A stretch of DNA of 64,000 bases from Kitasatospora sp. MAP12-44 (lineage in GTDB: Bacteria > Actinomycetota > Actinomycetes > Streptomycetales > Streptomycetaceae): positions 8,556,001 through 8,620,000 of the forward strand of contig NZ_JARZAE010000004.1 in the NCBI RefSeq assembly GCF_029892095.1. Direction: 5' to 3'. A program made the position numbers and the translations under genes. The notes under the pieces are model-generated. The model saw nothing but the letters and a program-made list of their open reading frames with translations, searched no databases and was not told the DNA's origin. Shown piece by piece: positions 1-64,000 of the stretch (position 1 is the stretch's first letter; the number at the start of each line of letters is the position of its first letter).

Positions 1-660
1 GACGAGGCGATCGAGAAGATCAAGGCGATGATCCTCTCCGGCCTGCTCAAGCCCGGCGACCGGCTGCCCAAGGAGCCCGACCTGGCGGCGCAGCTGGGGC
101 TCTCGCGCAACTCGCTGCGGGAGGCGGTGAAGGCCCTGTCGCTGCTCAACGTGCTCGACGTGCGGCAGGGCGACGGCACCTACGTGACCAGCCTGGAGCC
201 CTCGCTGCTGCTGGAGGCGCTCACCTTCATCCTGGACCTGCACCAGGACGAGTCGGTGGTGGAGCTGTTCCAGGTGCGGGCGGTGCTGGAGTCCGCGGCC
301 TCCGGGCTGGCGGCCCAGTGGGCGACCGAGGAGCAGCTGGCCGAGCTGGCCGGGCTGCTCGACAGCCTTGGGGCGGACCCGACGGTCGAGGAACTGGTCG
401 CCAACGACCTGGAGTTCCACCGCCTGATCGCCCGGGCCGGCGGCAACGCCGTGCTCGCCTCCCTGCTGGACTCGCTGGCGCACCGCACGGCCCGGGCCCG
501 GATCTGGCGGGGCGTCACGCAGGAGCAGGCGGTGGAGCGCACCATGGCCGAGCACCGCGGGCTGCTCGACGCGCTGGTCGCGCACGACGTGGAGGCGGCC
601 AAGGCGCGGGCGGCGGTGCACGTCGGCGGCGTGGTGGAGTGGCTGCGCAAGGCACTCTGA
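1..660 (+). CDS. FadR-type GntR transcriptional regulator (5' end outside window)
   Basis: The frame is open from base 1, so the true start lies upstream; the first ATG inside the window (base 28) falls within the winged helix and should not be taken as the start. The N-terminal part reads as a GntR helix-turn-helix (KPGDRLPKE, then LGLSRNSLREAVKAL), and the rest as an FCD ligand-binding domain (LEFHRLIARAGGN; C-terminal histidine in AAVHVGG). It resembles the regulator at 2815-3510 in layout and motifs, so the two are probably paralogues. FadR-type proteins usually repress sugar-acid or sugar catabolic genes. Its target here is unknown; the glycoside hydrolase downstream and the fucose locus are the obvious candidates. 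Confidence 0.9.
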   Translation, partial: DEAIEKIKAMILSGLLKPGDRLPKEPDLAAQLGLSRNSLREAVKALSLLNVLDVRQGDGTYVTSLEPSLLLEALTFILDLHQDESVVELFQVRAVLESAASGLAAQWATEEQLAELAGLLDSLGADPTVEELVANDLEFHRLIARAGGNAVLASLLDSLAHRTARARIWRGVTQEQAVERTMAEHRGLLDALVAHDVEAAKARAAVHVGGVVEWLRKAL

Positions 661-826
661 GGACACGGGTGGCCGCCGACGCGAGCCCGCGGCGGCGGCG
701 AAAAAAATCTGAGTGGGCGGCAACCTTTTGGCGTCGGGCGACCACTGAGGAGTGCAAAGGCATTGGCGGGCCGCAGTCAGCGCGCCCCGCCCGGCCGAAT
801 CCACACACTCCGATCGGGAGCCACAC
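661..826 (+). promoter_or_regulatory. leader region of the surface glycoside hydrolase
   Basis: This 166-bp gap follows the regulator stop. It holds an A-run (GAAAAAAAT near 700-708), unusual in this GC-rich setting, and a ribosome binding site GGGAG at 816-820, six bases before the GTG at 827. I see no clear terminator and cannot assign a riboswitch class. Confidence 0.4.
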
Positions 827-2644
827 GTGTCACCTGACGACCCGACCCCCGCCGCGCAGTCCCTGCCCCGGGCCCGTACGCACCGCCGCGGCCGTGCCCT
901 GCGCCGCATCGCGGCGTTGGCGGCGGCCACCCTGCTGGCCGGGGCCGGCGCGGGCGCCCTGGCGCCAGGGGCGAGCGCCGTGTCGACCGTCGCCGTCACC
1001 ATCGACGCCGGTACCTCGCTGGGCACGGTGCCCAGCACCGGTGTCGGCCTCAACACGGCCGTCTACGACCCGAACATGAACGACCCCAAGGCGTCCTGGC
1101 TGATCAAGGACGCCGGCATCCGGGAGCTGCGCTACCCGGGCGGCTCGGACGCGGACGGCTACCACTGGCAGACCCGCACGCTCGCCGAGAACGGCTGGGT
1201 CGCGCCGGGCACCGACTTCGACAGCTTCATGGCCAACGCGAAGGCGATCGGTGCCCAGCCGATCATCACCGCCAACTACGGCTCCGGCACGCCCCAGGAG
1301 GCCGCCGACTGGGTCAAGTACGCCAACGTCACCAAGGGCTACGGCGTGAAGTACTGGGAGATCGGCAACGAGGTCTACGGCAACGGGCACTACCAGAACG
1401 GAAACGGCTGGGAGTACGACACCCACGCCGACAAGAGCCCGAAGGAGTACGCCACCAACCTGGTCGCCTACGCGCAGGCGATGAAGGCCGTGGACCCGAC
1501 GGTGAAGATCGGGGCGGTGCTCACCACCCCGGGCGGCTACCCGGACGGGACGACGGGCGCCGGCGACAGCACTGACTGGAACAACACGGTGCTCTCCATC
1601 GCGGGCAAGTCGATCGACTTCGTGATCGTGCACTGGTACCCGGGCGGCACCGGCACGGCCGACCTGCTGAACACTCCCGACCGGATCCCCGGCATCACGT
1701 CCGCGCTGCGCTCCCTGATCGCCAAGTACGCCGGCCCGCGCGCCGGTTCGGTGGAGATCGCGGTCACCGAGACCGACGGCGACTTCTCGCCGGCCAAGAC
1801 CAGCCAGGCCGCGGCCCTGTACGCGCCGGACACCTACATGAGCTGGTTCGAGCACGGGGCCGTCAACGTGGACTGGTGGGACCTGCACAATGGGCCGGGC
1901 AAGCCGACCACCGTCAACGGCGAGACCGACTACCAGGACGAGGGCGTGCTCTCCTCCGGGACCTGCTCCGGCGGGACTCCCTGCGAACCGGCCGCCGAAA
2001 CGCCGTTCCCCACCTACTGGGGCATCCGCTCGCTGACCGCGCTGGCCCAGCCCGGTGACACCATGGTCAAGTCGTCCTCGGCGAACCCGTCGGTGGCCGT
2101 GCACGCGGTGCGCACCGCCAACGGCGGCCTGAACGTGATGCTGATCAACAAGGACCCGCAGAACGCGGCCCAGGTGTCGCTCTCCTACACCGGATACACC
2201 CCGGCCCCGGGCGCGGTCACCACCGTCGCCTACACCAAGGGCGCCACCGCCCTGACCACGGCGGCGCAGGGCACAGCGGCCGGTCAGACGCTGCCGCCGT
2301 ACTCGATCACCACCCTCCAGCTCAAGCCCGCCTCGGCGACCGGCGTGGCCAGCCCGTCGCCCGCCGCCCCGCCGACCGCGGCGGCTCCCGTTCCCACCGC
2401 CACCAGCACGGTGGGCAGCCGCGCCCAGTCCGAGGCCGGCGGAGCCGTCAGCCGGCCCGCCCAGGGGAGCGCGGGCGCCTCGCCGACCGCCAAGCCGAGC
2501 GGGAGCAGCACGGCCGGCGGCCTGGCCTTCACCGGGATGGGCGCCGGGGTCCTGTACAGCGCCGTCGGCGGCCTGATCGCCGTCGCCGCCGGCTGTGTGC
2601 TGGTGCTGCGCGGACACCGCCGCGGGGGCGCCCACGGCAAGTGA
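827..2644 (+). CDS. secreted, sortase-anchored clan GH-A glycoside hydrolase (arabinofuranosidase-like)
   Basis: The GTG at 827 is preferred over the ATG at 752 because GGGAG sits six bases upstream; the product is about 605 residues. It has a twin-arginine-rich signal region (HRRGRALRR, then an Ala/Leu core ending GASA). A TIM-barrel hydrolase follows: LRYPGG, then YWEIGNEVYG with the likely acid/base Glu, then AVTETDGD with the likely nucleophile Glu, as in clan GH-A enzymes (GH39/GH51/GH79-like). The C-terminus is a Ser/Pro/Ala-rich linker, LAFTG (class E-type LAxTG sorting motif), a membrane helix and a basic tail. It is thus probably displayed on the cell wall and degrades plant or mucin-type glycans outside the cell. 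Its neighbours (sugar importer, fucose enzymes) fit a scavenging role; the exact substrate is inference. Confidence 0.82.
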   Translation: MSPDDPTPAAQSLPRARTHRRGRALRRIAALAAATLLAGAGAGALAPGASAVSTVAVTIDAGTSLGTVPSTGVGLNTAVYDPNMNDPKASWLIKDAGIRELRYPGGSDADGYHWQTRTLAENGWVAPGTDFDSFMANAKAIGAQPIITANYGSGTPQEAADWVKYANVTKGYGVKYWEIGNEVYGNGHYQNGNGWEYDTHADKSPKEYATNLVAYAQAMKAVDPTVKIGAVLTTPGGYPDGTTGAGDSTDWNNTVLSIAGKSIDFVIVHWYPGGTGTADLLNTPDRIPGITSALRSLIAKYAGPRAGSVEIAVTETDGDFSPAKTSQAAALYAPDTYMSWFEHGAVNVDWWDLHNGPGKPTTVNGETDYQDEGVLSSGTCSGGTPCEPAAETPFPTYWGIRSLTALAQPGDTMVKSSSANPSVAVHAVRTANGGLNVMLINKDPQNAAQVSLSYTGYTPAPGAVTTVAYTKGATALTTAAQGTAAGQTLPPYSITTLQLKPASATGVASPSPAAPPTAAAPVPTATSTVGSRAQSEAGGAVSRPAQGSAGASPTAKPSGSSTAGGLAFTGMGAGVLYSAVGGLIAVAAGCVLVLRGHRRGGAHGK

Positions 2645-2652
2645 CACCGCGT

Positions 2653-2713
2653 CAGGCCGACGGCCCGGCAGCACCCCACCCACCAGCGGGGCGCGCGCCG
2701 GGCCGTCGGCCTG
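2653..2713. terminator. long stem-loop between convergent genes
   Basis: Bases 2653-2669 and 2697-2713 form a perfect 17-bp GC-rich inverted repeat around a 27-base loop, just after the hydrolase stop. The partner gene (2815-3510) converges on it, so it may act in both directions. Confidence 0.75.
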
Positions 2714-2721
2714 AGGTGCTT

Positions 2722-2740
2722 CCTTCGAATGTTTCGAAGG
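2722..2740. other. short perfect hairpin CCTTCGAA-TGT-TTCGAAGG
   Basis: An 8-bp perfect stem with a 3-base loop directly follows the longer stem-loop. It lies about 75 bases beyond the stop of the minus-strand regulator and could be its terminator or a protein-binding dyad. Confidence 0.45.
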
Positions 2741-2814
2741 GTTTCGCGCCCACTGGCCGCCGGGCAACCCGGTGATCGACGGAACCCTCGGCGCGCTGGG
2801 GCTGACCGGCCGGA

Positions 2815-3510
2815 TCATTCGAGGCCGGCGGCGCGGGGGCCGGCGCCGTCGGTGAGCCAGTCCTCCACCGCAGCGACGTGCACCGCGCTGGCGCCGGCCG
2901 CGAGCACCGCGTCTCGGGAGGCGAGGGCCCGCCAGATCGCCTGGTGCTCGCGGTGGGCCCGCTCGCGCGCTGCCGTGTGGCTCGTACCGCGGATGATGCG
3001 CAGGCGCTGGGTGTGGGTGGAGAGGATGCCCAGCAGGGTGGAGAGGACCGGGTTGCCGACGGCGTCGGCGATGGTGCGGTGGAATTCGATGTCGAGCTCG
3101 ACGAACTCCTCGATGCCGGCGGCCTCGGCACTGCGGTCGAGGACGGCCGCCAGGGTGGCGAGCTGTTCCGCGGTCAGCAGGCCGGCCGCGAGGGCGGCGG
3201 CCTGTGGCTCCAGCAGCCGCCTGACCTGGAGGAGTTGGCGGGCGTTGTGACCGTGCGAGACGTCGGCGGCGAAGGTCATCGCCTCCAGCAGGAGGTGTGG
3301 TTCGAGGCCGGAGACGTAGGTGCCGTCGCCCTGCTTGGCCACGAGGATCCGCATCGCCGTCAGGGCTCGGACGGCCTCGCGCAGTGAACTGCGGGACAGT
3401 CCTAGTTGCTCGGAGAGGTCGGACTCGTTGGGCAGCCGTGCCCCGGGACGCAGGGCACCGCTGACGATCATTTCCTTGATCCGTTCGATCGCCTGGTCGG
3501 TGACCGTCAT
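2815..3510 (-). CDS. FadR-type GntR regulator of the sugar ABC/fucose locus
   Basis: 231 residues. The N-terminal winged helix (RPGARLPNESDLSEQLG, SRSSLREAVRAL) is followed by an all-helical FCD domain with the metal/ligand-site pattern (DIEFHRTIADAVGN, SAVHVAAVEDW). It is the last gene of a minus-strand operon: binding protein, ATPase, permease, regulator, with 31 bases between it and the permease. This position suggests it controls the importer and probably the divergent catabolic operon, with a pathway intermediate as inducer. Candidate operators are the CATCGGATG dyads at 7359-7608. Function as a regulator is clear; the ligand is inferred. Confidence 0.9.
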   Translation of the reverse strand: MTVTDQAIERIKEMIVSGALRPGARLPNESDLSEQLGLSRSSLREAVRALTAMRILVAKQGDGTYVSGLEPHLLLEAMTFAADVSHGHNARQLLQVRRLLEPQAAALAAGLLTAEQLATLAAVLDRSAEAAGIEEFVELDIEFHRTIADAVGNPVLSTLLGILSTHTQRLRIIRGTSHTAARERAHREHQAIWRALASRDAVLAAGASAVHVAAVEDWLTDGAGPRAAGLE

Positions 3511-3541
3511 GGCCGACTGCCTCCCCGGCGCCGAGGGCCCG

Positions 3542-4573
3542 TCACTCCTGCTTCTCGCCGGAGGCGAAGCGGGAGATGATCAGCGCGAGGATGATGATCG
3601 CGCCGTTGAGGAACTGGTTCCACAGCGGCGGCACGCCCGCCAGGGTCATGACGTTGACGACCAGTTGGAGGGTGAGCACGCCGGTGAGGGCTCCGAAGAG
3701 GGTGCCGCGGCCGCCGTTGAGGCTGACGCCGCCGATCACGGTGGCGGCGAAGACCTGGAAGATCCAGCCGTTGCCCTGGTCGGCGGAGATCGAGCCGTAG
3801 TGGCCGGTGTAGAGGACGCCGGCGAAGGCGGCGAGCGTGCCGCCGAGGATCAGCACGATCCAGGTGATCCGGTCCACCCGGATGCCCGCGGCGCGCGCTG
3901 CCTCGGCGTTGCCGCCGATCGCGTAGAGCGCCCGGCCGTGCCGCAGCCAGGCGAGTGCGCAGCCGCCGAGCAGGAAGAGCAGGGCGCAGATCCAGATCGC
4001 GGCCGGTGCGCCGAGCCAGCTGGCGGAGCCGAGGTAGCGGAAGGAGGCGGGCACGTTGACGATCGACTGGCCCTGGGAGACGGCGACCTGGAGGCCGCGC
4101 AGCAGGGTGAGTGCGCCGAGCGTGACGATGAAGCCGTTGAGGCGCAGTTTGAGGATCAGGAAGCCGTTGATCGCGCCGATCACGGCGCCGACGGCGAGGC
4201 AGAGCGGGATGGCGGTCCAGCTCGGGAAGAGGCCGATGCCGTTGAAGCGGCCGCCGTGGTCGGGCAGCACCAGCCACATCGCGATCACCGGGGCGACGCC
4301 GATGGTGGACTCCAGCGAGAGGTCCATCCGGCCGGCGATCAGGATCAGCGCCTCGGCCAGCACCAGCAGGCTCAGCTCGGTGGCCTGCTGGCCGACGCCG
4401 AGCAGATTGTCGGTGGTCAGAAAGGCGGGCGAGACCGCGAAGCCGATGACGCCCAGCACCAGCAGGACGGGTACCAGCGACAGGTCGCGGAAGCGGGCGA
4501 GGTCGAGCCGGCGTCCGGCCGGTGCCGGCGTCACGGTGGCCGGGGCTCCGCTGAGTTCAGTGCTGGGTGACAT
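3542..4573 (-). CDS. sugar ABC transporter permease (RbsC type)
   Basis: 343 residues, rich in hydrophobic helices, with the ribose/xylose-permease signatures LSLESTIG, NGFLILKLRLNGFIVTLGALTLLRGL and AAFAGVLYTGH. It forms the membrane channel of a carbohydrate importer of the CUT2 class, in which one permease type works with a fused double ATPase. Its start overlaps the ATPase stop by 17 bases, indicating translational coupling. The neighbouring L-fucose enzymes point to L-fucose as the substrate; this is inferred from context. Confidence 0.92.
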   Translation of the reverse strand: MSPSTELSGAPATVTPAPAGRRLDLARFRDLSLVPVLLVLGVIGFAVSPAFLTTDNLLGVGQQATELSLLVLAEALILIAGRMDLSLESTIGVAPVIAMWLVLPDHGGRFNGIGLFPSWTAIPLCLAVGAVIGAINGFLILKLRLNGFIVTLGALTLLRGLQVAVSQGQSIVNVPASFRYLGSASWLGAPAAIWICALLFLLGGCALAWLRHGRALYAIGGNAEAARAAGIRVDRITWIVLILGGTLAAFAGVLYTGHYGSISADQGNGWIFQVFAATVIGGVSLNGGRGTLFGALTGVLTLQLVVNVMTLAGVPPLWNQFLNGAIIILALIISRFASGEKQE

Positions 4574-6119
4574 GGTCTTCCTTCGTGTCGTCGTCCTTCG
4601 TGCCGGTCGGGCCGGCGGCCATCCCCTCCATGGCGGTGACCAGTTGTTCGTCGCGCCATCCGTGGTCGAACTCGGCGACGATCCGGCCGTGGAACATCGC
4701 CAGCACCCGGTCGCAGACCCGCAGGTCGTCGAGTTCGTCGGAGACGATCAGTGCGGCCTTCCCGCTGTCGGCGACCTGGCGGATGGTGCCGAGCAGGGAC
4801 TCCTTGGACTTGATGTCCACGCCGTTGGTCGGCCGGATGGCGACCAGCACGTGCGGCTGGGTGGCGAGCGCGCGGGCGATGACCACCTTCTGCTGGTTGC
4901 CGCCGGACAGGTCCGAGACCGGGGTGGCGGGGCCGGGCGTCTTGATGTCCAGGTCGGCGATCATGCGCTCGGCGAAGGCCCGGGTGCGCGAGGGCAGCAC
5001 GGTGCCGTACGGGCCGAGCTGGTCGGTGACGGTGAGGGTGGCGTTCTCGGCGACGCTGCGCTGCGGGACCAGGCCCTGCAGGTGGCGGTCCTCCGGCACG
5101 AAGCCGATGCCGGCGGCGAGAGCGGCCGGGACCCGGCCGGGGCGTACCGGGCGGCCGGCCACCGTGATCGTGCCCTCCTTGGGGCGGTGCAGGCCGGCCA
5201 GGGTCTCGCCGACCTGGACGTTGCCGCTGGCAGCGGAACCGGCCAGGCCCACCACCTCGCCGGCCCGGGCGGTCAGCGAGAGATCCTGGTAGGCGCCGGC
5301 CAGGCTGAGTCCTGCGGCCCGCAGGAGTGGCTCGCTGTCTGCCGCAGTACGGCCCGTCACCGACCAGGCGGGCTCGGTCCCTTGTGCGGCCTCGCCGGTC
5401 ATCGCCTCGACCAGGGCCTGCTGGCCGAGCTCGGCGACCGGGGCGGTGAGGATGTGGCGGGCGTCGCGGTAGACCGTGACCGTGCCGCAAAGCTCGTAGA
5501 CCTCCTGGAGGTGGTGCGAGATGAACAGGAACGCGACGCCCTGCTCCTGGAGCTCGCGCAGCTTGGCGAAGAGCCGCTCGATACCACGGGCGTCGAGCTT
5601 GGCGGTGGGCTCGTCGAGGATGATGAAGCGGGCGCCGAACGAGAGTGCGCGGGCGATCTCGATGAACTGGCGCTGCTCCACCGTCAGTTGCTCGGCGCGG
5701 GCCCGGGGGTCCACGTCCACGCCGTACTCGGCGAGCAGCTCGGAGGCGCGGGCCCGCAGGCGGCTCCAGCTGACCGGACGCAGCGCGGTGCTGCTCTGCC
5801 GGTTGAGGAAGAGGTTCTCGGCGACGGTGAGCGCCGGGATGATGGTGGAGCGCTGGTAGACGCAGGCGACCTTGGAACGCCAGGCGTCGGTGTCGCCCGG
5901 CGTCGGGGCCGGTTCGCCGTTGAAGCGCAGCGTGCCGGTGTCGGCGGGCTGAAGGCCCGTCAGGATCGAGACGAGGGTGGATTTGCCCGCGCCGTTGCGC
6001 CCGACCAGGGCGTGCGACTCGCCGGGGGAGACGGTGATGCGGGCGTCGCGCAGCGCGACGGTGGCGCCGAAGCGCTTGCTGATCCCGTCGGCTTCGACGA
6101 CGGGGCTGGGGTCCGCCAT
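4557..6119 (-). CDS. sugar ABC transporter ATP-binding protein (RbsA-type double ATPase)
   Basis: 520 residues from the ATG at 6119, next to a promoter-proximal binding-protein gene. It holds two ABC cassettes: the first with Walker A GRNGAGKS and Walker B IILDEPTAKLD. The second has a degenerate Walker A region (AGSAASGN) but an intact LSGGNQQK signature, as is usual for CUT2 ATPases. The second Walker B region reads VLVAIRPTNGVD, lacking the usual Asp-Glu, so the second site is probably weak or non-catalytic. It powers uptake through the permease encoded by the overlapping next gene. A much longer upstream extension is open but antisense-like and is not used. Confidence 0.92.
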   Translation of the reverse strand: MADPSPVVEADGISKRFGATVALRDARITVSPGESHALVGRNGAGKSTLVSILTGLQPADTGTLRFNGEPAPTPGDTDAWRSKVACVYQRSTIIPALTVAENLFLNRQSSTALRPVSWSRLRARASELLAEYGVDVDPRARAEQLTVEQRQFIEIARALSFGARFIILDEPTAKLDARGIERLFAKLRELQEQGVAFLFISHHLQEVYELCGTVTVYRDARHILTAPVAELGQQALVEAMTGEAAQGTEPAWSVTGRTAADSEPLLRAAGLSLAGAYQDLSLTARAGEVVGLAGSAASGNVQVGETLAGLHRPKEGTITVAGRPVRPGRVPAALAAGIGFVPEDRHLQGLVPQRSVAENATLTVTDQLGPYGTVLPSRTRAFAERMIADLDIKTPGPATPVSDLSGGNQQKVVIARALATQPHVLVAIRPTNGVDIKSKESLLGTIRQVADSGKAALIVSDELDDLRVCDRVLAMFHGRIVAEFDHGWRDEQLVTAMEGMAAGPTGTKDDDTKEDHVTQH

Positions 6120-6199
6120 GGCGGGTGTCCTTTCGCGGTGGTGCCCGTGTGCGGCTCGTCCGGACCGGTGGCGCGGCCGCCGCCGGGCGCGGAAGCCGG

Positions 6200-7243
6200 T
6201 CAGTGGCCGACGTTGTTGCCCCAGAGGGACTTGTCGTCCACGTTGTCCTTGGTGACCAGCGGGGCGGGCAGTTGGTCCTCCAGCCCGTTGGGAATGGCCA
6301 CGATGGTCGATCCGTGGTCGGTGGGGCCGGGCTGGAAGGTCTTGCCCTCGGCGGCGGCCTCGGCGTAGTAGAGGGCGTACTTGGCGTACAGGTCGGCCGG
6401 CTGGCTGATGGTGGCGTCGATCTGGCCCTGGCGGATCGCGTCGAACTCCTGCGGGATGCCGTCGTTGGAGACGATGGTGATGTGGCCGGGCTGGCCGGCC
6501 GGCTTGAGCAGGCCCTTCTGCTGGAGCAGCGCGAGGGTGGGCTGCAGGAAGACGCCACCGGCCTGCATGTAGATGCCGTTCAGGTCCGGGTTCTGGGCGA
6601 GGGTGGTCTGCAGCTTGCTGGAGGCGACCGAGCCGTCCCAGTTGGTGGCCAGCTCGATCACCTGGATGCCGGGGAACTCGCTCTTCATGCAGGAGGCGAA
6701 GGCCTCGGAGCGGTCGCGGCCGTTGATCGAGGTGAGGTCGCCCTGGAGTTCGGCGACCTTGCCCTTGCCGTTCAGCTGCTTGCCGAGGAACTCGCAGGCC
6801 TTGGTGCCGTACGCCTTGTTGTCCGCGCGCACCACCATGTACACCTGCCCCTTGTCCGGGCGGGTGTCGACGCTGATCACGGGGATGTGCTTGCTCGCGA
6901 GGGTGTCCAGCGTGGAGGCGATCGCGCCGGTGTCCTGCGGGGCCATCACCACGGCCTTGGCACCGGTGTTCTCGAACACCTGGACGTTGGCGACCAGCTT
7001 GGTGACGTCGTTCTGCGAGTTGGTCACCGGCAGGGTGTCGAGGCCCTGGGACGAGACGTTCGACTTGATGTACTGCGCGTACGAGTTCCAGAAGTCGGAG
7101 TCGGCGCGGGGCAGGTCGATGCCGAGCTTCGGCTTCCCGCTCGCCGAGCCGGACGAGCTGCCGCGGTTGCAGCCCGTGGCGAAGCCTGCGAGTACGACGA
7201 CGGCGGCGGCGGTGGCCGCGATTCTGGCGGAGCGAGACTTCAT
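6200..7243 (-). CDS. sugar ABC transporter substrate-binding lipoprotein
   Basis: 347 residues. The N-terminus has a basic start, a hydrophobic stretch and a lipobox (AGFATGC), so the mature protein is lipid-anchored at Cys25. The rest is a periplasmic-binding-protein type I fold of the ribose-binding family (DSDFWNSYAQ, VVMAPQDTGAI, IPVISVDTRPD, ISQPADLYAKYAL). It captures the sugar and delivers it to the permease and ATPase encoded next. It is the first gene after the divergent promoter region and starts with a good ribosome binding site (GGAGA). Substrate L-fucose is inferred from the flanking catabolic operon. Confidence 0.92.
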   Translation of the reverse strand: MKSRSARIAATAAAVVVLAGFATGCNRGSSSGSASGKPKLGIDLPRADSDFWNSYAQYIKSNVSSQGLDTLPVTNSQNDVTKLVANVQVFENTGAKAVVMAPQDTGAIASTLDTLASKHIPVISVDTRPDKGQVYMVVRADNKAYGTKACEFLGKQLNGKGKVAELQGDLTSINGRDRSEAFASCMKSEFPGIQVIELATNWDGSVASSKLQTTLAQNPDLNGIYMQAGGVFLQPTLALLQQKGLLKPAGQPGHITIVSNDGIPQEFDAIRQGQIDATISQPADLYAKYALYYAEAAAEGKTFQPGPTDHGSTIVAIPNGLEDQLPAPLVTKDNVDDKSLWGNNVGH

Positions 7244-7717
7244 GGTGGGTGGGTCTCCTTGGCTGGGAAGGCCTGGGCCGTGATGCAGATGGGGGAGGTC
7301 CGCAGCAGGGGTCGGGGCAGCCGGGGCGGATACCCGGCAGAGGCGAGCCCTCCCGAGTCATCGGATGGATCGCGGTAGGCAGGACCTTACGAGTCGGCAA
7401 TCCGACTGGCAAGGGGAGACCTCGGACGATTCGTAACCGTGACATCGCGGTGTCGGCCGGTGTTGCTGTGAACTGTTGGTCACTCACCTGCCATCGGATG
7501 TCAGGCCGTAGGGTGGCGGCTCGCGATAGACATCGGAGGAATCCTTGCGGTGGTGCCGAAGTCGCTCGTATGGTCGGAGCACGCAGATAGATCGGATGTA
7601 TCCATCGGCGTGAGTGCTGGGCGTTCACAACGACGTGCTCAGCGCGGCAGGCACCGCCAGAAGTGTTCGGCGACGGCGACGGCGGCGGTGGCCTTCGGAG
7701 CGTGAGGAGATTCGGAC
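7244..7717. promoter_or_regulatory. divergent promoter region with repeated CATCGGATG dyads
   Basis: The 474-bp region separates the import operon (minus) from the catabolic operon (plus). CATCGGATG, itself a dyad CATC-G-GATG, occurs exactly at 7359-7367 and 7492-7500. A close copy CATCGGAGG lies at 7531-7539, and 7590-7608 holds GATCGGATG followed by TATCCATCGG. These are likely operators for one of the two FadR-type regulators and would let both operons respond to the same inducer. A ribosome binding site (GAGGAG) precedes the ATG at 7718. Confidence 0.6.
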
Positions 7718-8569
7718 ATGAAGTTGATGCAACTCGGCGATCCCGGGGCCGAGACGCCGGCAGTGCTCGCAGAGAACGGGCGCACCTATGCGCTCTCGGG
7801 GCTGACCGGGCAGATCGACGGTGCCTTCCTGGCCGGCGGCGGCATCGAGCGGGTCCGCCGGGAGCTCGCGGCGGGCACGCTGCCGCTGCTGCACCCGGAC
7901 GGCCTGCGGGTGGCAGCGCCGGTGGCCCGACCGGGCAAGGTGGTCTGCATCGGCCTCAACTACCGCGACCACGCCGAGGAAACCGGTGCGGCGATCCCGC
8001 AGCGCCCGGTGGTGTTCCTGAAGGACCCGGCGACCGTGGTCGGCCCGTACGACCAGGTGCCGATCCCGCGCGGGTCCGTCAAGACGGACTGGGAGGTCGA
8101 ACTCGCTGTGGTCATCGGCCGGCGGGCCCAGTACCTCGCCGAACCGGCCGCGGCCCACGCGGTGATCGCCGGTTACGCGATCAGCAACGACGTCTCCGAG
8201 CGCGAGTTCCAGCTGGAGTACTCCGGCCAGTGGGACCTCGGCAAGTCCTGCGAGTCCTTCAACCCGCTCGGCCCCTGGCTGGTCACGGCCGACGAGGTGG
8301 GCGACCCGCAGGCGCTGGGCCTGGGCCTCAGTGTCAACGGTGAGGTCCGCCAAGCCGGCAGTACCAAGCACATGGTCTTCGCCGTCGAACACCTGGTCTG
8401 GTACCTCAGCCAGTACATGGTGCTCAACCCGGGCGACGTGATCAACACCGGCACCCCGGCCGGCGTGGCCCTGGGCCTGCCCGGCAACCCCTACCTGCGC
8501 GCGGGCGACACCGTCGAGCTGTCCATCGACGGCCTCGGCACCCAGCGCCAGACCTTCGTGAACGCGTGA
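7718..8569 (+). CDS. fumarylacetoacetate hydrolase family protein, probable 2,4-diketo-3-deoxy-L-fuconate hydrolase
   Basis: 283 residues with a short N-terminal domain and a C-terminal FAH fold. Signatures are [13 protein letters not shown], the metal-ligand stretch [23 protein letters not shown] and [12 protein letters not shown] enzymes use a divalent metal to cleave carbon-carbon bonds of acyl-pyruvates. In the oxidative L-fucose pathway this family splits 2,4-diketo-3-deoxy-L-fuconate to pyruvate and L-lactate, which is the likely role here because fuconate dehydratase and an SDR follow directly. It is the first gene of the catabolic operon and overlaps the next start by 4 bases. Confidence 0.85.
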
Positions 8570-9921
8570 AAGGCACCACGTTGTCCGTGATCACCGCCAT
8601 CGACACCTACGACGTCCGCTTCCCCACCTCCCGGGAGCTGGACGGGTCGGACGCGATGAACCCCGACCCCGACTACTCCGCCGCCTACCTCATCCTGCGC
8701 ACCTCGGACGACGGTGCCGAGGGCCATGGCTTCACCTTCACCATCGGCCGCGGCAACGACGTGCAGGTGGCCGCGATCCAGGCGCTGCGCGGCCACCTGG
8801 TGGGCCGGTCGGTCGCCGAGATCTGCGCCGACCCCGGGGCGGTCTACCGCGACCTGATCGGCGACAGCCAGCTGCGCTGGCTCGGCCCTGAGAAGGGCGT
8901 GATGCACATGGCGATCGGCGCCGTGGTCAACGCCGTCTGGGACCTGGCCGCCAAGCGCGAGGGCAAGCCGCTCTGGCAGCTGCTCGCCGACGCCGAACCG
9001 CAGTGGCTGGTCTCCCAGATCGACTTCCGCTACATCGCCGACGCGCTCACCCCTGACGAGGCGTTGGAACTGCTGCGCCGCGGCAAGGAGGGCGCGGGCG
9101 AGCGGGCCGCCGAACTGCTGCAGCGCGGCTACCCCGCCTACACCACCTCGCCGGGCTGGCTGGGCTACTCCGACGAGAAGCTGATCCGACTCGCCAAGCA
9201 GGCGATCGCCGACGGCTACACCCAGATCAAGCTGAAGGTCGGCGCCGACCTGGCCGACGACGTCCGCCGCTGCCGCACCGCCCGCGCCGCCATCGGCCCG
9301 GACATCCGGATGGCGATCGACGCCAACCAGCGGTGGAACGTCGCCGAGGCCATCGAGTGGACCAACGCGCTGGCCGAGTTCGACCCGCACTGGATCGAGG
9401 AGCCCACCAGCCCCGACGACATCCTCGGCCACGCGACCATCCGCGCGGGCGTCGCGCCGATCAAGGTCGCCACCGGCGAGCACGTACAGAACCGCATCGT
9501 CTTCAAACAGCTGCTCCAAGCCGAGGCGATCGACGTCCTCCAGCTGGACTCCGCCCGGGTCGCCGGGGTCAACGAGAACCTCGCCATCCTGCTGCTTGCC
9601 GCGAAGTTCGGCGTCCCGGTCTGCCCGCACGCCGGAGGCGTGGGCCTGTGCGAACTCGTCCAGCACCTCTCGATGTTCGACTACGTCGCGCTCACCGGCA
9701 GCACCCAGGACCGGGTCATCGAGTACGTCGACCACCTGCACGAGCACTTCCTCGACCCGGTGGTGATCGACAACGGCCGCTACCGGGCGCCCACCCTGCC
9801 GGGCTTCTCCGCCGAGCTGCACGCGGCCACCATCGCCACCTTCGAGTACCCCCACGGCGCCTTCTGGGCCGCAGATGTCGCCGATGTCGCAGATGTCGCA
9901 GACAAGGAGCTGACCGCGTGA
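8566..9921 (+). CDS. L-fuconate dehydratase (enolase superfamily)
   Basis: 451 residues, the normal size for L-fuconate dehydratases. The start GTG at 8566 overlaps the previous stop (GTGA). The N-terminal capping domain carries [24 protein letters not shown], typical of this subgroup. The barrel carries QIKLKVGAD (catalytic Lys pair), MAIDANQRW and [11 protein letters not shown] (metal ligands), IKVATGEH, and [10 protein letters not shown] near the C-terminus. It dehydrates L-fuconate to 2-keto-3-deoxy-L-fuconate. The extreme C-terminus carries an odd [11 protein letters not shown] run encoded by near-identical 9-bp repeats (about 9871-9902), probably a slippage product outside the fold. Confidence 0.9.
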
Positions 9922-10682
9922 GTACGCACGATCTCGACGGTCTCAAGGCAGTGGTCACCGGCGGCGCCTCGGGCATCGGGCTGGCCACCGCCGAGCTGCT
10001 CAGCGAGCGTGGCGCCCAGGTCGCCGTGCTCGACCTCGACCCGAGCCACCTCACCCCGCCGCTGCTCGGCTTCACCGCCGACGTCAGCGACGACCTCTCG
10101 GTGCGGGAGGCGGTGGCGGGCGCGGCCGAGCGCCTGGGCGGCATCGACATCCTGGTCAACAACGCCGGCATCGGCGCGGCCGGGACGGTGGAGGACAACC
10201 CCGACGAGCAGTGGCACCGGGTGCTGGACGTCAACGTGCTGGGCATCGTCCGCACCACCCGCGCCGCGCTGCCGCACCTGCGGCGCTCGGCGCACGCCGC
10301 GATCGTCAACACCTGCTCGATCGCCGCCACCGCCGGGCTGCCGCAGCGCGCGCTGTACTCGGCCAGCAAGGGCGCGGTACTCTCCCTCACCCTGGCGATG
10401 GCTGCCGACCACGTGCGGGAGGGGATCCGGGTGAACTGCGTCAACCCCGGCACGGTGGACACCCCGTGGGTCGGCCGGCTGCTCGACGCGGCCGACGACC
10501 CGGTGGCGGAGCGGGTTGCGCTGAACGGCCGTCAGCCTACGGGTCGGCTGGTCACGGCCCAGGAGGTCGCGGCCGCCATCGCCTACCTCGCCTCGCCGGC
10601 CGCCGCCAGCACCACCGGCACCGCCCTCGCGGTCGACGGCGGGATGGCCGGCCTGCGCCTGCGGCCGGAGCCGAAGGGATGA
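9918..10682 (+). CDS. short-chain dehydrogenase, probable 2-keto-3-deoxy-L-fuconate dehydrogenase
   Basis: 254 residues starting at a GTG that overlaps the dehydratase stop. Classical SDR features are all present: VTGGASGIG (NAD(P) binding), NNAGIG, the catalytic Ser in NTCSIAA, YSASK (Tyr/Lys), and [13 protein letters not shown]. In the oxidative fucose route an SDR of this kind oxidises 2-keto-3-deoxy-L-fuconate to the 2,4-diketo acid, the substrate of the FAH hydrolase encoded first in the operon. Alternatively an SDR could act as L-fucose dehydrogenase, but the following aldo/keto reductase is the better candidate for that step. Confidence 0.85.
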
Positions 10683-11689
10683 CGCTCCGTCGCAACCGGC
10701 TCGGCCGCAGCAACGTGGCGGTGACCGAACTCGCCTTCGGGGCCGCCGCCATCGGGAACCTGTTCACCCCGGTCGGCGACGCGCAGGCCCAGGAGGCGGT
10801 GGACGCCGCTTGGCAGGTGGGGATCCGCTACTTCGACACCGCTCCGCACTACGGGCTCGGGCTCTCCGAGCACCGGCTCGGCGAGGCACTGCGCGGCCGG
10901 CCGCGCAGCGAGTACGTACTCTCCACCAAGGTCGGCCGCATCCTGGATCCGGCTCCCGGAGCCGGCGGTGACGATCTCGCCAACGGCTTCGCCGTGCCGG
11001 CAACCCACCGTCGGCGGTGGGACTTCAGCGCCGACGGGGTGCGCCGCTCCATCGAGGAGAGCCTCAACCGGCTCGACCTGGACCGGATCGACATCGCCTA
11101 CCTGCACGACCCCGACGACCATGCCGAGCGGGCCCTCACCGAGGCCTACCCGGAGCTGGAACGCATGCGCGGCGAGGGTCTGCTCGGCGCGATCGGCATC
11201 GGGATGAACCAGGCGGAGCTGCCCGCGCGCTTCGTCCGCGAGACCGACATCGACGTGGTGCTGCTGGCCGGCCGCTACAGCCTGCTCGACCAGCGCGGCC
11301 TGGCCGAACTGCTGCCGGCGGCGGCCGAGCGCGGGGTGGGCGTGGTGGTGGGCGGGGTCTTCAACTCCGGCCTGCTGGCCGACCCCGGGCCGGGGGCCAC
11401 CTACGACTACGCGGCGGCGCCCGCGGAGCTGCTGGACCGGGCGCTGCGGCTGAAGGCGGTCTGCGAGCGGCACGGGGTCCCGCTGCGGGCGGCCGCGCTG
11501 CGGTTCCCGTTCGGGCACCCGGCGGTGGCGAGCGTGCTGGTCGGCCTGCGCAGCGCCGGACAGGCGCAGGACGCCGCGGCGATGCTCCGGCACCCGGTGC
11601 CGGACGTGCTGTGGGAGGAGCTGAGGGAGTTGGGGTTGCTGCCGGCCGACGTGCCGACCCCCGGGAACGGACCGGAGGAACAGTCATGA
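10679..11689 (+). CDS. aldo/keto reductase, probable L-fucose dehydrogenase
   Basis: 336 residues; the ATG overlaps the SDR stop by 4 bases. AKR barrel motifs are visible: RYFDTAPHYGLGLSEHRLG (catalytic Asp and Tyr), STKVGR (catalytic Lys), DIAYLHDPDDH (His), and a C-terminal cofactor region VASVLVGLRS. Members of this group oxidise L-fucose, and often D-arabinose or L-galactose, to the lactone with NAD(P). This would be the first oxidation in the operon's pathway. A lactonase to open the product is not recognisable nearby, so hydrolysis may be spontaneous or encoded elsewhere. Confidence 0.87.
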   Translation: MTLRRNRLGRSNVAVTELAFGAAAIGNLFTPVGDAQAQEAVDAAWQVGIRYFDTAPHYGLGLSEHRLGEALRGRPRSEYVLSTKVGRILDPAPGAGGDDLANGFAVPATHRRRWDFSADGVRRSIEESLNRLDLDRIDIAYLHDPDDHAERALTEAYPELERMRGEGLLGAIGIGMNQAELPARFVRETDIDVVLLAGRYSLLDQRGLAELLPAAAERGVGVVVGGVFNSGLLADPGPGATYDYAAAPAELLDRALRLKAVCERHGVPLRAAALRFPFGHPAVASVLVGLRSAGQAQDAAAMLRHPVPDVLWEELRELGLLPADVPTPGNGPEEQS

Positions 11690-11997
11690 GGATCACCCTG
11701 CACACCCGCGTCCGCCCGGACCGGATCGCCGAGTACGAGGCTGCCCACCGCGAGGTGTCGGCCGAGCTCACCGCCGCCATCCGCGCCGCCGGGGTGCGTG
11801 AGTGGACCATCTGGCGCAGCGGCACCGACCTGTTCCACCTGCTCGACTGCGAGGACTACGCCCGCCTGCTCGCCGAGTTGGAGCAGTTGCCCGTCAACAT
11901 CGCCTGGCAGGCCCGGATGGCGGAGCTGCTGGACGTCGTCCACGACTACTCGACCGACGGCGCGGGTGCCGGCCTCCCGGTGGTGTGGGAGCTGTGA
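11686..11997 (+). CDS. L-fucose mutarotase (RhaU/FucM-like, DUF718)
   Basis: 103 residues, usual for the family. The start overlaps the previous stop (ATGA). Motifs TRVRPDRIAEYEAAH, REWTIWRSGTDLFHLLDCEDY and VNIAWQARMAELLDV match sugar mutarotases of the L-rhamnose/L-fucose type, in which His and Tyr/Trp side chains catalyse ring opening. It would interconvert alpha and beta L-fucose so that imported sugar meets the anomer preference of the dehydrogenase. As the last gene before a hairpin it closes the operon. Confidence 0.88.
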   Translation: MRITLHTRVRPDRIAEYEAAHREVSAELTAAIRAAGVREWTIWRSGTDLFHLLDCEDYARLLAELEQLPVNIAWQARMAELLDVVHDYSTDGAGAGLPVVWEL

Positions 11998-12017
11998 CGG
12001 TTTTCCGGCCCACGGTC

Positions 12018-12039
12018 CGCCCGGGCGCAGGCCCGGGCG
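12018..12039 (+). terminator. hairpin terminator of the fucose operon
   Basis: A perfect 9-bp stem (CGCCCGGGC / GCCCGGGCG) with a GCAG loop lies 20 bases after the mutarotase stop, between convergent genes. Confidence 0.7.
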
Positions 12040-12084
12040 ACCCTACCTATTGATCACGACTCAATTGCCCACCCTGGTACGGGC

Positions 12085-14049
12085 CTACAGCCAGCGGTCG
12101 TACCAGGCGCGGATACGCCGGAGAGCGTCGAGTTGATGGGCGCGCTCGTGAAGCCCGTGGCCCTCTCGGGGGTAGACGACGAACTCGTGCTCGACGCCGA
12201 AGTGGCGCAGTGCGCGATGGAAGTGGACCGCCTGGCCGAGTGGGACGTTGGTGTCCTGCTCGCCGTGCAGGATCAGGACCGGGGTGCGGATCCGGGAGAC
12301 GTGGGAGATCGGGCTGTTCCGGTCATGGAGGTGCGGTCCCGGACCGTTCCAGCCAGTGCTGCCGCCGAGCGTCGCGTCCATGATTCCCCAGTCGCCGGTC
12401 CCGGCCTGCATGCCCCAGTCACTGATGCCGGCGCCCATCATGGCGGCCTTGAACCGTTCGGTTTGGCCGATGGCCCAGGCCGCCATGAAACCGCCGTGGC
12501 TCCAGCCGGAGATGCCCAGGCGTTGGGGATCGGCGACTCCCTCGGCGACCAGCAGGTCGATCCCGGCGACGATGTCGGTCCACTCGTCGCCGCCCACCGC
12601 GCCCGCCACCACGGCAGCGAATTCCTGGCCGTGGCCCGACCCGCCCCGGGGATTGGGCAGGAAGACCGCGTATCCGGCGGTCGCCAGCCACTGGCCGCAG
12701 TCGACCACACTGAGCGTGAACTCGTCGGCATGGCGGAAGTAAGGGCCGCCGTGGACCAGGGTGACGAGCGGGAATGGACCCTCGTCCCGGGTCCGGCCGA
12801 CGGGCAGGATCAGCAGGCCGTCCAACTGGAGTCCGTCGGACGCCTGGTAGCTGAGCCGTTCCTGGACACCCCAGCGGATCCCGCGCAGTTCGGGACTGGT
12901 GTCACTGAGCCGGAGCAGTGGCCCGCCCGTGGGTCCAGCGTGGACGTTCTTGGGCTCGCGCGCGGTGCTCATCAGCACAGCCAGGGTCTCTCCCGAGTGA
13001 CTCGCGGTCAGCCCGGCGAGCGATCCGGGCACGCAGGACAATCGGTGGAACCGTAGCGACTGCGGATCGAGCCGGTACAGCGCGGTATCCAGCCCGTCGG
13101 CGAACAGCGCCAGCGGCGGCCCGTCGGCGACCTGCACCAGTTCGGTGGGGCAGGCGGGCATGCCGACCGTGAGATTGCGCTGTTCGACGGTCGGGCCGGT
13201 CGCCGGCGGGACCGTGTCGATCACGGCGAGCGCGCCTACCAAGTGCCCAGGGGTCACTGCCAGGTGGGCCAGATGCCATTCACCGTCGTGGTTCCACCAG
13301 AGCGGGGAGTGGGCCTCGAATCCGACCGGGCCCAGGTCCTGGACGGCTCCCGTCCCGGGGGCGACCAGATGCAGTCCTGCCGTCGTGACGCCGGGGTCGA
13401 GCTCGGGGGTGGCCCAGCTCAGCACGGCCAGCGGGCCGCCGTCCGGACGCTGGGTCACCTCCACGACATGGCGGTCCCCGAGGCCGTCCACGGTGCGGGC
13501 CGCGCCGGTCGCCAGGTCGAGCAGGCGCAGCCGGGTGACCGGGAGGTGCCGGCCCCAGACCTTCGCGTCGTCACCCTCGGCCTCCCGCCGTTCGTCCTGC
13601 GCGGTGGGCTCGTCCTCGGCGAGCAGCGCGACGGTGCGGCCGTCGGCGAGCGGGGAGTAGTCGCAGATGCCCCCGCGCCACCTGGTCAGGGACTCTGCCT
13701 CAGCGATGCCCTCGCCGCCGTCCGCAAGGATCCGCTGGAGTTGAGCGGTGCCCCGTTCCTCGCGGTCGGAGGTGAAGAACAGAAAAGCCGAGTCCGGCGC
13801 CCACTTCGGGGCGGCGTCGTGGGCCGTGCCGTCGGTCAGCCTGCGCGGGGCTGCGCTGCCATCGGCGGCGGCGACCCAGATGGAGCTGTGCGGACGTCCG
13901 TCCCTTCCGCTGTTCGCGACCACGCTGTAGGCGACCAGGCGACCGTCCGGCGAGATGGCCGACGCCACAGGGGTGGCCATGTCCACCACCAGTTCCGCGG
14001 TGAGCAGGTCGGTCGACTCGGGATCCGGTCGCGGTGCAGGGTGCGGCAT
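12085..14049 (-). CDS. S9 family serine peptidase (prolyl oligopeptidase / acylaminoacyl-peptidase type)
   Basis: 654 residues, normal for the family. The N-terminal two thirds are a beta-propeller with repeated WD40-like PD segments (PDGRLVAYS, PDSAFLFFTSD). The C-terminal alpha/beta hydrolase contains GWSHGGF with nucleophile Ser517, QDTNVP with Asp599, and EGHGLHE with His631. No signal peptide is visible, so it probably cleaves short peptides or acyl-peptides in the cytoplasm. It stands alone on the minus strand, convergent with the fucose operon; I see no link to that pathway. Confidence 0.92.
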   Translation of the reverse strand: MPHPAPRPDPESTDLLTAELVVDMATPVASAISPDGRLVAYSVVANSGRDGRPHSSIWVAAADGSAAPRRLTDGTAHDAAPKWAPDSAFLFFTSDREERGTAQLQRILADGGEGIAEAESLTRWRGGICDYSPLADGRTVALLAEDEPTAQDERREAEGDDAKVWGRHLPVTRLRLLDLATGAARTVDGLGDRHVVEVTQRPDGGPLAVLSWATPELDPGVTTAGLHLVAPGTGAVQDLGPVGFEAHSPLWWNHDGEWHLAHLAVTPGHLVGALAVIDTVPPATGPTVEQRNLTVGMPACPTELVQVADGPPLALFADGLDTALYRLDPQSLRFHRLSCVPGSLAGLTASHSGETLAVLMSTAREPKNVHAGPTGGPLLRLSDTSPELRGIRWGVQERLSYQASDGLQLDGLLILPVGRTRDEGPFPLVTLVHGGPYFRHADEFTLSVVDCGQWLATAGYAVFLPNPRGGSGHGQEFAAVVAGAVGGDEWTDIVAGIDLLVAEGVADPQRLGISGWSHGGFMAAWAIGQTERFKAAMMGAGISDWGMQAGTGDWGIMDATLGGSTGWNGPGPHLHDRNSPISHVSRIRTPVLILHGEQDTNVPLGQAVHFHRALRHFGVEHEFVVYPREGHGLHERAHQLDALRRIRAWYDRWL

Positions 14050-14440
14050 GCGGACTGCCTTTCACTCGCCGGTACGACAAACGGACATCCTGTCGCACTG
14101 ACGAGCCTGTGTCAGTCGGATTTCGGAGAATCGTGCCGCACGCGACCCTGCCCCGACTGCCCTGCCACAGTCCATGCCCGGCACTGGACACGTCCCGGCG
14201 GAAGGATGGCGAGCCGCATGCCTGATCGTCGTCCTTTTCCGAGTGAGCTTGACGCTGGTGACCAGCCGTCAGGGCTCGGATCCCCGCCAGGAACGGCGGG
14301 CGGGAGCGGGTTGGCGGTGTTCATGGAGCGCGCAGTTGTCAGCTCGAAAGACGACGGTAGTGGCCGATCAGGGGGAGGAAGACCTGGTCCACCACTTCGG
14401 TGATGGCTGCTTGGGAGGGGGGTCGGTGGGTGAGGGCATC
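14050..14440. other. intergenic region, no supported gene
   Basis: The region upstream of the peptidase contains several overlapping short ORFs in all frames but none with recognisable similarity. A minus-strand stretch around 14340-14405 (VDQVFLPLIGHYRRLSS) looks coding in composition, may be a gene scrap, and ends near the IS1380 remnant. Confidence 0.35.
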
Positions 14441-14989
14441 CCGCCCTCGAACAGGACGGCTCCCTGCGCGAAGGCGCCCAGGTCGCCGAACCCACCGGCC
14501 TGGTCGACCTGCCGGACCTGCCCGGGGGCACCCGGATCATCCTCCGCCGCGAACGACCCCACCCAGGCGCCCAGCTCTCCCTGTTCGACCTGGACGAGGG
14601 CATGCGCCACCAGGTCATCCTCACCGACACCCCCTGCGGCCAAGGCTCCCTGCAACTGCTGGAGGTCCGCCACCGCGCGCACGCCCGCGTCGAAGACCGC
14701 ATCCGCCCGCTGCGGCAAGACCACCGGATTCGGCCGCTCCCCCTCCCGCCGCTTCCAGATCAACGCAGCCTGGCTGGAGCTGTCCCTGGCCGCCGTCGAC
14801 CTCATCGCCTGGACCCAAACGCTCTTCCTGGACAGCGAATTCGCCACCGCCGAGCCGAAGAAACTCCGCTACCGACTGCTGCACGCCGCCGCCCGCGTCA
14901 CCCGCGGCGCACGCCGACTACACCTGCGGATCGCCGCCACCTGGCTCTGGCGCCACGACCTGGCAACCGCCTTCACACGACTGCAGGCC
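14441..14989 (+). pseudogene. IS1380-family transposase remnant (C-terminal third, frameshifted)
   Basis: Two frames together read as the C-terminus of an IS1380 DDE transposase. LREGAQVAEPTGLVDLPD, RRERPHPGAQLSLFD and LEVRHRAHARVEDRIR are in one frame. After a shift near 14705 come CGKTTGFG, INAAWLELSLAAVDLIAW, EPKKLRYRLLHAAARVTR and RRLHLRIAATWLWR. The N-terminal part is missing, and no terminal repeats were found. It is dead. Its downstream edge runs straight into an rmlA fragment, so the element probably inserted into, or recombined with, a deoxysugar operon. Confidence 0.82.
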
Positions 14990-15079
14990 CTGGCGGAGCC
15001 GTTGCTCAAGAGCGGATATGGCCGGTACCTGCTCGGACTGCTGGAGGAGGAGGGCGAGCGGTGGAAATCCGGGAGCTGA
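14990..15079 (+). pseudogene. 3' scrap of glucose-1-phosphate thymidylyltransferase (RmlA)
   Basis: The last 29 codons before the TGA read LAEPLLKSGYGRYLLGLL and a Glu-rich tail, matching the extreme C-terminus of actinobacterial RmlA proteins. It is fused in frame to the IS1380 remnant and overlaps the start of the rmlC remnant, as rml genes do when intact. Only about 10% of the gene survives. Confidence 0.6.
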
Positions 15080-15563
15080 CGATCGCGGGCGCCTGCGAGA
15101 TCATCCCTAGGCTGCACGGTGACCAGCGCAGACTGTTCACCGAGTGGTACCGCTTCGACCCTTTGGCCGAAGCCGTGGGCCGCCCACTGCGACTCGCCCA
15201 GGCGCGGTGCTGGACGTGGTGGTCGATCTGAGGGTCGGTTCACCCACCTTCGGCTCTTGGGAGGGCGTCCGGCTGGACGATGTCGAGCGTCGAGCCGTCT
15301 ACCTCCCGGAGGGGCTGGGGCACGGCTTCTGCGCGCTCACCGACGACGCCACGCTGACCTACCTGTGCTCGACGACGTACGACCCGGCCAGTGAGCACGC
15401 GGTGCACCCACTCGATGCCGAGTTGGGCATCGAGTGGACGGCCGGCACCCCACTGCTCTCTGCCAGGGATGCGGCGGCGCCTTCGCTGGCCGAGGCGGTG
15501 GCGGCCGGGCTGCTGCCCTCATATGACGCATGCCGGGTACTCGGCCAGTCGGTCGTTCTCTGA
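15061..15563 (+). pseudogene. dTDP-4-dehydrorhamnose 3,5-epimerase remnant (internal deletion and frameshift)
   Basis: From the GTG at 15061 the frame reads EIRELTIAGACEIIPRLHGD, FTEWYRFDPLAEAVGRPLRLAQA, the N-terminus of RmlC. After about 15198 the homology jumps frame to RGAVLDVVVDLRVGSPTFG, LPEGLGHGFCALTDDATLTYLCS, the C-terminal half. About 35 codons that normally hold the core (LRGIHF, catalytic His region) are missing. The product cannot be active. Together with the rmlA scrap it marks a lost dTDP-L-rhamnose-type operon at this site. Confidence 0.85.
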
Positions 15564-15776
15564 CTCCGACGGTTTGGTCGGAGCGGGATGCCGTTGACGC
15601 CTGATGGATTGCGACCGGTTGGGTGATATTACGGCTCCAGGGACCGGGTTTGGTAGAAACTCGCTTAGTGCGGGTACATACCATTGCCCAAATGGGCAGC
15701 GCGGCATCACCTCTGTGCACTGACGAATCCGTGCGCATCCGCGTGATCGCTTCGAACCCTTGAGGAGGATTCCAGT

Positions 15777-17582
15777 ATGGAGCGTCAGTCGCTTCGAAGA
15801 TCCCGTATTAATGCCGTCACCAGAATCTCGTTGGCGGGTGCCCTCGCCATGGTCGTCAATCTGGGCCCGACTTCGGTAGCCCTGGCCGACGCGATCGAGA
15901 GGTCTGGTAGCGATCACGCTCAGGGGTTGCCGGGCCCGAATGGTGCCATGCGGAGTGAGCCGTGTGCAGCGTGGTCGGGCAACGGTGACTGGAACGGCGA
16001 TGGCGGGAGCGACGACGATCACCACGGTCGCCACGACTTCTGCGGTCCGCAGGGCGACCAGGGTCCGCAAGGCCCACAGGGTAACGATGGTGCGCAGGGC
16101 GCCCAGGGTGACGCCGGTGCTCAGGGCAACCAGGGGTTCCAGGGCACCCAGGGATTCCAGGGTAATCAGGGCACCGCCGGCTCTCAGGGCAACCAAGGCT
16201 CTCAGGGCAACCAGGGGCTCCAGGGGAACCAGGGCAACCAGGGCTCTCAGGGTAACCAGGGGTTCCAGGGGAACCAGGGTACTGCCGGTTCTCAGGGCAA
16301 CCAGGGGTTCCAGGGGAACCAGGGCACTGCCGGTTCTCAGGGTAACCAGGGGTTCCAGGGGAACCAGGGCACTGCCGGTTCTCAGGGCAACCAGGGGTTC
16401 CAGGGGTTCCAGGGGTCCCAGGGCACCCAGGGGTCCCAGGGCGACCATGGGTCCAAGGGCAACCAGGGCAACCAGGGGTTCCAGGGCAACCAGGGCAACC
16501 AGGGCAACCAGGGGTTCCAGGGTAACCAGGGGTTCCAGGGGAACCAGGGCACTGCTGGTTCTCAGGGCAACCAGGGCTCTCAGGGTAACCAGGGGCTCCA
16601 GGGCAACCAGGGCAACCAAGGTTCTCAGGGTAACCAGGGGTTCCAGGGGAACCAGGGCACTGCTGGTTCTCAGGGCAACCAGGGCTCTCAGGGCAACCAG
16701 GGGCTCCAGGGCAACCAGGGCAACCAAGGTTCTCAGGGTAACCAGGGGTTCCAGGGGAACCAGGGCACTGCTGGTTCTCAGGGCAACCAGGGTAACCAGG
16801 GGTTCCAGGGGAACCAGGGCACTGCCGGTTCTCAGGGCAACCAGGGCAACCAGGGGTTCCAGGGGTTCCAGGGCAACCAGGGCACTGCCGGTTCTCAGGG
16901 CAACCAGGGCACCCAGGGTAACCAGGGGTTCCAGGGGAACCAGGGCACTGCCGGTTCTCAGGGCAACCAGGGCACTCAGGGGAACCAGGGCACTGCCGGT
17001 TCTCAGGGCAACCAGGGCACTCAGGGTAACCAGGGGTTCCAGGGGAACCAGGGCACTGCTGGTTCTCAGGGCAACCAGGGCACTCAGGGTAACCAGGGGT
17101 TCCAGGGGAACCAGGGCACTGCTGGTTCTCAGGGCAACCAGGGCACTCAGGGGAACCAGGGCACTGCCGGTTCTCAGGGCAACCAGGGCACTCAGGGTAA
17201 CCAGGGGTTCCAGGGGAACCAGGGCACTGCTGGTTCTCAGGGCAACCAGGGCACCCAGGGGAACCAGGGCACCCAGGGCAACCAGGGGTTCCAGGGCTTC
17301 CAGGGCAACCAGGGCAACCAGGGCACAGACTCTGGCGCCCAGAGTGTGGTGGTGACGGCTCAGAACGTGGGGCTGCTCAACTCGGTAGCCACAGCGAACT
17401 GCCCCGCTGCCACGCCTTATGCCGTCGGCGGCGGTTTCACAACCACGCTGGCAGCCGTTGTCCAGGAGGACGCTCCTATCGGTGGTACGGCGACTTCGCC
17501 GGCCACCGGCTGGCAGGCCAACGTGCTCTCTCCGCTCGGCGTGATCATCCCGATCACGGTGTACGCGGTGTGCACCAAGTAG
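15777..17582 (+). CDS. secreted collagen-like Gly-X-Y repeat protein
   Basis: 601 residues. The ATG at 15777 is preceded by GAGGAGG. A signal peptide ends about VALA-DA (residue 37), followed by a charged spacer rich in Asp, His and Gly (residues 38-89). Residues 90-516 are uninterrupted Gly-X-Y triplets, about 142 of them, dominated by [12 protein letters not shown] and GTQ with almost no proline after the first few triplets. The last 85 residues form a small domain with two cysteines (Cys542 in TANCPAA and Cys599 in VCTK), which may trimerise the helix or bind the surface. Such proteins are typically spore-coat or cell-surface filaments. The next genes suggest that it may be glycosylated. 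Confidence 0.85.
16044..17324 (+). repeat. tandem repeat encoding the collagen-like stalk
   Basis: The DNA is built of 9-bp units of the form CAGGGNAAC and of a 45-bp higher-order unit encoding [15 protein letters not shown]. Near-identical copies suggest recent expansion and likely length variation between strains. The antisense strand is also open for about 400 codons purely because of the repeat. Confidence 0.9.
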
Positions 17583-17640
17583 GCCCTGACGGGGCGTGAT
17601 CCCCAGTCCGGTTATCCGGCGTCATGGCTACACCCAACGG

Positions 17641-17672
17641 CGGTGCCCCCGACTTCCTTCTCGGGGGCACCG
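17641..17672 (+). terminator. strong hairpin after the collagen-like gene
   Basis: A perfect 12-bp stem (CGGTGCCCCCGA / TCGGGGGCACCG) with an 8-base loop follows the stop by about 60 bases and separates it from the TPR gene. Confidence 0.82.
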
Positions 17673-17743
17673 TCCGCGCCGTTCCTCGTCCTCACCTCCC
17701 GTTGGCTGACTGAGTCGCACTATCAGATTGATGAGGTAACCCC

Positions 17744-18442
17744 GTGAAACGAAGACGCCTGTGGACAGGGCTCGCCGCGGCAGCCATGGTCAGCGGTGTG
17801 GTGACCGGCTGGGTCCACCTGTCCGAAGGGGACTCCACGACCGCGTCCACGACGAAAGCCAAGCCTGCGGCGGCCGCGGCTGCCGCGGCCGAAACCGCCT
17901 CGAAGGTTGGGGCACTGCTCCAAGCAGGCATCAAGCAGGGGGAGATCAGCGACTTCGCCGGGGCGACGAAGACCTTCCAGCAGGTCCTGGCGTTGGACCC
18001 GGGCAACAAACTCGCCTGGTACAACCTCGGCGTCATCGCCCAGCACGACGACAACGCGGCTGCCGCGCGCACGGCTTACGACAACTCCCTGAAGACCGAC
18101 CCGGGTTTCGAGTCGGCGCTCTACAACAAGGCGATCCTGCTCGGGTCGAGCGACACCGACCAGGCGATCGCGATCCTGCAGCGCATCGTGGCCGCCGACC
18201 CCAAGGCGGCCACGGCGTACCTGCAGCTCGGGCAGGACCAGCTGAAGAAGAGCCAGGACAGCGAAGCCAAGGATGCCTTCGGCCGCGCCGTGCGCACCGA
18301 CCCGTCGCTCCAGGAGCTCGTCCCCGAAAGGTTCCGGGACTCCGCGAGCGCAGCACCGATCCAGCCCCGGAATCGCACCCAGATCCCCGCTCAGACCCCC
18401 ACACCGACCCCGACAGCCACTCAGGCAGGTACCAGCAGATGA
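17744..18442 (+). CDS. membrane-anchored tetratricopeptide repeat protein
   Basis: 232 residues from the GTG at 17744 (GAGG upstream). A short basic start and one hydrophobic helix (about residues 8-22) suggest an N-in, C-out membrane anchor. An Ala-rich linker leads into about four TPR units (QGEISDFAGATKTFQQVLALDP, NKLAWYNLGVIAQHDDNAAAARTAY, then two more). The C-terminal 40 residues are Pro/Thr/Gln-rich and probably disordered. TPRs bind other proteins. The gene overlaps the following glycosyltransferase start by 4 bases, so the two are co-translated and the TPR protein may present the substrate or scaffold the enzyme. Confidence 0.8.
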   Translation: MKRRRLWTGLAAAAMVSGVVTGWVHLSEGDSTTASTTKAKPAAAAAAAAETASKVGALLQAGIKQGEISDFAGATKTFQQVLALDPGNKLAWYNLGVIAQHDDNAAAARTAYDNSLKTDPGFESALYNKAILLGSSDTDQAIAILQRIVAADPKAATAYLQLGQDQLKKSQDSEAKDAFGRAVRTDPSLQELVPERFRDSASAAPIQPRNRTQIPAQTPTPTPTATQAGTSR

Positions 18443-19713
18443 CGTTGACCCCGACACCGAAGTTCTCCGTCTTCACCCCCAGTCACCGACCGCGCTTCCT
18501 GGACGAGTGCCTCTCGACCCTGCAAGCGCAGACCCGCTCCGACTGGGAGTGGATCGTGCTGCTCAACAACGGTGCCCGATGGCGGCCGGAGCACCCCGAC
18601 GACCGTGTCCGCGTGGAGATCGCGGACGAGATCCGGGGGGTCGGCGCGGCCAAGCGCCGGGCCTGTGAACTGGCACGCGGCGAGATCCTCGTCGAGCTCG
18701 ACCACGACGACCTGCTGACGAAGGACTGCCTGGCGGAGCTGGCAAAGGCATTCGACGAGAACCCCAAGGCCGTCCTCGTCTACAGCAATACCGCTCAGAT
18801 CACCGAGGACGGCGGCCGGGACGACACGCGCTTCAACGAGGCGCACGGCTGGCAGTACGAGGAGGTGACCGTCGATGGACGCCGGCTTCTGCAGGCCGTC
18901 TCGATGGCGCCGACGCCGCACAACGTCTCGTACATCTGGTACGCCCCCAACCACGTGCGGGCGTTCCGCAGGGACGTCTACGAGCGGGTCGGCGGGTACG
19001 ACGCCACTCGCACGGTGCTGGACGACCAGGACCTGATGTGCCGGCTCTTCCACGAGGGCGACTTCCACCGGATTCCCCGCTGCCTGTACCTGCAGCGGAT
19101 GCACATCGACAACACCCAGCGTGACACGGAGGTCAATTCCTACATCCAGCGCGAGACCGTCGCCCTGTACGACAAGTACATCGAGGCCAACGCGCTGGCC
19201 TGGACCAAGCGGCGCGGACTGCTCGCGCTGGACCTCGGCGCGGCGCACCGGAAGCCGCCCGGCTACCTGGGGGTGGATCAGTACCCGGGAGAGGGGGTCG
19301 ACATCGTCGCGACGCTACCTGGTCGCATGGACCTCCCTGACGACTCGGTCGGCCTGCTCCGGGCGGTGGACTTTCTGGAGCACGTGCCCGCGAAGGTCCC
19401 GCTGATCAACGAGCTGTACCGGCTGCTGGCTCCGGGCGGCCTGCTCCTCACCCTGACTCCCAGCTCCGACGGCCGGGGCGCGTACCAGGACCCGACACAT
19501 GTCGCCTTCTACAACGAGAACTCGTTCTGGTACTACACGGACGACCAGTACCGTGCCTTCGTGCCGGAGATTCAGGCCCGCTTCCAGAGCTCGCGGTTGG
19601 TCACCTACTACCCGACCGACTGGCATTCCAAGAACAACATCCCGTACGTGCTGGCGAACCTCGTCGCGATGAAGGACGGCGCCGAACGGTGCGGTGGTCT
19701 CCTGCTGGTCTGA
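18439..19713 (+). CDS. family 2 glycosyltransferase fused to a methyltransferase-like domain
   Basis: 424 residues; the ATG overlaps the TPR stop. Residues about 8-240 form a GT-A fold: FSVFTPSHRPRFLDECLSTL, GVGAAKRRACELARGEILVELDHDDLL with the metal-binding acidic motif, and YERVGGYD, DDQDLMCRL. Residues about 260-424 resemble a class I SAM-dependent methyltransferase (LLALDLGAA, YLGVDQYPGEGVDIV, LRAVDFLEHVPAKVPLINE, YRLLAPGGLLLTLTPS). It would transfer a sugar and perhaps methylate it. Given the collagen-like protein two genes upstream, it is a candidate glycan writer for Thr/Ser in its GTA/GSQ triplets; this is inference. Confidence 0.85.
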   Translation: MTLTPTPKFSVFTPSHRPRFLDECLSTLQAQTRSDWEWIVLLNNGARWRPEHPDDRVRVEIADEIRGVGAAKRRACELARGEILVELDHDDLLTKDCLAELAKAFDENPKAVLVYSNTAQITEDGGRDDTRFNEAHGWQYEEVTVDGRRLLQAVSMAPTPHNVSYIWYAPNHVRAFRRDVYERVGGYDATRTVLDDQDLMCRLFHEGDFHRIPRCLYLQRMHIDNTQRDTEVNSYIQRETVALYDKYIEANALAWTKRRGLLALDLGAAHRKPPGYLGVDQYPGEGVDIVATLPGRMDLPDDSVGLLRAVDFLEHVPAKVPLINELYRLLAPGGLLLTLTPSSDGRGAYQDPTHVAFYNENSFWYYTDDQYRAFVPEIQARFQSSRLVTYYPTDWHSKNNIPYVLANLVAMKDGAERCGGLLLV

Positions 19714-19743
19714 TGCCCGGGGCGCCGGCAGGTGCCCCACCGG

Positions 19744-19772
19744 GGCCGACCTGATGGAAGGTCAGGTCGGCC
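19744..19772 (+). terminator. hairpin after the glycosyltransferase
   Basis: An 11-bp perfect stem (GGCCGACCTGA / TCAGGTCGGCC) with a 7-base loop lies 30 bases after the stop, extended by a few more GC pairs with one mismatch. Confidence 0.75.
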
Positions 19773-19794
19773 CGGGGGATTGGTCAGACAGTGC

Positions 19795-20420
19795 CGAACT
19801 GGCCCGTCCTTGACGCCTGCGGATCAGGCTTTGAGCAGGTACCAGCCCCCGAGGGAGGTTGTCCAGGATCACGTAGACCGGGGCGCCGTCCGGGCGGGCA
19901 GCCCGATCGACCTGAGCGCGGCGAGGGTCTGGACGACGAAGTCCTCGTCGTCGGGACTGAGCAGGCGGGGACGGCCTCCCGCCCATCGAGGGTCCAGGCG
20001 GGCGAGTCCGATCTCGTTGAGGCGGTGGATAACGTCGCGCACCAGTGTCCTCGTCCGCCTGCACCAGCTGGGCGATGACGGTCCATGCGCCGGGTACCGG
20101 CGAACTTCCGCAGGTAGGCGATCTCCTGCTCGTTGAGCGGCGGCTCGACAGCCTGCGGGGACGAGGGACCGCTGGAGCCGAAGTCGACCGGGCACTGAGG
20201 GGTCGAGCTGTGCAGCCGGTGTCGTGGGCGCCGGCGCCGTGTCCGTGCGGGCGCGGCCACCGGCTCGCGCCGGGGTTGCCGTACGGCTGGAACGAGATCT
20301 GGCGGCGGGCGCACATGAGCGATGACGGCACACCGAACCCGCACTGGCCCGCGGGCTGCTGAACGGGTTCGGTCGCCCGCAGTGGTGGGCGAGCTTTCGT
20401 CATCACTGTGCGGTGGGTCT
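19795..20420 (-). pseudogene. IS630-family transposase remnant
   Basis: Pieces of one transposase appear in shifting minus-strand frames: LNEQEIAYLRKFAGTR, then VIAQLVQADEDTGA, then DVIHRLNEIGLARLDPRWAGGRPRLLSPDDEDFVVQTL, then VYVILDNLPRG. These match the N-terminal HTH and one D-motif strand of IS630-type enzymes, with most of the catalytic core deleted. At least three frameshifts are needed. The remnant abuts the left end of the ISL3-type element. Confidence 0.65.
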
Positions 20421-20431
20421 GTCCAGCCAAC

Positions 20432-20455
20432 GGCTCTGTCCCGTAATCGGTGGTA
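20432..20455 (+). repeat. left terminal inverted repeat of the ISL3-type element
   Basis: The 24 bases are identical to the reverse complement of 24465-24488. Confidence 0.9.
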
Positions 20456-21360
20456 GCGCTGTGTAGTGATCACTGGAGGAGGATGCGGTGGCGGAGCAGG
20501 GGGAACCCGGCTCGGCCGTGCATCTGCCTCATGATCCGCTTGGTTCGCGTGTTGACGCCCTCGGTGCGGCCGTTGTGGTACGGGAGGGTGAGTCCGGCGT
20601 CGACGGCGGCGCGGTCGAGTTCGAGGCCGTTCGCGAAGGAGTGCAGGTGGGGCAGGTCGGCGGCGCGGACTGTGGTGATCCAGTCGGTGAGCTTGGCGTC
20701 GTTGCCCTCCGCTGGGGTCAGTAGCTGCGCGAACTCGGCGCTGAGGCGGGCGAGTTCGGTCATCTCGGCACAGGTTTCAGTGAGTTCCCGCAGGAGTGCG
20801 GTGTCCTTGTCACGCAGGTTCTCGGGGCGGGTGAGGAGGAGGCGGGCGAAGCGTTGCGGGGTGGTGACGGGCTTGTTGCCCTCGGCGCGGCCCTGGGTGA
20901 TGTGGCGGTAGAGCAGGTTGAGGCTGCCGGTGTATCCCAACTCCTTTATCTCCTGGAACAGTTGCTTGACAGGGACGGCCGGGTCGGCGGCGCGGCGGCT
21001 GCGGAGGTGGTCGCGGTAGGGGTCGACGAGCGTGGGCTTGTAGCGGGGTGCGCGGCGCTCTGCGGTGGGCTCCTGCATGCGGGCGTATCGCTTGACGGTG
21101 TTCAGTGCGACATCGAGGCGGCGAGCGCATTCGAGCAGGCCGACGCCCTGGTCGAGCAGGTTGTGGACCTGTTGCCAGCGCTGGCGGGTGGTTTGTTCGC
21201 GTACGCCCCCGGGCCGGGCGGGGTTCACGGCGGTGGCCCAGCAGGCGGCATGGGAGCGGACCTCGGCCAGGACCTTGCCGCACAGGTTGCTCCACAGAGT
21301 ACTGGTGGGCCGTCGGCGAGGTGCCTGCTGAGCAGGCCCTTTTCCCACGGCCCCCAGCCC

Positions 21361-21395
21361 GAACCGGGCTTGCGGCTTGTCACCGCACCCGGCTC
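21361..21395 (-). ncRNA. group II intron domain V
   Basis: The minus strand begins GAGCCGGGTGCGGTGACAAG and ends CCCGGTTC, about 35 nt. It folds into the family's hairpin with the AGC catalytic triad near its 5' side and a central bulge. It lies 60-95 bases from the intron 3' end, the normal place. Confidence 0.9.
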
Positions 21396-21403
21396 TCCAG
21401 TGA

Positions 21404-23191
21404 CTACTCCGTGAGTGCTGGGACGGACTTCCTTCCGTGGATGGTTGCGTGGCAACTTCCGCAGACCACGAGGGTTTTGCGGTGCCGTGCGGCCATGAGA
21501 TCTGCCCACGGGGGCCGGTCTGGTCCTGGCTTTCCGAGGTCGGCGAGCTTGGCGACGTGGTGGACTTCCACCTCGTCGATGCGCCCGCACGCCTCGCATC
21601 GCCCGGCGAGGAGCCGGGTGACCAGCTCCTTGCGTTTGGTGTTGACCGGGGCCAGCCGACGGTCATTGATGACCGTCTTCTTGTCCCGTCGCAGCGGTAT
21701 CCCGCCGAACCGTCCGACCAGTGGCTTCCTGCCGATGCGTTCGACGCGGGCCTCGAAGCACTTGCGCGGCCCGTGCGGTGTCTCGATGGTGGTCGCGTAC
21801 TTGCGGGCCATCTTCGACACCGACGAGCGGTGCTTGTTCGCCAGCGTCATCAACATCGAGGTCTCCATGACCCATTGCAGCCGGGAGAGTCGGAAGACGT
21901 CGCCGGCCATCAGGTAGTACTGGACGATGCCGCGGTACTCCGACCCGTAGGTGCTGAGGATGACGTGATCGTCCTGGTTCAGCAGTTCGGGCCGACGCGC
22001 GGGTTTGCCGCGCTCCATGTACTGGGCTTGCTTGGCAGATACCACCGAACGAGGGACACGCAATCTGATGACCCCATTGACGGAACGCCGTCCGCCGGTG
22101 ATCTTGCGGTCGTTGTGGTGCACGGTGATGTCGTAGCCGAGGAACCTCGCGGCCTGGGTGCGGCCATGAGTGATGAGCGTCTTTTCCGGCGACAATTCCA
22201 ACCTGAGTTCATCACGCAGGAATTGCGCCAGACGCTCCTTGATTTCCTCGGCCTCTGCCTTTGGTCCGGCGAACCCGAGCAGGGTGTCGTCGGCATAACG
22301 CACATACCGCAGCCGCCGGTAGCCGGGATCATGAGTATCCATGCTGGGCATGCTGCGGAGTTGCTTGCGCAGTTCCCGCACTGTGGTGCGGTCACCACGC
22401 TTGCGAGCGCGTGCCATAGCCGCCCACACCCGATGAAAGGCGCGGTTCGACTGCCTGACTCCTCCCCGGGTGTATTCCGGGATCAGAACCTTCTCGACGT
22501 ACTCGTCCATCTTGTGCAGGTAGATGTTGGACAGGATCGGTGAAACAACCCCGCCTTGCGGACTTCCACTGTGCGTGGCGTTCCAGACCCAGTCCTCCAT
22601 GTATCCGGCCTTGAGCATGTTGTGCACCAGCCGTAGGAATCGGTTGTCGCGGATTCTTTCGCCCAGGATTCGGAGCATGACCGAATGGTCAAGCCGGTCG
22701 AAGCACTGGGCGATGTCGCCCTCGATAAGCCAGGCCGTACCCGTCCAGGTATGGACCACATCACTTAACGCGGTGTGGCAGCCCCGGCGGGGACGGAAAC
22801 CGTGGGAGGAGTCGGAGAACGTCGGCTCGTAGTACGCCTCAAGAAGCAGACGGACCACTTCGCCGACGAGCTTGTCACTCCAGGGCGGCAAGCCGAGCGG
22901 ACGCAGTTTCGTGCTGCCCCGCCCTTTGGGGATGTAGACCCTCCTGGCCGGGCTCCACCGGTAGCGCTCGTGGCGCAGCGCGTCGATGACGTGCTCGATC
23001 TTGCCCAGCGACATGCCGTCCACGGTCTCCCCGGTGACCCCGGGTGTCATCGCTCCCTTGTTGGAATAGAGACGCCCGTAGGCCAGCAGATACAACTGCG
23101 GGTTGAACATCTGTCGATATAGTTCATCGCACGGCAGGCCGCGCCTGCCGCGTTCACGGAGGACACCCAGCACCGTTTCGGCGCTCTGCAT
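21404..23191 (-). CDS. group II intron reverse transcriptase/maturase with HNH endonuclease
   Basis: 595 residues, within the family's range. Reverse-transcriptase blocks are visible: YIPKGRGSTKLRPLGLPPWSD, HGFRPRRGCHTAL, LIEGDIAQCFDRLDH, GSPQGGVVSPILSNIYLHKMD and the catalytic RYADD at residues 298-302. A maturase (X) domain follows (EYRGIVQYYLMAGDV, LQWVMETSMLMTLANKH). The C-terminus has an HNH-type zinc motif (CEACGR ... VEVHHVAKL ... CGSCHATIHG, residues 532-580). All key residues are intact, so the intron may still splice and move by target-primed reverse transcription. Confidence 0.95.
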   Translation of the reverse strand: MQSAETVLGVLRERGRRGLPCDELYRQMFNPQLYLLAYGRLYSNKGAMTPGVTGETVDGMSLGKIEHVIDALRHERYRWSPARRVYIPKGRGSTKLRPLGLPPWSDKLVGEVVRLLLEAYYEPTFSDSSHGFRPRRGCHTALSDVVHTWTGTAWLIEGDIAQCFDRLDHSVMLRILGERIRDNRFLRLVHNMLKAGYMEDWVWNATHSGSPQGGVVSPILSNIYLHKMDEYVEKVLIPEYTRGGVRQSNRAFHRVWAAMARARKRGDRTTVRELRKQLRSMPSMDTHDPGYRRLRYVRYADDTLLGFAGPKAEAEEIKERLAQFLRDELRLELSPEKTLITHGRTQAARFLGYDITVHHNDRKITGGRRSVNGVIRLRVPRSVVSAKQAQYMERGKPARRPELLNQDDHVILSTYGSEYRGIVQYYLMAGDVFRLSRLQWVMETSMLMTLANKHRSSVSKMARKYATTIETPHGPRKCFEARVERIGRKPLVGRFGGIPLRRDKKTVINDRRLAPVNTKRKELVTRLLAGRCEACGRIDEVEVHHVAKLADLGKPGPDRPPWADLMAARHRKTLVVCGSCHATIHGRKSVPALTE

Positions 23192-24464
23192 TGCGCATAC
23201 CTCCCGATTCTTGGGTGCCCGATCACCTGGCCCCCTTCGCCCGTGCGGACGGCTTTCCCGTCCTCCTTGGCCGGTCGTGACTCCGGCGACTACTACGGGG
23301 CCTCCGTCGCCATAGGAAGATCTCCTCCCTTAGGCGATCCCATGTTCGTCCTTGTCGTACGTAACAGCGTGACTTAGGCGTTCCACTCATCCCCTTGAAT
23401 GCCCTCGCTGGGCATCGCTCCGCGCTCTGGAGGTTGCGTCGGCCATGGCATCAAGCCGTCGCAGGGCGCGGCGCCGGTTTCAGGCATCTTTCCGGCGGAT
23501 TCGACCTTCAATCTTCTGGGGATTGGAATTCAGGCAATCCAGCTTTCGCCATATCACGCGGGTCCCGCGACGCCCCGTCCCCAATGCCTGGGCCCGGTCG
23601 TCACTTTCCTGGCATGCTGCGGTCCCCTCACCGTTTCCGGATTAGGTAAGCCATTGGACCCAAGAACCTCCCTCCAAATTCTTCCCGACTGAATCGGGGA
23701 TACGACAAGGCGCCTCATGGCGCACTGCCACCTGTCGCTGACCTGCACCGCCTCGGGGAGGGCCTGGCGGATCGCCTCACCGTAGGAGCCGGAACCGTCG
23801 CGGCAGACGTACTGGGCCCCGGGGTGCTGGCGCAGCCACGCGACCAGAGTCCGGGCGGTGCGGTCGGGCAGGACGTCGATCCGCTCTCCGGTCTCGGCGT
23901 CAATGATCACTGTTGCGTAGCGGTGCCGGCGCTTGAGGGCGAAGTCGTCGACCCCGATCACCCGTGGGATCCGCACGACCGGTGTCGGAATGCGGCGGAG
24001 AAGGCGCAGAGCGGTCGAGCGGGAGATCGCGCAAGCCAGCACACGCGAGAGGCGGGCGCCCGCCCGGCCCGCTAACTCCTTGACCATGGATCCGAGTTGG
24101 TCGGCCAGACGGTTGGTGCGACGCTGGTAGCGCTCCACGACGCCGGGAACCTGCTCGCGGAAGGTCTGCCGCGGGCAGCCGAGCACCGGACACGCCAGTC
24201 TCCGGAGCCGCACCGACGCCACGACCCGCCGTCCGTCCACCGGCACGTCCGCGACCACCCGCCCGTGGAAGCCATGCACCCGCCCCGTCGGCTGCCCGCA
24301 CACCGGGCACGGCACCGGATCGTCCCGAGTCCGCGCCGACACCCGGATGACCTCGCCTCGTCCATCACGTCCTCAATGACCAGGGCCGACAGTCCCGAAA
24401 ACACCACACCCACAAGCTCATTGACATCGCGCACACCATGCCAACGACGGTCGTCACCCTTCGT

Positions 24465-24488
24465 TACCACCGATTACGGGACAGAGCC
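24465..24488 (-). repeat. right terminal inverted repeat of the ISL3-type element
   Basis: Reverse complement matches 20432-20455 without mismatch. Confidence 0.9.
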
Positions 24489-25017
24489 GAAGACCGTACA
24501 GACCCACTCGGGCTTGTCGCTGGGCTTGCTACTCGGGGTTGCGTCAGGAGGTGTTGCCGGAAGCGGCGTTTGCGCAGCTCAGCGCCCGTTTGTCGCGCCG
24601 ACGGCGTGGTGGGTTGCCGCTGCGCGGTGGCCCGGCGGCCCCGCCTTGCGGCGCCACCGGCCGGAGGAGGGGAGCGGGGGAGGGGGCGGGCCCGGGAGGG
24701 CCGGGTAGGGGCGCCGGATGCACGACCAGCACCACCGCACCGGTCCCGACCCGAACGCCTGCTCGCGCACCGGCAACCCGGTCGGCGCCCGCCAGGTCTC
24801 CAACATGATCCTCGAATCGCACGTCGCCGAAGCCGGGCTGCGCACCGCCTACGCCGACGGGCACCCGCCCGGCCGCCGGCCGTTGTTGTGGAGCGGGTGC
24901 CAGATCGGCGCGGCAGGTCCGCGCTGCACCAGGTCCTCGATCAGGGCGGCGCCGGCCGGCGTCTCGGCGACGGCCGGGTTCTCCTCGGTGGCCGGCTTTG
25001 TCAGCCGGACCGCGTCG
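24489..25017. other. intergenic region with an orphan coding fragment
   Basis: Between the IS and the next gene nothing intact is seen. On the minus strand 25015-24849 has strongly coding-like GC3 and reads DDAVRLTKPATEENPAVAET then a short tail to a TAG, with no start codon. It is probably the 3' scrap of a lost gene. The remainder is extremely GC-rich with no recognisable product. Confidence 0.35.
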
Positions 25018-25638
25018 TCACTCGAACGGCGTGGGGTCGCCGGCCCCGCGCCGGACGATCTGCGCCCCGTCGCCGGAGAAGTCGACGACCGTCGTCGGGT
25101 CCGTACCGCAGTCGCCGGAATCCACCACGGCGTCCAGCACGTGGTCGAGCCGCTCCTTGATCTCCCACCCCTGGGTCATCGGCTCGTCCTCGCCGGGGAG
25201 GAGCAGGGTGCTGGAGACGAGGGGCTCGCCGAGTTCGGCGAGCAGGGCCCGCGTGACGACGTGGTCGGGGATCCTGACCCCCACTGTCTTCTTCTTCGGG
25301 TGCATCAGACGGCGCGGGACCTCCTTGGTGGCGGGGAGGATGAAGGTGTAGCTGCCCGGCGTCGCCGCCTTGATCGCGCGGAAGACAGCGTTGTCGATGT
25401 GGACGAACTGCCCCAGTTGGGCGAAGTTCTCGCACATCAGGGTGAAGTGGTGGCGGTCGTCGAGACGCCGGATCGACCGGATCCGTTCGAGGCCCTCGGG
25501 ATTGCCCATACGGCAGCCCAGGGCGAAACAGGAGTCGGTCGGGTACGCGATGAGGGCCCCGGAGCGGAGGCTGTCGGCCACGGTGCCGATGGTGCGGGCC
25601 TGGGGGGTCTGCGGGTGCACGTCGAAATACTTCGCCAT
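25018..25638 (-). CDS. L-threonylcarbamoyladenylate synthase family protein (YrdC/Sua5/YciO)
   Basis: 206 residues. SLRSGALIAYPTDSCFALGCR near the N-terminus is the substrate-binding YrdC signature. KATPGSYTFILPAT, VGVRIPDHVV and LVSSTLLLPGE follow in family order. These enzymes make threonylcarbamoyl-AMP for the tRNA t6A modification. The GCRMGNPEG and HFTLMCENFAQLGQFVHIDN stretches look like the YciO branch, whose role is less certain, and the chromosome should carry another essential copy. It stands alone beside mobile elements. Confidence 0.88.
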   Translation of the reverse strand: MAKYFDVHPQTPQARTIGTVADSLRSGALIAYPTDSCFALGCRMGNPEGLERIRSIRRLDDRHHFTLMCENFAQLGQFVHIDNAVFRAIKAATPGSYTFILPATKEVPRRLMHPKKKTVGVRIPDHVVTRALLAELGEPLVSSTLLLPGEDEPMTQGWEIKERLDHVLDAVVDSGDCGTDPTTVVDFSGDGAQIVRRGAGDPTPFE

Positions 25639-25718
25639 TGGCCGACTCTACGGGATCCACCCGCGGGCGACGTTCCGGTAGGGGTGGACGGCAGACCATC
25701 TGTGCCTATCCACGGGAC

Positions 25719-26034
25719 ATGACCACAGAGAACCACGGGGTCAGGATTCCTGAGCCGGATCCGCCGGCCAATTGCATGCCCCACACCCGCAAGTGCCGCT
25801 GCGCGCAGCTGCGTTACGCCAACTCCATGCACGTCGACATCGTCTCGCACCTGTTCCTGGAGGACAGCCGGGAGGTGATCGTCAACCGGGGCGAGAACCG
25901 GTGGGAGCACACCGACCCCGTTGGCTTCACCGCCCGGATGCGGGAGAAGGACCACATCGCCGACGACAACCTCCGCAAGGTAATCCGGCTGATGGAGTTC
26001 CTGCGGGACCACAAGAACTCCTTCATCGGAACCC
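25719..26034 (+). pseudogene. CBASS-type CD-NTase (SMODS nucleotidyltransferase) remnant
   Basis: From the ATG at 25719 the frame reads CAQLRYANSMHVDIVSHLFL, SREVIVNRGENRWEHTDPVGF, HIADDNLRKVIRLMEFLRDHKNSF. This matches the middle of SMODS-family cyclic-oligonucleotide synthases, including the third catalytic Asp (HVDIV) and the conserved K-IRL-K-LRD helix. The N-terminal GSxxxGT nucleotide-binding part and the C-terminus are missing. The frame then runs into an unrelated gene fragment. No CBASS effector or capsule gene is recognisable nearby, so only a relic of the defence system remains. Confidence 0.7.
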
Positions 26035-26492
26035 GGCCGCCCGGTGCACCGGGACGACGCCGACGTGCTGGCGATCCAGATCAGCGGCGAGAAGCGCTGG
26101 CGGGTGCACGCCGGGCCGGCCGACGGGAACTGGGAGCCGAGCCGGGAGGACGCCGACCCCGGCGAGGTGCTGCTGGACACTGTGCTGCGACCGGGTGAAG
26201 TCCTCTACGTGCCCAGGGGTTCGCGCACTTCGCCAGCGCGGTGGGAGAGGAGTCCTCGGCGCACCTGTCGCTGACTGTCCGCGAGGTCGGCACCGCGAAC
26301 CTGTACGCCCTGCTCCAGGCCCTGCTGACCGGTACTGTCGACCTCCCGGGCCGCCCGCTCGACGAGGCCGCGATGGTAGCCACAGCCCACACCCTGATCG
26401 CGCACACCTGGGAGACCTTGGCCGAGCTGACCCCGCAGGCCCTGGTCGAGCACGCCCGAGTGGTGATGCGCGGAGCGCTGCCCGCCCAGTAG
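26035..26492 (+). pseudogene. JmjC/cupin-type oxygenase remnant (5' truncated, one frameshift)
   Basis: The reading starts mid-domain with HRDDADVLAIQISGEKRWRVH (Fe-ligand motif HxD and the 2-oxoglutarate Lys) and GEVLYVPRG. It shifts frame near 26220, where one G of a G-run seems lost, and continues AHFASAVGEESSAHLSLTVRE with the second His, then a helical tail to the TAG. It matches the C-terminal half of cupin-4/ribosomal-oxygenase-like proteins. It is joined directly to the CD-NTase remnant, so a deletion fused two unrelated genes. Confidence 0.72.
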
Positions 26493-26514
26493 ACCAGACG
26501 AACCGAACGCGGCG

Positions 26515-26800
26515 CGGCCACCCTGTCGCGCGCCGTGACCCGCACAGGTCGGCAACGTCTGACGAAGCAAGGCGCGGCGTGCCTCGGCATCCTCCAGGAC
26601 GCCCTCGCCGACCCGGAGGGCAGGGCGGCCTGATTCGACCGCGACGCCCAGGAACGCGAGCAGCGCCGCACACACGAGCAGGCCAAGGAGGCCGAGCGGC
26701 AGGAGCAGGAGATAGAGGCGATGACGGCCGCGGAATGCCGGACCCAGCCGCTCCCACTGATCGCCGGCAAGTTCTACGAGCGAGGCCCTGGACGGCATAT
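26515..26800 (+). other. coding-like scrap with a charged coiled-coil stretch
   Basis: A plus-strand frame reads LTKQGAACLGILQDALADPEG, a stop, then DRDAQEREQRRTHEQAKEAE and ECRTQPLPLIAGKFYERG. Composition is coding-like but no start or family is apparent. It may be the end of a decayed gene ahead of the PadR regulator. Confidence 0.3.
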
Positions 26801-26822
26801 GCCGATGGGCGATATATGTATC
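26793..26822 (+). promoter_or_regulatory. dyad-rich promoter of the PadR regulator
   Basis: A perfect palindrome CGGCATATGCCG (26793-26804) is followed by the AT-rich near-dyad GATATATGTATC (26811-26822), only three bases before the ATG. The TATATG is a likely -10/operator, and no Shine-Dalgarno is present, which suggests a leaderless or very short-leader transcript under PadR autorepression. Confidence 0.5.
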
Positions 26823-26825
26823 CGT

Positions 26826-27173
26826 ATGACAGAACGCTCCATGCAGGAGCCGACGCTGCTTCTGCTCACCGCACTGGCGGACGCCCCCCGGCACGGCTAC
26901 GCCCTGATCCAGGAGATCGCCCTCATCTCGGAGGGCCGGGTCAGGATGCGCACCGGCACGCTCTACAGCGCGCTGGACCGCCTGCTCCAGCAGGGCCTGA
27001 TCCGGATCGAGCGCGACGAGGTGATCGACGGCCGCGCCCGCCGCACCTACGCCCTCGCCGAGCCCGGGCGGGCCACGCTGGCCGCCGAGGCCGACAGGCT
27101 GCGCGCAGTGGTGGCCGAGGCAGACCGCCGTCTGAGCACCATCCGTCCGACGGCCAGGGGAGCCCTCGCATGA
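26826..27173 (+). CDS. PadR family transcriptional regulator
   Basis: 115 residues. The winged-helix signature is clear: MQEPTLLLLTALADAPRHGYALIQEI, then GTLYSALDRLLQQGLI and RARRTYALAEPGR, with a C-terminal dimerisation helix. PadR proteins repress genes for membrane or efflux functions and sense small molecules or stress. The stop overlaps the start of a membrane-protein gene (ATGA), the usual PadR-target arrangement. The ATG at 26826 is chosen because homology begins there. An in-frame upstream extension lies in the operator-like DNA. Confidence 0.92.
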   Translation: MTERSMQEPTLLLLTALADAPRHGYALIQEIALISEGRVRMRTGTLYSALDRLLQQGLIRIERDEVIDGRARRTYALAEPGRATLAAEADRLRAVVAEADRRLSTIRPTARGALA

Positions 27174-28186
27174 ACACCCGCACCACCAGAACCACCGCCA
27201 CCATGTCGCGGGGGCTGCGGCTGGCCCTGCGGGCCTACCCCGCCGCCTACCGCGCCGAACGCGGCGAGGAGATCACCGCCGTCCACGCCGACGCCACCGA
27301 GGGCGCAGGCCGCCTGGCCACCGCCCGCGAGACCGCCGGCATCGCCGCCTACGGCCTGCGCGTGCGCACCGGCACCACCGCGAGCGGCACCGGCGGACGG
27401 CTGCTCGCCACCACCGCACCACTGGCCGCCGCCATGGCGCTCTGCCAGCAACTGCCCTTCCTGTGGCACCTCCCGCAAGAGTGGCAAATGGCCATCCCCA
27501 CGGCCGACACAATCGGCGACGGGCGCCCCTCGGTGGTCGCCGCAGCCGTCCCCGGCGTGCTCTGGCTGCTGGTCGTGGCGGCCATGCTGCTCCGCAGGTG
27601 GACCGCCGCCCGGATCCTGGCCGTCCTGGCCGCAGTGGCCGCCGTCGCCCAGTGGTTCGTCGGTTATCTCCTCGAGGGGATGTGGGCGCCGGGCCTGGCG
27701 CCGGACTACGCCTCCCTGGTCTCCACCGCCGGGGCGGGCGTGCTGTGGGCCCTGCTGGTCTTCGCCGCCCCCGGCGACCTGCTCGACAGCACCGCCGTGC
27801 GCCGGCCCCGGGACGCCGTCCTGCCCGTCCTGCTGCCAGCCGTGAGCATCCTGCAGAACCACCTGGATCTCTTCGGCGTCCCGGGCCAGACCGCAGCCAT
27901 GCTGACCGGGGTCTACTTCGTACTGAACCTGCTCCCGCTCGCCTCCCTGCGCTGGGGCCGGCTGCTGCCCGCCGCGACCGCACTGGCCGCCCTCCCGCTG
28001 ACCCTCAGCTTCTCCATGGTCTTCGCCTTCTACGGCGTCTTCCCCTGGTACAGCTCCTGGTACGGCGACCTCGGCGTACTCGTCCGCTACCTCCTCGCCG
28101 TCACGCTGGTCACCCTGGTGACAGTAGCCGCCGTCCGCTACCTCAAGCCCACACCGGAAACACAGAACCCCCTCAGCACGAAGTAG
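27170..28186 (+). CDS. integral membrane protein of a PadR-controlled pair
   Basis: 338 residues. The first 60 residues are soluble and contain LRAYPAAYRAERGEEI, a start typical of permease-like proteins found beside PadR regulators in actinobacteria. About eight hydrophobic helices follow from residue 80 onward, ending in a short polar tail. It probably works with, or is controlled by, the PadR protein whose stop it overlaps. The transported substrate or signal is unknown. Confidence 0.75.
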   Translation: MNTRTTRTTATMSRGLRLALRAYPAAYRAERGEEITAVHADATEGAGRLATARETAGIAAYGLRVRTGTTASGTGGRLLATTAPLAAAMALCQQLPFLWHLPQEWQMAIPTADTIGDGRPSVVAAAVPGVLWLLVVAAMLLRRWTAARILAVLAAVAAVAQWFVGYLLEGMWAPGLAPDYASLVSTAGAGVLWALLVFAAPGDLLDSTAVRRPRDAVLPVLLPAVSILQNHLDLFGVPGQTAAMLTGVYFVLNLLPLASLRWGRLLPAATALAALPLTLSFSMVFAFYGVFPWYSSWYGDLGVLVRYLLAVTLVTLVTVAAVRYLKPTPETQNPLSTK

Positions 28187-28306
28187 CCCACCCCGCACCC
28201 GCTCGGCTCTCTCGGTGGACACCGCGCACGACTTCCCCCTCGGCGCGGCGTCCCGCCTTACAGATCCACTTCCGCAACAGGCACCAGGCCGTGTCCCTCC
28301 GATCAT

Positions 28307-28393
28307 GTGACTCGTTGTACGCGTATCACTGGTCAGGGGGATCTGGGTGATGCTGAGTGGGCGTGCCTGGAGCCGCTGCTGCCCGTGAGCAAT
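28307..28393 (+). pseudogene. IS5-family transposase N-terminal scrap
   Basis: From a GTG, the frame reads GDLGDAEWACLEPLLPVSN, the conserved start of IS5/IS1182-like transposases. It is cut off exactly where the IS4 inverted repeat begins. The rest of the transposase is not present on the far side of the IS4 element, so a deletion followed or accompanied the insertion. Confidence 0.65.
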
Positions 28394-28428
28394 GAGTGCT
28401 TTTCAACATGAAGTTGCAGGTCACGGGG
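28394..28428 (+). repeat. left inverted repeat of the IS4 element
   Basis: Pairs with 30165-30199; 32 of 35 positions match. Confidence 0.85.
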
Positions 28429-28489
28429 CTGATGTGGGGTGGGGTTGGGGTGCTCGGGCCGCTCGGGGCATGATCACCGGTAGGTCGAT

Positions 28490-30085
28490 GTGTTCGCGCC
28501 CGGCCACATAGGCGAGTTGACGCAGGTCGTGCCATCAGAGCTGGTCGACGCGATCCTGGACGAGACCGGCGCCCGGGAACAGCGGTTGCGTGATCTTCCC
28601 TCCCGGGTGGGGGTCTACTTCGTCCTTGCTCTGGGGCTGTTCGAGTACGTGGGCGCTCGTCTGGTGTGGGGCAAGCTGATCGCGGGGCTTGCCGTGCGGG
28701 TTCCTGGTCCATCCGAGAAGGCGCTTCGTGATCTGCGCCGCCGTATCGGTGCGACGCCCCTGAAGCAGCTGTTCGAGGTGCTGGCCGGCCCGCTGGCCCA
28801 GCCGTCCACCCCGGGGGTGTGCTATCGACGGTGGCGGACCGTGGCCTTCGACGGCTGCAGCAGCCTCGCGGTCCCCGACCACGAGCGCAACCGCGCATGG
28901 CTGAGACGGTTCACGAACCGGTTCGGGGAGGTCGGCTATCCGAAGTTGATGCTCATGACCTTGTGCGAGACCGGGACACGCGGTCTACTCGGGGCCTGTT
29001 TCGGCCCGGTCGACCAGGGCGAGATCGCGTACGCACGGCGGCTGGTGGATCGCCTCAGCGCCGACATGCTGGTCCTGGGCGACCGCGCCTTCGGCGGCAA
29101 TGACCTGCTGACCGCCATCACCGAGCAGGGCGCCCAGTTCCTGGTTCGCTGCACTTCCAGTCGGCGCTTTCCTGTGCTCACGCTGCTGCCGGACGGCTCG
29201 TACCTCACCCGTGTCGCCGATCTGACCCTGCGGGTCGTGGAGGCCGAAGTGCGGGCACACACCGCCGACGGAGGCCAGATCACCGGCACCTACCGCTTGC
29301 TCACCACCCTCGTCGACCACCGAACCGACCCGGCCGGCCGCCTCGTGCACCTGTATCACGAACGCTGGGAGGTGGAGTCGTCCTTCCTCGCTCTACGTCA
29401 CACCCTTCTCAAAGGGCGGGTGTTGAGGTCGAAGGACCCGGCCGGTCTCGTGCAGGAGATGTGGGGACTCCTGGCGCTCTATCAGGCCCTGCGCTCGGCG
29501 ATGGTCACGGCGGTGGAGACCGTTCCGGGCTGCGACCCGGACCGGGCCGCCTTCACCGTGGCCCTGGAGGCGGCCCGCGACACGGTTGTCCAGATCAGCC
29601 GACCATTCTCAACTCATCTATCTGAAAGGCGAGTTGATCTGGTCGGGAACATCGGCGTCGCAGTCCTGGGCGCTCTAATGCCGCCGCGTCGCCCGCGGGT
29701 TTCAGCGCGCGTCGTGAAATGTGGAATCTCTCGCTACCACACGTGGAACCGTGACGGCCGTCCACTGGCGAGCATCCCCGTCATGGCGCTCGACATCGCC
29801 ATCCATCCACCCGCGCTGCCCACCGCCCAGACCACCGGAAGCCCGAATGCTCAAGGACGCGCCGGCCGCTGGACAAGGATCTGCACGATCATGACGGCCG
29901 ACACCGACCGGCCCTGGACGGCGCCGGACCTTGCGCAACAGCTCGGCATCACCGGCCGAAAACCCGTCAACAGTCCGAGCGTCGCCCTGGGGCGCTGGGC
30001 ACGCCAAGGACTCCTGGAACGCACCGCCCGAGCCACATACAGACTCACGCGCCCCGACACCTGGACACCGGCTCCCAGCCCTTAA
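28490..30085 (+). CDS. IS4-family transposase
   Basis: 531 residues from a GTG at 28490, full length for this group. The N-terminal IS4 domain (PSELVDAILDETGAREQRLRDLPSRVGVYFVLAL) is followed by the DDE core: AFDGCSSLAVPD (first Asp), VLGDRAFGGNDLL (second Asp), and YHERWEVESSFLALRH with the Glu of the YREK-like motif. A winged-helix-like C-terminal extension (TAPDLAQQLGITGRK) follows. The gene has no frameshift and lies between matching inverted repeats, so the element may still be active. Confidence 0.93.
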   Translation: MFAPGHIGELTQVVPSELVDAILDETGAREQRLRDLPSRVGVYFVLALGLFEYVGARLVWGKLIAGLAVRVPGPSEKALRDLRRRIGATPLKQLFEVLAGPLAQPSTPGVCYRRWRTVAFDGCSSLAVPDHERNRAWLRRFTNRFGEVGYPKLMLMTLCETGTRGLLGACFGPVDQGEIAYARRLVDRLSADMLVLGDRAFGGNDLLTAITEQGAQFLVRCTSSRRFPVLTLLPDGSYLTRVADLTLRVVEAEVRAHTADGGQITGTYRLLTTLVDHRTDPAGRLVHLYHERWEVESSFLALRHTLLKGRVLRSKDPAGLVQEMWGLLALYQALRSAMVTAVETVPGCDPDRAAFTVALEAARDTVVQISRPFSTHLSERRVDLVGNIGVAVLGALMPPRRPRVSARVVKCGISRYHTWNRDGRPLASIPVMALDIAIHPPALPTAQTTGSPNAQGRAGRWTRICTIMTADTDRPWTAPDLAQQLGITGRKPVNSPSVALGRWARQGLLERTARATYRLTRPDTWTPAPSP

Positions 30086-30164
30086 CTTCGCGGCATTGGA
30101 CGATCACCTGCCAGCGATCACGCCACCGACCTGCACGAGCACCCCACCCCCGACCCACACCAGA

Positions 30165-30199
30165 CCCCGTGACCAGCAACTTCAGGTTGAAAAGTACTC
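30165..30199 (-). repeat. right inverted repeat of the IS4 element
   Basis: Pairs with 28394-28428; ends in ...AAAGTACTC on the plus strand. Confidence 0.85.
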
Positions 30200-30244
30200 A
30201 CTGAGGATTGACGGATGACGGTTTCTGCCACTGAAGATTGACCG
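30199..30244 (+). repeat. left pair of CCACTGAnnnTTGACC repeats
   Basis: CACTGAGGATTGACGG at 30199-30214 and CCACTGAAGATTGACCG at 30228-30244 are direct copies. The same unit occurs three times in inverted orientation at 32051-32117. Such multiple short end repeats are typical of IS21-type elements. The first copy is cut by the IS4 insertion. Confidence 0.7.
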
Positions 30245-30648
30245 CGCAGGTCAGCGGCCTGCCGGAGCAGCCCCAGAGGCAGGAGATTGGCTTGATCGCC
30301 AGCCGAACAGTGGCTGTGATGGCGACTGAAGACGGAAGCTCATCGCCGCGCCGCTGGCTATGTCCGTGAGGGGTGACAGCACTTCGACAGCGGTTCGGGA
30401 GGCACTGAACCGCTTGGAGGAGACGGGATTTGCTCACGGGCTTCGACAGCACGGGGGTGGCAGCGTGGGTTTCCGGCGGGTGACCACTGCGTACCCGAGT
30501 CGTTGGACCGGGCGGGTAAGTCGAAGTGCTCAGCGGCGCCTCGGTCGTCACGGCCGGGGCGCTGCTGTGTGGCGCGGCTTCCAGCTTCCCGAACCTGCGT
30601 GCTTCGGCGTCGTGAGGTCCGGTCTGATACGAGAGATAGGACAGTGGT
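30245..30648. other. no intact gene; possible GntR-like scrap
   Basis: An ORF from 30360 begins VREALNRLEETGFAHGLRQH, which resembles the recognition helix region of a GntR protein, but it then degenerates. The segment otherwise serves as upstream DNA of the Gly-rich protein gene. No istA/istB genes, expected with IS21-type ends, are present. Confidence 0.35.
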
Positions 30649-31626
30649 GTGGCCGAGGAGTCTGGTCCGTGCATCGGTGGTTTGCAGGGCGGCGGCAGTG
30701 GCCGGGTCTGGCGGGTGGCCGTGATGGTGGTGGCTGCGGTGCTGGTTGGTTCGGTGACGCCCGCCGCCGCGCAGGGGCGTGCTGGTGATGTCGCCGCGGC
30801 GGCGCCCAGGATTGAGGTGTTCAAGGCGCCGGGTGAGCACGTCTTCACTGTTCCGGAGGGTGTCACGCAGGTGAGGGCCACGGTGGTCGGTGGTGGTGGC
30901 GGTGGTGGTGGCGGCGGTGCCGGCGGTAACGGTGACCGCCCCGGGACACCCTACGGCTCCTTCGGTGGTGGTGGCGGTGGCGGCGCGGGTGGCAGCGGCG
31001 CCGGGGCCGCCGAATGTGTCCTGCCAGTGCGGGCCGGGCAGACCATCGAGATCGTCGTGGGGGAGGGCGGGCGCGGGGGCCCCGGCGGCGGTTACACGCT
31101 TGTTGAGGGACTCCGGTGGCAGGGCAACGGCGGTGGTGGGGGCGATCGCGGCGGCTCGTCCTGGGCGTGGGACAAGAAGTCAGGCAACTATGCTCGCGGC
31201 TGGGGTGGTTCGGGAGCGTGGGGAGGCGCTGCCGGCCAGGACAGCCAGCGAAATGGCCAGCAAACCGCCCGTGATCTGAGCGGCCACGGCGGTGAAGGCG
31301 GTCGAGATCTCCCCGACAGCGGTGGGGAGTCGAAGGGGAAGGGCCTGGACTGTTCTGGATACAAGGGCATGCCGGGAAGGCACGGCGAGCGTGGAAGGGA
31401 CGGCAGCCAGTCCTACGGGGCCGGCCGTGGAGGTGAGTGGGTAACCGGCGGAAACTCCGGAAATCTGTCGGGCTTGGACGGCTGCGGGACCTCCCAAGGA
31501 GTCGGCGGCGTCGGCGAATTCGGAGGGGACGCGGGTTCCTGGAACGCGGACTACGACAACCGCTGGCCGAAGGTGGGCCGGGCCGGAGCGCCCGGCCAGG
31601 ACGGCTGTGTCGTGCTGCGCTACTGA
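30649..31626 (+). CDS. secreted glycine-rich protein
   Basis: 325 residues from a GTG at 30649; a later start is possible. A signal peptide with a basic front and hydrophobic core (VWRVAVMVVAAVLVGSVTPAAA) is visible. Next comes a beta-type segment (RIEVFKAPGEHVFTVPEGVTQVRATVVG), found at the start of many surface or phage-tail-like Gly-rich domains. The remainder is rich in poly-Gly stretches, with two later Cys (DCSGYKGM, DGCGTSQG) and a final DGCVVLRY. It is probably an extracellular structural or adhesive protein. It lies inside the inverted-repeat-bounded segment 30199-32117, so it may have been carried in as cargo. Confidence 0.7.
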   Translation: MAEESGPCIGGLQGGGSGRVWRVAVMVVAAVLVGSVTPAAAQGRAGDVAAAAPRIEVFKAPGEHVFTVPEGVTQVRATVVGGGGGGGGGGAGGNGDRPGTPYGSFGGGGGGGAGGSGAGAAECVLPVRAGQTIEIVVGEGGRGGPGGGYTLVEGLRWQGNGGGGGDRGGSSWAWDKKSGNYARGWGGSGAWGGAAGQDSQRNGQQTARDLSGHGGEGGRDLPDSGGESKGKGLDCSGYKGMPGRHGERGRDGSQSYGAGRGGEWVTGGNSGNLSGLDGCGTSQGVGGVGEFGGDAGSWNADYDNRWPKVGRAGAPGQDGCVVLRY

Positions 31627-31716
31627 GAACGTCCGGACCACCCTGCCCGGAGTGTGACACCCGGTGATATCAGGAGTGGGACAACTCCTGGTCCTGGTGC
31701 CGACGGGACCGGGGGA

Positions 31717-31746
31717 GCGCTGCTGCTCGGCGCCGAGCAGCAGCGC
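31717..31746. terminator. 30-bp perfect palindrome
   Basis: GCGCTGCTGCTCGG and its complement meet around a central CG, giving a 14-bp perfect stem about 90 bases after the Gly-rich gene. It is likely its terminator. Confidence 0.6.
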
Positions 31747-32050
31747 GCTGTCGGTCATCCGGTGTGGTGCGGTGGCACGGGAGGACCGCTCTTCCCGACG
31801 GTCGCCAGCGGTCTGCCCGGTGCGCTGAGTGGAGCCGGGCCGGGTCCTTGACGGTTCCACTGGCCGACGAGCCGCAGCTACTGAGCAGGTCTCATTCTCA
31901 CCCGCGCCGGTGCCGCCGACCGGGTGCTGTCCGTTCCCGTGAACATCGACCTCGGCCCCCAGAGAGTGCCTCCCGGAGAACCGAACAACCGCTGTCAGGA
32001 CTCGTGAACAAAGCCACGCCGCCGACAGTAGTAACGCGCCGACCTGCGGT

Positions 32051-32117
32051 GATCAATCTTCAGTGGCAGAAAATCGCGTTGGTCAATGTTCAGTGGCAAA
32101 CGGTCAAGGATCAGTGG
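32051..32117 (-). repeat. right triplet of CCACTGAnnnTTGACC repeats
   Basis: Units at 32051-32066, 32081-32096 and 32101-32117 read, on the minus strand, CCACTGAAGATTGATC, CCACTGAACATTGACC and CCACTGATCCTTGACCG. They are inverted relative to the pair at 30199-30244. Confidence 0.7.
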
Positions 32118-32152
32118 CAGAGGACATGGCTGCGGGCGTGGATGGACGGCAG

Positions 32153-32188
32153 CGGCCCCGGGAACCCAAGCTTGGGTCCCCGGGGCCG
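32153..32188. terminator. 36-base near-perfect palindrome, bidirectional terminator
   Basis: The segment starting CGGCCCCGGGAACCCAAGCT is its own reverse complement except for one mismatched pair, with the HindIII-like centre AAGCTT. It lies 30 bases beyond the true stop frame of the minus-strand surface protein. Confidence 0.75.
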
Positions 32189-32217
32189 TCGTGGGGTGCC
32201 TGGCCGGCCGTCAGTGG

Positions 32218-32422
32218 TCAGCTTTGGGTGGAGGGCTGCTGCTCTGCGGGCTTGCGACGCTTGGTGGCTCGGCTGAGGAGGAGGGCCATCGCGCCCAGAC
32301 CGAGCGAGCCGCTCGCCCCGAGACTCGCGGTGCTCACCTGTGCGCCGGTGTTGGCCAGGGAGCCGCCCTGGTGGTAGGAGGCCGGCTTTGCGGGCACAGG
32401 GTGTTCGTGGTGGGAGTCGCTG
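32218..32422 (-). pseudogene. detached LANTG sorting signal of the DUF11 protein
   Basis: The frame one step away from the main ORF reads SSGSQPGDSDSHHEHPVPAK, then GGSLANTGAQ, a hydrophobic helix (GSLGLGAMALLLS), a basic RATKRRK and a stop at 32218. It is a complete LAxTG sortase substrate tail. An indel between about 32425 and 32480 separates it from the surface protein. Sequencing error, real mutation or phase variation in the GC-rich linker are all possible. Confidence 0.8.
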
Positions 32423-34393
32423 TCACCGGGCTGCGAGCCGCTGCTGGCCGTGGCCCGTGCTCGGCACGGTGGAGGGCCGGTGGTGACCGTAGCCGGGGTC
32501 CTTGCCGCCCGGGTGGTCGCCCTTGCAGCCGCCGTGGTCCTTGTCCTCGCACGGGGTGCAGGCCACTACGGTGAGGGTGTTGCTGTCCGCGGTGACGTCG
32601 GTGCCGTCGGGGGCGGTGCCGGCGACAGTCGCGGTATCCGTGATCTTTCCCGCGTCCACGTCGTCCTCGGAGGTGGTGTAGGTCGCGGTGCAGGTGGTGG
32701 AGGCGCCGGGCGCCAGGGTGCTCACCGGGCAGGTCACCTGCGGCGAGCCCGGAGCCGCGTCAGTCACCGCGAGTGAACTCAGTGACGTGTTACCGGTGTT
32801 GGTGACGGTGAAGGTGTAGTGCAGGGTCTGGCCGGCCATCGAGAACGCGGTCTCCTCGACCGCCTTGACGATCTTGAGGCCGGCGAACGGCACCGTCACG
32901 GTGTTGCTGGTCGAGGTGATGGTCCGGCCGCCGGGGGTGGTGCCCGACACGTGGGCGGTATCGACGACCTTGCCCGCGGCCACGTCCGCGGCGGTGGTGG
33001 TGTACATCGCGGTGCAGGTGATGGAGGAGCCCGGTGTCACCGGGCCCGCGGGGCAGGCGACCGTCGGGGTGCCGGGGCCGTTGTCCACCACGCCGATGTT
33101 AGTCAGCGGCTGCGCACCGTTGTTCGTCACCGTGTAGGTGTAGTTGATGGTCTGCCCCGCGGCGGTGAACTCGGTCTGGCCGGCGTTCTTGACCACCGAG
33201 ATGGCCACCAGGGGGGTGGTGACCTGGTTGCTGGTCGCGGTCACGGTCTGGCTGCTGCTGGGGTCGTAGGCGCTGGCGTGGCCCCGGTCCGGGATGTTCT
33301 TGGCCGCGACGTCGGCCGCGGTCGTGGTGTACGTGGCCTGGCAGGCCGTGGACTGGCCGGGGGCGAGCTGGTTGGTGCCGCAGCCCGAGATGACGACGCC
33401 CGGGGTCACGTCGGTCACGCTCAGGTTGGTCAGCGGGTCCAGGCCGAGGTTGGTGACGGTGTACGTGTAGTGGATCGTCTCGCCCGGGGCCTGGAAGTCG
33501 GCCTCAGCGGCCGACTTCGTGATGTTCAGCGACTGCGTGCTGCAGGTCCCGGCGTCCTGTACTGACGACGCGCCGTAGAAGGCGTTGGTAGTCGTGACGA
33601 CGGTGGTCACGGGCAGCGGACTGGTCGACGGAGCGGTCGGGACCGACGTCAGCTCGTAGATGCCGCCGCTGCTACCGGCGAGGAAGACGTTGCCGCCGGA
33701 CTGGGCGGCGCCGAACGACTGCGGAATGGTGCCGATCTCGGTGACCGTGTTGTCGGGATGAATGCGGAAGACCGGGGAGCTCGTGTTACTGACCCCCAGC
33801 GCGAGGGTGTCGCCACCGGGAAGGATGAGGAAGTCCCCCGCGGAGGCGACCCCGGCCGGGAACGAGGCACTGAACACCGCGCTCACCCCAGTCGCCGGGT
33901 CGAGCGTGTAGATCGTGGAGGTGCTGTTCGAGCCGAGCAGCAGCAACCCGCTCGGCAGCGCCGTCAGAGCGTTCAGTCCGCCGATCGTGGCCGCCGGTCC
34001 GGTGACCGGCACCGACGCCGTCTCGGTGCCGGTGGTCGGGTTGATGGTGTAGAGGAAGGGCAACACGGCGGAAGTGCCGAAGGTAACCCCGTAGAGGGTG
34101 CCGTTGCTGGTGAACGCGATGTCGCCGTAGTCCCGGACCACAGGTACGCTCAGCAGTTGCGTGCCGGTCGGGGAGTACTCGATCAGCATGTCGTTGCCGC
34201 CACCGGTGTTCATCCAGATCGGCACCTGCGGACACACGCCCGCCCGGGAGTGCGGCGCATTCCCCCTCACCGCCCGGTCAGAGGGCGCGGCCAGCGCCGA
34301 CCCTCCTCCCAGAGCAGCCGGCGTACCAACGAGCACCAGTCCGAGCGCCGCGGTGACCACATCGCGCACCCAGGACCGTCTGCTCCGCGTCAT
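32423..34393 (-). CDS. secreted DUF11-repeat surface protein, frameshifted before its cell-wall anchor
   Basis: 656 residues from an ATG at 34393. A signal peptide (RRSWVRDVV...ALAAP) is followed by a beta-propeller-like region (residues about 50-290; GDIAFTSNGTLYGVTF, YTLDPATG). Three DUF11/Ig-like repeats come next, each with the pattern ITKSAAEADF / YTYTVTN / TACQATYTTTAADV. A Cys/His/Gly-rich linker (CEDKDHGGCKGDHPGG) ends at a stop at 32423. Just beyond, in another minus frame, is a perfect sorting signal (see 32218-32422). The protein is probably meant for the cell wall. As sequenced it would be secreted and not anchored. Confidence 0.85.
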   Translation of the reverse strand: MTRSRRSWVRDVVTAALGLVLVGTPAALGGGSALAAPSDRAVRGNAPHSRAGVCPQVPIWMNTGGGNDMLIEYSPTGTQLLSVPVVRDYGDIAFTSNGTLYGVTFGTSAVLPFLYTINPTTGTETASVPVTGPAATIGGLNALTALPSGLLLLGSNSTSTIYTLDPATGVSAVFSASFPAGVASAGDFLILPGGDTLALGVSNTSSPVFRIHPDNTVTEIGTIPQSFGAAQSGGNVFLAGSSGGIYELTSVPTAPSTSPLPVTTVVTTTNAFYGASSVQDAGTCSTQSLNITKSAAEADFQAPGETIHYTYTVTNLGLDPLTNLSVTDVTPGVVISGCGTNQLAPGQSTACQATYTTTAADVAAKNIPDRGHASAYDPSSSQTVTATSNQVTTPLVAISVVKNAGQTEFTAAGQTINYTYTVTNNGAQPLTNIGVVDNGPGTPTVACPAGPVTPGSSITCTAMYTTTAADVAAGKVVDTAHVSGTTPGGRTITSTSNTVTVPFAGLKIVKAVEETAFSMAGQTLHYTFTVTNTGNTSLSSLAVTDAAPGSPQVTCPVSTLAPGASTTCTATYTTSEDDVDAGKITDTATVAGTAPDGTDVTADSNTLTVVACTPCEDKDHGGCKGDHPGGKDPGYGHHRPSTVPSTGHGQQRLAAR

Positions 34394-35000
34394 GTTGTCT
34401 CCATCTCAGTCGTAGGATGAGCAGCCCATCTCGTGCACTCCCTGGACGGAGGCACACACGCCGCTGCTAACTCAGTGTGATGACGTGCGGGCGAAGCGTA
34501 ACTGGGCGTGGGTTCGAACGAGTGCAGGCACGACGAGACCATGGTGGTCGGCCGTGCTGGCCGGCCAGCACATGGCGGTCACCGGGCTCGGCGGTGTCGC
34601 CTAGTTCGACGGTGAGCCGGCGGTGAACGTGATTCCTCCCCCGGATTTATCCGGGGGCTTCCCAGACGTCGCCACGACGTTCAAGCCGTGGCGAAAGCCC
34701 GAGGAACTCGAGCGTCCGGTAGTAAAGGGCCTCCGCCAGCCGGGGTGCGAGAGCGGGCGGCGTGAGGTCTCTGGTGCGGCAATCCCGAAGTTCTGTCACG
34801 CATAGGTGTCATGGCGATGCTGTGTGCGCATGCTGGTTTGAGCTGCTTCGGCGCTGTCGGTATCGGTGGACCACCTGGTGCCGTCGAGCAGAGCCCTGCG
34901 TGGCTGGGCCCGCCCTCCCGTCGACAGTCGGTCCGGCGGACACTGGGAGGCAGGGCGGACCCGACACCCAGCTCCGTCAATCGGAGGAAGGACCTCACCC
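34394..35000. other. non-coding stretch with an IS200/IS605-like end hairpin
   Basis: No supported gene in 607 bp. A 9-bp perfect hairpin (CCCCCGGAT-TT-ATCCGGGGG) at 34638-34657 sits in the context ATTCCTC...CTTCCC, which resembles the hairpin ends of IS200/IS605 or TnpB-associated elements in actinobacteria. The following 34670-34810 (GAAAGCCCGAGGAACTCGAG ...) is structured and may be a residual right end or guide-RNA scaffold. No tnpA or tnpB was found. A ribosome binding site for the next gene is at 34983-34989. Confidence 0.4.
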
Positions 35001-35345
35001 ATGAGCCGCGAACTCTGGAGTTACCACCCGGACTCGAACTACGAACCGGGCCTCAGCTTGACCGGCTACCGGGTCGAGGCCACCGACGGCCACCTCGGCA
35101 GGATCGACCAGCAGACCGACGAGGTCGGCTCCGCGTACCTCGTGGTCGACACCGGGCCGCGGACCTTCGGCACCCACGTCCTGCTCCCTGCCGGCACCAT
35201 CACCCGCATCGACCGCGACGGACGGACCGTCCACGTCGACCGCACCAAGGACGAGATCAGGCAGTCACCCCAGTACGACCCGAGCAAGACACCTGGTGAC
35301 ATCGCCTTCCGCGAGCAGGTCCAGGAGCACTACCAGCGCCAGTAG
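35001..35345 (+). CDS. PRC-barrel domain protein
   Basis: 114 residues from an ATG with GGAGGAAGG upstream. GYRVEATDGHLGRIDQQTDEVGSAYLVVDTG and FGTHVLLPAGTITRIDRDGRTVHV form the small PRC beta-barrel, here with the short form common in actinobacterial stress proteins. A polar tail follows (DEIRQSPQYDP). The fold binds RNA or partner proteins in other contexts; for this stand-alone class the role is not known. It has no clear operon partner. Confidence 0.85.
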   Translation: MSRELWSYHPDSNYEPGLSLTGYRVEATDGHLGRIDQQTDEVGSAYLVVDTGPRTFGTHVLLPAGTITRIDRDGRTVHVDRTKDEIRQSPQYDPSKTPGDIAFREQVQEHYQRQ

Positions 35346-35489
35346 CCACAGGCGCATCCGACGGGTGGCTTCGTCGTTGTCAGTCCGGTTGCGTCTGGAG
35401 GCCGAGCGGCGGCAGGTTGCCGCCGTCCGGCGCCGACTGCCCTCACGGGCAACAGGTGTGCCCGAGCAGCCCTCGCCGGGTGGAGTCCC

Positions 35490-35879
35490 GTGAGCGAGGG
35501 TGGGGTGGCGGAGGTCGCACGGCTCGTCCCGGGCGACTCATCGCCGGCCCGGCGTCCAGCGGTCGACGGTGCCGGGGAGCCGGAGGTCCAGCGGACGATC
35601 CTCGTGCTGGACCACGAGACAAAGGACTACACCGACATGATCGAGGAACGACCTCGCTTCCTGCCTGGACGAGGTGATGGGGCCCGCACCGGCAACGCCG
35701 GCGCGGCGGTCCACAGTCCCCTGACCTTCACCGTCGAGGAGCTGAACGCGCAGGAGGAGCTGAACGCGCAGCAGGGCACCGAGGTCGAGCTCGGGGACGA
35801 CAGAGCCGAGCGGACCAAGGTCCCGTACCGGACCCAGCACCGCCCCGACTACCGGCTGGTCCGCGTCTCCCGCGCCTGA
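35490..35879 (+). CDS. hypothetical protein
   Basis: 129 residues from a GTG preceded by GGTGGAG. No family recognised. The sequence is polar, with TILVLDHETKDYTDMIEERP in the middle and a short tandem duplication EELNAQEELNAQ near residue 82. Coding GC3 is good and the stop is well placed, but it may start later. It lies between the PRC-barrel gene and the metabolite cluster, with no sign of a joint operon. Confidence 0.45.
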   Translation: MSEGGVAEVARLVPGDSSPARRPAVDGAGEPEVQRTILVLDHETKDYTDMIEERPRFLPGRGDGARTGNAGAAVHSPLTFTVEELNAQEELNAQQGTEVELGDDRAERTKVPYRTQHRPDYRLVRVSRA

Positions 35880-36208
35880 ACGCCTTCATGAGGCTACTCT
35901 GCGGCCTCAACCTGCCAACCCGAGGGGGAAGTCCACTGGGACGGTGTGGACATCCGTGACCTGGAGGCGGACCCGCTCCGGCAGCAGAGCAGCGTTGTGC
36001 CGCAGGATCATGCCGAATCCTGACGGGTTGTGCGGATAGCACAAATCTGCGGGCGGCATCCTACCCGCGTTGCCCCCGGGCACCCCGCCGCGGTGCCGGG
36101 CTCCGCACGCTTGGGTGATGTCTGCCGCGACGCCCCGGAGCAGGATCTCAGGTGTCGGACGGGGGTCGAAGCGACCGCCCGTCATCATCGAGTGGAAAGG
36201 GGTCCAGT
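35880..36208. promoter_or_regulatory. leader of the HAD operon with a GGGTGATGT motif
   Basis: The 329-bp gap contains GGGTGATGT at 36113-36121, the reverse complement of the ACATCACCC core found in the three divergent promoters of the downstream cluster. It is about 90 bases before the HAD start. A minus-strand ORF across it (ending at 35907) has no recognisable similarity. Confidence 0.45.
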
Positions 36209-36919
36209 GTGTCGTCCGACAGCAGACACGGGCTTCCCCGGGCGGTGGTGTTCGACCACGACGGCGTCATCGTCGACTCCATCACGGCGGACTACGCTGC
36301 CTGCGCCCAGGTGTTCCAGGAGTACGGTGCCGCCCTGCCGGCCCAGCACTGGGCGCGCGCGGTGTGTGGCCGCACCGACGGCTACCCGGCCCTCTTCACG
36401 GGGCTGGCCGCGCGGACCGGCGACCCGGGCGCCGCCGAGGCCATGCAGCGGCGGCTGGAGCGGCTGTGGGAGGAGAACCTGCGCCCCGAAACCGTCCCAC
36501 TGGTGCCCGGCCTGGTCGCCCTGCTCGACCGGCTGCGGGAGGCGGGCGTACGGGTCGCCGTCGCCTCCGCCGCCCCCCGGCGGTGGGTCGAGCGCTGCCT
36601 GGACCAGCACGGTCTGCGCGGCCGGTTCGAGGTGCTGGTGGGCGGGGACGACGTGGAACTCCGCAAGCCCGCCCCCGACGCCTATCTGGAGGCGGTCCGA
36701 CGACTCGGCCTGCCCGCCGCGTCGTGCGCGGCCGTGGAGGACTCGCTGACCGGTGTCCACGCCGCGCGCGCGGCCGGTCTGCGAGTCGTCGCCGTGCCCA
36801 CCGCGCTGACCCGCACGCTCGACTACTCCGCTGCCGACCTGGTGGTCGCCGGCCACCCTGACATCTCGACCGAGCTTCTCGGCCGGCTCTTCGACGAGGG
36901 ACACCGTGTCGCTGACTGA
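36209..36919 (+). CDS. HAD-superfamily phosphatase (beta-phosphoglucomutase-like)
   Basis: 236 residues from a GTG with AAAGGGG upstream. Motif I is FDHDGVIVDS (nucleophile and acid/base Asp), motif II VAVASAAP, motif III RKPAPDAYLEA and motif IV AVEDSLTGVHAA, so it is catalytically complete with a C1 cap. It would dephosphorylate or isomerise a small sugar phosphate. It overlaps the next gene by 14 bases. Its position, and the ACATCACCC-type motif upstream, tie it to the metabolite cluster, where removal of a phosphate from a sugar intermediate would fit. Confidence 0.88.
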   Translation: MSSDSRHGLPRAVVFDHDGVIVDSITADYAACAQVFQEYGAALPAQHWARAVCGRTDGYPALFTGLAARTGDPGAAEAMQRRLERLWEENLRPETVPLVPGLVALLDRLREAGVRVAVASAAPRRWVERCLDQHGLRGRFEVLVGGDDVELRKPAPDAYLEAVRRLGLPAASCAAVEDSLTGVHAARAAGLRVVAVPTALTRTLDYSAADLVVAGHPDISTELLGRLFDEGHRVAD

Positions 36920-38279
36920 CTATCACGTGCTGCCGGAGCGCAGCGCCCGGACAGCCGCCCTGCGGGCCCAGCTGGTTGACTGTCTCTGTGAGGCCGCCGA
37001 GTTGGAGCACTCGCTGTGCCTGCAGTACATGTACACCGCGTTCTCGCTGAAGAACCGCCCGGAGGACGGCGGGGTGGACCAGGTGCAGATCGAGACGATC
37101 CGCGAGTGGAAGGGCCAGTTGCTGCTGCTGAGCCGCGAGGAGATGCTCCACCTCGGCCTGGTGCTCAACCTGCTGGCTGCCGTTGGCGCGGCGCCCTACC
37201 TGCAGCGCCCCAACTTCCCCCAGCCGGAGCGGTACTACCCGCTGGGGGTGGCCTCCGCGCTCGAGCCGCTGACGCCCGCCACCCTGGAGCGGTACCTGGT
37301 GTACGAGCTGCCGACCGCCCTGCTGTCCGAGATCCACCGGGTGCCGCAGCCGGCCGACGGCGGCGGGGAGCGGCTGACCGTCGGCCTGCTGTACGAGCGG
37401 ATCCGCGGCCTGTTCACCGAACTGGACGAGGAGGAGCTGTTCATCGGCGCCGCCCAGCGCCAGATCGACACCGCCTCCGTGGTCGACCCCGACGGCGTCT
37501 TCGAGGGCGACGTCGCCACCGGCTACGGGGCCGAGCCCTTCCCGATCACCGACCGGGCGTCGGCGATGCGGGCGATCGACCTGATCATCGAGCAGGGCGA
37601 GGGTGCACCCGAGAACTCCGAGGGCTCGCACTACGGCCGCCTGCTGCGGATCCGCGAGCAGCTCGCGGCGGAGATCGCCGCGGCCGAGGCGGTCGGCCTC
37701 GCCTTTGAGCCGTCCCGCGCCGCGCTGACCAACCCGGCCGTCCGCAGGCCGTCCGACGCCGCGGGCGTCGGGCTGATCACCGATCCTCTGGCCCGCGAGG
37801 CCGCGGAGGCGTTCAACGCCGGCTACAGCCTGATGGTGCTGATGCTGCTGCGCTTCTTCGGACGCACCGACGACAGCGCCGGCGAGATGGGCAGGCTGCA
37901 GGAGGTGGTCTTCTTCCCGCTGATGACCATGTTCATCCGCCCGTTGGGCGAGCTCCTCACCGAGCTGCCCGCCGGTGCGGACGGGGCGGGGCCGCGGGCC
38001 GGGGCGCCCTTCGAGTTCAGCCGCGGGCTGCAGCTGATCCCCGAGCGCACCATCGCCCACCGGGTCTTCGGCGAGCGGCTGTTCGACCTCGCCGCGCGCT
38101 GCCGCAGGCTCGCCGATCGGATCGGGCGGTCCCCGGCGACCGCACCGGCGGTCCGTAAGCGGATCGCCTTCATAGCCGAGAACGTCGAGCTGATGGCCGG
38201 CCGTTTCGCCGAGCAGCTCGCTACCGACACACCGACCACAGTCCAGCCGAATGGAGCGGGATCCCATGGAAACGCGTGA
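36906..38279 (+). CDS. ferritin-like protein of the VioB / iminophenyl-pyruvate dimer synthase type
   Basis: 457 residues from a GTG at 36906. The N-terminus ALRAQLVDCLCEAAELEHSLCLQYMYTAFSLK and WKGQLLLLSREEMLHLGLVLNLLAAVG contain the Glu and E-x-x-H residues of the ferritin-like fold found in VioB/RebD/StaD relatives. PFPITDRASAMRAIDLIIEQGEGAP, SHYGRLLRI and AGYSLMVLMLLRFF follow. In VioB the fold carries a haem peroxidase-like reaction joining two indole imines. Stand-alone homologues like this are common in actinobacteria and mostly uncharacterised. It is translationally coupled to its neighbours on both sides. Confidence 0.8.
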   Translation: MSLTDYHVLPERSARTAALRAQLVDCLCEAAELEHSLCLQYMYTAFSLKNRPEDGGVDQVQIETIREWKGQLLLLSREEMLHLGLVLNLLAAVGAAPYLQRPNFPQPERYYPLGVASALEPLTPATLERYLVYELPTALLSEIHRVPQPADGGGERLTVGLLYERIRGLFTELDEEELFIGAAQRQIDTASVVDPDGVFEGDVATGYGAEPFPITDRASAMRAIDLIIEQGEGAPENSEGSHYGRLLRIREQLAAEIAAAEAVGLAFEPSRAALTNPAVRRPSDAAGVGLITDPLAREAAEAFNAGYSLMVLMLLRFFGRTDDSAGEMGRLQEVVFFPLMTMFIRPLGELLTELPAGADGAGPRAGAPFEFSRGLQLIPERTIAHRVFGERLFDLAARCRRLADRIGRSPATAPAVRKRIAFIAENVELMAGRFAEQLATDTPTTVQPNGAGSHGNA

Positions 38280-39132
38280 CCTGTCACTGGAGTTCGAGGG
38301 CTGGTTCATGTGCCGGCTCGCCACCGACCCGGATCCTACCGACGAGCTTCGCGGCGTCAGCGGCAGCACCTTCGCGCTGGCCGGTGAGCCCGACCTGGAC
38401 CGGATCATCGTGCTGAACGATCCCAATCCGCAGGTGGTGCGCAGCCATATGCCACCGGTTGGCGTGCGGGTGACCCGGGCCACTGCGGCGGGGAGCGAGC
38501 TGCCCGCCCTGGTCGGGGCCAAGGTCGACCTGCTGGGCGATCCGATTTTCGAGAATCGCAATTTCGTGCTGACCGTGGCCGGTCGCGAGCCGATCGTCCC
38601 CTTCCACCTGGAGATCAGCGCGCCCGGACTGCTGATCGAGCGTGAGATGATCATGTGGGCGGAGGACCCGGACCTCCCGGTGCACCGCATTCCGCGGGCC
38701 CGGCTGGAGCGCTTCGGTGGCCTGGCCTTCCGTACCGACCCCGAGCTGGTCCGCTCGGGTACCGGCATCGCCGACCCGCTGGCCAGCCGGGTGGAGCGGC
38801 ACCGCGACCTGGTCGCGGACCTGGAGCGGGAGGACGACCCGGTGCGCCGGGCCGGCCTGGCCAAGCGGATCCGCGAGTTGGAGATCGCGCTGGCCGACCC
38901 GGCCAACGAGCGTGTGGTCAACATGACTGCGATCGAGGAGTTCCACTTCCCGCTGATCGGCAAGGCGGTCGCGGAAGGCGAGCTGCTGGCCGGGCTCGAG
39001 CTGGACGGGGAGGAGCCCTGGTCGGTCAAGTTCTGGATGGGCGGCTGGGACGCCGACGTCATGTGCGGCTACTTCAAGGGCGAACTGGACGTGCCGTTGG
39101 CCGGCCCTCCGGCCGGACACACCACGACCTGA
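38266..39132 (+). CDS. conserved hypothetical protein paired with the ferritin-like enzyme
   Basis: 288 residues from the ATG at 38266, chosen because GGAGCGGGA lies just upstream; an in-frame ATG at 38251 is the alternative. No named family recognised. FEGWFMCRLATDPDPTDELRGVSGSTFALAGEPDLDRII at the start and the later FPLIGKAVAEGELLAGLELD, WSVKFWMGGWDADVMCGYFKG suggest an enzyme or partner subunit. A charged helix lies at residues about 170-215. It overlaps the ferritin-like gene by 14 bases, so the two probably act together. Confidence 0.65.
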   Translation: METRDLSLEFEGWFMCRLATDPDPTDELRGVSGSTFALAGEPDLDRIIVLNDPNPQVVRSHMPPVGVRVTRATAAGSELPALVGAKVDLLGDPIFENRNFVLTVAGREPIVPFHLEISAPGLLIEREMIMWAEDPDLPVHRIPRARLERFGGLAFRTDPELVRSGTGIADPLASRVERHRDLVADLEREDDPVRRAGLAKRIRELEIALADPANERVVNMTAIEEFHFPLIGKAVAEGELLAGLELDGEEPWSVKFWMGGWDADVMCGYFKGELDVPLAGPPAGHTTT

Positions 39133-39299
39133 CGGCGAGCCCGTGGTGATCAGCCCTACCCCTTGAGGCTCTGTGCGGAAGGAGCGCGGCCCGGTCCGGG
39201 TGGGCGGGCTCAGCCGGCAGCAAGGTCGCACGATACGGGGTACCGCGACACATGACAGGCGGCACACGGACACACGCTGCTTGGAGCAAGGGAGAGACC

Positions 39300-42068
39300 A
39301 TGCGCACAATTCGGGGCAGGGACGCGGAGTTCGGCCTGCTCACCGGACTCCTGGAGGAAGCGGCCGCGGGCCGGAGCGCGTTCGCCCTGGTGGAGGGCGG
39401 CCCCGGCAGCGGCAAGACCGGACTGCTGACCGAGGTGATGGACGCAGCCCGGGCTCGGGGGTTCGCGGCCGGCCGGGTGACGGCCGATCACCTCGGAGCC
39501 CCGGACTTCCCGGTTTCGCTGGGGCTCGATCCGGGCGCGTTGCGGGATCCGGCGGCGCCACCGGCCGAGCTGCTGCGGCGGCTGGGCGAGCAGCTGGGAT
39601 CGGGTCCGCCCGGGCGACCCGTGCTCGTCGTCCTGGACGACCTGCAGTGGGCAGCCCCGGACACGGTGGTGGCCCTGCGCGAGTTATCCACACGGCAGTT
39701 GCCCGCAGCGTTCTTCCTGGCGCGGCAGCCCGGCGGGGGCGGCTGCCGGATGGACCGGCTGTTCTCCGCGCTGGCGGATCACGGGGCGGTCCGCTGTGTG
39801 CTCGGCCCGCTGGCCGAGAGCGCGGTGGCGCAGGTCCTTGCCGATGCGCTCGGGGCAGAGCCGTCGGCTGAACTGCTCGACCTCTGCTCGGCAGAGGAGG
39901 GAGCACCCGGTGCCTTACTGGACCTGGCGGATGCGCTCCTTGCCACCGGATCCCTGACGGTCGGGCAGGGGCTGGCGACTCCGGTGAGCGGGCCGTTGCC
40001 GCCGCAGGTGCGGTCGCTCGTCCTGCGGCCGCTGACCGGGCTCTCGGCCGGGAGCCGCTCCCTGCTGGACGTGGCCGCGGTTGTCGGCAGGTCCTTCGCC
40101 CTCGCCGACCTGACGTCCCTGCTCCGGCTGAGCGCACTGGAGTTGCTGCCGGCCGTCCAGGAGCTGGTGTCGTCGGGTCTGCTGGAGAGTACGGGCTGTC
40201 GTCTGGGCTTCCGCCGTGAACTGGTCTGGCGGTGTGTCCGCGACGAGCTTCCGCCGCCGGTACGGTCGGCGCTCCTGCGGGACCTGGGCGGGGCGCTGAT
40301 GCGTGAAGGGGAGTACCTGTCGGCGGCCGAGCGGCTGGCCGAGGCCGTGCAGGCGGGCGAGAGCCGGGCGGTCGAAGACCTCGAGCGTGCCGCCCGGGAG
40401 CTGCTGAAGGTCTCACCGCGCCGCGCCGTCGACCTGGCGAGCGAGGCGCTGGACCCGGTGTCCGGTAGCTCCGTCCATTCCCGCCTGCAGGTCATCACCG
40501 TCCTCGGCCTGGCTGCCGAGGGGAAGTTGGCCAGGGCGGCGGAGACGGCCAGGGTCGCACTGGCCGGCTCCTGCGACCCGATGTCCGCGGCGGAGCTGCG
40601 CCACACCCTGGCCTCCATCGACCTGATGACCGGGGCTCCGTCGTCCGGTGCTTCCGGAGCAGCGGGGACGGCGGACTGGTCGGCACTGCTCTGGCCGGGC
40701 CTGACCGCGGCGCACAGTCGCAGGATCGATGCGCTGAGGGCCCGGGCGAGCTACCGCCCCGGTGATCCGGCGGCCGCGGACGCCCAGGCCGAGGCCCTGC
40801 GGTCCGCAGGGGAGCCGGAGTCCGTCGTGGCCGCCGGGCTGCTGCGAGGTGTCACCCGCTGGCACAGCGGCCTGGTGGCCGAGGCCCTGACGGAGATCCG
40901 GTCGGTCCAGGACTTCGTGGGTCCTGGCTCGGTCGCGGGGTACGTCTGGGACAGCCGACCGATGCTGGCCACCATGCTCATCCAGCTGCGCCGACTCGAC
41001 GAAGCCGACCTGGTGATCGGTGAACTCTCCAAGGAACTGGCCGACCTGGACCTGCCGGCCTGGAACCCGCTGGTCCTGGCACCGCGTGCGTTGCTGGCGC
41101 TCGTGGCCGGTGCCCTGGACGACGCCGACACACACGCGCAGGCGGTACTGGATGCCTACGGGGGCGCCCAGATCGGTGCCGCCGTACTGGTGGCCCTCTC
41201 GGTGCAGACCGAGGTCGCGCTGCGCCGGGGCGACCAGCACCAGGTGGCCGAGTGCGCCCGGCGCCTGCGGGCACTGATGGACACGGTCTGCCTCGACGCG
41301 GGGGTCGGCCACGGCCTGCTGACACTGCTCAGGGTCGCGCAGGCCCAGGACGGACCGGGTGGGGTCCTGCGGACGCTCGCAGACCTCGGGCAGGGAGCGG
41401 AGACGACCCTGCGCGCGGTGTCACTGGCCGGGCCCGCGGTCCCGGCCTGGCTGGTGCGTGCCGCGGAGACCACGGGCGACCATGTGCTCGCCCAACGGAT
41501 CGTCGCTCTTGCGCAGGAGACGGCCGCGCTCAACCCGGGGGTCAGGATCCTGGCCGATGCCGCCGTCCATGCCGACGCGGTGCTGCGCGGTTCGGTGACG
41601 GCGCTGAGGCGCGCCACGGCCGGACATCTCGATCCCTGGGCCCGGACGCAGGCCGAGGAGGACCTGGGCCTGCTGCTGCTCGAGGATGCGCCCCGCACGG
41701 GGGGTGACGTCCCGTACGACGACCGGATGGCGGCGGCCGATCACCTCCAGGCCGCACTGCGCGGATACCAGGAGGCCGGATCCGCGCCGGACACGGCCCG
41801 GGTCCGCAGTCTGCTGCGCCGACTCGGCGTGCGCAGCAGGCACTGGACCTACGACACCCGCCCGTCCACGGGGTGGGGGAGCCTGACCCCTACCGAGCGC
41901 GCCGTGGCGGACCTCGTGGCGACCGGGCTCACCAACAGGGAGGCCGCTCGGCAGATGTTCCTGTCCCCGCACACGGTGAACTTCCATCTCCGGCAGGTCT
42001 TTCGGAAGCTCGGCATCGGCTCGCGGGTGGAGCTGGCCCGGATGCACCGGGACGACGAGGACGGGTGA
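39300..42068 (+). CDS. LAL-type LuxR family regulator with AAA ATPase
   Basis: 922 residues from an ATG preceded by GGGAGAG. The N-terminus carries RGRDAEFGLLTGLL, Walker A EGGPGSGKTG and Walker B VLVVLDDLQWA. A long helical, TPR-like middle follows. The last 60 residues are a LuxR-type HTH (LTPTERAVADLVATGLTNREAARQMFLSPHTVNFHLRQVFRKLGI). Such large regulators are usual cluster-situated activators of antibiotic pathways. It is the only regulator seen in the cluster, and so the first candidate for binding the ACATCACCC-type sites; this is inference. Confidence 0.92.
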   Translation: MRTIRGRDAEFGLLTGLLEEAAAGRSAFALVEGGPGSGKTGLLTEVMDAARARGFAAGRVTADHLGAPDFPVSLGLDPGALRDPAAPPAELLRRLGEQLGSGPPGRPVLVVLDDLQWAAPDTVVALRELSTRQLPAAFFLARQPGGGGCRMDRLFSALADHGAVRCVLGPLAESAVAQVLADALGAEPSAELLDLCSAEEGAPGALLDLADALLATGSLTVGQGLATPVSGPLPPQVRSLVLRPLTGLSAGSRSLLDVAAVVGRSFALADLTSLLRLSALELLPAVQELVSSGLLESTGCRLGFRRELVWRCVRDELPPPVRSALLRDLGGALMREGEYLSAAERLAEAVQAGESRAVEDLERAARELLKVSPRRAVDLASEALDPVSGSSVHSRLQVITVLGLAAEGKLARAAETARVALAGSCDPMSAAELRHTLASIDLMTGAPSSGASGAAGTADWSALLWPGLTAAHSRRIDALRARASYRPGDPAAADAQAEALRSAGEPESVVAAGLLRGVTRWHSGLVAEALTEIRSVQDFVGPGSVAGYVWDSRPMLATMLIQLRRLDEADLVIGELSKELADLDLPAWNPLVLAPRALLALVAGALDDADTHAQAVLDAYGGAQIGAAVLVALSVQTEVALRRGDQHQVAECARRLRALMDTVCLDAGVGHGLLTLLRVAQAQDGPGGVLRTLADLGQGAETTLRAVSLAGPAVPAWLVRAAETTGDHVLAQRIVALAQETAALNPGVRILADAAVHADAVLRGSVTALRRATAGHLDPWARTQAEEDLGLLLLEDAPRTGGDVPYDDRMAAADHLQAALRGYQEAGSAPDTARVRSLLRRLGVRSRHWTYDTRPSTGWGSLTPTERAVADLVATGLTNREAARQMFLSPHTVNFHLRQVFRKLGIGSRVELARMHRDDEDG

Positions 42069-42072
42069 GTCC

Positions 42073-42930
42073 CTACAGCGCGAGGTCCATCTCGATCGGC
42101 CGGTGGTCCGACGCGGCGGGGCCGTTGGCCGGATCAGTTTCGGGGCTGCTGACGACACGGTAGGAGACGACATGGGGGAGCAGCCCCGGAGAGGCCAGGA
42201 AGAGGTCGATGCGGCGCGGCGGATCTCCTTCCTGCGGCGCGGCGAACGTGGGTCGCCGGTCGCCGAGATGAGCGGCGACATCGGTGAGGATCGGCGCGTG
42301 CGCGCTTCCCAACAGGCGCTCCACCGGCGTCCGATCGGCCTCGGTCCCGCCAGGCAGCACATGGTTGCCGAGCAGATGGGCGGGCAGTGCCGACCAGTCG
42401 GGCTCGGGGTCGCCCGGTGGCACCGTGTTGGCGTCCATGGCCAGCACGGTCGGGGTGGTCGGGTCGGCGCCCAGGAAGCCACGCAGCCGGTCGGACTCGA
42501 TCCCGCGGCTCAGCGGGCTGTACGGGTCCAGGTGCGACACGGTGAACCGGATCGGCTCGGTGCGGCCCGGCAGTCGCAGGACCGCACTGCCGTAGCCGTG
42601 CCACTGCGCCAGCTCGTGCCACTGCGCCTCGGACTCCAGCAGGCTCACGTCGTGCCGCCAGAAGATCGCCTGATGGCATCCGGTCTTCGCCTCGAACAGC
42701 GCGCCCTCCATGTCGAGGCTCCGCTTGGCATCCTCGAACAGGGCCCGGTCGTCCAGATCCCAGCACCAGCCCTCGGCCGCCATCAGCACGCTGGGCCGGC
42801 GCTGCCTGATCAGGTCACGCTGGAGGTTCCACCGCGTGTCGTCACCGGCTTTCCGCTCGAAGCCGACGACGTGCAGGTTCCAGAACATCACCGTGTGGAT
42901 CGTCGGGTGAATCCCCATACCGTCGATCAC
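42073..42930 (-). CDS. endonuclease/exonuclease/phosphatase family protein
   Basis: 285 residues. EEP-fold signatures are in order: MFWNLHVVG, AAEGWCWD, FTVSHLDPYSP, AMDANTVPP, RRIDLFLAS and SDHRPIEMDL at the end (metal and catalytic His/Asp). Small stand-alone members hydrolyse phosphodiesters of nucleic acids, lipids or small molecules. The ORF overlaps the end of the TIM-barrel gene upstream by 4 bases, forming a two-gene minus-strand operon at the divergent promoter 43806-44048. Its role in the cluster is unclear; removal of a phosphate or repair are options. Confidence 0.85.
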   Translation of the reverse strand: MIDGMGIHPTIHTVMFWNLHVVGFERKAGDDTRWNLQRDLIRQRRPSVLMAAEGWCWDLDDRALFEDAKRSLDMEGALFEAKTGCHQAIFWRHDVSLLESEAQWHELAQWHGYGSAVLRLPGRTEPIRFTVSHLDPYSPLSRGIESDRLRGFLGADPTTPTVLAMDANTVPPGDPEPDWSALPAHLLGNHVLPGGTEADRTPVERLLGSAHAPILTDVAAHLGDRRPTFAAPQEGDPPRRIDLFLASPGLLPHVVSYRVVSSPETDPANGPAASDHRPIEMDLAL

Positions 42931-43805
42931 CTACCCGATCCCGGTCCCAGGGAGGATCCGCCGAAGGTCGAGCGGAGATCGGCCAGCGCGCGCTGCGCGT
43001 ACTGCGGGGTCAGCGCGCCGTGCTCGGTTGAGCCGACCGACACGAGCAGCCGGCGCCGGCTCTCGAAGAGCACCGGCAGGATCGGCGACAGCCGTGCGGC
43101 GACTCCCTCCCCGGTCGGGGAGTCCGGCACGTCCGTGATGTTGACCTGGGTGAGGGCGGGAAGCACCCGCCGGACGTCGTCGGCCGCGAGCCGGACCGGG
43201 GCCACCCCGTCACCCGAACCGTCCAGGACCAGTGCCAGGCGGTTCGGTCGGCCGAGTCGGTCGGCCAACTCCTCGAAGTCACCGCAGGTGCGGATGAACA
43301 TCCCCGGCGAGAGCTCCAGCGCGAGCATCACGTCCTCGCGTTCGGCGAACTCCAGCACCTTGGAGCAGCTCTCGGTCAGTCGCCTCCAGGCGGTCCGGTC
43401 CGACGCCTCGGCGGGAGCCGCGCCGCTGCGGAAGACCACCGCCCCCGCGTCCAGCTCGGCCGCGATGCGGACCGCGCGGAGCAGCAGCCCGACCCGCCGC
43501 TCCCGGCCGCTCTCCACTGAGAGCAGGCTCGGCACATCGGCCTGCCATGAGTCCAGCAGGTAGCGGGACACGGCCGTGATCACCACGCCCAGCCCGAGCC
43601 GGTCCAGGCGGTTGGACAGCAGCTCCACCTCGTGCTGCAGTTCGTCGACCCAGGGGTCGATGGGCCAGTGGCCGACGGCGAGGGTCACCACGTCGTAGCC
43701 GAGGTCAGCGAGGACGGAGAGGGCATCAGGCAGCCGGTGGTCGGCGAGCCCGGCGGCATTGAATCCGAACCGCGGTGCCAGCGGGATATCTCTCATGTCG
43801 CCCAT
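42927..43805 (-). CDS. sugar phosphate isomerase/epimerase-like TIM barrel (AP endonuclease 2 fold)
   Basis: 292 residues from the ATG at 43805, preceded by AAAGGAG; a longer ORF runs upstream but lacks such a site. The barrel reads FGFNAAGLADHRLPDALSVLADLGYDVVTL, then LALELSPGMFIRTCGDFEELADRLG, LALVLDGSG, VNITDVPDSPTGEG and a final VSVGSTEHG. The usual metal-ligand Glu/Asp/His positions are partly altered (for example DGSGDG where DxxH is common), so catalysis may differ from classical isomerases. It is the lead gene of a divergent operon and may act on a sugar or inositol-like intermediate. Confidence 0.75.
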   Translation of the reverse strand: MGDMRDIPLAPRFGFNAAGLADHRLPDALSVLADLGYDVVTLAVGHWPIDPWVDELQHEVELLSNRLDRLGLGVVITAVSRYLLDSWQADVPSLLSVESGRERRVGLLLRAVRIAAELDAGAVVFRSGAAPAEASDRTAWRRLTESCSKVLEFAEREDVMLALELSPGMFIRTCGDFEELADRLGRPNRLALVLDGSGDGVAPVRLAADDVRRVLPALTQVNITDVPDSPTGEGVAARLSPILPVLFESRRRLLVSVGSTEHGALTPQYAQRALADLRSTFGGSSLGPGSGR

Positions 43806-44048
43806 ACCGCTCCTTTCCCATCCCTTCGCTGAGTCCCAGCAGTCTAGCGGCTGTACAGATAAAGGGTCGCCGCAGTGTCCGGGGGGATTGCCGGGAGCAT
43901 CAGTGGCCTTGCTACTGCACGTTCGGGTGATATGGCGGACGTTCGGCTCGGGAATCATTACCCGCAGCCATGCCCGTTGCCGTTCCGGCGAATTTTCAGA
44001 GAAATAAGACCGCCCACCATGTGCCGGTCGGTCTGGGGAGGAATTTCC
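43806..44048. promoter_or_regulatory. divergent promoter with GGGTGATAT motif
   Basis: GGGTGATATGGCGG at 43925-43938, reverse complement CCGCCATATCACCC, matches the CCGCCACATCACCC copy at 50503-50516 with one difference. It sits midway between the TIM-barrel gene (minus) and the aldo/keto reductase gene (plus). Confidence 0.6.
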
Positions 44049-44993
44049 GTGGAGTATCGACGGCTCGGGAACACCGGCCTCGAGGTGTCACGCCTGGGCC
44101 TGGGGACGACGTCCTTCATGGGGATATTCGGCCGCAGGGACCCCGAGGAGTCCCTGCGCACCCTGCTGCACGGGCTCGACTCCGGGATCAACCTCATCGA
44201 CACCGCCCCCTCCTACGGGGGCGGGCTGGCCGAGGAGATGGTCGGCCGGGCCCTGCGCGGCCGGCGTGACGAGGTCGTGGTGGGCACCAAGGTCGGCTGC
44301 TACGCACCGGAGGAGTTCGACTTCTCGGCGCGGCGGATCAGGGCGGAGTTCGAGGCGAGTCTGGACCGTCTGGGGACCGACCACGTCGACGTGCTGCTCG
44401 CCCACGACATCGAGTTCGGCGAGCCGGGCCAGGTCATCGGGGAGGTACTGCCGCTGCTCGAGCAGTTGCGCGCAGAGGGCAGGGCACGGGCGATCGGCGT
44501 GTCGGGACTGACGCTGCCGGTGCTCGCCGCGGCGCTCGAAGCCGCCTCACTCGACGTGGTGCTCTCGTACTGCCGCTACGGGCTGCACGACCAGGGCCTG
44601 GCGGGATCCGCAGCCGACTGGAGCGGTCGGCAGGTCGCCACCCTGCTCGGCAGTCCGGTGGCCATGGGCCTGCTCACCACAGGGGGAGCACCCTCGTGGC
44701 ATCCCGCCGCCCCCGAGCTCAAGGCGGCGGCGGCCCGGGCCGCCGCGCTGTGCGCCGGGCACGGCACCGATCTGGCCTTTCTGGCGATGCAGTTCGCGTC
44801 GGGTCAGGACGACCTGGCCTCGGTACTCACCGGGACCGGCAGCAGAAGCCATCTGGAAGAGAATATCCGCGCGTTCGGTACGGCCCCGGACCCGGAATTG
44901 CTGAAGGCCGTCACCGCGATATTCGCCGAAGTTCCGCAGAACACCTGGAAAAACGAAGGGGAGAACGAGGAATGGCAGGAGAAGATTGCATGA
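44049..44993 (+). CDS. aldo/keto reductase
   Basis: 314 residues from the GTG at 44049 (GGGGAGGA six bases upstream); a longer open frame upstream includes promoter DNA and is not used. AKR features: LGTTSFMGIFG, INLIDTAPSYGGG (catalytic Asp, Tyr), VVVGTKVG (Lys), VDVLLAHDIEFG (His), and SVLTGTGSRSHLEENI near the end for cofactor binding. It would oxidise or reduce a sugar or cyclitol carbonyl with NAD(P). It is followed, with a 4-base overlap, by a Gfo/Idh/MocA oxidoreductase, so the two probably catalyse successive redox steps. Confidence 0.9.
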   Translation: MEYRRLGNTGLEVSRLGLGTTSFMGIFGRRDPEESLRTLLHGLDSGINLIDTAPSYGGGLAEEMVGRALRGRRDEVVVGTKVGCYAPEEFDFSARRIRAEFEASLDRLGTDHVDVLLAHDIEFGEPGQVIGEVLPLLEQLRAEGRARAIGVSGLTLPVLAAALEAASLDVVLSYCRYGLHDQGLAGSAADWSGRQVATLLGSPVAMGLLTTGGAPSWHPAAPELKAAAARAAALCAGHGTDLAFLAMQFASGQDDLASVLTGTGSRSHLEENIRAFGTAPDPELLKAVTAIFAEVPQNTWKNEGENEEWQEKIA

Positions 44994-46018
44994 CCGCTGC
45001 ACCGGAAGACCATGAGGACGTGCGCGTGGGCGTCGTCGGCCTCGGATTCGGGCGGTGCCATGCCAAGGTGTTGTCCACCATGGCCGGCGTGGATCTGGTC
45101 GCGGTGGCCGACCTCGATCCCGAGGGCCAGGGAATCGACCTCGAACCGTATGCCGAGAAACTGGGCGCCAACGGCTACCGTGACGGCACGGAGATGATCC
45201 GCAGGGAATCACTGGACGCGATAGTGATCGCCGTTCCGCCGAGGGCAAGGGCGAGGCTGATCGCCGAGGCCGGCGAGCGGGGCGTCGCGATCTTCCTGGA
45301 GAAGCCCTTCGCCACGGACGACGAGCACGCCCGGGAGATGGGCGAGCTGTGCGACCGGTTCCCGGACGTGCCGATCATGATGGACTTCTGTCTGCGCCAT
45401 CTGCCCGCGGTCGCCGGGCTGCGCGAGCTGCTGGACGGGCCGCTGGGCGAGGCGCTGGTGGTCAACGCCGACCTGATGCTTCCCCGGGACGACTCCCCGC
45501 CGTGGATCTGGGATCCGGCCAACGGCAACGGCGTGGTCAACGAGAACACGTGCCATCTGCTCGACACCCTGTGCTTCCTCATGGGAGAACCGGTCCGGGT
45601 GATGGCGGCGGGGAAGTCCTACCTGGGCAACCCGCTGGAGGACGGCGTCGCGGTCGTGATCACCTTCGCCTCGGGCGCGACAGCCGTGCTGACGGGCGGG
45701 GCGCTCGGGGCGCAGGCAATGGCCACACCGGCGTCCCTGTCGGTCTACACGGCCCGGGGGCAGGCCCGGCTGACCGGCCTTCACCATATGTTCGGTGACC
45801 TCACCTGGGCCACCGCGGCGTCCGCCGAGCCGACCCGGCAGTCGTGGGCCCTGCCCGCACGGGGCGCGATCAGCGAGTACGCCCTCAGCCACTTCATCGG
45901 CTCGCTGCGCGGCGGCACCGCGCCGTCGCCGGATCGGCGGGCGGGCGTCCTCACGGTGCGGCTGGCCATGGCCGTCCGCCGCTCCCTGGAGACGGGCGAG
46001 AGCGTGTCCGTGGCCTGA
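44990..46018 (+). CDS. Gfo/Idh/MocA family oxidoreductase
   Basis: 342 residues from the ATG at 44990, which overlaps the previous stop; an in-frame ATG at 44972 is an alternative. A Rossmann domain (RVGVVGLGFGRCHAKVL, LVAVADLDPEG) is followed by the family motif FLEKPFATD with the catalytic Lys. The C-terminal alpha/beta domain has VVNENTCHLLDTLCFLMGE, where His is a common proton relay. These enzymes oxidise or reduce ring hydroxyls of sugars and inositols. In aminocyclitol and amino-sugar pathways they make the ketone that an aminotransferase then aminates, consistent with the class III aminotransferase in this cluster. Confidence 0.9.
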   Translation: MTAAPEDHEDVRVGVVGLGFGRCHAKVLSTMAGVDLVAVADLDPEGQGIDLEPYAEKLGANGYRDGTEMIRRESLDAIVIAVPPRARARLIAEAGERGVAIFLEKPFATDDEHAREMGELCDRFPDVPIMMDFCLRHLPAVAGLRELLDGPLGEALVVNADLMLPRDDSPPWIWDPANGNGVVNENTCHLLDTLCFLMGEPVRVMAAGKSYLGNPLEDGVAVVITFASGATAVLTGGALGAQAMATPASLSVYTARGQARLTGLHHMFGDLTWATAASAEPTRQSWALPARGAISEYALSHFIGSLRGGTAPSPDRRAGVLTVRLAMAVRRSLETGESVSVA

Positions 46019-46030
46019 GCGCACGGCACC

Positions 46031-46072
46031 GGTGGGGCCGGGGCTCCCGCGTTTCGGTACCCCGGCCTCACC
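46031..46072. terminator. bidirectional stem-loop between convergent operons
   Basis: GGTGGGGCCGGGG (46031-46043) pairs with CCCCGGCCTCACC (46060-46072) over 13 bp with one mismatch and a 16-base loop. Confidence 0.65.
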
Positions 46073-47309
46073 CCTCGGCACTCCGTGCCCTGACCTCCAG
46101 GGCGGCCCGATGAAAGGCGAGGTGCTTCAGGTGGGCCAGCAGCCGCTGGTCCGCGGGTAGCTCGGCCAGGGTGTGGCCGGCCCCCTGGGCGGCCCCCCGG
46201 TAGTCGGTCGCGAAAGTCTTGACGGTCTCCACTCCGAGCGCGAACAGCGACGTGGCCTGCGCAAGCCTGAAGCGTCCGCCGGGCGGTCCCCACCGGTCGG
46301 GGTGCGGGGTGAACAGGCACACCGAGACCTCGGCTGCCGAGCCGAGCACCTCGGCGGCGCCCATCAGCAGCGCCGGCTGGGTGCCGTTCGCCCCGATGTC
46401 GACCACGGTCAGCGGCCGCGGGTCGGCCGCTGACCGGGCGAGCAGCCGACGACCCGCGTCCAGGCAGCGTTCGGTGAACAGGCCGCTGTCGATGCCGGCC
46501 CGCACCACCGCGTCGGTCTCGGGCAAAGGAGTGCCGAACATCGTCAGCGGACCCTGGCGCAGCCGCGCCCGCTGGTCCGTGCGGTGCGCGACCTCGTCGG
46601 CGAAACGGGCGAGGAACAGCTGCTCGAACGTCTCCCCGCCGGCCGCCGACCGCTGTGCCAGGGCGCGGGCACCGGACACCAGCCTGGCCAGTTGCGAGGC
46701 GACCAGGCCGTTGTCCATCCATGCCCGGTGGCGTCCCTCAGAACTGCGCGCGGTGACCTCGTCCGCTCCGAACACGGTCCGGCTCGTACGGGACAGCACG
46801 GTGCGTTCGGCGTCGCTCAGCAGCGACAGCCGGCTGAGGTAGAACACCGTTGACGCCTGCGGGTCGTCTGCCAGCAGGTCATGGACGATCTTGAGGTGTT
46901 CCGCGTCGGTGCCCAGGAACACCACCGTGCGGTCCGGTTGCCGGGGCAGCGCCGCGGCCAGTGACGAGGCCACTTCGCGGCCCATCCGGAGGAACGCGGC
47001 GAAGAGCTCCGGCGCGGTGGGCCGCCGAGGGTCCGCCACGCCGACCGCGTCGAGCACGGCGCGGAGGTTGCGGCGGTACTCGGCCACCTCGTCCGGCCCC
47101 AGGGCTCCGGACTGCTTCAGCCCCCGGCGCAGGTGCGCGTCCAGGTCCTCCGGCGCAAGCCCCAGCTCACGGGCGCGACGGCGGGTGTCCTCGACCGCGG
47201 TTGCGGCGTCGAACGGCGCGTCGAGCCGGACGAGCCGCTCGGAAAGCCGCGTCACATGGCCGACGAGGTCCCGTGGCAGAGCAGGTGCGGCGTGCTCAAC
47301 GGCGGTCAC
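46068..47309 (-). CDS. uncharacterised protein in the carbamoyltransferase operon
   Basis: 413 residues; I do not recognise the family. The N-terminal 130 residues are helical and charged. The middle has RTVVFLGTDAEHLKIVHDLL and STVFYLSRLSLLSDAERTVL, resembling a Rossmann-type alpha/beta core. Later TVVDIGANGTQPALLMGAAEVL looks like a second glycine-rich nucleotide-type loop, followed by RFRLAQATSLFALGVETVKTF. No transmembrane segment or signal peptide. It overlaps the DUF1349 gene by 14 bases and is last in an operon led by the O-carbamoyltransferase, so a role in the same pathway is likely though unknown. Confidence 0.65.
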   Translation of the reverse strand: MTAVEHAAPALPRDLVGHVTRLSERLVRLDAPFDAATAVEDTRRRARELGLAPEDLDAHLRRGLKQSGALGPDEVAEYRRNLRAVLDAVGVADPRRPTAPELFAAFLRMGREVASSLAAALPRQPDRTVVFLGTDAEHLKIVHDLLADDPQASTVFYLSRLSLLSDAERTVLSRTSRTVFGADEVTARSSEGRHRAWMDNGLVASQLARLVSGARALAQRSAAGGETFEQLFLARFADEVAHRTDQRARLRQGPLTMFGTPLPETDAVVRAGIDSGLFTERCLDAGRRLLARSAADPRPLTVVDIGANGTQPALLMGAAEVLGSAAEVSVCLFTPHPDRWGPPGGRFRLAQATSLFALGVETVKTFATDYRGAAQGAGHTLAELPADQRLLAHLKHLAFHRAALEVRARSAEG

Positions 47310-47838
47310 GGAGCGGCTCCAGGCTGAAGCGGAGGTCGAGGAAGGTGGCCGTGCAGCGCTCCGAGAAGGGGGCCTGTGCGAACAGCGACACCCTCAGCGG
47401 TCCCGAGGGAATCCGCAGGGTGCGGACGAACCGGTGGTCGCCGGCCGCCTCCTCGCGGTGCAGGAACGCCAGCCGGCGGCCCTCCCGCGCCACCGTGAGT
47501 TCGGTGGCGGGGCCGGCCAGTTCCGGGCCGGCCGCCTCGTCGGACTCCGGCCGGGACACCACGGTCACCACCGACCACCGGCCGTCCGGTGCCCGCTCCA
47601 CGCAGGCCTTGGTCCAGCCGTCCGCGGTGTGCACCAGCAGCCCGCCCGCGTCCGCGAACCGGCTGCCCTGGACGGCCACCCGGACGGACAGCGTGAAGTC
47701 GCCGTCGAGCGTCCGGGACACCTCGGGCACCGCGTCGATCTCCCTGACGCCGGGCAGGCGGTAGAGGTCGGAGCCGGCCGGGGCGGTCAACTCCAGCCGC
47801 GGCCCGATGTCGTCGAAGGGCGCTGCGGACGACGTCAC
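47296..47838 (-). CDS. DUF1349 (concanavalin-like) domain protein
   Basis: 180 residues. TLDGDFTLSVRVAVQGSRFADAGGLLVHTADGWTKACVE, WSVVTVVSRPESDEAAG and LRIPSGPLRVSLFAQAPFS reproduce the DUF1349 beta-sandwich, related to lectin/glucanase folds. It lacks a signal peptide and so works inside the cell. In this operon it may bind the sugar moiety of an intermediate or serve as a small-molecule carrier. It overlaps both neighbours (4 and 14 bases), which implies coupled translation. Confidence 0.8.
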   Translation of the reverse strand: MTSSAAPFDDIGPRLELTAPAGSDLYRLPGVREIDAVPEVSRTLDGDFTLSVRVAVQGSRFADAGGLLVHTADGWTKACVERAPDGRWSVVTVVSRPESDEAAGPELAGPATELTVAREGRRLAFLHREEAAGDHRFVRTLRIPSGPLRVSLFAQAPFSERCTATFLDLRFSLEPLRDRR

Positions 47839-48686
47839 GGCGCTGACATCCCGCCGTCGACGCTCACCGCCTGCCCGGTGATCCGGCGAGCGGAGGCGAG
47901 GAAGAGGACCAGTTCCGCGATGTCCTGCGGCTGCTGGAACTCACGCTGCGGGATCATCATCCGCATCCGCTCCCAGCACTCCTCCTCGGTCTCCCCGGGC
48001 CGGGTGAACTCCTCGAGCAGGTAGTTCCACATATTGGTGCGGACGATGCCGGGGCAGACGGCGTTGACGCGCACGCCGTTGCGCGCCTCTTCCAGGGCCA
48101 GGGCGGCGGTGAACCCGATCACCCCGAACTTCGCCGCGCAGTAGTGCGCCACCTTGGCGAAGCCGCTGCGGCCTGAGACAGAGGAGAAGTTGACGATCGA
48201 TCCGCCGCCGTCGGCCCGCAGCAGCGGGAGAGCGTGCTTGGACACCAAGAAGACACCGTTGAGATTGCCTTCTATCACTCGGGTGAACTCCGCCAGCTCC
48301 ATCTGCTCGACCGTGCAGACATGGGTGACACCGAAGGCGTTGACCACCGTGTCCAGCTGCCCGTAGCGCTCGCCCACGGTGGCCAGCAGCGCCTGCACCG
48401 AGCCCTCGTCGGCGGCGTCGGCCGCCACGGCGGTGACGTCGCAGCCCCGGTCGCGCAGCTCTGCCGCGAGTTCCCCGGCCGCAGCGAATCCGCCGACCTC
48501 CGCGGAACGGTAGTGGTTGTACGCGGACGCCAGATGGTCCGTGTCGGCGACGACGACCCGCGCGCCGCGCAGCGCGAACGCCTCCACCACCGCGCGTCCC
48601 ATGCCCCGGCCGCCGCCGACCACGAGGACCACCTTGCCGCGGTGGGCGTCGGCCGTCTCCGGCGGATCTTCCTGTCGGGTGTTCAT
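47835..48686 (-). CDS. short-chain dehydrogenase/reductase
   Basis: 283 residues. VLVVGGGRGMGRAVVEAFALRGARVVVADTD binds NAD(P); VVNAFGVTH replaces the usual NNAG; IVNFSSVSGRSGFAKVAHYCAAKFGVIGF supplies the Ser, Tyr and Lys of the active site; VNAVCPGIVRTNMW follows. An insertion after the cofactor loop (HLASAYNHYRSAEVGGFAAAG) is longer than usual. It may set the stereochemistry of a hydroxyl or provide a ketone for transamination. It follows the carbamoyltransferase with a 57-base gap. Confidence 0.9.
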   Translation of the reverse strand: MNTRQEDPPETADAHRGKVVLVVGGGRGMGRAVVEAFALRGARVVVADTDHLASAYNHYRSAEVGGFAAAGELAAELRDRGCDVTAVAADAADEGSVQALLATVGERYGQLDTVVNAFGVTHVCTVEQMELAEFTRVIEGNLNGVFLVSKHALPLLRADGGGSIVNFSSVSGRSGFAKVAHYCAAKFGVIGFTAALALEEARNGVRVNAVCPGIVRTNMWNYLLEEFTRPGETEEECWERMRMMIPQREFQQPQDIAELVLFLASARRITGQAVSVDGGMSAP

Positions 48687-48743
48687 ATGCGTACGACCTC
48701 CGGGTCGGTGGGAAGGAAGGCAGCGGGAGGAGTTGATGCTCCG

Positions 48744-50450
48744 TCAGGTTCCCGTCGCGCCGGCCGCGGGGCCGGTCCAGAGCGTCCCGTCGGACCAGAT
48801 GTAGTGGGTACCGCCCCACCTGGCCGCCGATGCGACATCGGGGAAGAAGCCGCTGCCATTGAGGTTGGCACTGGTGTTGCACAGCACGGGGATACCGCTG
48901 ATCTCCTCGTAGGCGGTCAGGATCCGGCTGGTCGCCGTGTCCGTCGACGCGTCGATGGTCTGCAGCCGAGCCGTGCCGTCCAGGTGCAGAACGGCTGGAA
49001 TGCGCTCGGTCCAGCCTGCCCGCGTGCGGTGCTCGAAGAGCATGTAGGGGTCGCTGCCACCCGGGGTGAAGACCTCGGCGGCACGCGAGGTCAGGCAGAT
49101 GGGGGCCACCGGCCGGTAGGACGCCCGGTCCTTGATGGCGTTCAGCCGGTCCTTCACGGCGAGGCTGGTCGCCGGCGCCAGAATGCTGCGGTTGCCCAGC
49201 GCCCGCGGTCCGATCTCGGCCCGACCGGACAGCACCACAACGGGTTCGCCCCGGTGGTGCAGGAGTCCCGCCAACTGCCGTTCATCGCAGGGCGTCGGGT
49301 GCCATCCGGCCGGCACATCGCCGACGGCCACCCGCGGACCCGAGTACACGTTCCAGTCCAGGGCGATGCGCTGCTCCCGTCGGAACATCTCGCAGCTGGC
49401 GGTGCCGATGGCCGCTCCCGAGTCGTTGGGGAACGGCGGGATCCAGATCTCCCTGAACAGCCCGCTGCCACGGAGCGCGCTGTTCCACTTGATGTTCAGT
49501 GCGCAGCCACCGCCGAGGACCAGGTTCGGCCTGGACACCCTCGATCCGCGCTGTACCAGCGACCGCATCCGCTCCAGCACGAGGTTCCCCACATACGCCT
49601 GGAAGGTGGCGATGAGGTCCGCGTTGGTCAGCCCGGGGAACAGCTCGTCACGGTTGGCGGCGACCTTCCGGCCGACGTCCTTGGTGTCGTTGGACGGCGC
49701 GTCGCGGAAGTCGGCGAGGATCGTGTCGAACACCGGGAACGCGGACTCCTCCACCTTGCCGAGGGCGGCATAGGCCATGGCCTTCCCGGCAATGGACAGG
49801 TCGCTTCGCATCGCCTCATCGGGGGTGAGGCCGTCCGTGTTCCTGATGAACGGCTCGAACTGCGAGCTGAAATCGGAGAAGGTGCTTCCGGCGAGCGGAA
49901 ACAGCGTGTCCACCCAGGCAACGGTCCGGGTCGCCGCCTCGACGCGGTAGAGGCGTGGTGCCATCCCACCGTCCCAGACCAGCACCAGGGCGTCCTCGCC
50001 GCGGGCCGCGAACGGGCTGGAGCAGTAGGCGCCCAGGAGGTGGTTGCTGACGTGGTGGTAGCTGGCGTAGCCGCTGCCGGGCGCGCCGAAGTCGTGGTCA
50101 CCGAACGTGTGCCGGGCGATGGGATCGCCCACGCCCACCCGATCGTGGTACGGCGCGACCGTGAGCTCCAGCGGGCGGCCACCGCTCAGCGTGCGGATGC
50201 GGGACGGCTCCGTGGACACGACCTGCTCGGAGTCGTCCCCCGTGAACCAGCCGTCGACGACGAACTGATCGACGTCGGCCGGTTCCAAGCCCTCCGACCG
50301 CAGGATCTCGGTCACCCGCTCAAGATCTCCGAGAGAGCTGTACCGCTCCCCGTTCCCGAGCTTCTCGACCTCGGTGCTGAAGCGAAGCTGACCGTCCTCG
50401 ATGACGGCGACCCCGCCGTCATGAGTGACTTTGATTCCACAGATCAACAT
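48744..50450 (-). CDS. O-carbamoyltransferase (NodU/CmcH/TobZ family)
   Basis: 568 residues, full length. The N-terminal Kae1-like part has ICGIKVTHDGGVAVIEDG, GYASYHHVSNHLLGAYCSS with the metal-binding His pair, and VLVWDGGMAP. The later part has NLVLGGGCALNIKWNS, RAEIGPRALGNRSILA and PVLCNTSANLNG, all diagnostic for carbamoyltransferases that use carbamoyl phosphate and ATP via carbamoyl-adenylate. It would install a carbamoyl ester on a sugar hydroxyl of the product. It leads an operon with SDR, DUF1349 and an unknown gene, starting from the divergent promoter at 50451-50629. Confidence 0.93.
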   Translation of the reverse strand: MLICGIKVTHDGGVAVIEDGQLRFSTEVEKLGNGERYSSLGDLERVTEILRSEGLEPADVDQFVVDGWFTGDDSEQVVSTEPSRIRTLSGGRPLELTVAPYHDRVGVGDPIARHTFGDHDFGAPGSGYASYHHVSNHLLGAYCSSPFAARGEDALVLVWDGGMAPRLYRVEAATRTVAWVDTLFPLAGSTFSDFSSQFEPFIRNTDGLTPDEAMRSDLSIAGKAMAYAALGKVEESAFPVFDTILADFRDAPSNDTKDVGRKVAANRDELFPGLTNADLIATFQAYVGNLVLERMRSLVQRGSRVSRPNLVLGGGCALNIKWNSALRGSGLFREIWIPPFPNDSGAAIGTASCEMFRREQRIALDWNVYSGPRVAVGDVPAGWHPTPCDERQLAGLLHHRGEPVVVLSGRAEIGPRALGNRSILAPATSLAVKDRLNAIKDRASYRPVAPICLTSRAAEVFTPGGSDPYMLFEHRTRAGWTERIPAVLHLDGTARLQTIDASTDTATSRILTAYEEISGIPVLCNTSANLNGSGFFPDVASAARWGGTHYIWSDGTLWTGPAAGATGT

Positions 50451-50506
50451 GGTGTGCTGGCCTCCAGGATGACGTTCCGCCAGCTTCGCCGCATGCGGAC
50501 CGCCGC

Positions 50507-50569
50507 CACATCACCCGGTCGGGTACAGGAGCTCACCCGGTGCGGGGACTGCACACCCGGGTGATGTGG
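50507..50569. promoter_or_regulatory. inverted pair of ACATCACCC motifs in a divergent promoter
   Basis: CACATCACCCGGTCGGGTA at 50507-50525 is identical to 57889-57907. A second copy lies inverted at 50557-50569 (CCGGGTGATGTGG), so CCACATCACCCGG forms a wide dyad centred between the carbamoyltransferase and GH13 starts. It is a strong candidate operator/activator site. Confidence 0.7.
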
Positions 50570-50629
50570 CGACGCATCGGGGCGATCAGCATCGGGGCGG
50601 GCGCAGGCGACAAGCGAAGGAGCCGGACC

Positions 50630-52267
50630 GTGGGCCAGTGGTGGCGTGACGCCGTCTGCTACGAGCTGTATCCGAGGTCGTTCGCGGACGGCGACGGCGA
50701 CGGGACCGGGGATCTGAAGGGTGCCGCGGCCGGGCTCGACCATGTAGCGGAGCTCGGAGCGGATGCGGTGTGGATCACCCCCTTCTACCCGTCACCGCTG
50801 GCGGACGGCGGCTACGACATCAGCGACCACACCGAGGTCGCACCCGAGTTGGGCACCCTGCAGGACTGGCACGCCCTGGTCGACCGGGCCCACACCCTGG
50901 GGCTGCGCGTGCTGGTCGACCTGGTGCCCAACCACACCTCGGTGGCGCACCCTTGGTTCCGCCAGGCCCTCTGCGCGCCGGCCGGCGCCCCGGCGCGGGA
51001 CCGGTACGTCTTCCGGCCGGGACGGGGTCCGGGAGGGCAGGACGCGCCCAACGACTGGCAGTCGGCCTTCGGGGGCCCGGCCTGGAGCCGGGTGCCAGGA
51101 GACGACATGGGCCCCGCCCAGTGGTACCTCCATCTGCACACCCCGGACCAGCCCGACCTGAACTGGCGCAGCCCCGAGGTGGTCGCCGAGTACGAACGCA
51201 TCCTGCGGTTCTGGCTCGACCACGGCGCCGACGGCTTTCGGGTGGATGTCGCCCACACGCTGTTCAAGGCCGCGGACCTGCCCGATGCCGGGCCCGGGCA
51301 GCACCAGGAGCCGGACCGCTACCACCTCATGCCCTACTACGACCGTGCGGAGGTGCATCCGCTCTACCGCCGGTGGCGGGCCCTGCTGGCGGACCACCCG
51401 GCGCCGGACGTCGAGGCGCCACCGGGCGAGAGACTGCTCGTCGGCGAAGTCATCCTGTTCGACCAGGAACGGCTGGCCCGCTACGTACGCCGAGGGGAGC
51501 TGCAGCACGTCTTCAACTTCGCCTACGCGCAGTGCCCTTGGGAGGGACGGGAGCTGCGTCGGGTGATCGGGGAGTCGGTTGCCGCGACCGCGGCCGTGCA
51601 GGCCCCGGCGACCTGGCTGCTGTCCAGCCATGACGCCGTCCGCCCGGTCACCCGCCTCGGCGGCGGTCCTGCCGGGCTGCGGCGCGCCCGGGCGGCGGCC
51701 CTGCTGACCCTGGCGCTGCCGGGGGCGGTCTACATCTACCAGGGCGAGGAACTCGGCCTGCCGCAGGCGTATGTGCCCGAGGACCGGCGCCGGGACCCGC
51801 TGTGGGAACTGTCAGGACGCACCGACCCGGGCCGCGACGGCTGCCGCGTACCGATTCCCTGGACGGGGGAGGAGGCGCCGTACGGCTTCAGCGCCGCGCC
51901 GCCCGAGGACTGCTGGCTTCCGCAGCCGGCCGACTGGTCCTCGCTCACCGTTCGGGCCCAACAGGCCGACGCAGACTCCACCCTGACGCTGTACCGGACC
52001 GCGCTGCGGCTGCGGCGCGCGTACCCCGCCGGCACCGACGGCTGCCGCCTGGATGGTCCCGACTCCGGTGAATGGCTGGGTTTTCACCGGGGCCGGGACC
52101 TGCGCTGCCTGGTCAACTTCGGTCCTGGCGGGCTGCGGCTCGACCCGGACGACGAGATCCTGCTGGCCAGCGCGCCCGTCACCGCAGGGGTACTGCCCCC
52201 CGACACCACCGTCTGGCTGCGCCCGGCTACGGCTCAGCGCCCGCTCGGCCCGGAGTCCAGGGAGTAG
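50630..52267 (+). CDS. GH13 alpha-glucosidase-type glycoside hydrolase
   Basis: 545 residues from the GTG at 50630 (AAGGAG seven bases upstream); the open frame before it crosses the promoter dyad. WWRDAVCYELYPRSFADGDGDGTGDLKG and AVWITPFYPSP are typical of alpha-glucosidase/oligo-1,6-glucosidase. Catalytic residues are all present: DLVPNHTS, GFRVDVAH (nucleophile Asp), LLVGEV (acid/base Glu) and SSHDAVRP (stabilising Asp). No signal peptide, so cytoplasmic. Alongside a cluster glycosyltransferase it may remove a protective glucose from the product, or provide glucose. Its end overlaps the convergent GT gene by 34 bases. Confidence 0.9.
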   Translation: MGQWWRDAVCYELYPRSFADGDGDGTGDLKGAAAGLDHVAELGADAVWITPFYPSPLADGGYDISDHTEVAPELGTLQDWHALVDRAHTLGLRVLVDLVPNHTSVAHPWFRQALCAPAGAPARDRYVFRPGRGPGGQDAPNDWQSAFGGPAWSRVPGDDMGPAQWYLHLHTPDQPDLNWRSPEVVAEYERILRFWLDHGADGFRVDVAHTLFKAADLPDAGPGQHQEPDRYHLMPYYDRAEVHPLYRRWRALLADHPAPDVEAPPGERLLVGEVILFDQERLARYVRRGELQHVFNFAYAQCPWEGRELRRVIGESVAATAAVQAPATWLLSSHDAVRPVTRLGGGPAGLRRARAAALLTLALPGAVYIYQGEELGLPQAYVPEDRRRDPLWELSGRTDPGRDGCRVPIPWTGEEAPYGFSAAPPEDCWLPQPADWSSLTVRAQQADADSTLTLYRTALRLRRAYPAGTDGCRLDGPDSGEWLGFHRGRDLRCLVNFGPGGLRLDPDDEILLASAPVTAGVLPPDTTVWLRPATAQRPLGPESRE

Positions 52268-53592
52268 GTCAACGGGGGGACAGCCAGCGCGTCCACGAGC
52301 GCGGGGAGCGCACGGTAGTCGGCGAGGCTGCGCCCCGGGCGGGTGGCGATGGCGCGCAACTCGGGCCGGGGGAGCCCGGTGGCGTGCTCGCTGGCGGCGA
52401 TCCGGGCGAGCAGCGCTTGGTCACGGCGCTGGAAGTACTCCAGGAAGACCTGCTCGGTCTCGGCCAGCAGCCGCTCATGGCCGCCGCCGGGCCGCCTTCG
52501 CACCCGGACCCGGCCGACCGTGGCACTGTCGTGGCGCAGCCTGGCCGACGGGAGCTCGCCGGCCATGGCGCGCCACAGCGTCTCGTCCTCGAACGGCGCG
52601 GTGCTGTCCGGCAGTCGGGCCGGCTCGTAGTCGCGTTCCAGCAGCCGGGCCACGAGCACGTCCTCGTCGACCACCCCCAGCGGTCCGATCCTGTCCATCC
52701 CGAACACGGTCTCGGTGTGCAGCGTGGTGGGCACCAGGTTGCGGGCGGGCAGCAGCTCGACGGCCGGTCCCATGTCCGCGGCCAGGACCGGGATCCCATG
52801 GGCGAGGGCCTCGACCACCACTCGGCCGAGGCTCTCCCGGGAGGCGGTGCTGGGGAACAGCAGCACGTCGATCCGGGAGAGGAAGTCGGTCAGCTCCGAG
52901 GGGTGGAGCAGCCCGAGCGGGGTGACGGCCTCGGAGGGAACACCCTCGGACGCCAGCCGGGCGAGGATCGTCCCGGTCTCCCAGCGCGGGTGGTTGGGCT
53001 TGCCCGCGAAGACGAGTTCGGCCCGCCCTCCGGACTCCCGGTGGTACCGCTGGAACACCCCGAGCACCTGGTCGAAGTTCTTCGCCTCCGACAGCGCACC
53101 GAGGTAGCCGATCCGCAGGGGCGCGCCCGGCGGTGGGACCGGTGCCTGCGCGGCGTGCGGGATCCGCGCCAGCATCGGGTACGCCACCGCGGAGTTGCCA
53201 GGACCGGTACCCGGGAACTCGCGCAGGAAGACCTGCCGGGTGAACTCGCTCGGGAACAGGACCACGTCGCCGGGGCGGGTGAGCGGAGCGCACAGCTCCT
53301 CCTGGGTCCAGTAACCGGACCAGAAAGTGGTGTGCACCTCCCGGACGATCCGGAAGTCGGTGCCGTGCTGCTCCCGCCACAGGTGGTAGAGGTGCGCGTA
53401 CGGGCCGTTCCCGGCGTAGACCACGTCCCCGTCCCCGACGTTCGCCAGGCAGTCGCGGCCGGCCGTCTGATCGTGCAGGACGACGTCAGCACGGGCCGAC
53501 AGCAGCTGCGCCATCTGCTGGTGCATCAGCACGGCACCGTCCAGGATTCCGGAGAGGTTCACCGCCGTGTAGTCATGTACGTGCAATCGCAT
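52234..53592 (-). CDS. GT4-type glycosyltransferase
   Basis: 452 residues. The N-terminal half lacks a signal peptide and holds VHDYTAVNLSGILDGAVLMHQQM and DVVLFPSEFTRQVFLREFPG. The C-terminal GT-B half has LRIGYLGALSEAKNFDQVLGVF, ELVFAGKPNH and the nucleotide-sugar motif SRESLGRVVVEALAHGIPVLAADMGPAVELLP (E-x7-E). It is a retaining family 4 enzyme that would add a sugar to the cluster's product or intermediate. It is the last gene of the operon kinase-aminotransferase-transketolase-GT and overlaps the transketolase stop by 20 bases. Confidence 0.9.
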   Translation of the reverse strand: MRLHVHDYTAVNLSGILDGAVLMHQQMAQLLSARADVVLHDQTAGRDCLANVGDGDVVYAGNGPYAHLYHLWREQHGTDFRIVREVHTTFWSGYWTQEELCAPLTRPGDVVLFPSEFTRQVFLREFPGTGPGNSAVAYPMLARIPHAAQAPVPPPGAPLRIGYLGALSEAKNFDQVLGVFQRYHRESGGRAELVFAGKPNHPRWETGTILARLASEGVPSEAVTPLGLLHPSELTDFLSRIDVLLFPSTASRESLGRVVVEALAHGIPVLAADMGPAVELLPARNLVPTTLHTETVFGMDRIGPLGVVDEDVLVARLLERDYEPARLPDSTAPFEDETLWRAMAGELPSARLRHDSATVGRVRVRRRPGGGHERLLAETEQVFLEYFQRRDQALLARIAASEHATGLPRPELRAIATRPGRSLADYRALPALVDALAVPPLTYSLDSGPSGR

Positions 53593-55342
53593 AGTGCGCC
53601 TCCTGGCTGTTGCGGAACGACATCAGCAGGTCGCGCAGCTGTGCGGGGCTCATGCCGTGCCGCTGGAGCTGGATGTCGTGGACGCAGTTGTCGATGTCCG
53701 CCTCGACGCCGTGCACCGCGACCGGCAGCAGGTAGCGGTTGCGCAGCCACTCGCCGAACCCACCGTGCACGCCGTTGTACTCGACCGACAGGACGTGCCG
53801 GAACCGGGCCAGCCGCTCCACAACCTCCTGCCGGAGCACCGGGTTGAGCGCGGCGCAGTGCAGGTGGGGGATCCCCAGCGAGGCGTTCGCCCGGGCCAGC
53901 AGGGTGCTGGCGTAGCCGAAGCTGACCACCGCCAGGTCGCAGTCGCCGGCCTCGGGGGCGTTGAGCCACACCCCGTCGTCGATGTCCGCGGAGCAGTCCG
54001 CGGGCGGTTCGTCGAACCGGGCGTCGACCATGCTCAGCACGTGGACCGTTGAGGGTTCGCCCTCCAGCCGGTCCGTGCACGCCTGGAACTCCGCGGGCGT
54101 GATCGGCTCGTACACGCGGGTGTTGGCGATCAGTGCGAGCAGGTTGAAGGCGTTCGCCGAGCCGCCCCAGGCCCCCCAGTTGCGGCCCGCCAGCACCAGC
54201 AGGTTGCGTACGCTGGTCGACGCCTCGGTGAGCATGCTGAGCGAGTCCATGTAGTACATCGCGTCCGTGGCGACGACCTTCAGGTGCTCCGGCGGCAGGG
54301 ACAGCGTCAGCCCGATGCCGAGGCTCTCGGCGAGCCCGACGTTCTGGTACGGCACCTGTCCTGACAGTCCGAACCTGGCCGCCAGATCCGCGGTGAAGAC
54401 CGCGAGTTCGCGCCCCGACCGGCGCTGGAGCTCCGCGAGCCGCCGGCCGCCGGTGGAGGCGAAGGTCGGCCGGGCCGGAGCGGATCCGGTGCTCGGACGC
54501 CGGTAGCTGTGGCCGTCCTTGCGGGTGCGGCAGACCAGGGCGGTCGGGCCCGGAGTCGCGAGCAGCTCCGCCAGGGCGGCCTGGACCGCGGCAGAGTCCC
54601 TGCCGTCGACCTCCACCACGGAGCGGAAGTAGCTGCGCAGGTAGTCCCGGTTGAGCGGCTTGAGCAGCGGCTCGATCCCCATGTCATTGGCGTCGACCAC
54701 CATGATGAGGTTGCCGAGTTCGGCCTCGTCGGTGAAGCGGATGCACTCGAAGGTCACGCCCTCGTGCAGCTCGCCGTCGCCGGCCAGGCACACGACCTTG
54801 CGCTCGTCGCCCTGGCGCTTCAACTCCCATGCCAGGCTGACAGCCTGAGCGACACCGACACCGAGGCTGTAGCGCATGGTGTTGCGGAACCCCCAGTCCT
54901 GGTTGACCACACCGGTCATCCCGCCCTGGTGCAGTGTGGCCAGGGGCAGGAACGGCAGGTCGCCGCGGACGTACTGCTCGGCGTAGAAGCTGGGCGCGAT
55001 GTGGCCGCGGCCGACGATCAGGTCGGCCGGCGCGCGCGTACCGGCCGGGGGGATCAGACCCAGCTCGAAGCAGGCGCGTACGGTCGGGAGGGAGGACAGG
55101 CAGCTCTGGTGGTTGCCGGAGCCGGCGATCTCGTGCATCCGCAGCAGGACCTCGGCGCTGTCCCGGTACAGGCGCTCCGGCACGGCCGCCGCTATCTGCC
55201 GCATCGTCGCCAGCAGCCCGTCGCGCAGTCCGAGCCGGCGCAGCTGCGACAGCTCGCGCTGGACGGCAGCGTTCTCCTCGGGGGTCAGCTGCGGCGCGGA
55301 GGTGGCGACGGCCCGCTCGAAGTCCGCTGGCTGAGCGCCCAT
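53573..55342 (-). CDS. transketolase-like enzyme (single chain)
   Basis: 589 residues from the ATG at 55342, which overlaps the aminotransferase stop; a longer ORF extends upstream but is antisense noise in another gene's frame. Thiamine diphosphate motifs are clear: GRGHIAPSFYAEQ, VVCLAGDGELHEGVTFE ... VDANDMGIEP, and in the second domain NVGLAESLGIGLTL with the Glu that activates the cofactor. NWGAWGGSANAFNLL and VLSVEYNGVHGGFGEWL follow. It is shorter than housekeeping transketolases (about 660). It may move a two-carbon ketol or act on a pyruvate-like donor to build an unusual sugar chain. Confidence 0.88.
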   Translation of the reverse strand: MGAQPADFERAVATSAPQLTPEENAAVQRELSQLRRLGLRDGLLATMRQIAAAVPERLYRDSAEVLLRMHEIAGSGNHQSCLSSLPTVRACFELGLIPPAGTRAPADLIVGRGHIAPSFYAEQYVRGDLPFLPLATLHQGGMTGVVNQDWGFRNTMRYSLGVGVAQAVSLAWELKRQGDERKVVCLAGDGELHEGVTFECIRFTDEAELGNLIMVVDANDMGIEPLLKPLNRDYLRSYFRSVVEVDGRDSAAVQAALAELLATPGPTALVCRTRKDGHSYRRPSTGSAPARPTFASTGGRRLAELQRRSGRELAVFTADLAARFGLSGQVPYQNVGLAESLGIGLTLSLPPEHLKVVATDAMYYMDSLSMLTEASTSVRNLLVLAGRNWGAWGGSANAFNLLALIANTRVYEPITPAEFQACTDRLEGEPSTVHVLSMVDARFDEPPADCSADIDDGVWLNAPEAGDCDLAVVSFGYASTLLARANASLGIPHLHCAALNPVLRQEVVERLARFRHVLSVEYNGVHGGFGEWLRNRYLLPVAVHGVEADIDNCVHDIQLQRHGMSPAQLRDLLMSFRNSQEAHYAIART

Positions 55343-56670
55343 CAGCGGGTCCCGTGGGTCTCGTCGAGCGCCTCGGCGAGGGTGCGGCAGATGCTCTGGA
55401 CATCCTCTTCGGTGGTGACGAACGCCGGCGCGAGCACGATCCAGTCGTCCTGGCCGCGGATGATGAGCCCCCGCCGCAGACATGCCCGGGCCACCTGCTC
55501 GCCGAGGCTGCCGTCGACGACGTCCCCGGGCGTGGACAGCTTGACGCCGTAGAGGAGCCCCAGCGCTCGGACGTTCCCGCGGCTCCCCACCGCCTCCCGC
55601 AGCGCCGACTCGAAGCGCTCGGCGAGCTCGGCGATCCGCTTGGGGTACTCGTCCCCGGTGAACAGCCGCACCGCCGCGAGGCCGGCCGCCGAGGCCATCG
55701 GATTGGCCGCATAGGTGTGCGAGGGCGCGAAGGAGACGGGCCCGGAGCCGTCGCCGAGAACGGCGCTGATCCGCTCGTGGATCAGCACTGCGGCCAGCGG
55801 CGCGTACCCGCCGGAGATGCCCTTGCCCACGCACATCAGGTCCGGTGTGACCCCGAACGTCTGCGCGGCGAACGGCAGGCCGGTACGCCCGAACCCGGTG
55901 ACGATCTCGTCGAAGACCAGCAGGATGCCGTGCCGGTCGCAGATCTCCCGCAGCCTGGCCAGGTAGCCCTGCGGGGCGACGGCCATGCCACGGAGGTGGA
56001 TCACCGGCTCCACGATGATCGCGGCGAACGAGTCCGGGCCCTCCGCCTCGATGGTGCGTTCGATCAGCTCCGCGGCGAGCCGGCCCGACTCCTCCGCGGG
56101 GACGCCGAGGAAGTCCTCCAGGGCGTCGGGCGACCAGACGTGCACGGCGCCGGGCAGGCCAGGACCGAAGCGGCTGACGTCGGGACGGCCGGTCACCGAG
56201 AGCGAGCCGAAGGTGGCGCCGTGGTAGCCGTGGAAGTAGCTGATGGTCTTGTAGCGCCCGCTGTCGCCGGTCTCGCGGTGGTACAGCCGGGACAGCCGGA
56301 GCGCGGCCTCCACCGCCTCCGAGCCGCCGTTGACCAGCTTGGCGCTGACGATCCCGGGCGGTGCGAGCCCGACGAGTGCCTCGGCGAGTGCCAGGGCGTT
56401 CTGGTTGGTCCCGTGCAGCGGCGGATTGAACGCCATCCGGCCGAGCTGCGCGGCCACCGCGCTCCGGATCGGCTCGCAGTCGTATCCGAAGCAGGTCACG
56501 AAGACACCGGACATGGCGTCGAGGTAGCCGCGTCCCGCGGTGTCGAACAGCCTGATGCCCGAGGCGCGTTCGAAGAGGATGGAGTCCTCGGAGTAGGGCA
56601 CCTCGAAGCAGAAGGAGGAGAGGTCGGCGGGGGCGGGCCAGTTCGGAGTGCCAGGCGCTTCAGTGGTCAT
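55342..56670 (-). CDS. class III PLP-dependent aminotransferase
   Basis: 442 residues. SGIRLFDTAGRGYLDAMSGVFVTCFGY, VNGGSEAVEAALRLSR, YFHGYHGATFGSLSVTG, GILLVFDEIVTGFGRTG (PLP-binding Asp) and DLMCVGKGISGGYAPLAAVL with the Schiff-base Lys are in family order. Such enzymes aminate ketones or aldehydes, including sugar and aminocyclitol ketones. In this operon it would use a ketone made by the redox enzymes or the transketolase product. It overlaps the transketolase start by 1 base and follows the kinase by 2. Confidence 0.92.
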   Translation of the reverse strand: MTTEAPGTPNWPAPADLSSFCFEVPYSEDSILFERASGIRLFDTAGRGYLDAMSGVFVTCFGYDCEPIRSAVAAQLGRMAFNPPLHGTNQNALALAEALVGLAPPGIVSAKLVNGGSEAVEAALRLSRLYHRETGDSGRYKTISYFHGYHGATFGSLSVTGRPDVSRFGPGLPGAVHVWSPDALEDFLGVPAEESGRLAAELIERTIEAEGPDSFAAIIVEPVIHLRGMAVAPQGYLARLREICDRHGILLVFDEIVTGFGRTGLPFAAQTFGVTPDLMCVGKGISGGYAPLAAVLIHERISAVLGDGSGPVSFAPSHTYAANPMASAAGLAAVRLFTGDEYPKRIAELAERFESALREAVGSRGNVRALGLLYGVKLSTPGDVVDGSLGEQVARACLRRGLIIRGQDDWIVLAPAFVTTEEDVQSICRTLAEALDETHGTR

Positions 56671-56672
56671 CT

Positions 56673-57794
56673 TCAGTCCTCGGGAAGTTCGGTCTCGTCT
56701 GGGAAAGTGCTGGAAAGAAGCCGGTGCAGCGCGAGTCGGCGGCGGGTGTCGAGCAGTTCCAGGTAGCCGGTCCAGGCCGGACTCAGAAGGTCCCGTTCGA
56801 GGATGTCCTTGGCGATGTCCACGACCACGGGCACGGCCCGGGCGATGAGCAGTGGCATCAGCAGCCGCTCCTCGCCGGGGGCCAGCAGGCCCTGGCCCAC
56901 AGCGCGGGAGCGGAAGGCGCTCAGCGCGGCCTGGCGGGCCCCGGCTCCGCCCCGCACCCGGGCCGAGGTCTCGACGACCCAGGCGAGGTCCAGCAGCCGG
57001 TCTCCCACCGTCAGATTGTCGAAGTCGAGCACAGCGGCAACCTCGGGCCGACCGCCGGCGCCGAAGAGGAAGTGGTGGTGGTGCAGGTCGCCGTGGATCA
57101 CCCGTAGCCGCTCCGCAGGCACCTCCATCAGGGACGGGCGGGCCGCCAGCAGCAGGGGACGGGCGTCCGAGAGACCCTCCAGCGCCTCGACGGCGACCCT
57201 TCCCCAGGAGTCGTCACGTGACCGCGCCGACGGCAGCAGGCGGTCCACGCCGTCGTCGAGGGCGCGGAGCCAGTCCGCCTCGTCGACGAGGGCGGGCAGC
57301 CCGATCGACGCCAACTGCGCCACCTGCTCCGGCGGAAGGCCGTCCAGTACCGCGCGCAGTCCGAGGCCGGTGGTGATGACGGCGCGGGCCTGCGCGGCCG
57401 TGCTGTGCGCCGATGCCGTTCCGGCCACCAGCGGGATGAGCTCGCAGACATGTCCGTCCCGCCAGGCCGCGGGTTCACCGGCGGTGGTCGGCACAGCGAG
57501 GGGCACCGGAACGCCGACCTGGAGGCAGCGTTGGAGTATCCGCTGCTTGAGCGGGTAGAAGCGGGCGTCGCGGACGGCATCGGTGTTCAGCTGGACCTTG
57601 AACACATGGTCACGCCCACCGTGCACGGTCCGCCACAGAGCCGCCGTGTGACTGAGCGGCGCCTCTCCGCCGTTGGTCAGCGGAACCGGTCGGCTGCTTT
57701 CCCGGCGCACACCCCAGTGCGTGGAAAGAACATCATCAACCCATTCGATCGAGCCTGCCGTGACAGTGGGCCGGCGGGAATGATGATCCGTCAT
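56673..57794 (-). CDS. aminoglycoside phosphotransferase-family kinase
   Basis: 373 residues from the ATG at 57794 (GAGGG eight bases upstream); an in-frame ATG at 57812 lacks a ribosome site. The kinase fold reads HVFKVQLN, LPPEQVAQLA, then RLRVIHGDLHHHHFLFG with the catalytic Asp and AAVLDFDNLTVGDRLLDLAW with the metal-binding Asp. It could be a biosynthetic sugar kinase or a self-resistance kinase that phosphorylates the product. As first gene of the minus operon from the motif-bearing promoter it would be co-induced with the aminotransferase, transketolase and GT. Confidence 0.87.
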   Translation of the reverse strand: MTDHHSRRPTVTAGSIEWVDDVLSTHWGVRRESSRPVPLTNGGEAPLSHTAALWRTVHGGRDHVFKVQLNTDAVRDARFYPLKQRILQRCLQVGVPVPLAVPTTAGEPAAWRDGHVCELIPLVAGTASAHSTAAQARAVITTGLGLRAVLDGLPPEQVAQLASIGLPALVDEADWLRALDDGVDRLLPSARSRDDSWGRVAVEALEGLSDARPLLLAARPSLMEVPAERLRVIHGDLHHHHFLFGAGGRPEVAAVLDFDNLTVGDRLLDLAWVVETSARVRGGAGARQAALSAFRSRAVGQGLLAPGEERLLMPLLIARAVPVVVDIAKDILERDLLSPAWTGYLELLDTRRRLALHRLLSSTFPDETELPED

Positions 57795-57888
57795 TTCCTT
57801 TGCCCTCGCCATTCATCGCGTGATAGTCCGGCCGAGTCATTCCTTGTCCGTTGCGTGCATAAGATGCTCGACCCGGTCAGGGTGGCGG

Positions 57889-57907
57889 CACATCACCCGG
57901 TCGGGTA
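57889..57907 (+). promoter_or_regulatory. ACATCACCC motif in the kinase/asparagine-synthetase-like divergent promoter
   Basis: CACATCACCCGGTCGGGTA is identical over 19 bp to 50507-50525. It lies 95 bases before the kinase start and 206 before the plus-strand gene. The surrounding 57795-58112 holds no gene. Confidence 0.7.
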
Positions 57908-58112
57908 GCCGGCGGTTCGTGTGCGGAGGCAGCCGATGGCTGCCCGCCAGGGGGATGTGCGCGAGACCGCGGGGGTGTGAGTATGGGCGACCGAGCGGCG
58001 GAGACCGTGCGGGATGTGCGCGTCGGAAAGCAGCCGGGGCGGATTCGCCGAGGCGGATATTCGACCACGACGGGATTTCCAGAGGCACTCGTCGTCGAAC
58101 CGGAGGTAGCGA

Positions 58113-59927
58113 ATGTCCGGAATCACTGGCTGGGTGGACAGCGTCCGTGATCTGCGTGACGCGGACGCGGCTACCGCCCGGCTGACAGCCGACCTGGTGG
58201 CCCGCGGAGGGTCCGGCACAGGGATGTGGCACAGCCGGCACGCCGTGCTGGCCCAGCGCGTCGACGCGGCGTGGACCGGCAGCAGGGAACCCGCCTGTGT
58301 ACGGCAGGACGGTCGTCCGGCCGCGGTCGCGGTCTGCGACGGATACCTGCACAACGCACGGGAGTTGTGGTCGGCCGTCGGGCCCGGGGAGACCGCCGCA
58401 CCGGAGGGGCCCTCGGTGGCCGAGGTGGTGCTGCACGCCTATCTGCGGTGGGGAGCGGCGGCCGCGCAGCGGCTGGAGGGCTCTTTCGCCTTCGCCGTCT
58501 GGGACGCCCGCGGCCGGGAGCTGGTGCTGGGCCGCGACCGGTTCGGCGTGAAGCCGCTGAGCTACCTACCCACCGAGCACGGCGCGGTGTTCTCCTCGGA
58601 CGTGGCCGCCCTGGCCGCGCACCCCCTGGCGGCTCCCGAGATCGACGCGGAGGGGCTGTGCGCCCTGCTGACCCAGCTCCGGAGTCCGGGGCGCGGAACG
58701 TTGCGCGGCATGCGCGAGGTGCCGCCGGGCCATACCGTGCACCTGACCCCCGAGGGGGAGACCAGCCGCCGGTACTGGGTCCTGGAGGCCCGGCCGCATG
58801 AGCTGGACCTGGCGCAGACGATCCAGCAGGTGCGCGGTCTGCTCGACGACGCCGTGGCCGGAGAGTTGCACGGCACCGAGCCGGCGGTGCTGCTGTCCGG
58901 AGGCTTGGACTCCAGTGTGCTGACCGGACTGGCCGCCAGCGCCTCCGGTACCGCCCCGCGCACCTTCACCGTCGCGTTCGGTGACACGGCCGCGGCAGTC
59001 CCGGACCGGCCGTTCGCCCAGGACGTCGTGCGGTTCTGGAACTGCCGGCACGAGGAGGTCACCGTCCGTCCCGAGGAGCTGTCCGATCCGGTGACGCTGG
59101 CCACCGTGCTGGCGGCCAAGGACTATCCCTCGCCTTTCGGGGACAAGAACATCACACCCTTCCTGTTCAGCCGACGGGTGGCCGGACATGTCCCGGTGGC
59201 CCTGAGCGGCGAGGCGGCGGACACCGTGTTCGGCAGTATGGGCGGCCGTATCGACGATGACCGCGAGTTCACCGCGTTCCCCTGGATCGAGCGCACCCGC
59301 ACCTGGGGACTGGAGCACGGCATCGGCACCGCGCTGTTCGACGCGGAACTGCTGCGCGGCGTGGACGTCGGGGGCTACTGCGACCGACTGTTCCGGGAGG
59401 CGAGCGCGGAGGTGCCGCAGCTGCCCGGGGATTCCCGGCAGGACCGGTTGGGCCGGCAGTCGGACTACCTGATCACGACCCGGCTCCTGGAGCAGGCGGC
59501 CCACCACTCCGAGCGGCTGGGCGCCACCGCCGGACTGCAGGTGCGCTTCCCCTTCTTGGACCACCGGCTGGTCAGCTTCCTCTACAACGTTCCGGTGCAC
59601 ATGAAGTGGTTCGACGGCCGGGGCAAGAGCCTGTTGCGCACCATCGCCAAGGACCTCGTGCCGGAGTCGGTTCTCACCCGGGCCAAGGTGCCCTATCCGA
59701 TCACCTATGCCGACAGCTACAAGTCGGCGCTGGTGCAGCGGTTGCAGACGCTGCTGGACGACTCGACGGCTCCGGTCCGTCCGCTGATCGACGTCGCCGG
59801 GGTGCGGCAGGTCGTGGCCGACCCGGCCCTGCTGGACCGGGGCGGGTGGTACGGCCGGGCGAACGTGGAGATGGTCCTGCAAGTGGATGCCTGGCTGCGC
59901 CGGCTGCGCGTGCGCGTCAGCATCTGA
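58113..59927 (+). CDS. asparagine-synthetase-like amide ligase with a degenerate glutaminase domain
   Basis: 604 residues; GGAGG lies six bases before the ATG. The product begins MSGITGWVD: the Cys that must follow the start Met in AsnB (MCGITG) is Ser, codon TCC. The glutamine-binding NGEIYN region is VCDGYLHN. Both changes predict loss of glutaminase activity. The C-terminal half is a proper synthetase: VLLSGGLDSSVLTGLA (PP-loop), FTVAFGD, VALSGEAADTVFGSMGG and VRFPFLDHRLV. It therefore probably adenylates a carboxylate and joins it to an amine other than glutamine-derived ammonia, as beta-lactam synthetase and some antibiotic ligases do. It leads the NRPS operon. Confidence 0.9.
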   Translation: MSGITGWVDSVRDLRDADAATARLTADLVARGGSGTGMWHSRHAVLAQRVDAAWTGSREPACVRQDGRPAAVAVCDGYLHNARELWSAVGPGETAAPEGPSVAEVVLHAYLRWGAAAAQRLEGSFAFAVWDARGRELVLGRDRFGVKPLSYLPTEHGAVFSSDVAALAAHPLAAPEIDAEGLCALLTQLRSPGRGTLRGMREVPPGHTVHLTPEGETSRRYWVLEARPHELDLAQTIQQVRGLLDDAVAGELHGTEPAVLLSGGLDSSVLTGLAASASGTAPRTFTVAFGDTAAAVPDRPFAQDVVRFWNCRHEEVTVRPEELSDPVTLATVLAAKDYPSPFGDKNITPFLFSRRVAGHVPVALSGEAADTVFGSMGGRIDDDREFTAFPWIERTRTWGLEHGIGTALFDAELLRGVDVGGYCDRLFREASAEVPQLPGDSRQDRLGRQSDYLITTRLLEQAAHHSERLGATAGLQVRFPFLDHRLVSFLYNVPVHMKWFDGRGKSLLRTIAKDLVPESVLTRAKVPYPITYADSYKSALVQRLQTLLDDSTAPVRPLIDVAGVRQVVADPALLDRGGWYGRANVEMVLQVDAWLRRLRVRVSI

Positions 59928-59950
59928 CCGCTACCGGCACGAGGAAACGG

Positions 59951-61468
<1,518 letters not shown>

Positions 61469-61499
61469 ACGCCTACCGACTACGCAAGGAGAGCACGGC

Positions 61500-64000
61500 A
61501 TGGGCACGCCGCAGCAGGGCATCCCGCTGTCCGTCGGCCAGGAGGCGATGTGGATCGCCTGGGAACTCGAACCCGACCAGATGAGCCATATCATCCCCCT
61601 GGCGTTCCTGGTGCGCGGGGAGCTGGACGTGCCGCGGCTGCGGCAGGCCGTGGCCGCCGTGGGAGAGGCGTACCCCCAGTTGCGGGCCCGGGTCGCCCGG
61701 GCCCACGACGGCCCCGTGGTGAGCTGGGCGCAGGCGCCCGAGATCCCGGTGATCGAGCGGACCGTGACGGCCGACGTGATGGAGGCGGCGCGGGAGGCGT
61801 GGCAGGTGCCGATCGACCTCCGTTCGGGGCCGCTGGCACGGGTGTACGTGCTGCGGGGGCCGGACTGGACGGCGCTCCTGTTCGTCGTCCACCACCTGGT
61901 GTTCGACGGCGCTTCCGTCCTGATCATGCTGGACGGGCTCCGGCGGGCCTATGCCGGTGAGGCACTGCGCCCGTCCGACCATCTCGACACACTGACCTCG
62001 TTCGCCCGCCGGTCCCGGGAGCTCGCGGACACCGAGGCCGGAGACGCGCACCGCGCCTACTGGAAGCGGGCACTGGGCTCCGGCACCCCAGGTCTCGCCC
62101 TGCCGTCCAACCCTGGCCCGGAGCCTCGGCGCACCATGTTCAGCGCTGACGTTCCTCCCGAACTCGCGGACCATCTCCGGTCCTGCGCGGAGGAGTTGGG
62201 GTGCTCCTACTTCACCGTGCTGCTCGGTGCCTACTTCGCGTTGCTTCGGCGGCACAGCGGCCTGGACGACCTCATGGTGTCCATCCCGTTCCACGGCCGG
62301 ACCGACCCCTCACTCCGGGACACGGTCGGCTACTTCGTCAACCCGCTGCCGATCCGGCACCGGCTCCGAGCCACCGACAGCTATGCGGAGCTGATACGCG
62401 CGCTGCGGTCCGCGGTCAAGGAGTCCCTGAGCCACGGCGAGCTTCCGCTTCCCGCCATCATGCGCGAGGCGGGTTTCACCGGTCCGCAGGCCCGCGCCCA
62501 CACCCATCAGTCCCTGTTCCAGTACTGGCACGCGGGACAGCGCGCCGACGTCGATGTGCAGAACCTCGAACTGCGCTCCGGTGGCACCTCCTGCACGCTG
62601 AGCATGCTCGACGTGGAGAGCACCGCCGGGTACACGCTCGCGGTGATGGTCAGGGAGGACACCGGCGGTACCCATGTGCTGTGGAAGGACCCCACGGGCG
62701 CGGTCGGCCCGGCCGCCGTGGCGGACCTGGCCGAGGACTACCTGGCGATCCTGAAGACCATCGCGGCCGATCCCCGGACGACCCTCGCCCCGGTCCTCGG
62801 GCACGTCGCCAGGCCGACGATGGCCCCCCAGCCGGCCCCCCAGCCGGCCGTCGTGCCGGCCGTCGTACCGACCGATAGGCCGGATGGGGCCGGGTCCGGT
62901 GGGCTGGCCGAGATGGCGGCGGTGTGGGAGGAGGTACTGGGTTTCGAGGGGATCGGCCCCGAGGATTCGTTCTTCGAGCTGGGCGGGCATTCGCTGCTGG
63001 CCGAGGCGCTGACGCTACAGGCGGGAAAGCATTTCGGGGTGGAGGTTCCGATCCGGGTGCTGTTCACCTTCCCCCGGTTGCGCGACTTCACGGACCAGGT
63101 CCTGGCGACGGTCGGCCCGACCGCTGAGGTGACCGGTCCGGACGCCGCCGTCGCGCCGGACGGCGCGGAGGTCCCCGCGAGCAACTTCCAGCAGCGGATC
63201 TGGCTGATCGAACAGTCCGACGAGTCCGCGCGCGGAAACGTCTGCCTGGCGTGGAAGACCTCCGGCGTGCTGGAGCCGGACCTGCTGGGCAAGGCGCTGG
63301 CGATGCTGGTGGAGAGCCATGAAATCCTGCGCACCCGGTTCGTCGAGCGCGACGGCGCGCTCGTGCAGCAGGTGGGAGAGCCGTGGCAGCCGCAGATCGA
63401 GCAACTCGACCTGCGGGGCACCGCGAGCCCTGACGACGGCATCACCGCCTGGCTGACGGACGCCGCGACGCGCAGGTTCGATCCGGAGTCCGGTCGGCTC
63501 CTGCGGGTGGCCGTCGCCGACCTCGGCGCCGGGCGCCGGGCCCTGCTGGTCTGCGTGCACCATCTGGTGATCGACGGTGAGTCGATCCCCATCCTGCTCG
63601 CCGAGTTGGAGCGGTGCCATGCGGCTGCCCGGCAAGGACGGGCGGCCGGACCCGCAGCCGTTCAGTACCGGGAGTTCGTCGCCGCGCAGCAGGCCGAGAA
63701 GACGGACGGGACCTGGGCCGCGGACCTACGGTACTGGGCCGACGCACTGTCCGGTGCCCCGGCGTATGTGGACGTCCCTACGTCTGCCACGCCGCAGGAG
63801 GAGGGGTCGGTGGCCATGGCGACCGGCGGGGGACTGCTCGGCCGACTGCAGCCGGTCCAGGCCGAACTCGGCGTCTCCTGGTTCATCGTCGCGGCGACCG
63901 CACTGGCGGTCGTGTTCCACCGATGGAGCGGCGAGAGCGACATCACCTTCGAGGTCCCGATCGCCTCCCGCGGCCGGAACCAGGGCCGGTTCGCCGACGT
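61500..64000 (+). CDS. NRPS with C-PCP-C organisation (3' end outside window)
   Basis: At least 833 residues from the ATG at 61500 (AAGGAGAG upstream); an in-frame ATG at 61461 overlaps the previous stop and is an alternative. The first condensation domain has HHLVFDG with His131, His132 and Asp136, all intact. A Pro/Ala linker leads to a carrier domain FFELGGHSLL with phosphopantetheine Ser498. A second condensation domain starts about residue 550 and has HHLVIDG at residues 687-693. The frame stays open to base 64000. With the separate A protein it would make at least one amide bond. No A domain is in the visible part. Confidence 0.93.
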   Translation, partial: MGTPQQGIPLSVGQEAMWIAWELEPDQMSHIIPLAFLVRGELDVPRLRQAVAAVGEAYPQLRARVARAHDGPVVSWAQAPEIPVIERTVTADVMEAAREAWQVPIDLRSGPLARVYVLRGPDWTALLFVVHHLVFDGASVLIMLDGLRRAYAGEALRPSDHLDTLTSFARRSRELADTEAGDAHRAYWKRALGSGTPGLALPSNPGPEPRRTMFSADVPPELADHLRSCAEELGCSYFTVLLGAYFALLRRHSGLDDLMVSIPFHGRTDPSLRDTVGYFVNPLPIRHRLRATDSYAELIRALRSAVKESLSHGELPLPAIMREAGFTGPQARAHTHQSLFQYWHAGQRADVDVQNLELRSGGTSCTLSMLDVESTAGYTLAVMVREDTGGTHVLWKDPTGAVGPAAVADLAEDYLAILKTIAADPRTTLAPVLGHVARPTMAPQPAPQPAVVPAVVPTDRPDGAGSGGLAEMAAVWEEVLGFEGIGPEDSFFELGGHSLLAEALTLQAGKHFGVEVPIRVLFTFPRLRDFTDQVLATVGPTAEVTGPDAAVAPDGAEVPASNFQQRIWLIEQSDESARGNVCLAWKTSGVLEPDLLGKALAMLVESHEILRTRFVERDGALVQQVGEPWQPQIEQLDLRGTASPDDGITAWLTDAATRRFDPESGRLLRVAVADLGAGRRALLVCVHHLVIDGESIPILLAELERCHAAARQGRAAGPAAVQYREFVAAQQAEKTDGTWAADLRYWADALSGAPAYVDVPTSATPQEEGSVAMATGGGLLGRLQPVQAELGVSWFIVAATALAVVFHRWSGESDITFEVPIASRGRNQGRFAD

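Follow-up and report, generated by a model that had tools for sequence, protein, structure and literature searches.

A Cys-less asparagine synthetase-like protein and its association with a threonine-type NRPS unit in Kitasatospora sp. MAP12-44

Introduction

What does an asparagine synthetase (AsnB)-like protein do in an NRPS gene cluster once the catalytic Cys of its glutaminase domain is gone? Enzymes of the AsnB fold adenylate a carboxylate, and a nucleophile then attacks the adenylate. In this work, we examined such a gene in the window, the 64,000-nucleotide stretch of Kitasatospora sp. MAP12-44 that was analyzed, and asked which nucleophile its product may use and at which step of the pathway. 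The features of the gene are as follows:

58113-59927, + strand: AsnB-like ligase gene with a dead glutaminase domain, 604 aa, starting MSGITG (open reading frame, Pfam, NCBIfam, and structure search)
58102-58109, + strand: ribosome-binding site GGAGG (58102-58106) and in-frame TAG (58107-58109), fixing the start codon
58116-58118, + strand: Ser2 codon TCC, where the catalytic Cys would be
58338-58355, + strand: DGYLHN (aa 76-81), replacing the glutamine-site motif NGE.YN
58896-58916, + strand: intact PP-loop SGGLDSS (aa 262-268)
59205-59225, + strand: SGEAADT (aa 365-371), with Glu367 kept and Thr371 replacing the second Glu (E. coli AsnB E352)

Results and Discussion

Start codon and domain assignment

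An earlier sequence-only reading had described the MSGITG start, CDGYLHN at the NGEIYN site, and an intact SGGLDSS, all of which are confirmed in the open reading frame at 58113-59927. An upstream start that would give back the Cys, and so overturn that reading, was looked for and is impossible because the in-frame TAG at 58107-58109 lies two codons upstream of the ATG at 58113. Sequencing error is also ruled out as the source of Ser2, as the nearest homologue, which is 76% identical and belongs to another genus, has the same ATG-TCC (Ser) start. This shared start and the 17-member clade described below indicate that Ser2 is not a chance replacement.

The protein matches the Pfam families GATase_7, GATase_6, and Asn_synthase, with an E-value of 3e-60 for its synthetase domain (PF00733). 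Among NCBIfam models, its score for TIGR01536 (AsnB) is borderline, just below the curated cut-off (266.6 against 267.1 bits). It also falls below the curated cut-offs for the lasso peptide cyclases (NF033535; 160.8 against 525 bits) and the albusnodin/ikarugamycin family macrolactam cyclases (NF033561; 89 against 300 bits). At the equivalents of AsnB Arg49, NGE, and Asp98, it has Val50, DGY, and Val102, which do not make up a glutamine site. Housekeeping asparagine synthesis is an unlikely function, given that three other AsnB paralogues in this genome (L001-L003) start with MCG.

Distribution of the Cys-less clade and loss of the glutaminase site

Homologues were drawn from public genomes, and a tree was inferred from the synthetase domain alone with a quick search. 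In this tree, 17 AsnB-like proteins, including the window ligase, form one Cys-less clade (SH-aLRT 99). Cys2 is present in the other 56 full-length homologues; the sole exception is a Cys-less paralogue from the window's own genome (L004), which places outside the clade. At position 2, 16 clade members have Ser and the remaining one has Gly; a further fragmented relative (L015) has Ala. The Cys-bearing homologues have invariant Cys2, Arg50, and Asp102 (56/56 each) and a nearly invariant Glu78 (55/56). None of the 17 clade members retains Cys2 or Arg50; Glu78 is missing from 16 of them and Asp102 from ten, with seven still carrying it. The window ligase has lost all four. That glutamine can no longer be hydrolyzed, as the sequence-only reading proposed, is thus strongly supported: the clade as a whole lacks the nucleophile and most residues of the glutamine site, and the rates below point the same way.

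The ratio of N-terminal to synthetase domain rates is 1.71 within the clade and 0.96 in the Cys-bearing homologues, which gives a ratio of about 1.8 between the two (1.29-2.20 in 25 column bootstraps). These rates indicate that constraint on the dead N-terminal domain is relaxed within the clade. Meanwhile, dN/dS values of 0.16-0.44 in both domains (four close pairs) show that the ligase is maintained as a whole protein. A decaying or non-catalytic paralogue, retained as a partner protein of the NRPS, would fit the fast evolution of the N-terminal domain and the Ser found at the otherwise conserved Lys525 in G059. However, these dN/dS values, an ATP site that is invariant throughout the clade, and neighboring genes that are retained across a deep divergence make this explanation highly improbable.

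Several members differ from the general pattern. The activity of the G059 ligase (L128, L096) may differ because of its Ser at position 525. The ligase and adjoining NRPS genes of Streptomyces sp. P3 (L015:10001-16291) are split into several frames, which represent either assembly frameshifts or a decaying cluster, and the ligase start there reads (V)AAITG. The second Cys-less protein of the window's genome (L004, also L130:9058-10887; G000:C4, ~6619 kb) starts with MSGIAG, is located in a type II polyketide cluster, and differs from the main clade in that Arg50 and the second SGExxDE Glu are both still present.

Changes in the synthetase half

Within the clade, the PP-loop residues, D370, R478, and R523 are invariant, and the ATP site of the ligase is, as judged from these residues, intact. 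Where the glutaminase site is lost, this half also shows three changes. All 56 Cys-bearing homologues keep the second Glu of SGExxDE and all 17 clade members lack it, while R465 is changed to His and D467 to Glu in 16 of the 17. At the E352 place, alignments show Glu in AsnB and in TsnB9, the trichostatin A hydroxyamidotransferase, Ile in beta-lactam synthetase (BLS), and Leu in carbapenam synthetase (CarA). In BLS and CarA, the nucleophile is the substrate's own amine. The Cys-bearing relatives sit in clusters of differing kinds and probably handle various acids, yet all keep the second Glu. A new acid would thus explain its loss less well than a new nucleophile would, and we infer that the nucleophile may have changed. 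The alignments with AsnB and BLS that the sequence-only reading had called for gave a split answer: the second Glu is lost as in BLS and CarA, whereas Glu367, the equivalent of AsnB Glu348, is kept as in AsnB and aligns with a Tyr in BLS and CarA. By that mark, the window ligase is not a beta-lactam synthetase.

These residues bear on two alternatives. The first is an intramolecular cyclase, in which an amine or hydroxyl elsewhere in the molecule attacks the adenylated carboxylate to form a lactam or lactone, as in BLS. The missing Cys, the replacement of E352 by a hydrophobic or small residue, as in BLS and CarA, the rank of BLS as second match for the stretch from the PP-loop to SGE, and the occurrence of AsnB-like RubR/GrhP in rubromycin-type clusters (PMC5765640) are all consistent with it. 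Against it stand Glu367 in place of the catalytic Tyr and the finding that TsnB9 is nearest in overall fold and sequence. No CarA_N domain was matched in Pfam either, and a search with PF09147 (CarA_N) for beta-lactam synthetase relatives gave no match, although this result does not show their absence. Taken together, we consider a cyclase improbable.

The second alternative is a primary-amide synthetase that draws on free ammonia or on the output of a separate glutaminase acting in trans, with the dead domain as a mere scaffold. The retained Glu367 agrees with this, as does the ability of AsnB-type enzymes such as PesC to accept free ammonia (PMC13060819). However, the second Glu that every Cys-bearing homologue has is lost in the whole clade, and no glutaminase domain was found among the Pfam matches of the other genes of the ligase's own cluster. 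We regard this alternative as rather unlikely.

Gene neighborhood of the window ligase

The genes around the ligase are as follows:

59951-61468, + strand: stand-alone adenylation protein with a threonine-like code, DFWSIGTVFK, 23 bases downstream of the ligase
61500-64000, + strand: NRPS protein C1-T1-C2, extending beyond the window end to 64460 (L008)
36209-57812, no strand assigned: rest of the conserved cluster, comprising phosphatase-like, ferritin-like, LuxR-type regulator, cyclitol/sugar-type oxidoreductases, xylose-isomerase-like, GH13 alpha-amylase-like, glycosyltransferase, transketolase-like, class III aminotransferase, and APH-like kinase

The specificity code of the adenylation protein was read through a motif alignment; its homologues have DFWNIGTVFK, and the threonine code is DFWNIGMVHK. 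Sugar- or cyclitol-type genes occupy 36209-57812. Nearly the entire cluster is common to a second genus (G095) at 43-86%, where a myo-inositol-1-phosphate synthase gene is additionally found. The NodU-type carbamoyltransferase at 48744-50450 has no counterpart in this otherwise syntenic cluster.

A cassette of ligase, adenylation protein, and C1-T1 unit

Most NRPS-linked clade members have as neighbors a stand-alone adenylation protein of the threonine type and an NRPS with a C1-T1 unit. At least one of the adenylation and C1-T1 genes adjoins the ligase gene in the window, in L015, and in eleven further loci (G095 twice, G314, G275, G053, G062, G068, G177, G131, G250, and G127). Neither G127 nor G250 has a stand-alone adenylation gene at the ligase locus; genome-wide searches for one found nothing in G127, and in G250 a frame of 6680 aa contains a 45% match. 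G019 and G059 have the ligase at one locus and an A/C1-T1 pair at another. Among 80 homologue loci, C1-T1 homologues were found solely beside the two Cys-less ones (L011 and L015) and beside no Cys-bearing homologue. Type II PKS clusters contain other members of the Cys-less clade as well as sister sequences that have the Cys.

The sequence-only reading had offered an amino sugar as one possible amine. We found no tie to it: the same cassette occurs in clusters without the sugar-type genes of the window, and those at 50540-57812 are common to just one other ligase-bearing locus, which speaks against amino-sugar specificity.

Four other ligase-bearing clusters, G053 (L121), G062 (L122, L132), G127 (L157-L158), and G250 (L161-L162), encode an acyl-CoA dehydrogenase together with a PKS protein of the KS type, plus a P450 in three cases. 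They resemble epoxyketone-type NRPS-PKS clusters, for which acyl-CoA dehydrogenase is a marker (PMC8988807). In three clusters, the gene immediately preceding that of the ligase encodes a protein weakly similar to SAM hydroxide adenosyltransferases, members of the SAM-dependent halogenase superfamily (L011:9408-9998, L015:9337-9966, and L153:12774-13559).

The C1 domains form a tight family, with 356-608 bits to the window C1 and at most 87 bits to other C domains, and C2 varies from cluster to cluster. In the C1 tree, the 11 ligase-bearing loci fall into a single group (92/94), inside which G290, the one member lacking a ligase, is also nested. Another group (94/85) consists of ten ligase-free loci that belong to a different conserved NRPS family. 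This grouping suggests that the ligase is tied to one C1 lineage, yet C1-T1 can function without it; the ten ligase-free loci and G290 rule out a strict dependence of C1-T1 on the ligase.

The ligase-free family (L179:3-12009; L173-L178, L180-L184) recurs in many Streptomycetaceae genomes and comprises KS-ACP, C-A-T, TE, MbtH, Thr-type A, C1-T1-C2, and an F420-type LLM oxidoreductase; it has the A and C1-T1 genes in common with the ligase clusters, but not the ligase. G290 (L172:553-15165) is an epoxyketone-like cluster with a C1 of the ligase-linked lineage and without the ligase. It instead has a prephenate-dehydrogenase-like gene, an aminotransferase gene, and a separate A-domain protein.

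Proposed role of the ligase

Our preferred explanation, to which we give a probability of roughly 0.55, is that the protein is an ATP-dependent, glutamine-independent ligase of the AsnB fold tied to the start of the threonine module. Its synthetase half would adenylate a carboxylic acid of the pathway. The nucleophile that then attacks to form an amide would not be ammonia released from glutamine; an amine carried by one of the pathway's substrates is the likeliest candidate. The partners of the ligase would be the products of the next genes downstream, the Thr-type adenylation protein and the C1-T1 unit. It most likely prepares an acyl group that C1 would join to the T1-bound threonine-like residue. 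The model for this acyl-donor role is ActJ/MatC, for which action on an acyl-CoA starter has been proposed (PMC5719088); that C1-T1 also occurs in G290 and in other clusters with no ligase weakens the case for the role. A ligase acting after chain assembly is a rival to this placement.

The choice between ammonia and a pathway amine, as posed by the sequence-only reading, was the right pair of options. Co-evolution with the Thr-type NRPS unit and the loss of the second Glu make us lean toward a nucleophile other than ammonia. Four points count against the preferred explanation: Glu367 is kept as in ammonia users and not replaced by the Tyr of BLS and CarA, AsnB-type enzymes without glutaminase action can use free ammonia (PesC, PMC13060819), the ligase and A/C1-T1 are at separate loci in G019 and G059, and seven clade members retain Asp102. 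Only tentatively do we suggest the broader proposal that the clade may represent a new functional class: glutamine- and ammonia-independent AsnB-fold amide ligases dedicated to an unusual acyl or aminoacyl cap, with the conserved C1 attaching this cap to a threonine-like residue in a number of NRPS pathways that otherwise differ.

If the proposal is true, the absence of Cys2, of Arg50, and of the second Glu in SGExxDE would serve as a signature of glutamine-independent AsnB-fold ligases, and the cassette would link them to a defined NRPS unit, making them easy to find and test. An unusual cap would be predicted in epoxyketone-type and cyclitol-type clusters, and the ligase could supply an ATP-dependent amide ligase for biocatalysis. 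The clade and its Cys-bearing sisters provide a natural series for asking how an ammonia-channeling enzyme becomes an amine ligase.

Comparison with known systems

An AlphaFold2 model of the ligase (mean pLDDT 90.7) gave Z-scores of 45.1 to TsnB9 (PDB 7ylz; 567 residues), 32.8 to E. coli AsnB, 31.1 to beta-lactam synthetase, and 25.8 to CarA. TsnB9 is the nearest solved relative by sequence (E 9e-93) as well as by fold, with the same two-domain AsnB architecture. However, TsnB9 has MCG, the Arg, Glu, and Asp, and SGExxDE, whereas all four glutamine-site residues are replaced in the window ligase. Its hydroxylamine source is a glutamyl hydroxamate from TsnB6/7 (PMC13418202). No such pair is annotated in the window cluster, and no AurF-type match was found among the Pfam results for the cluster, in which some genes are assigned to no family.

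ActJ and MatC, of the actinonin and matlystatin pathways, are likewise AsnB-like enzymes in NRPS/PKS clusters. On the MatC side, the homologue in the published matlystatin genome of A. atramentaria DSM 43919 (L025) starts with MCG, unlike the window ligase. The AsnB-like amide synthetases of the XanA/RubR/GrhP type belong to type II polyketide clusters, whereas the window ligase belongs to an NRPS cluster. PdmN of the pradimicin pathway is an amino acid ligase for D-Ala/D-Ser (PMC10951976).

AsnB has its domain order, PP-loop, and Glu348 equivalent in common with the window ligase, but also has the catalytic Cys, the glutamine-site residues, and E352, which the window ligase lacks, with Thr at the E352 place. 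A literature search covering mostly open-access papers returned no published description of an NRPS-linked Cys-less AsnB clade. AsnB-fold enzymes without glutaminase activity are already known, namely, beta-lactam synthetase and CarA. Both are like the window ligase in fold, in the absence of the catalytic Cys, and in the absence of Glu at the E352 place; they differ in their low identity to it (19-23%) and in having a catalytic Tyr (BLS Tyr348, TGY.xD motif) where it has Glu367. The kind of enzyme is thus not new; what appears to be new, as defined by sequence, is an NRPS-linked Cys-less clade that can be tested.
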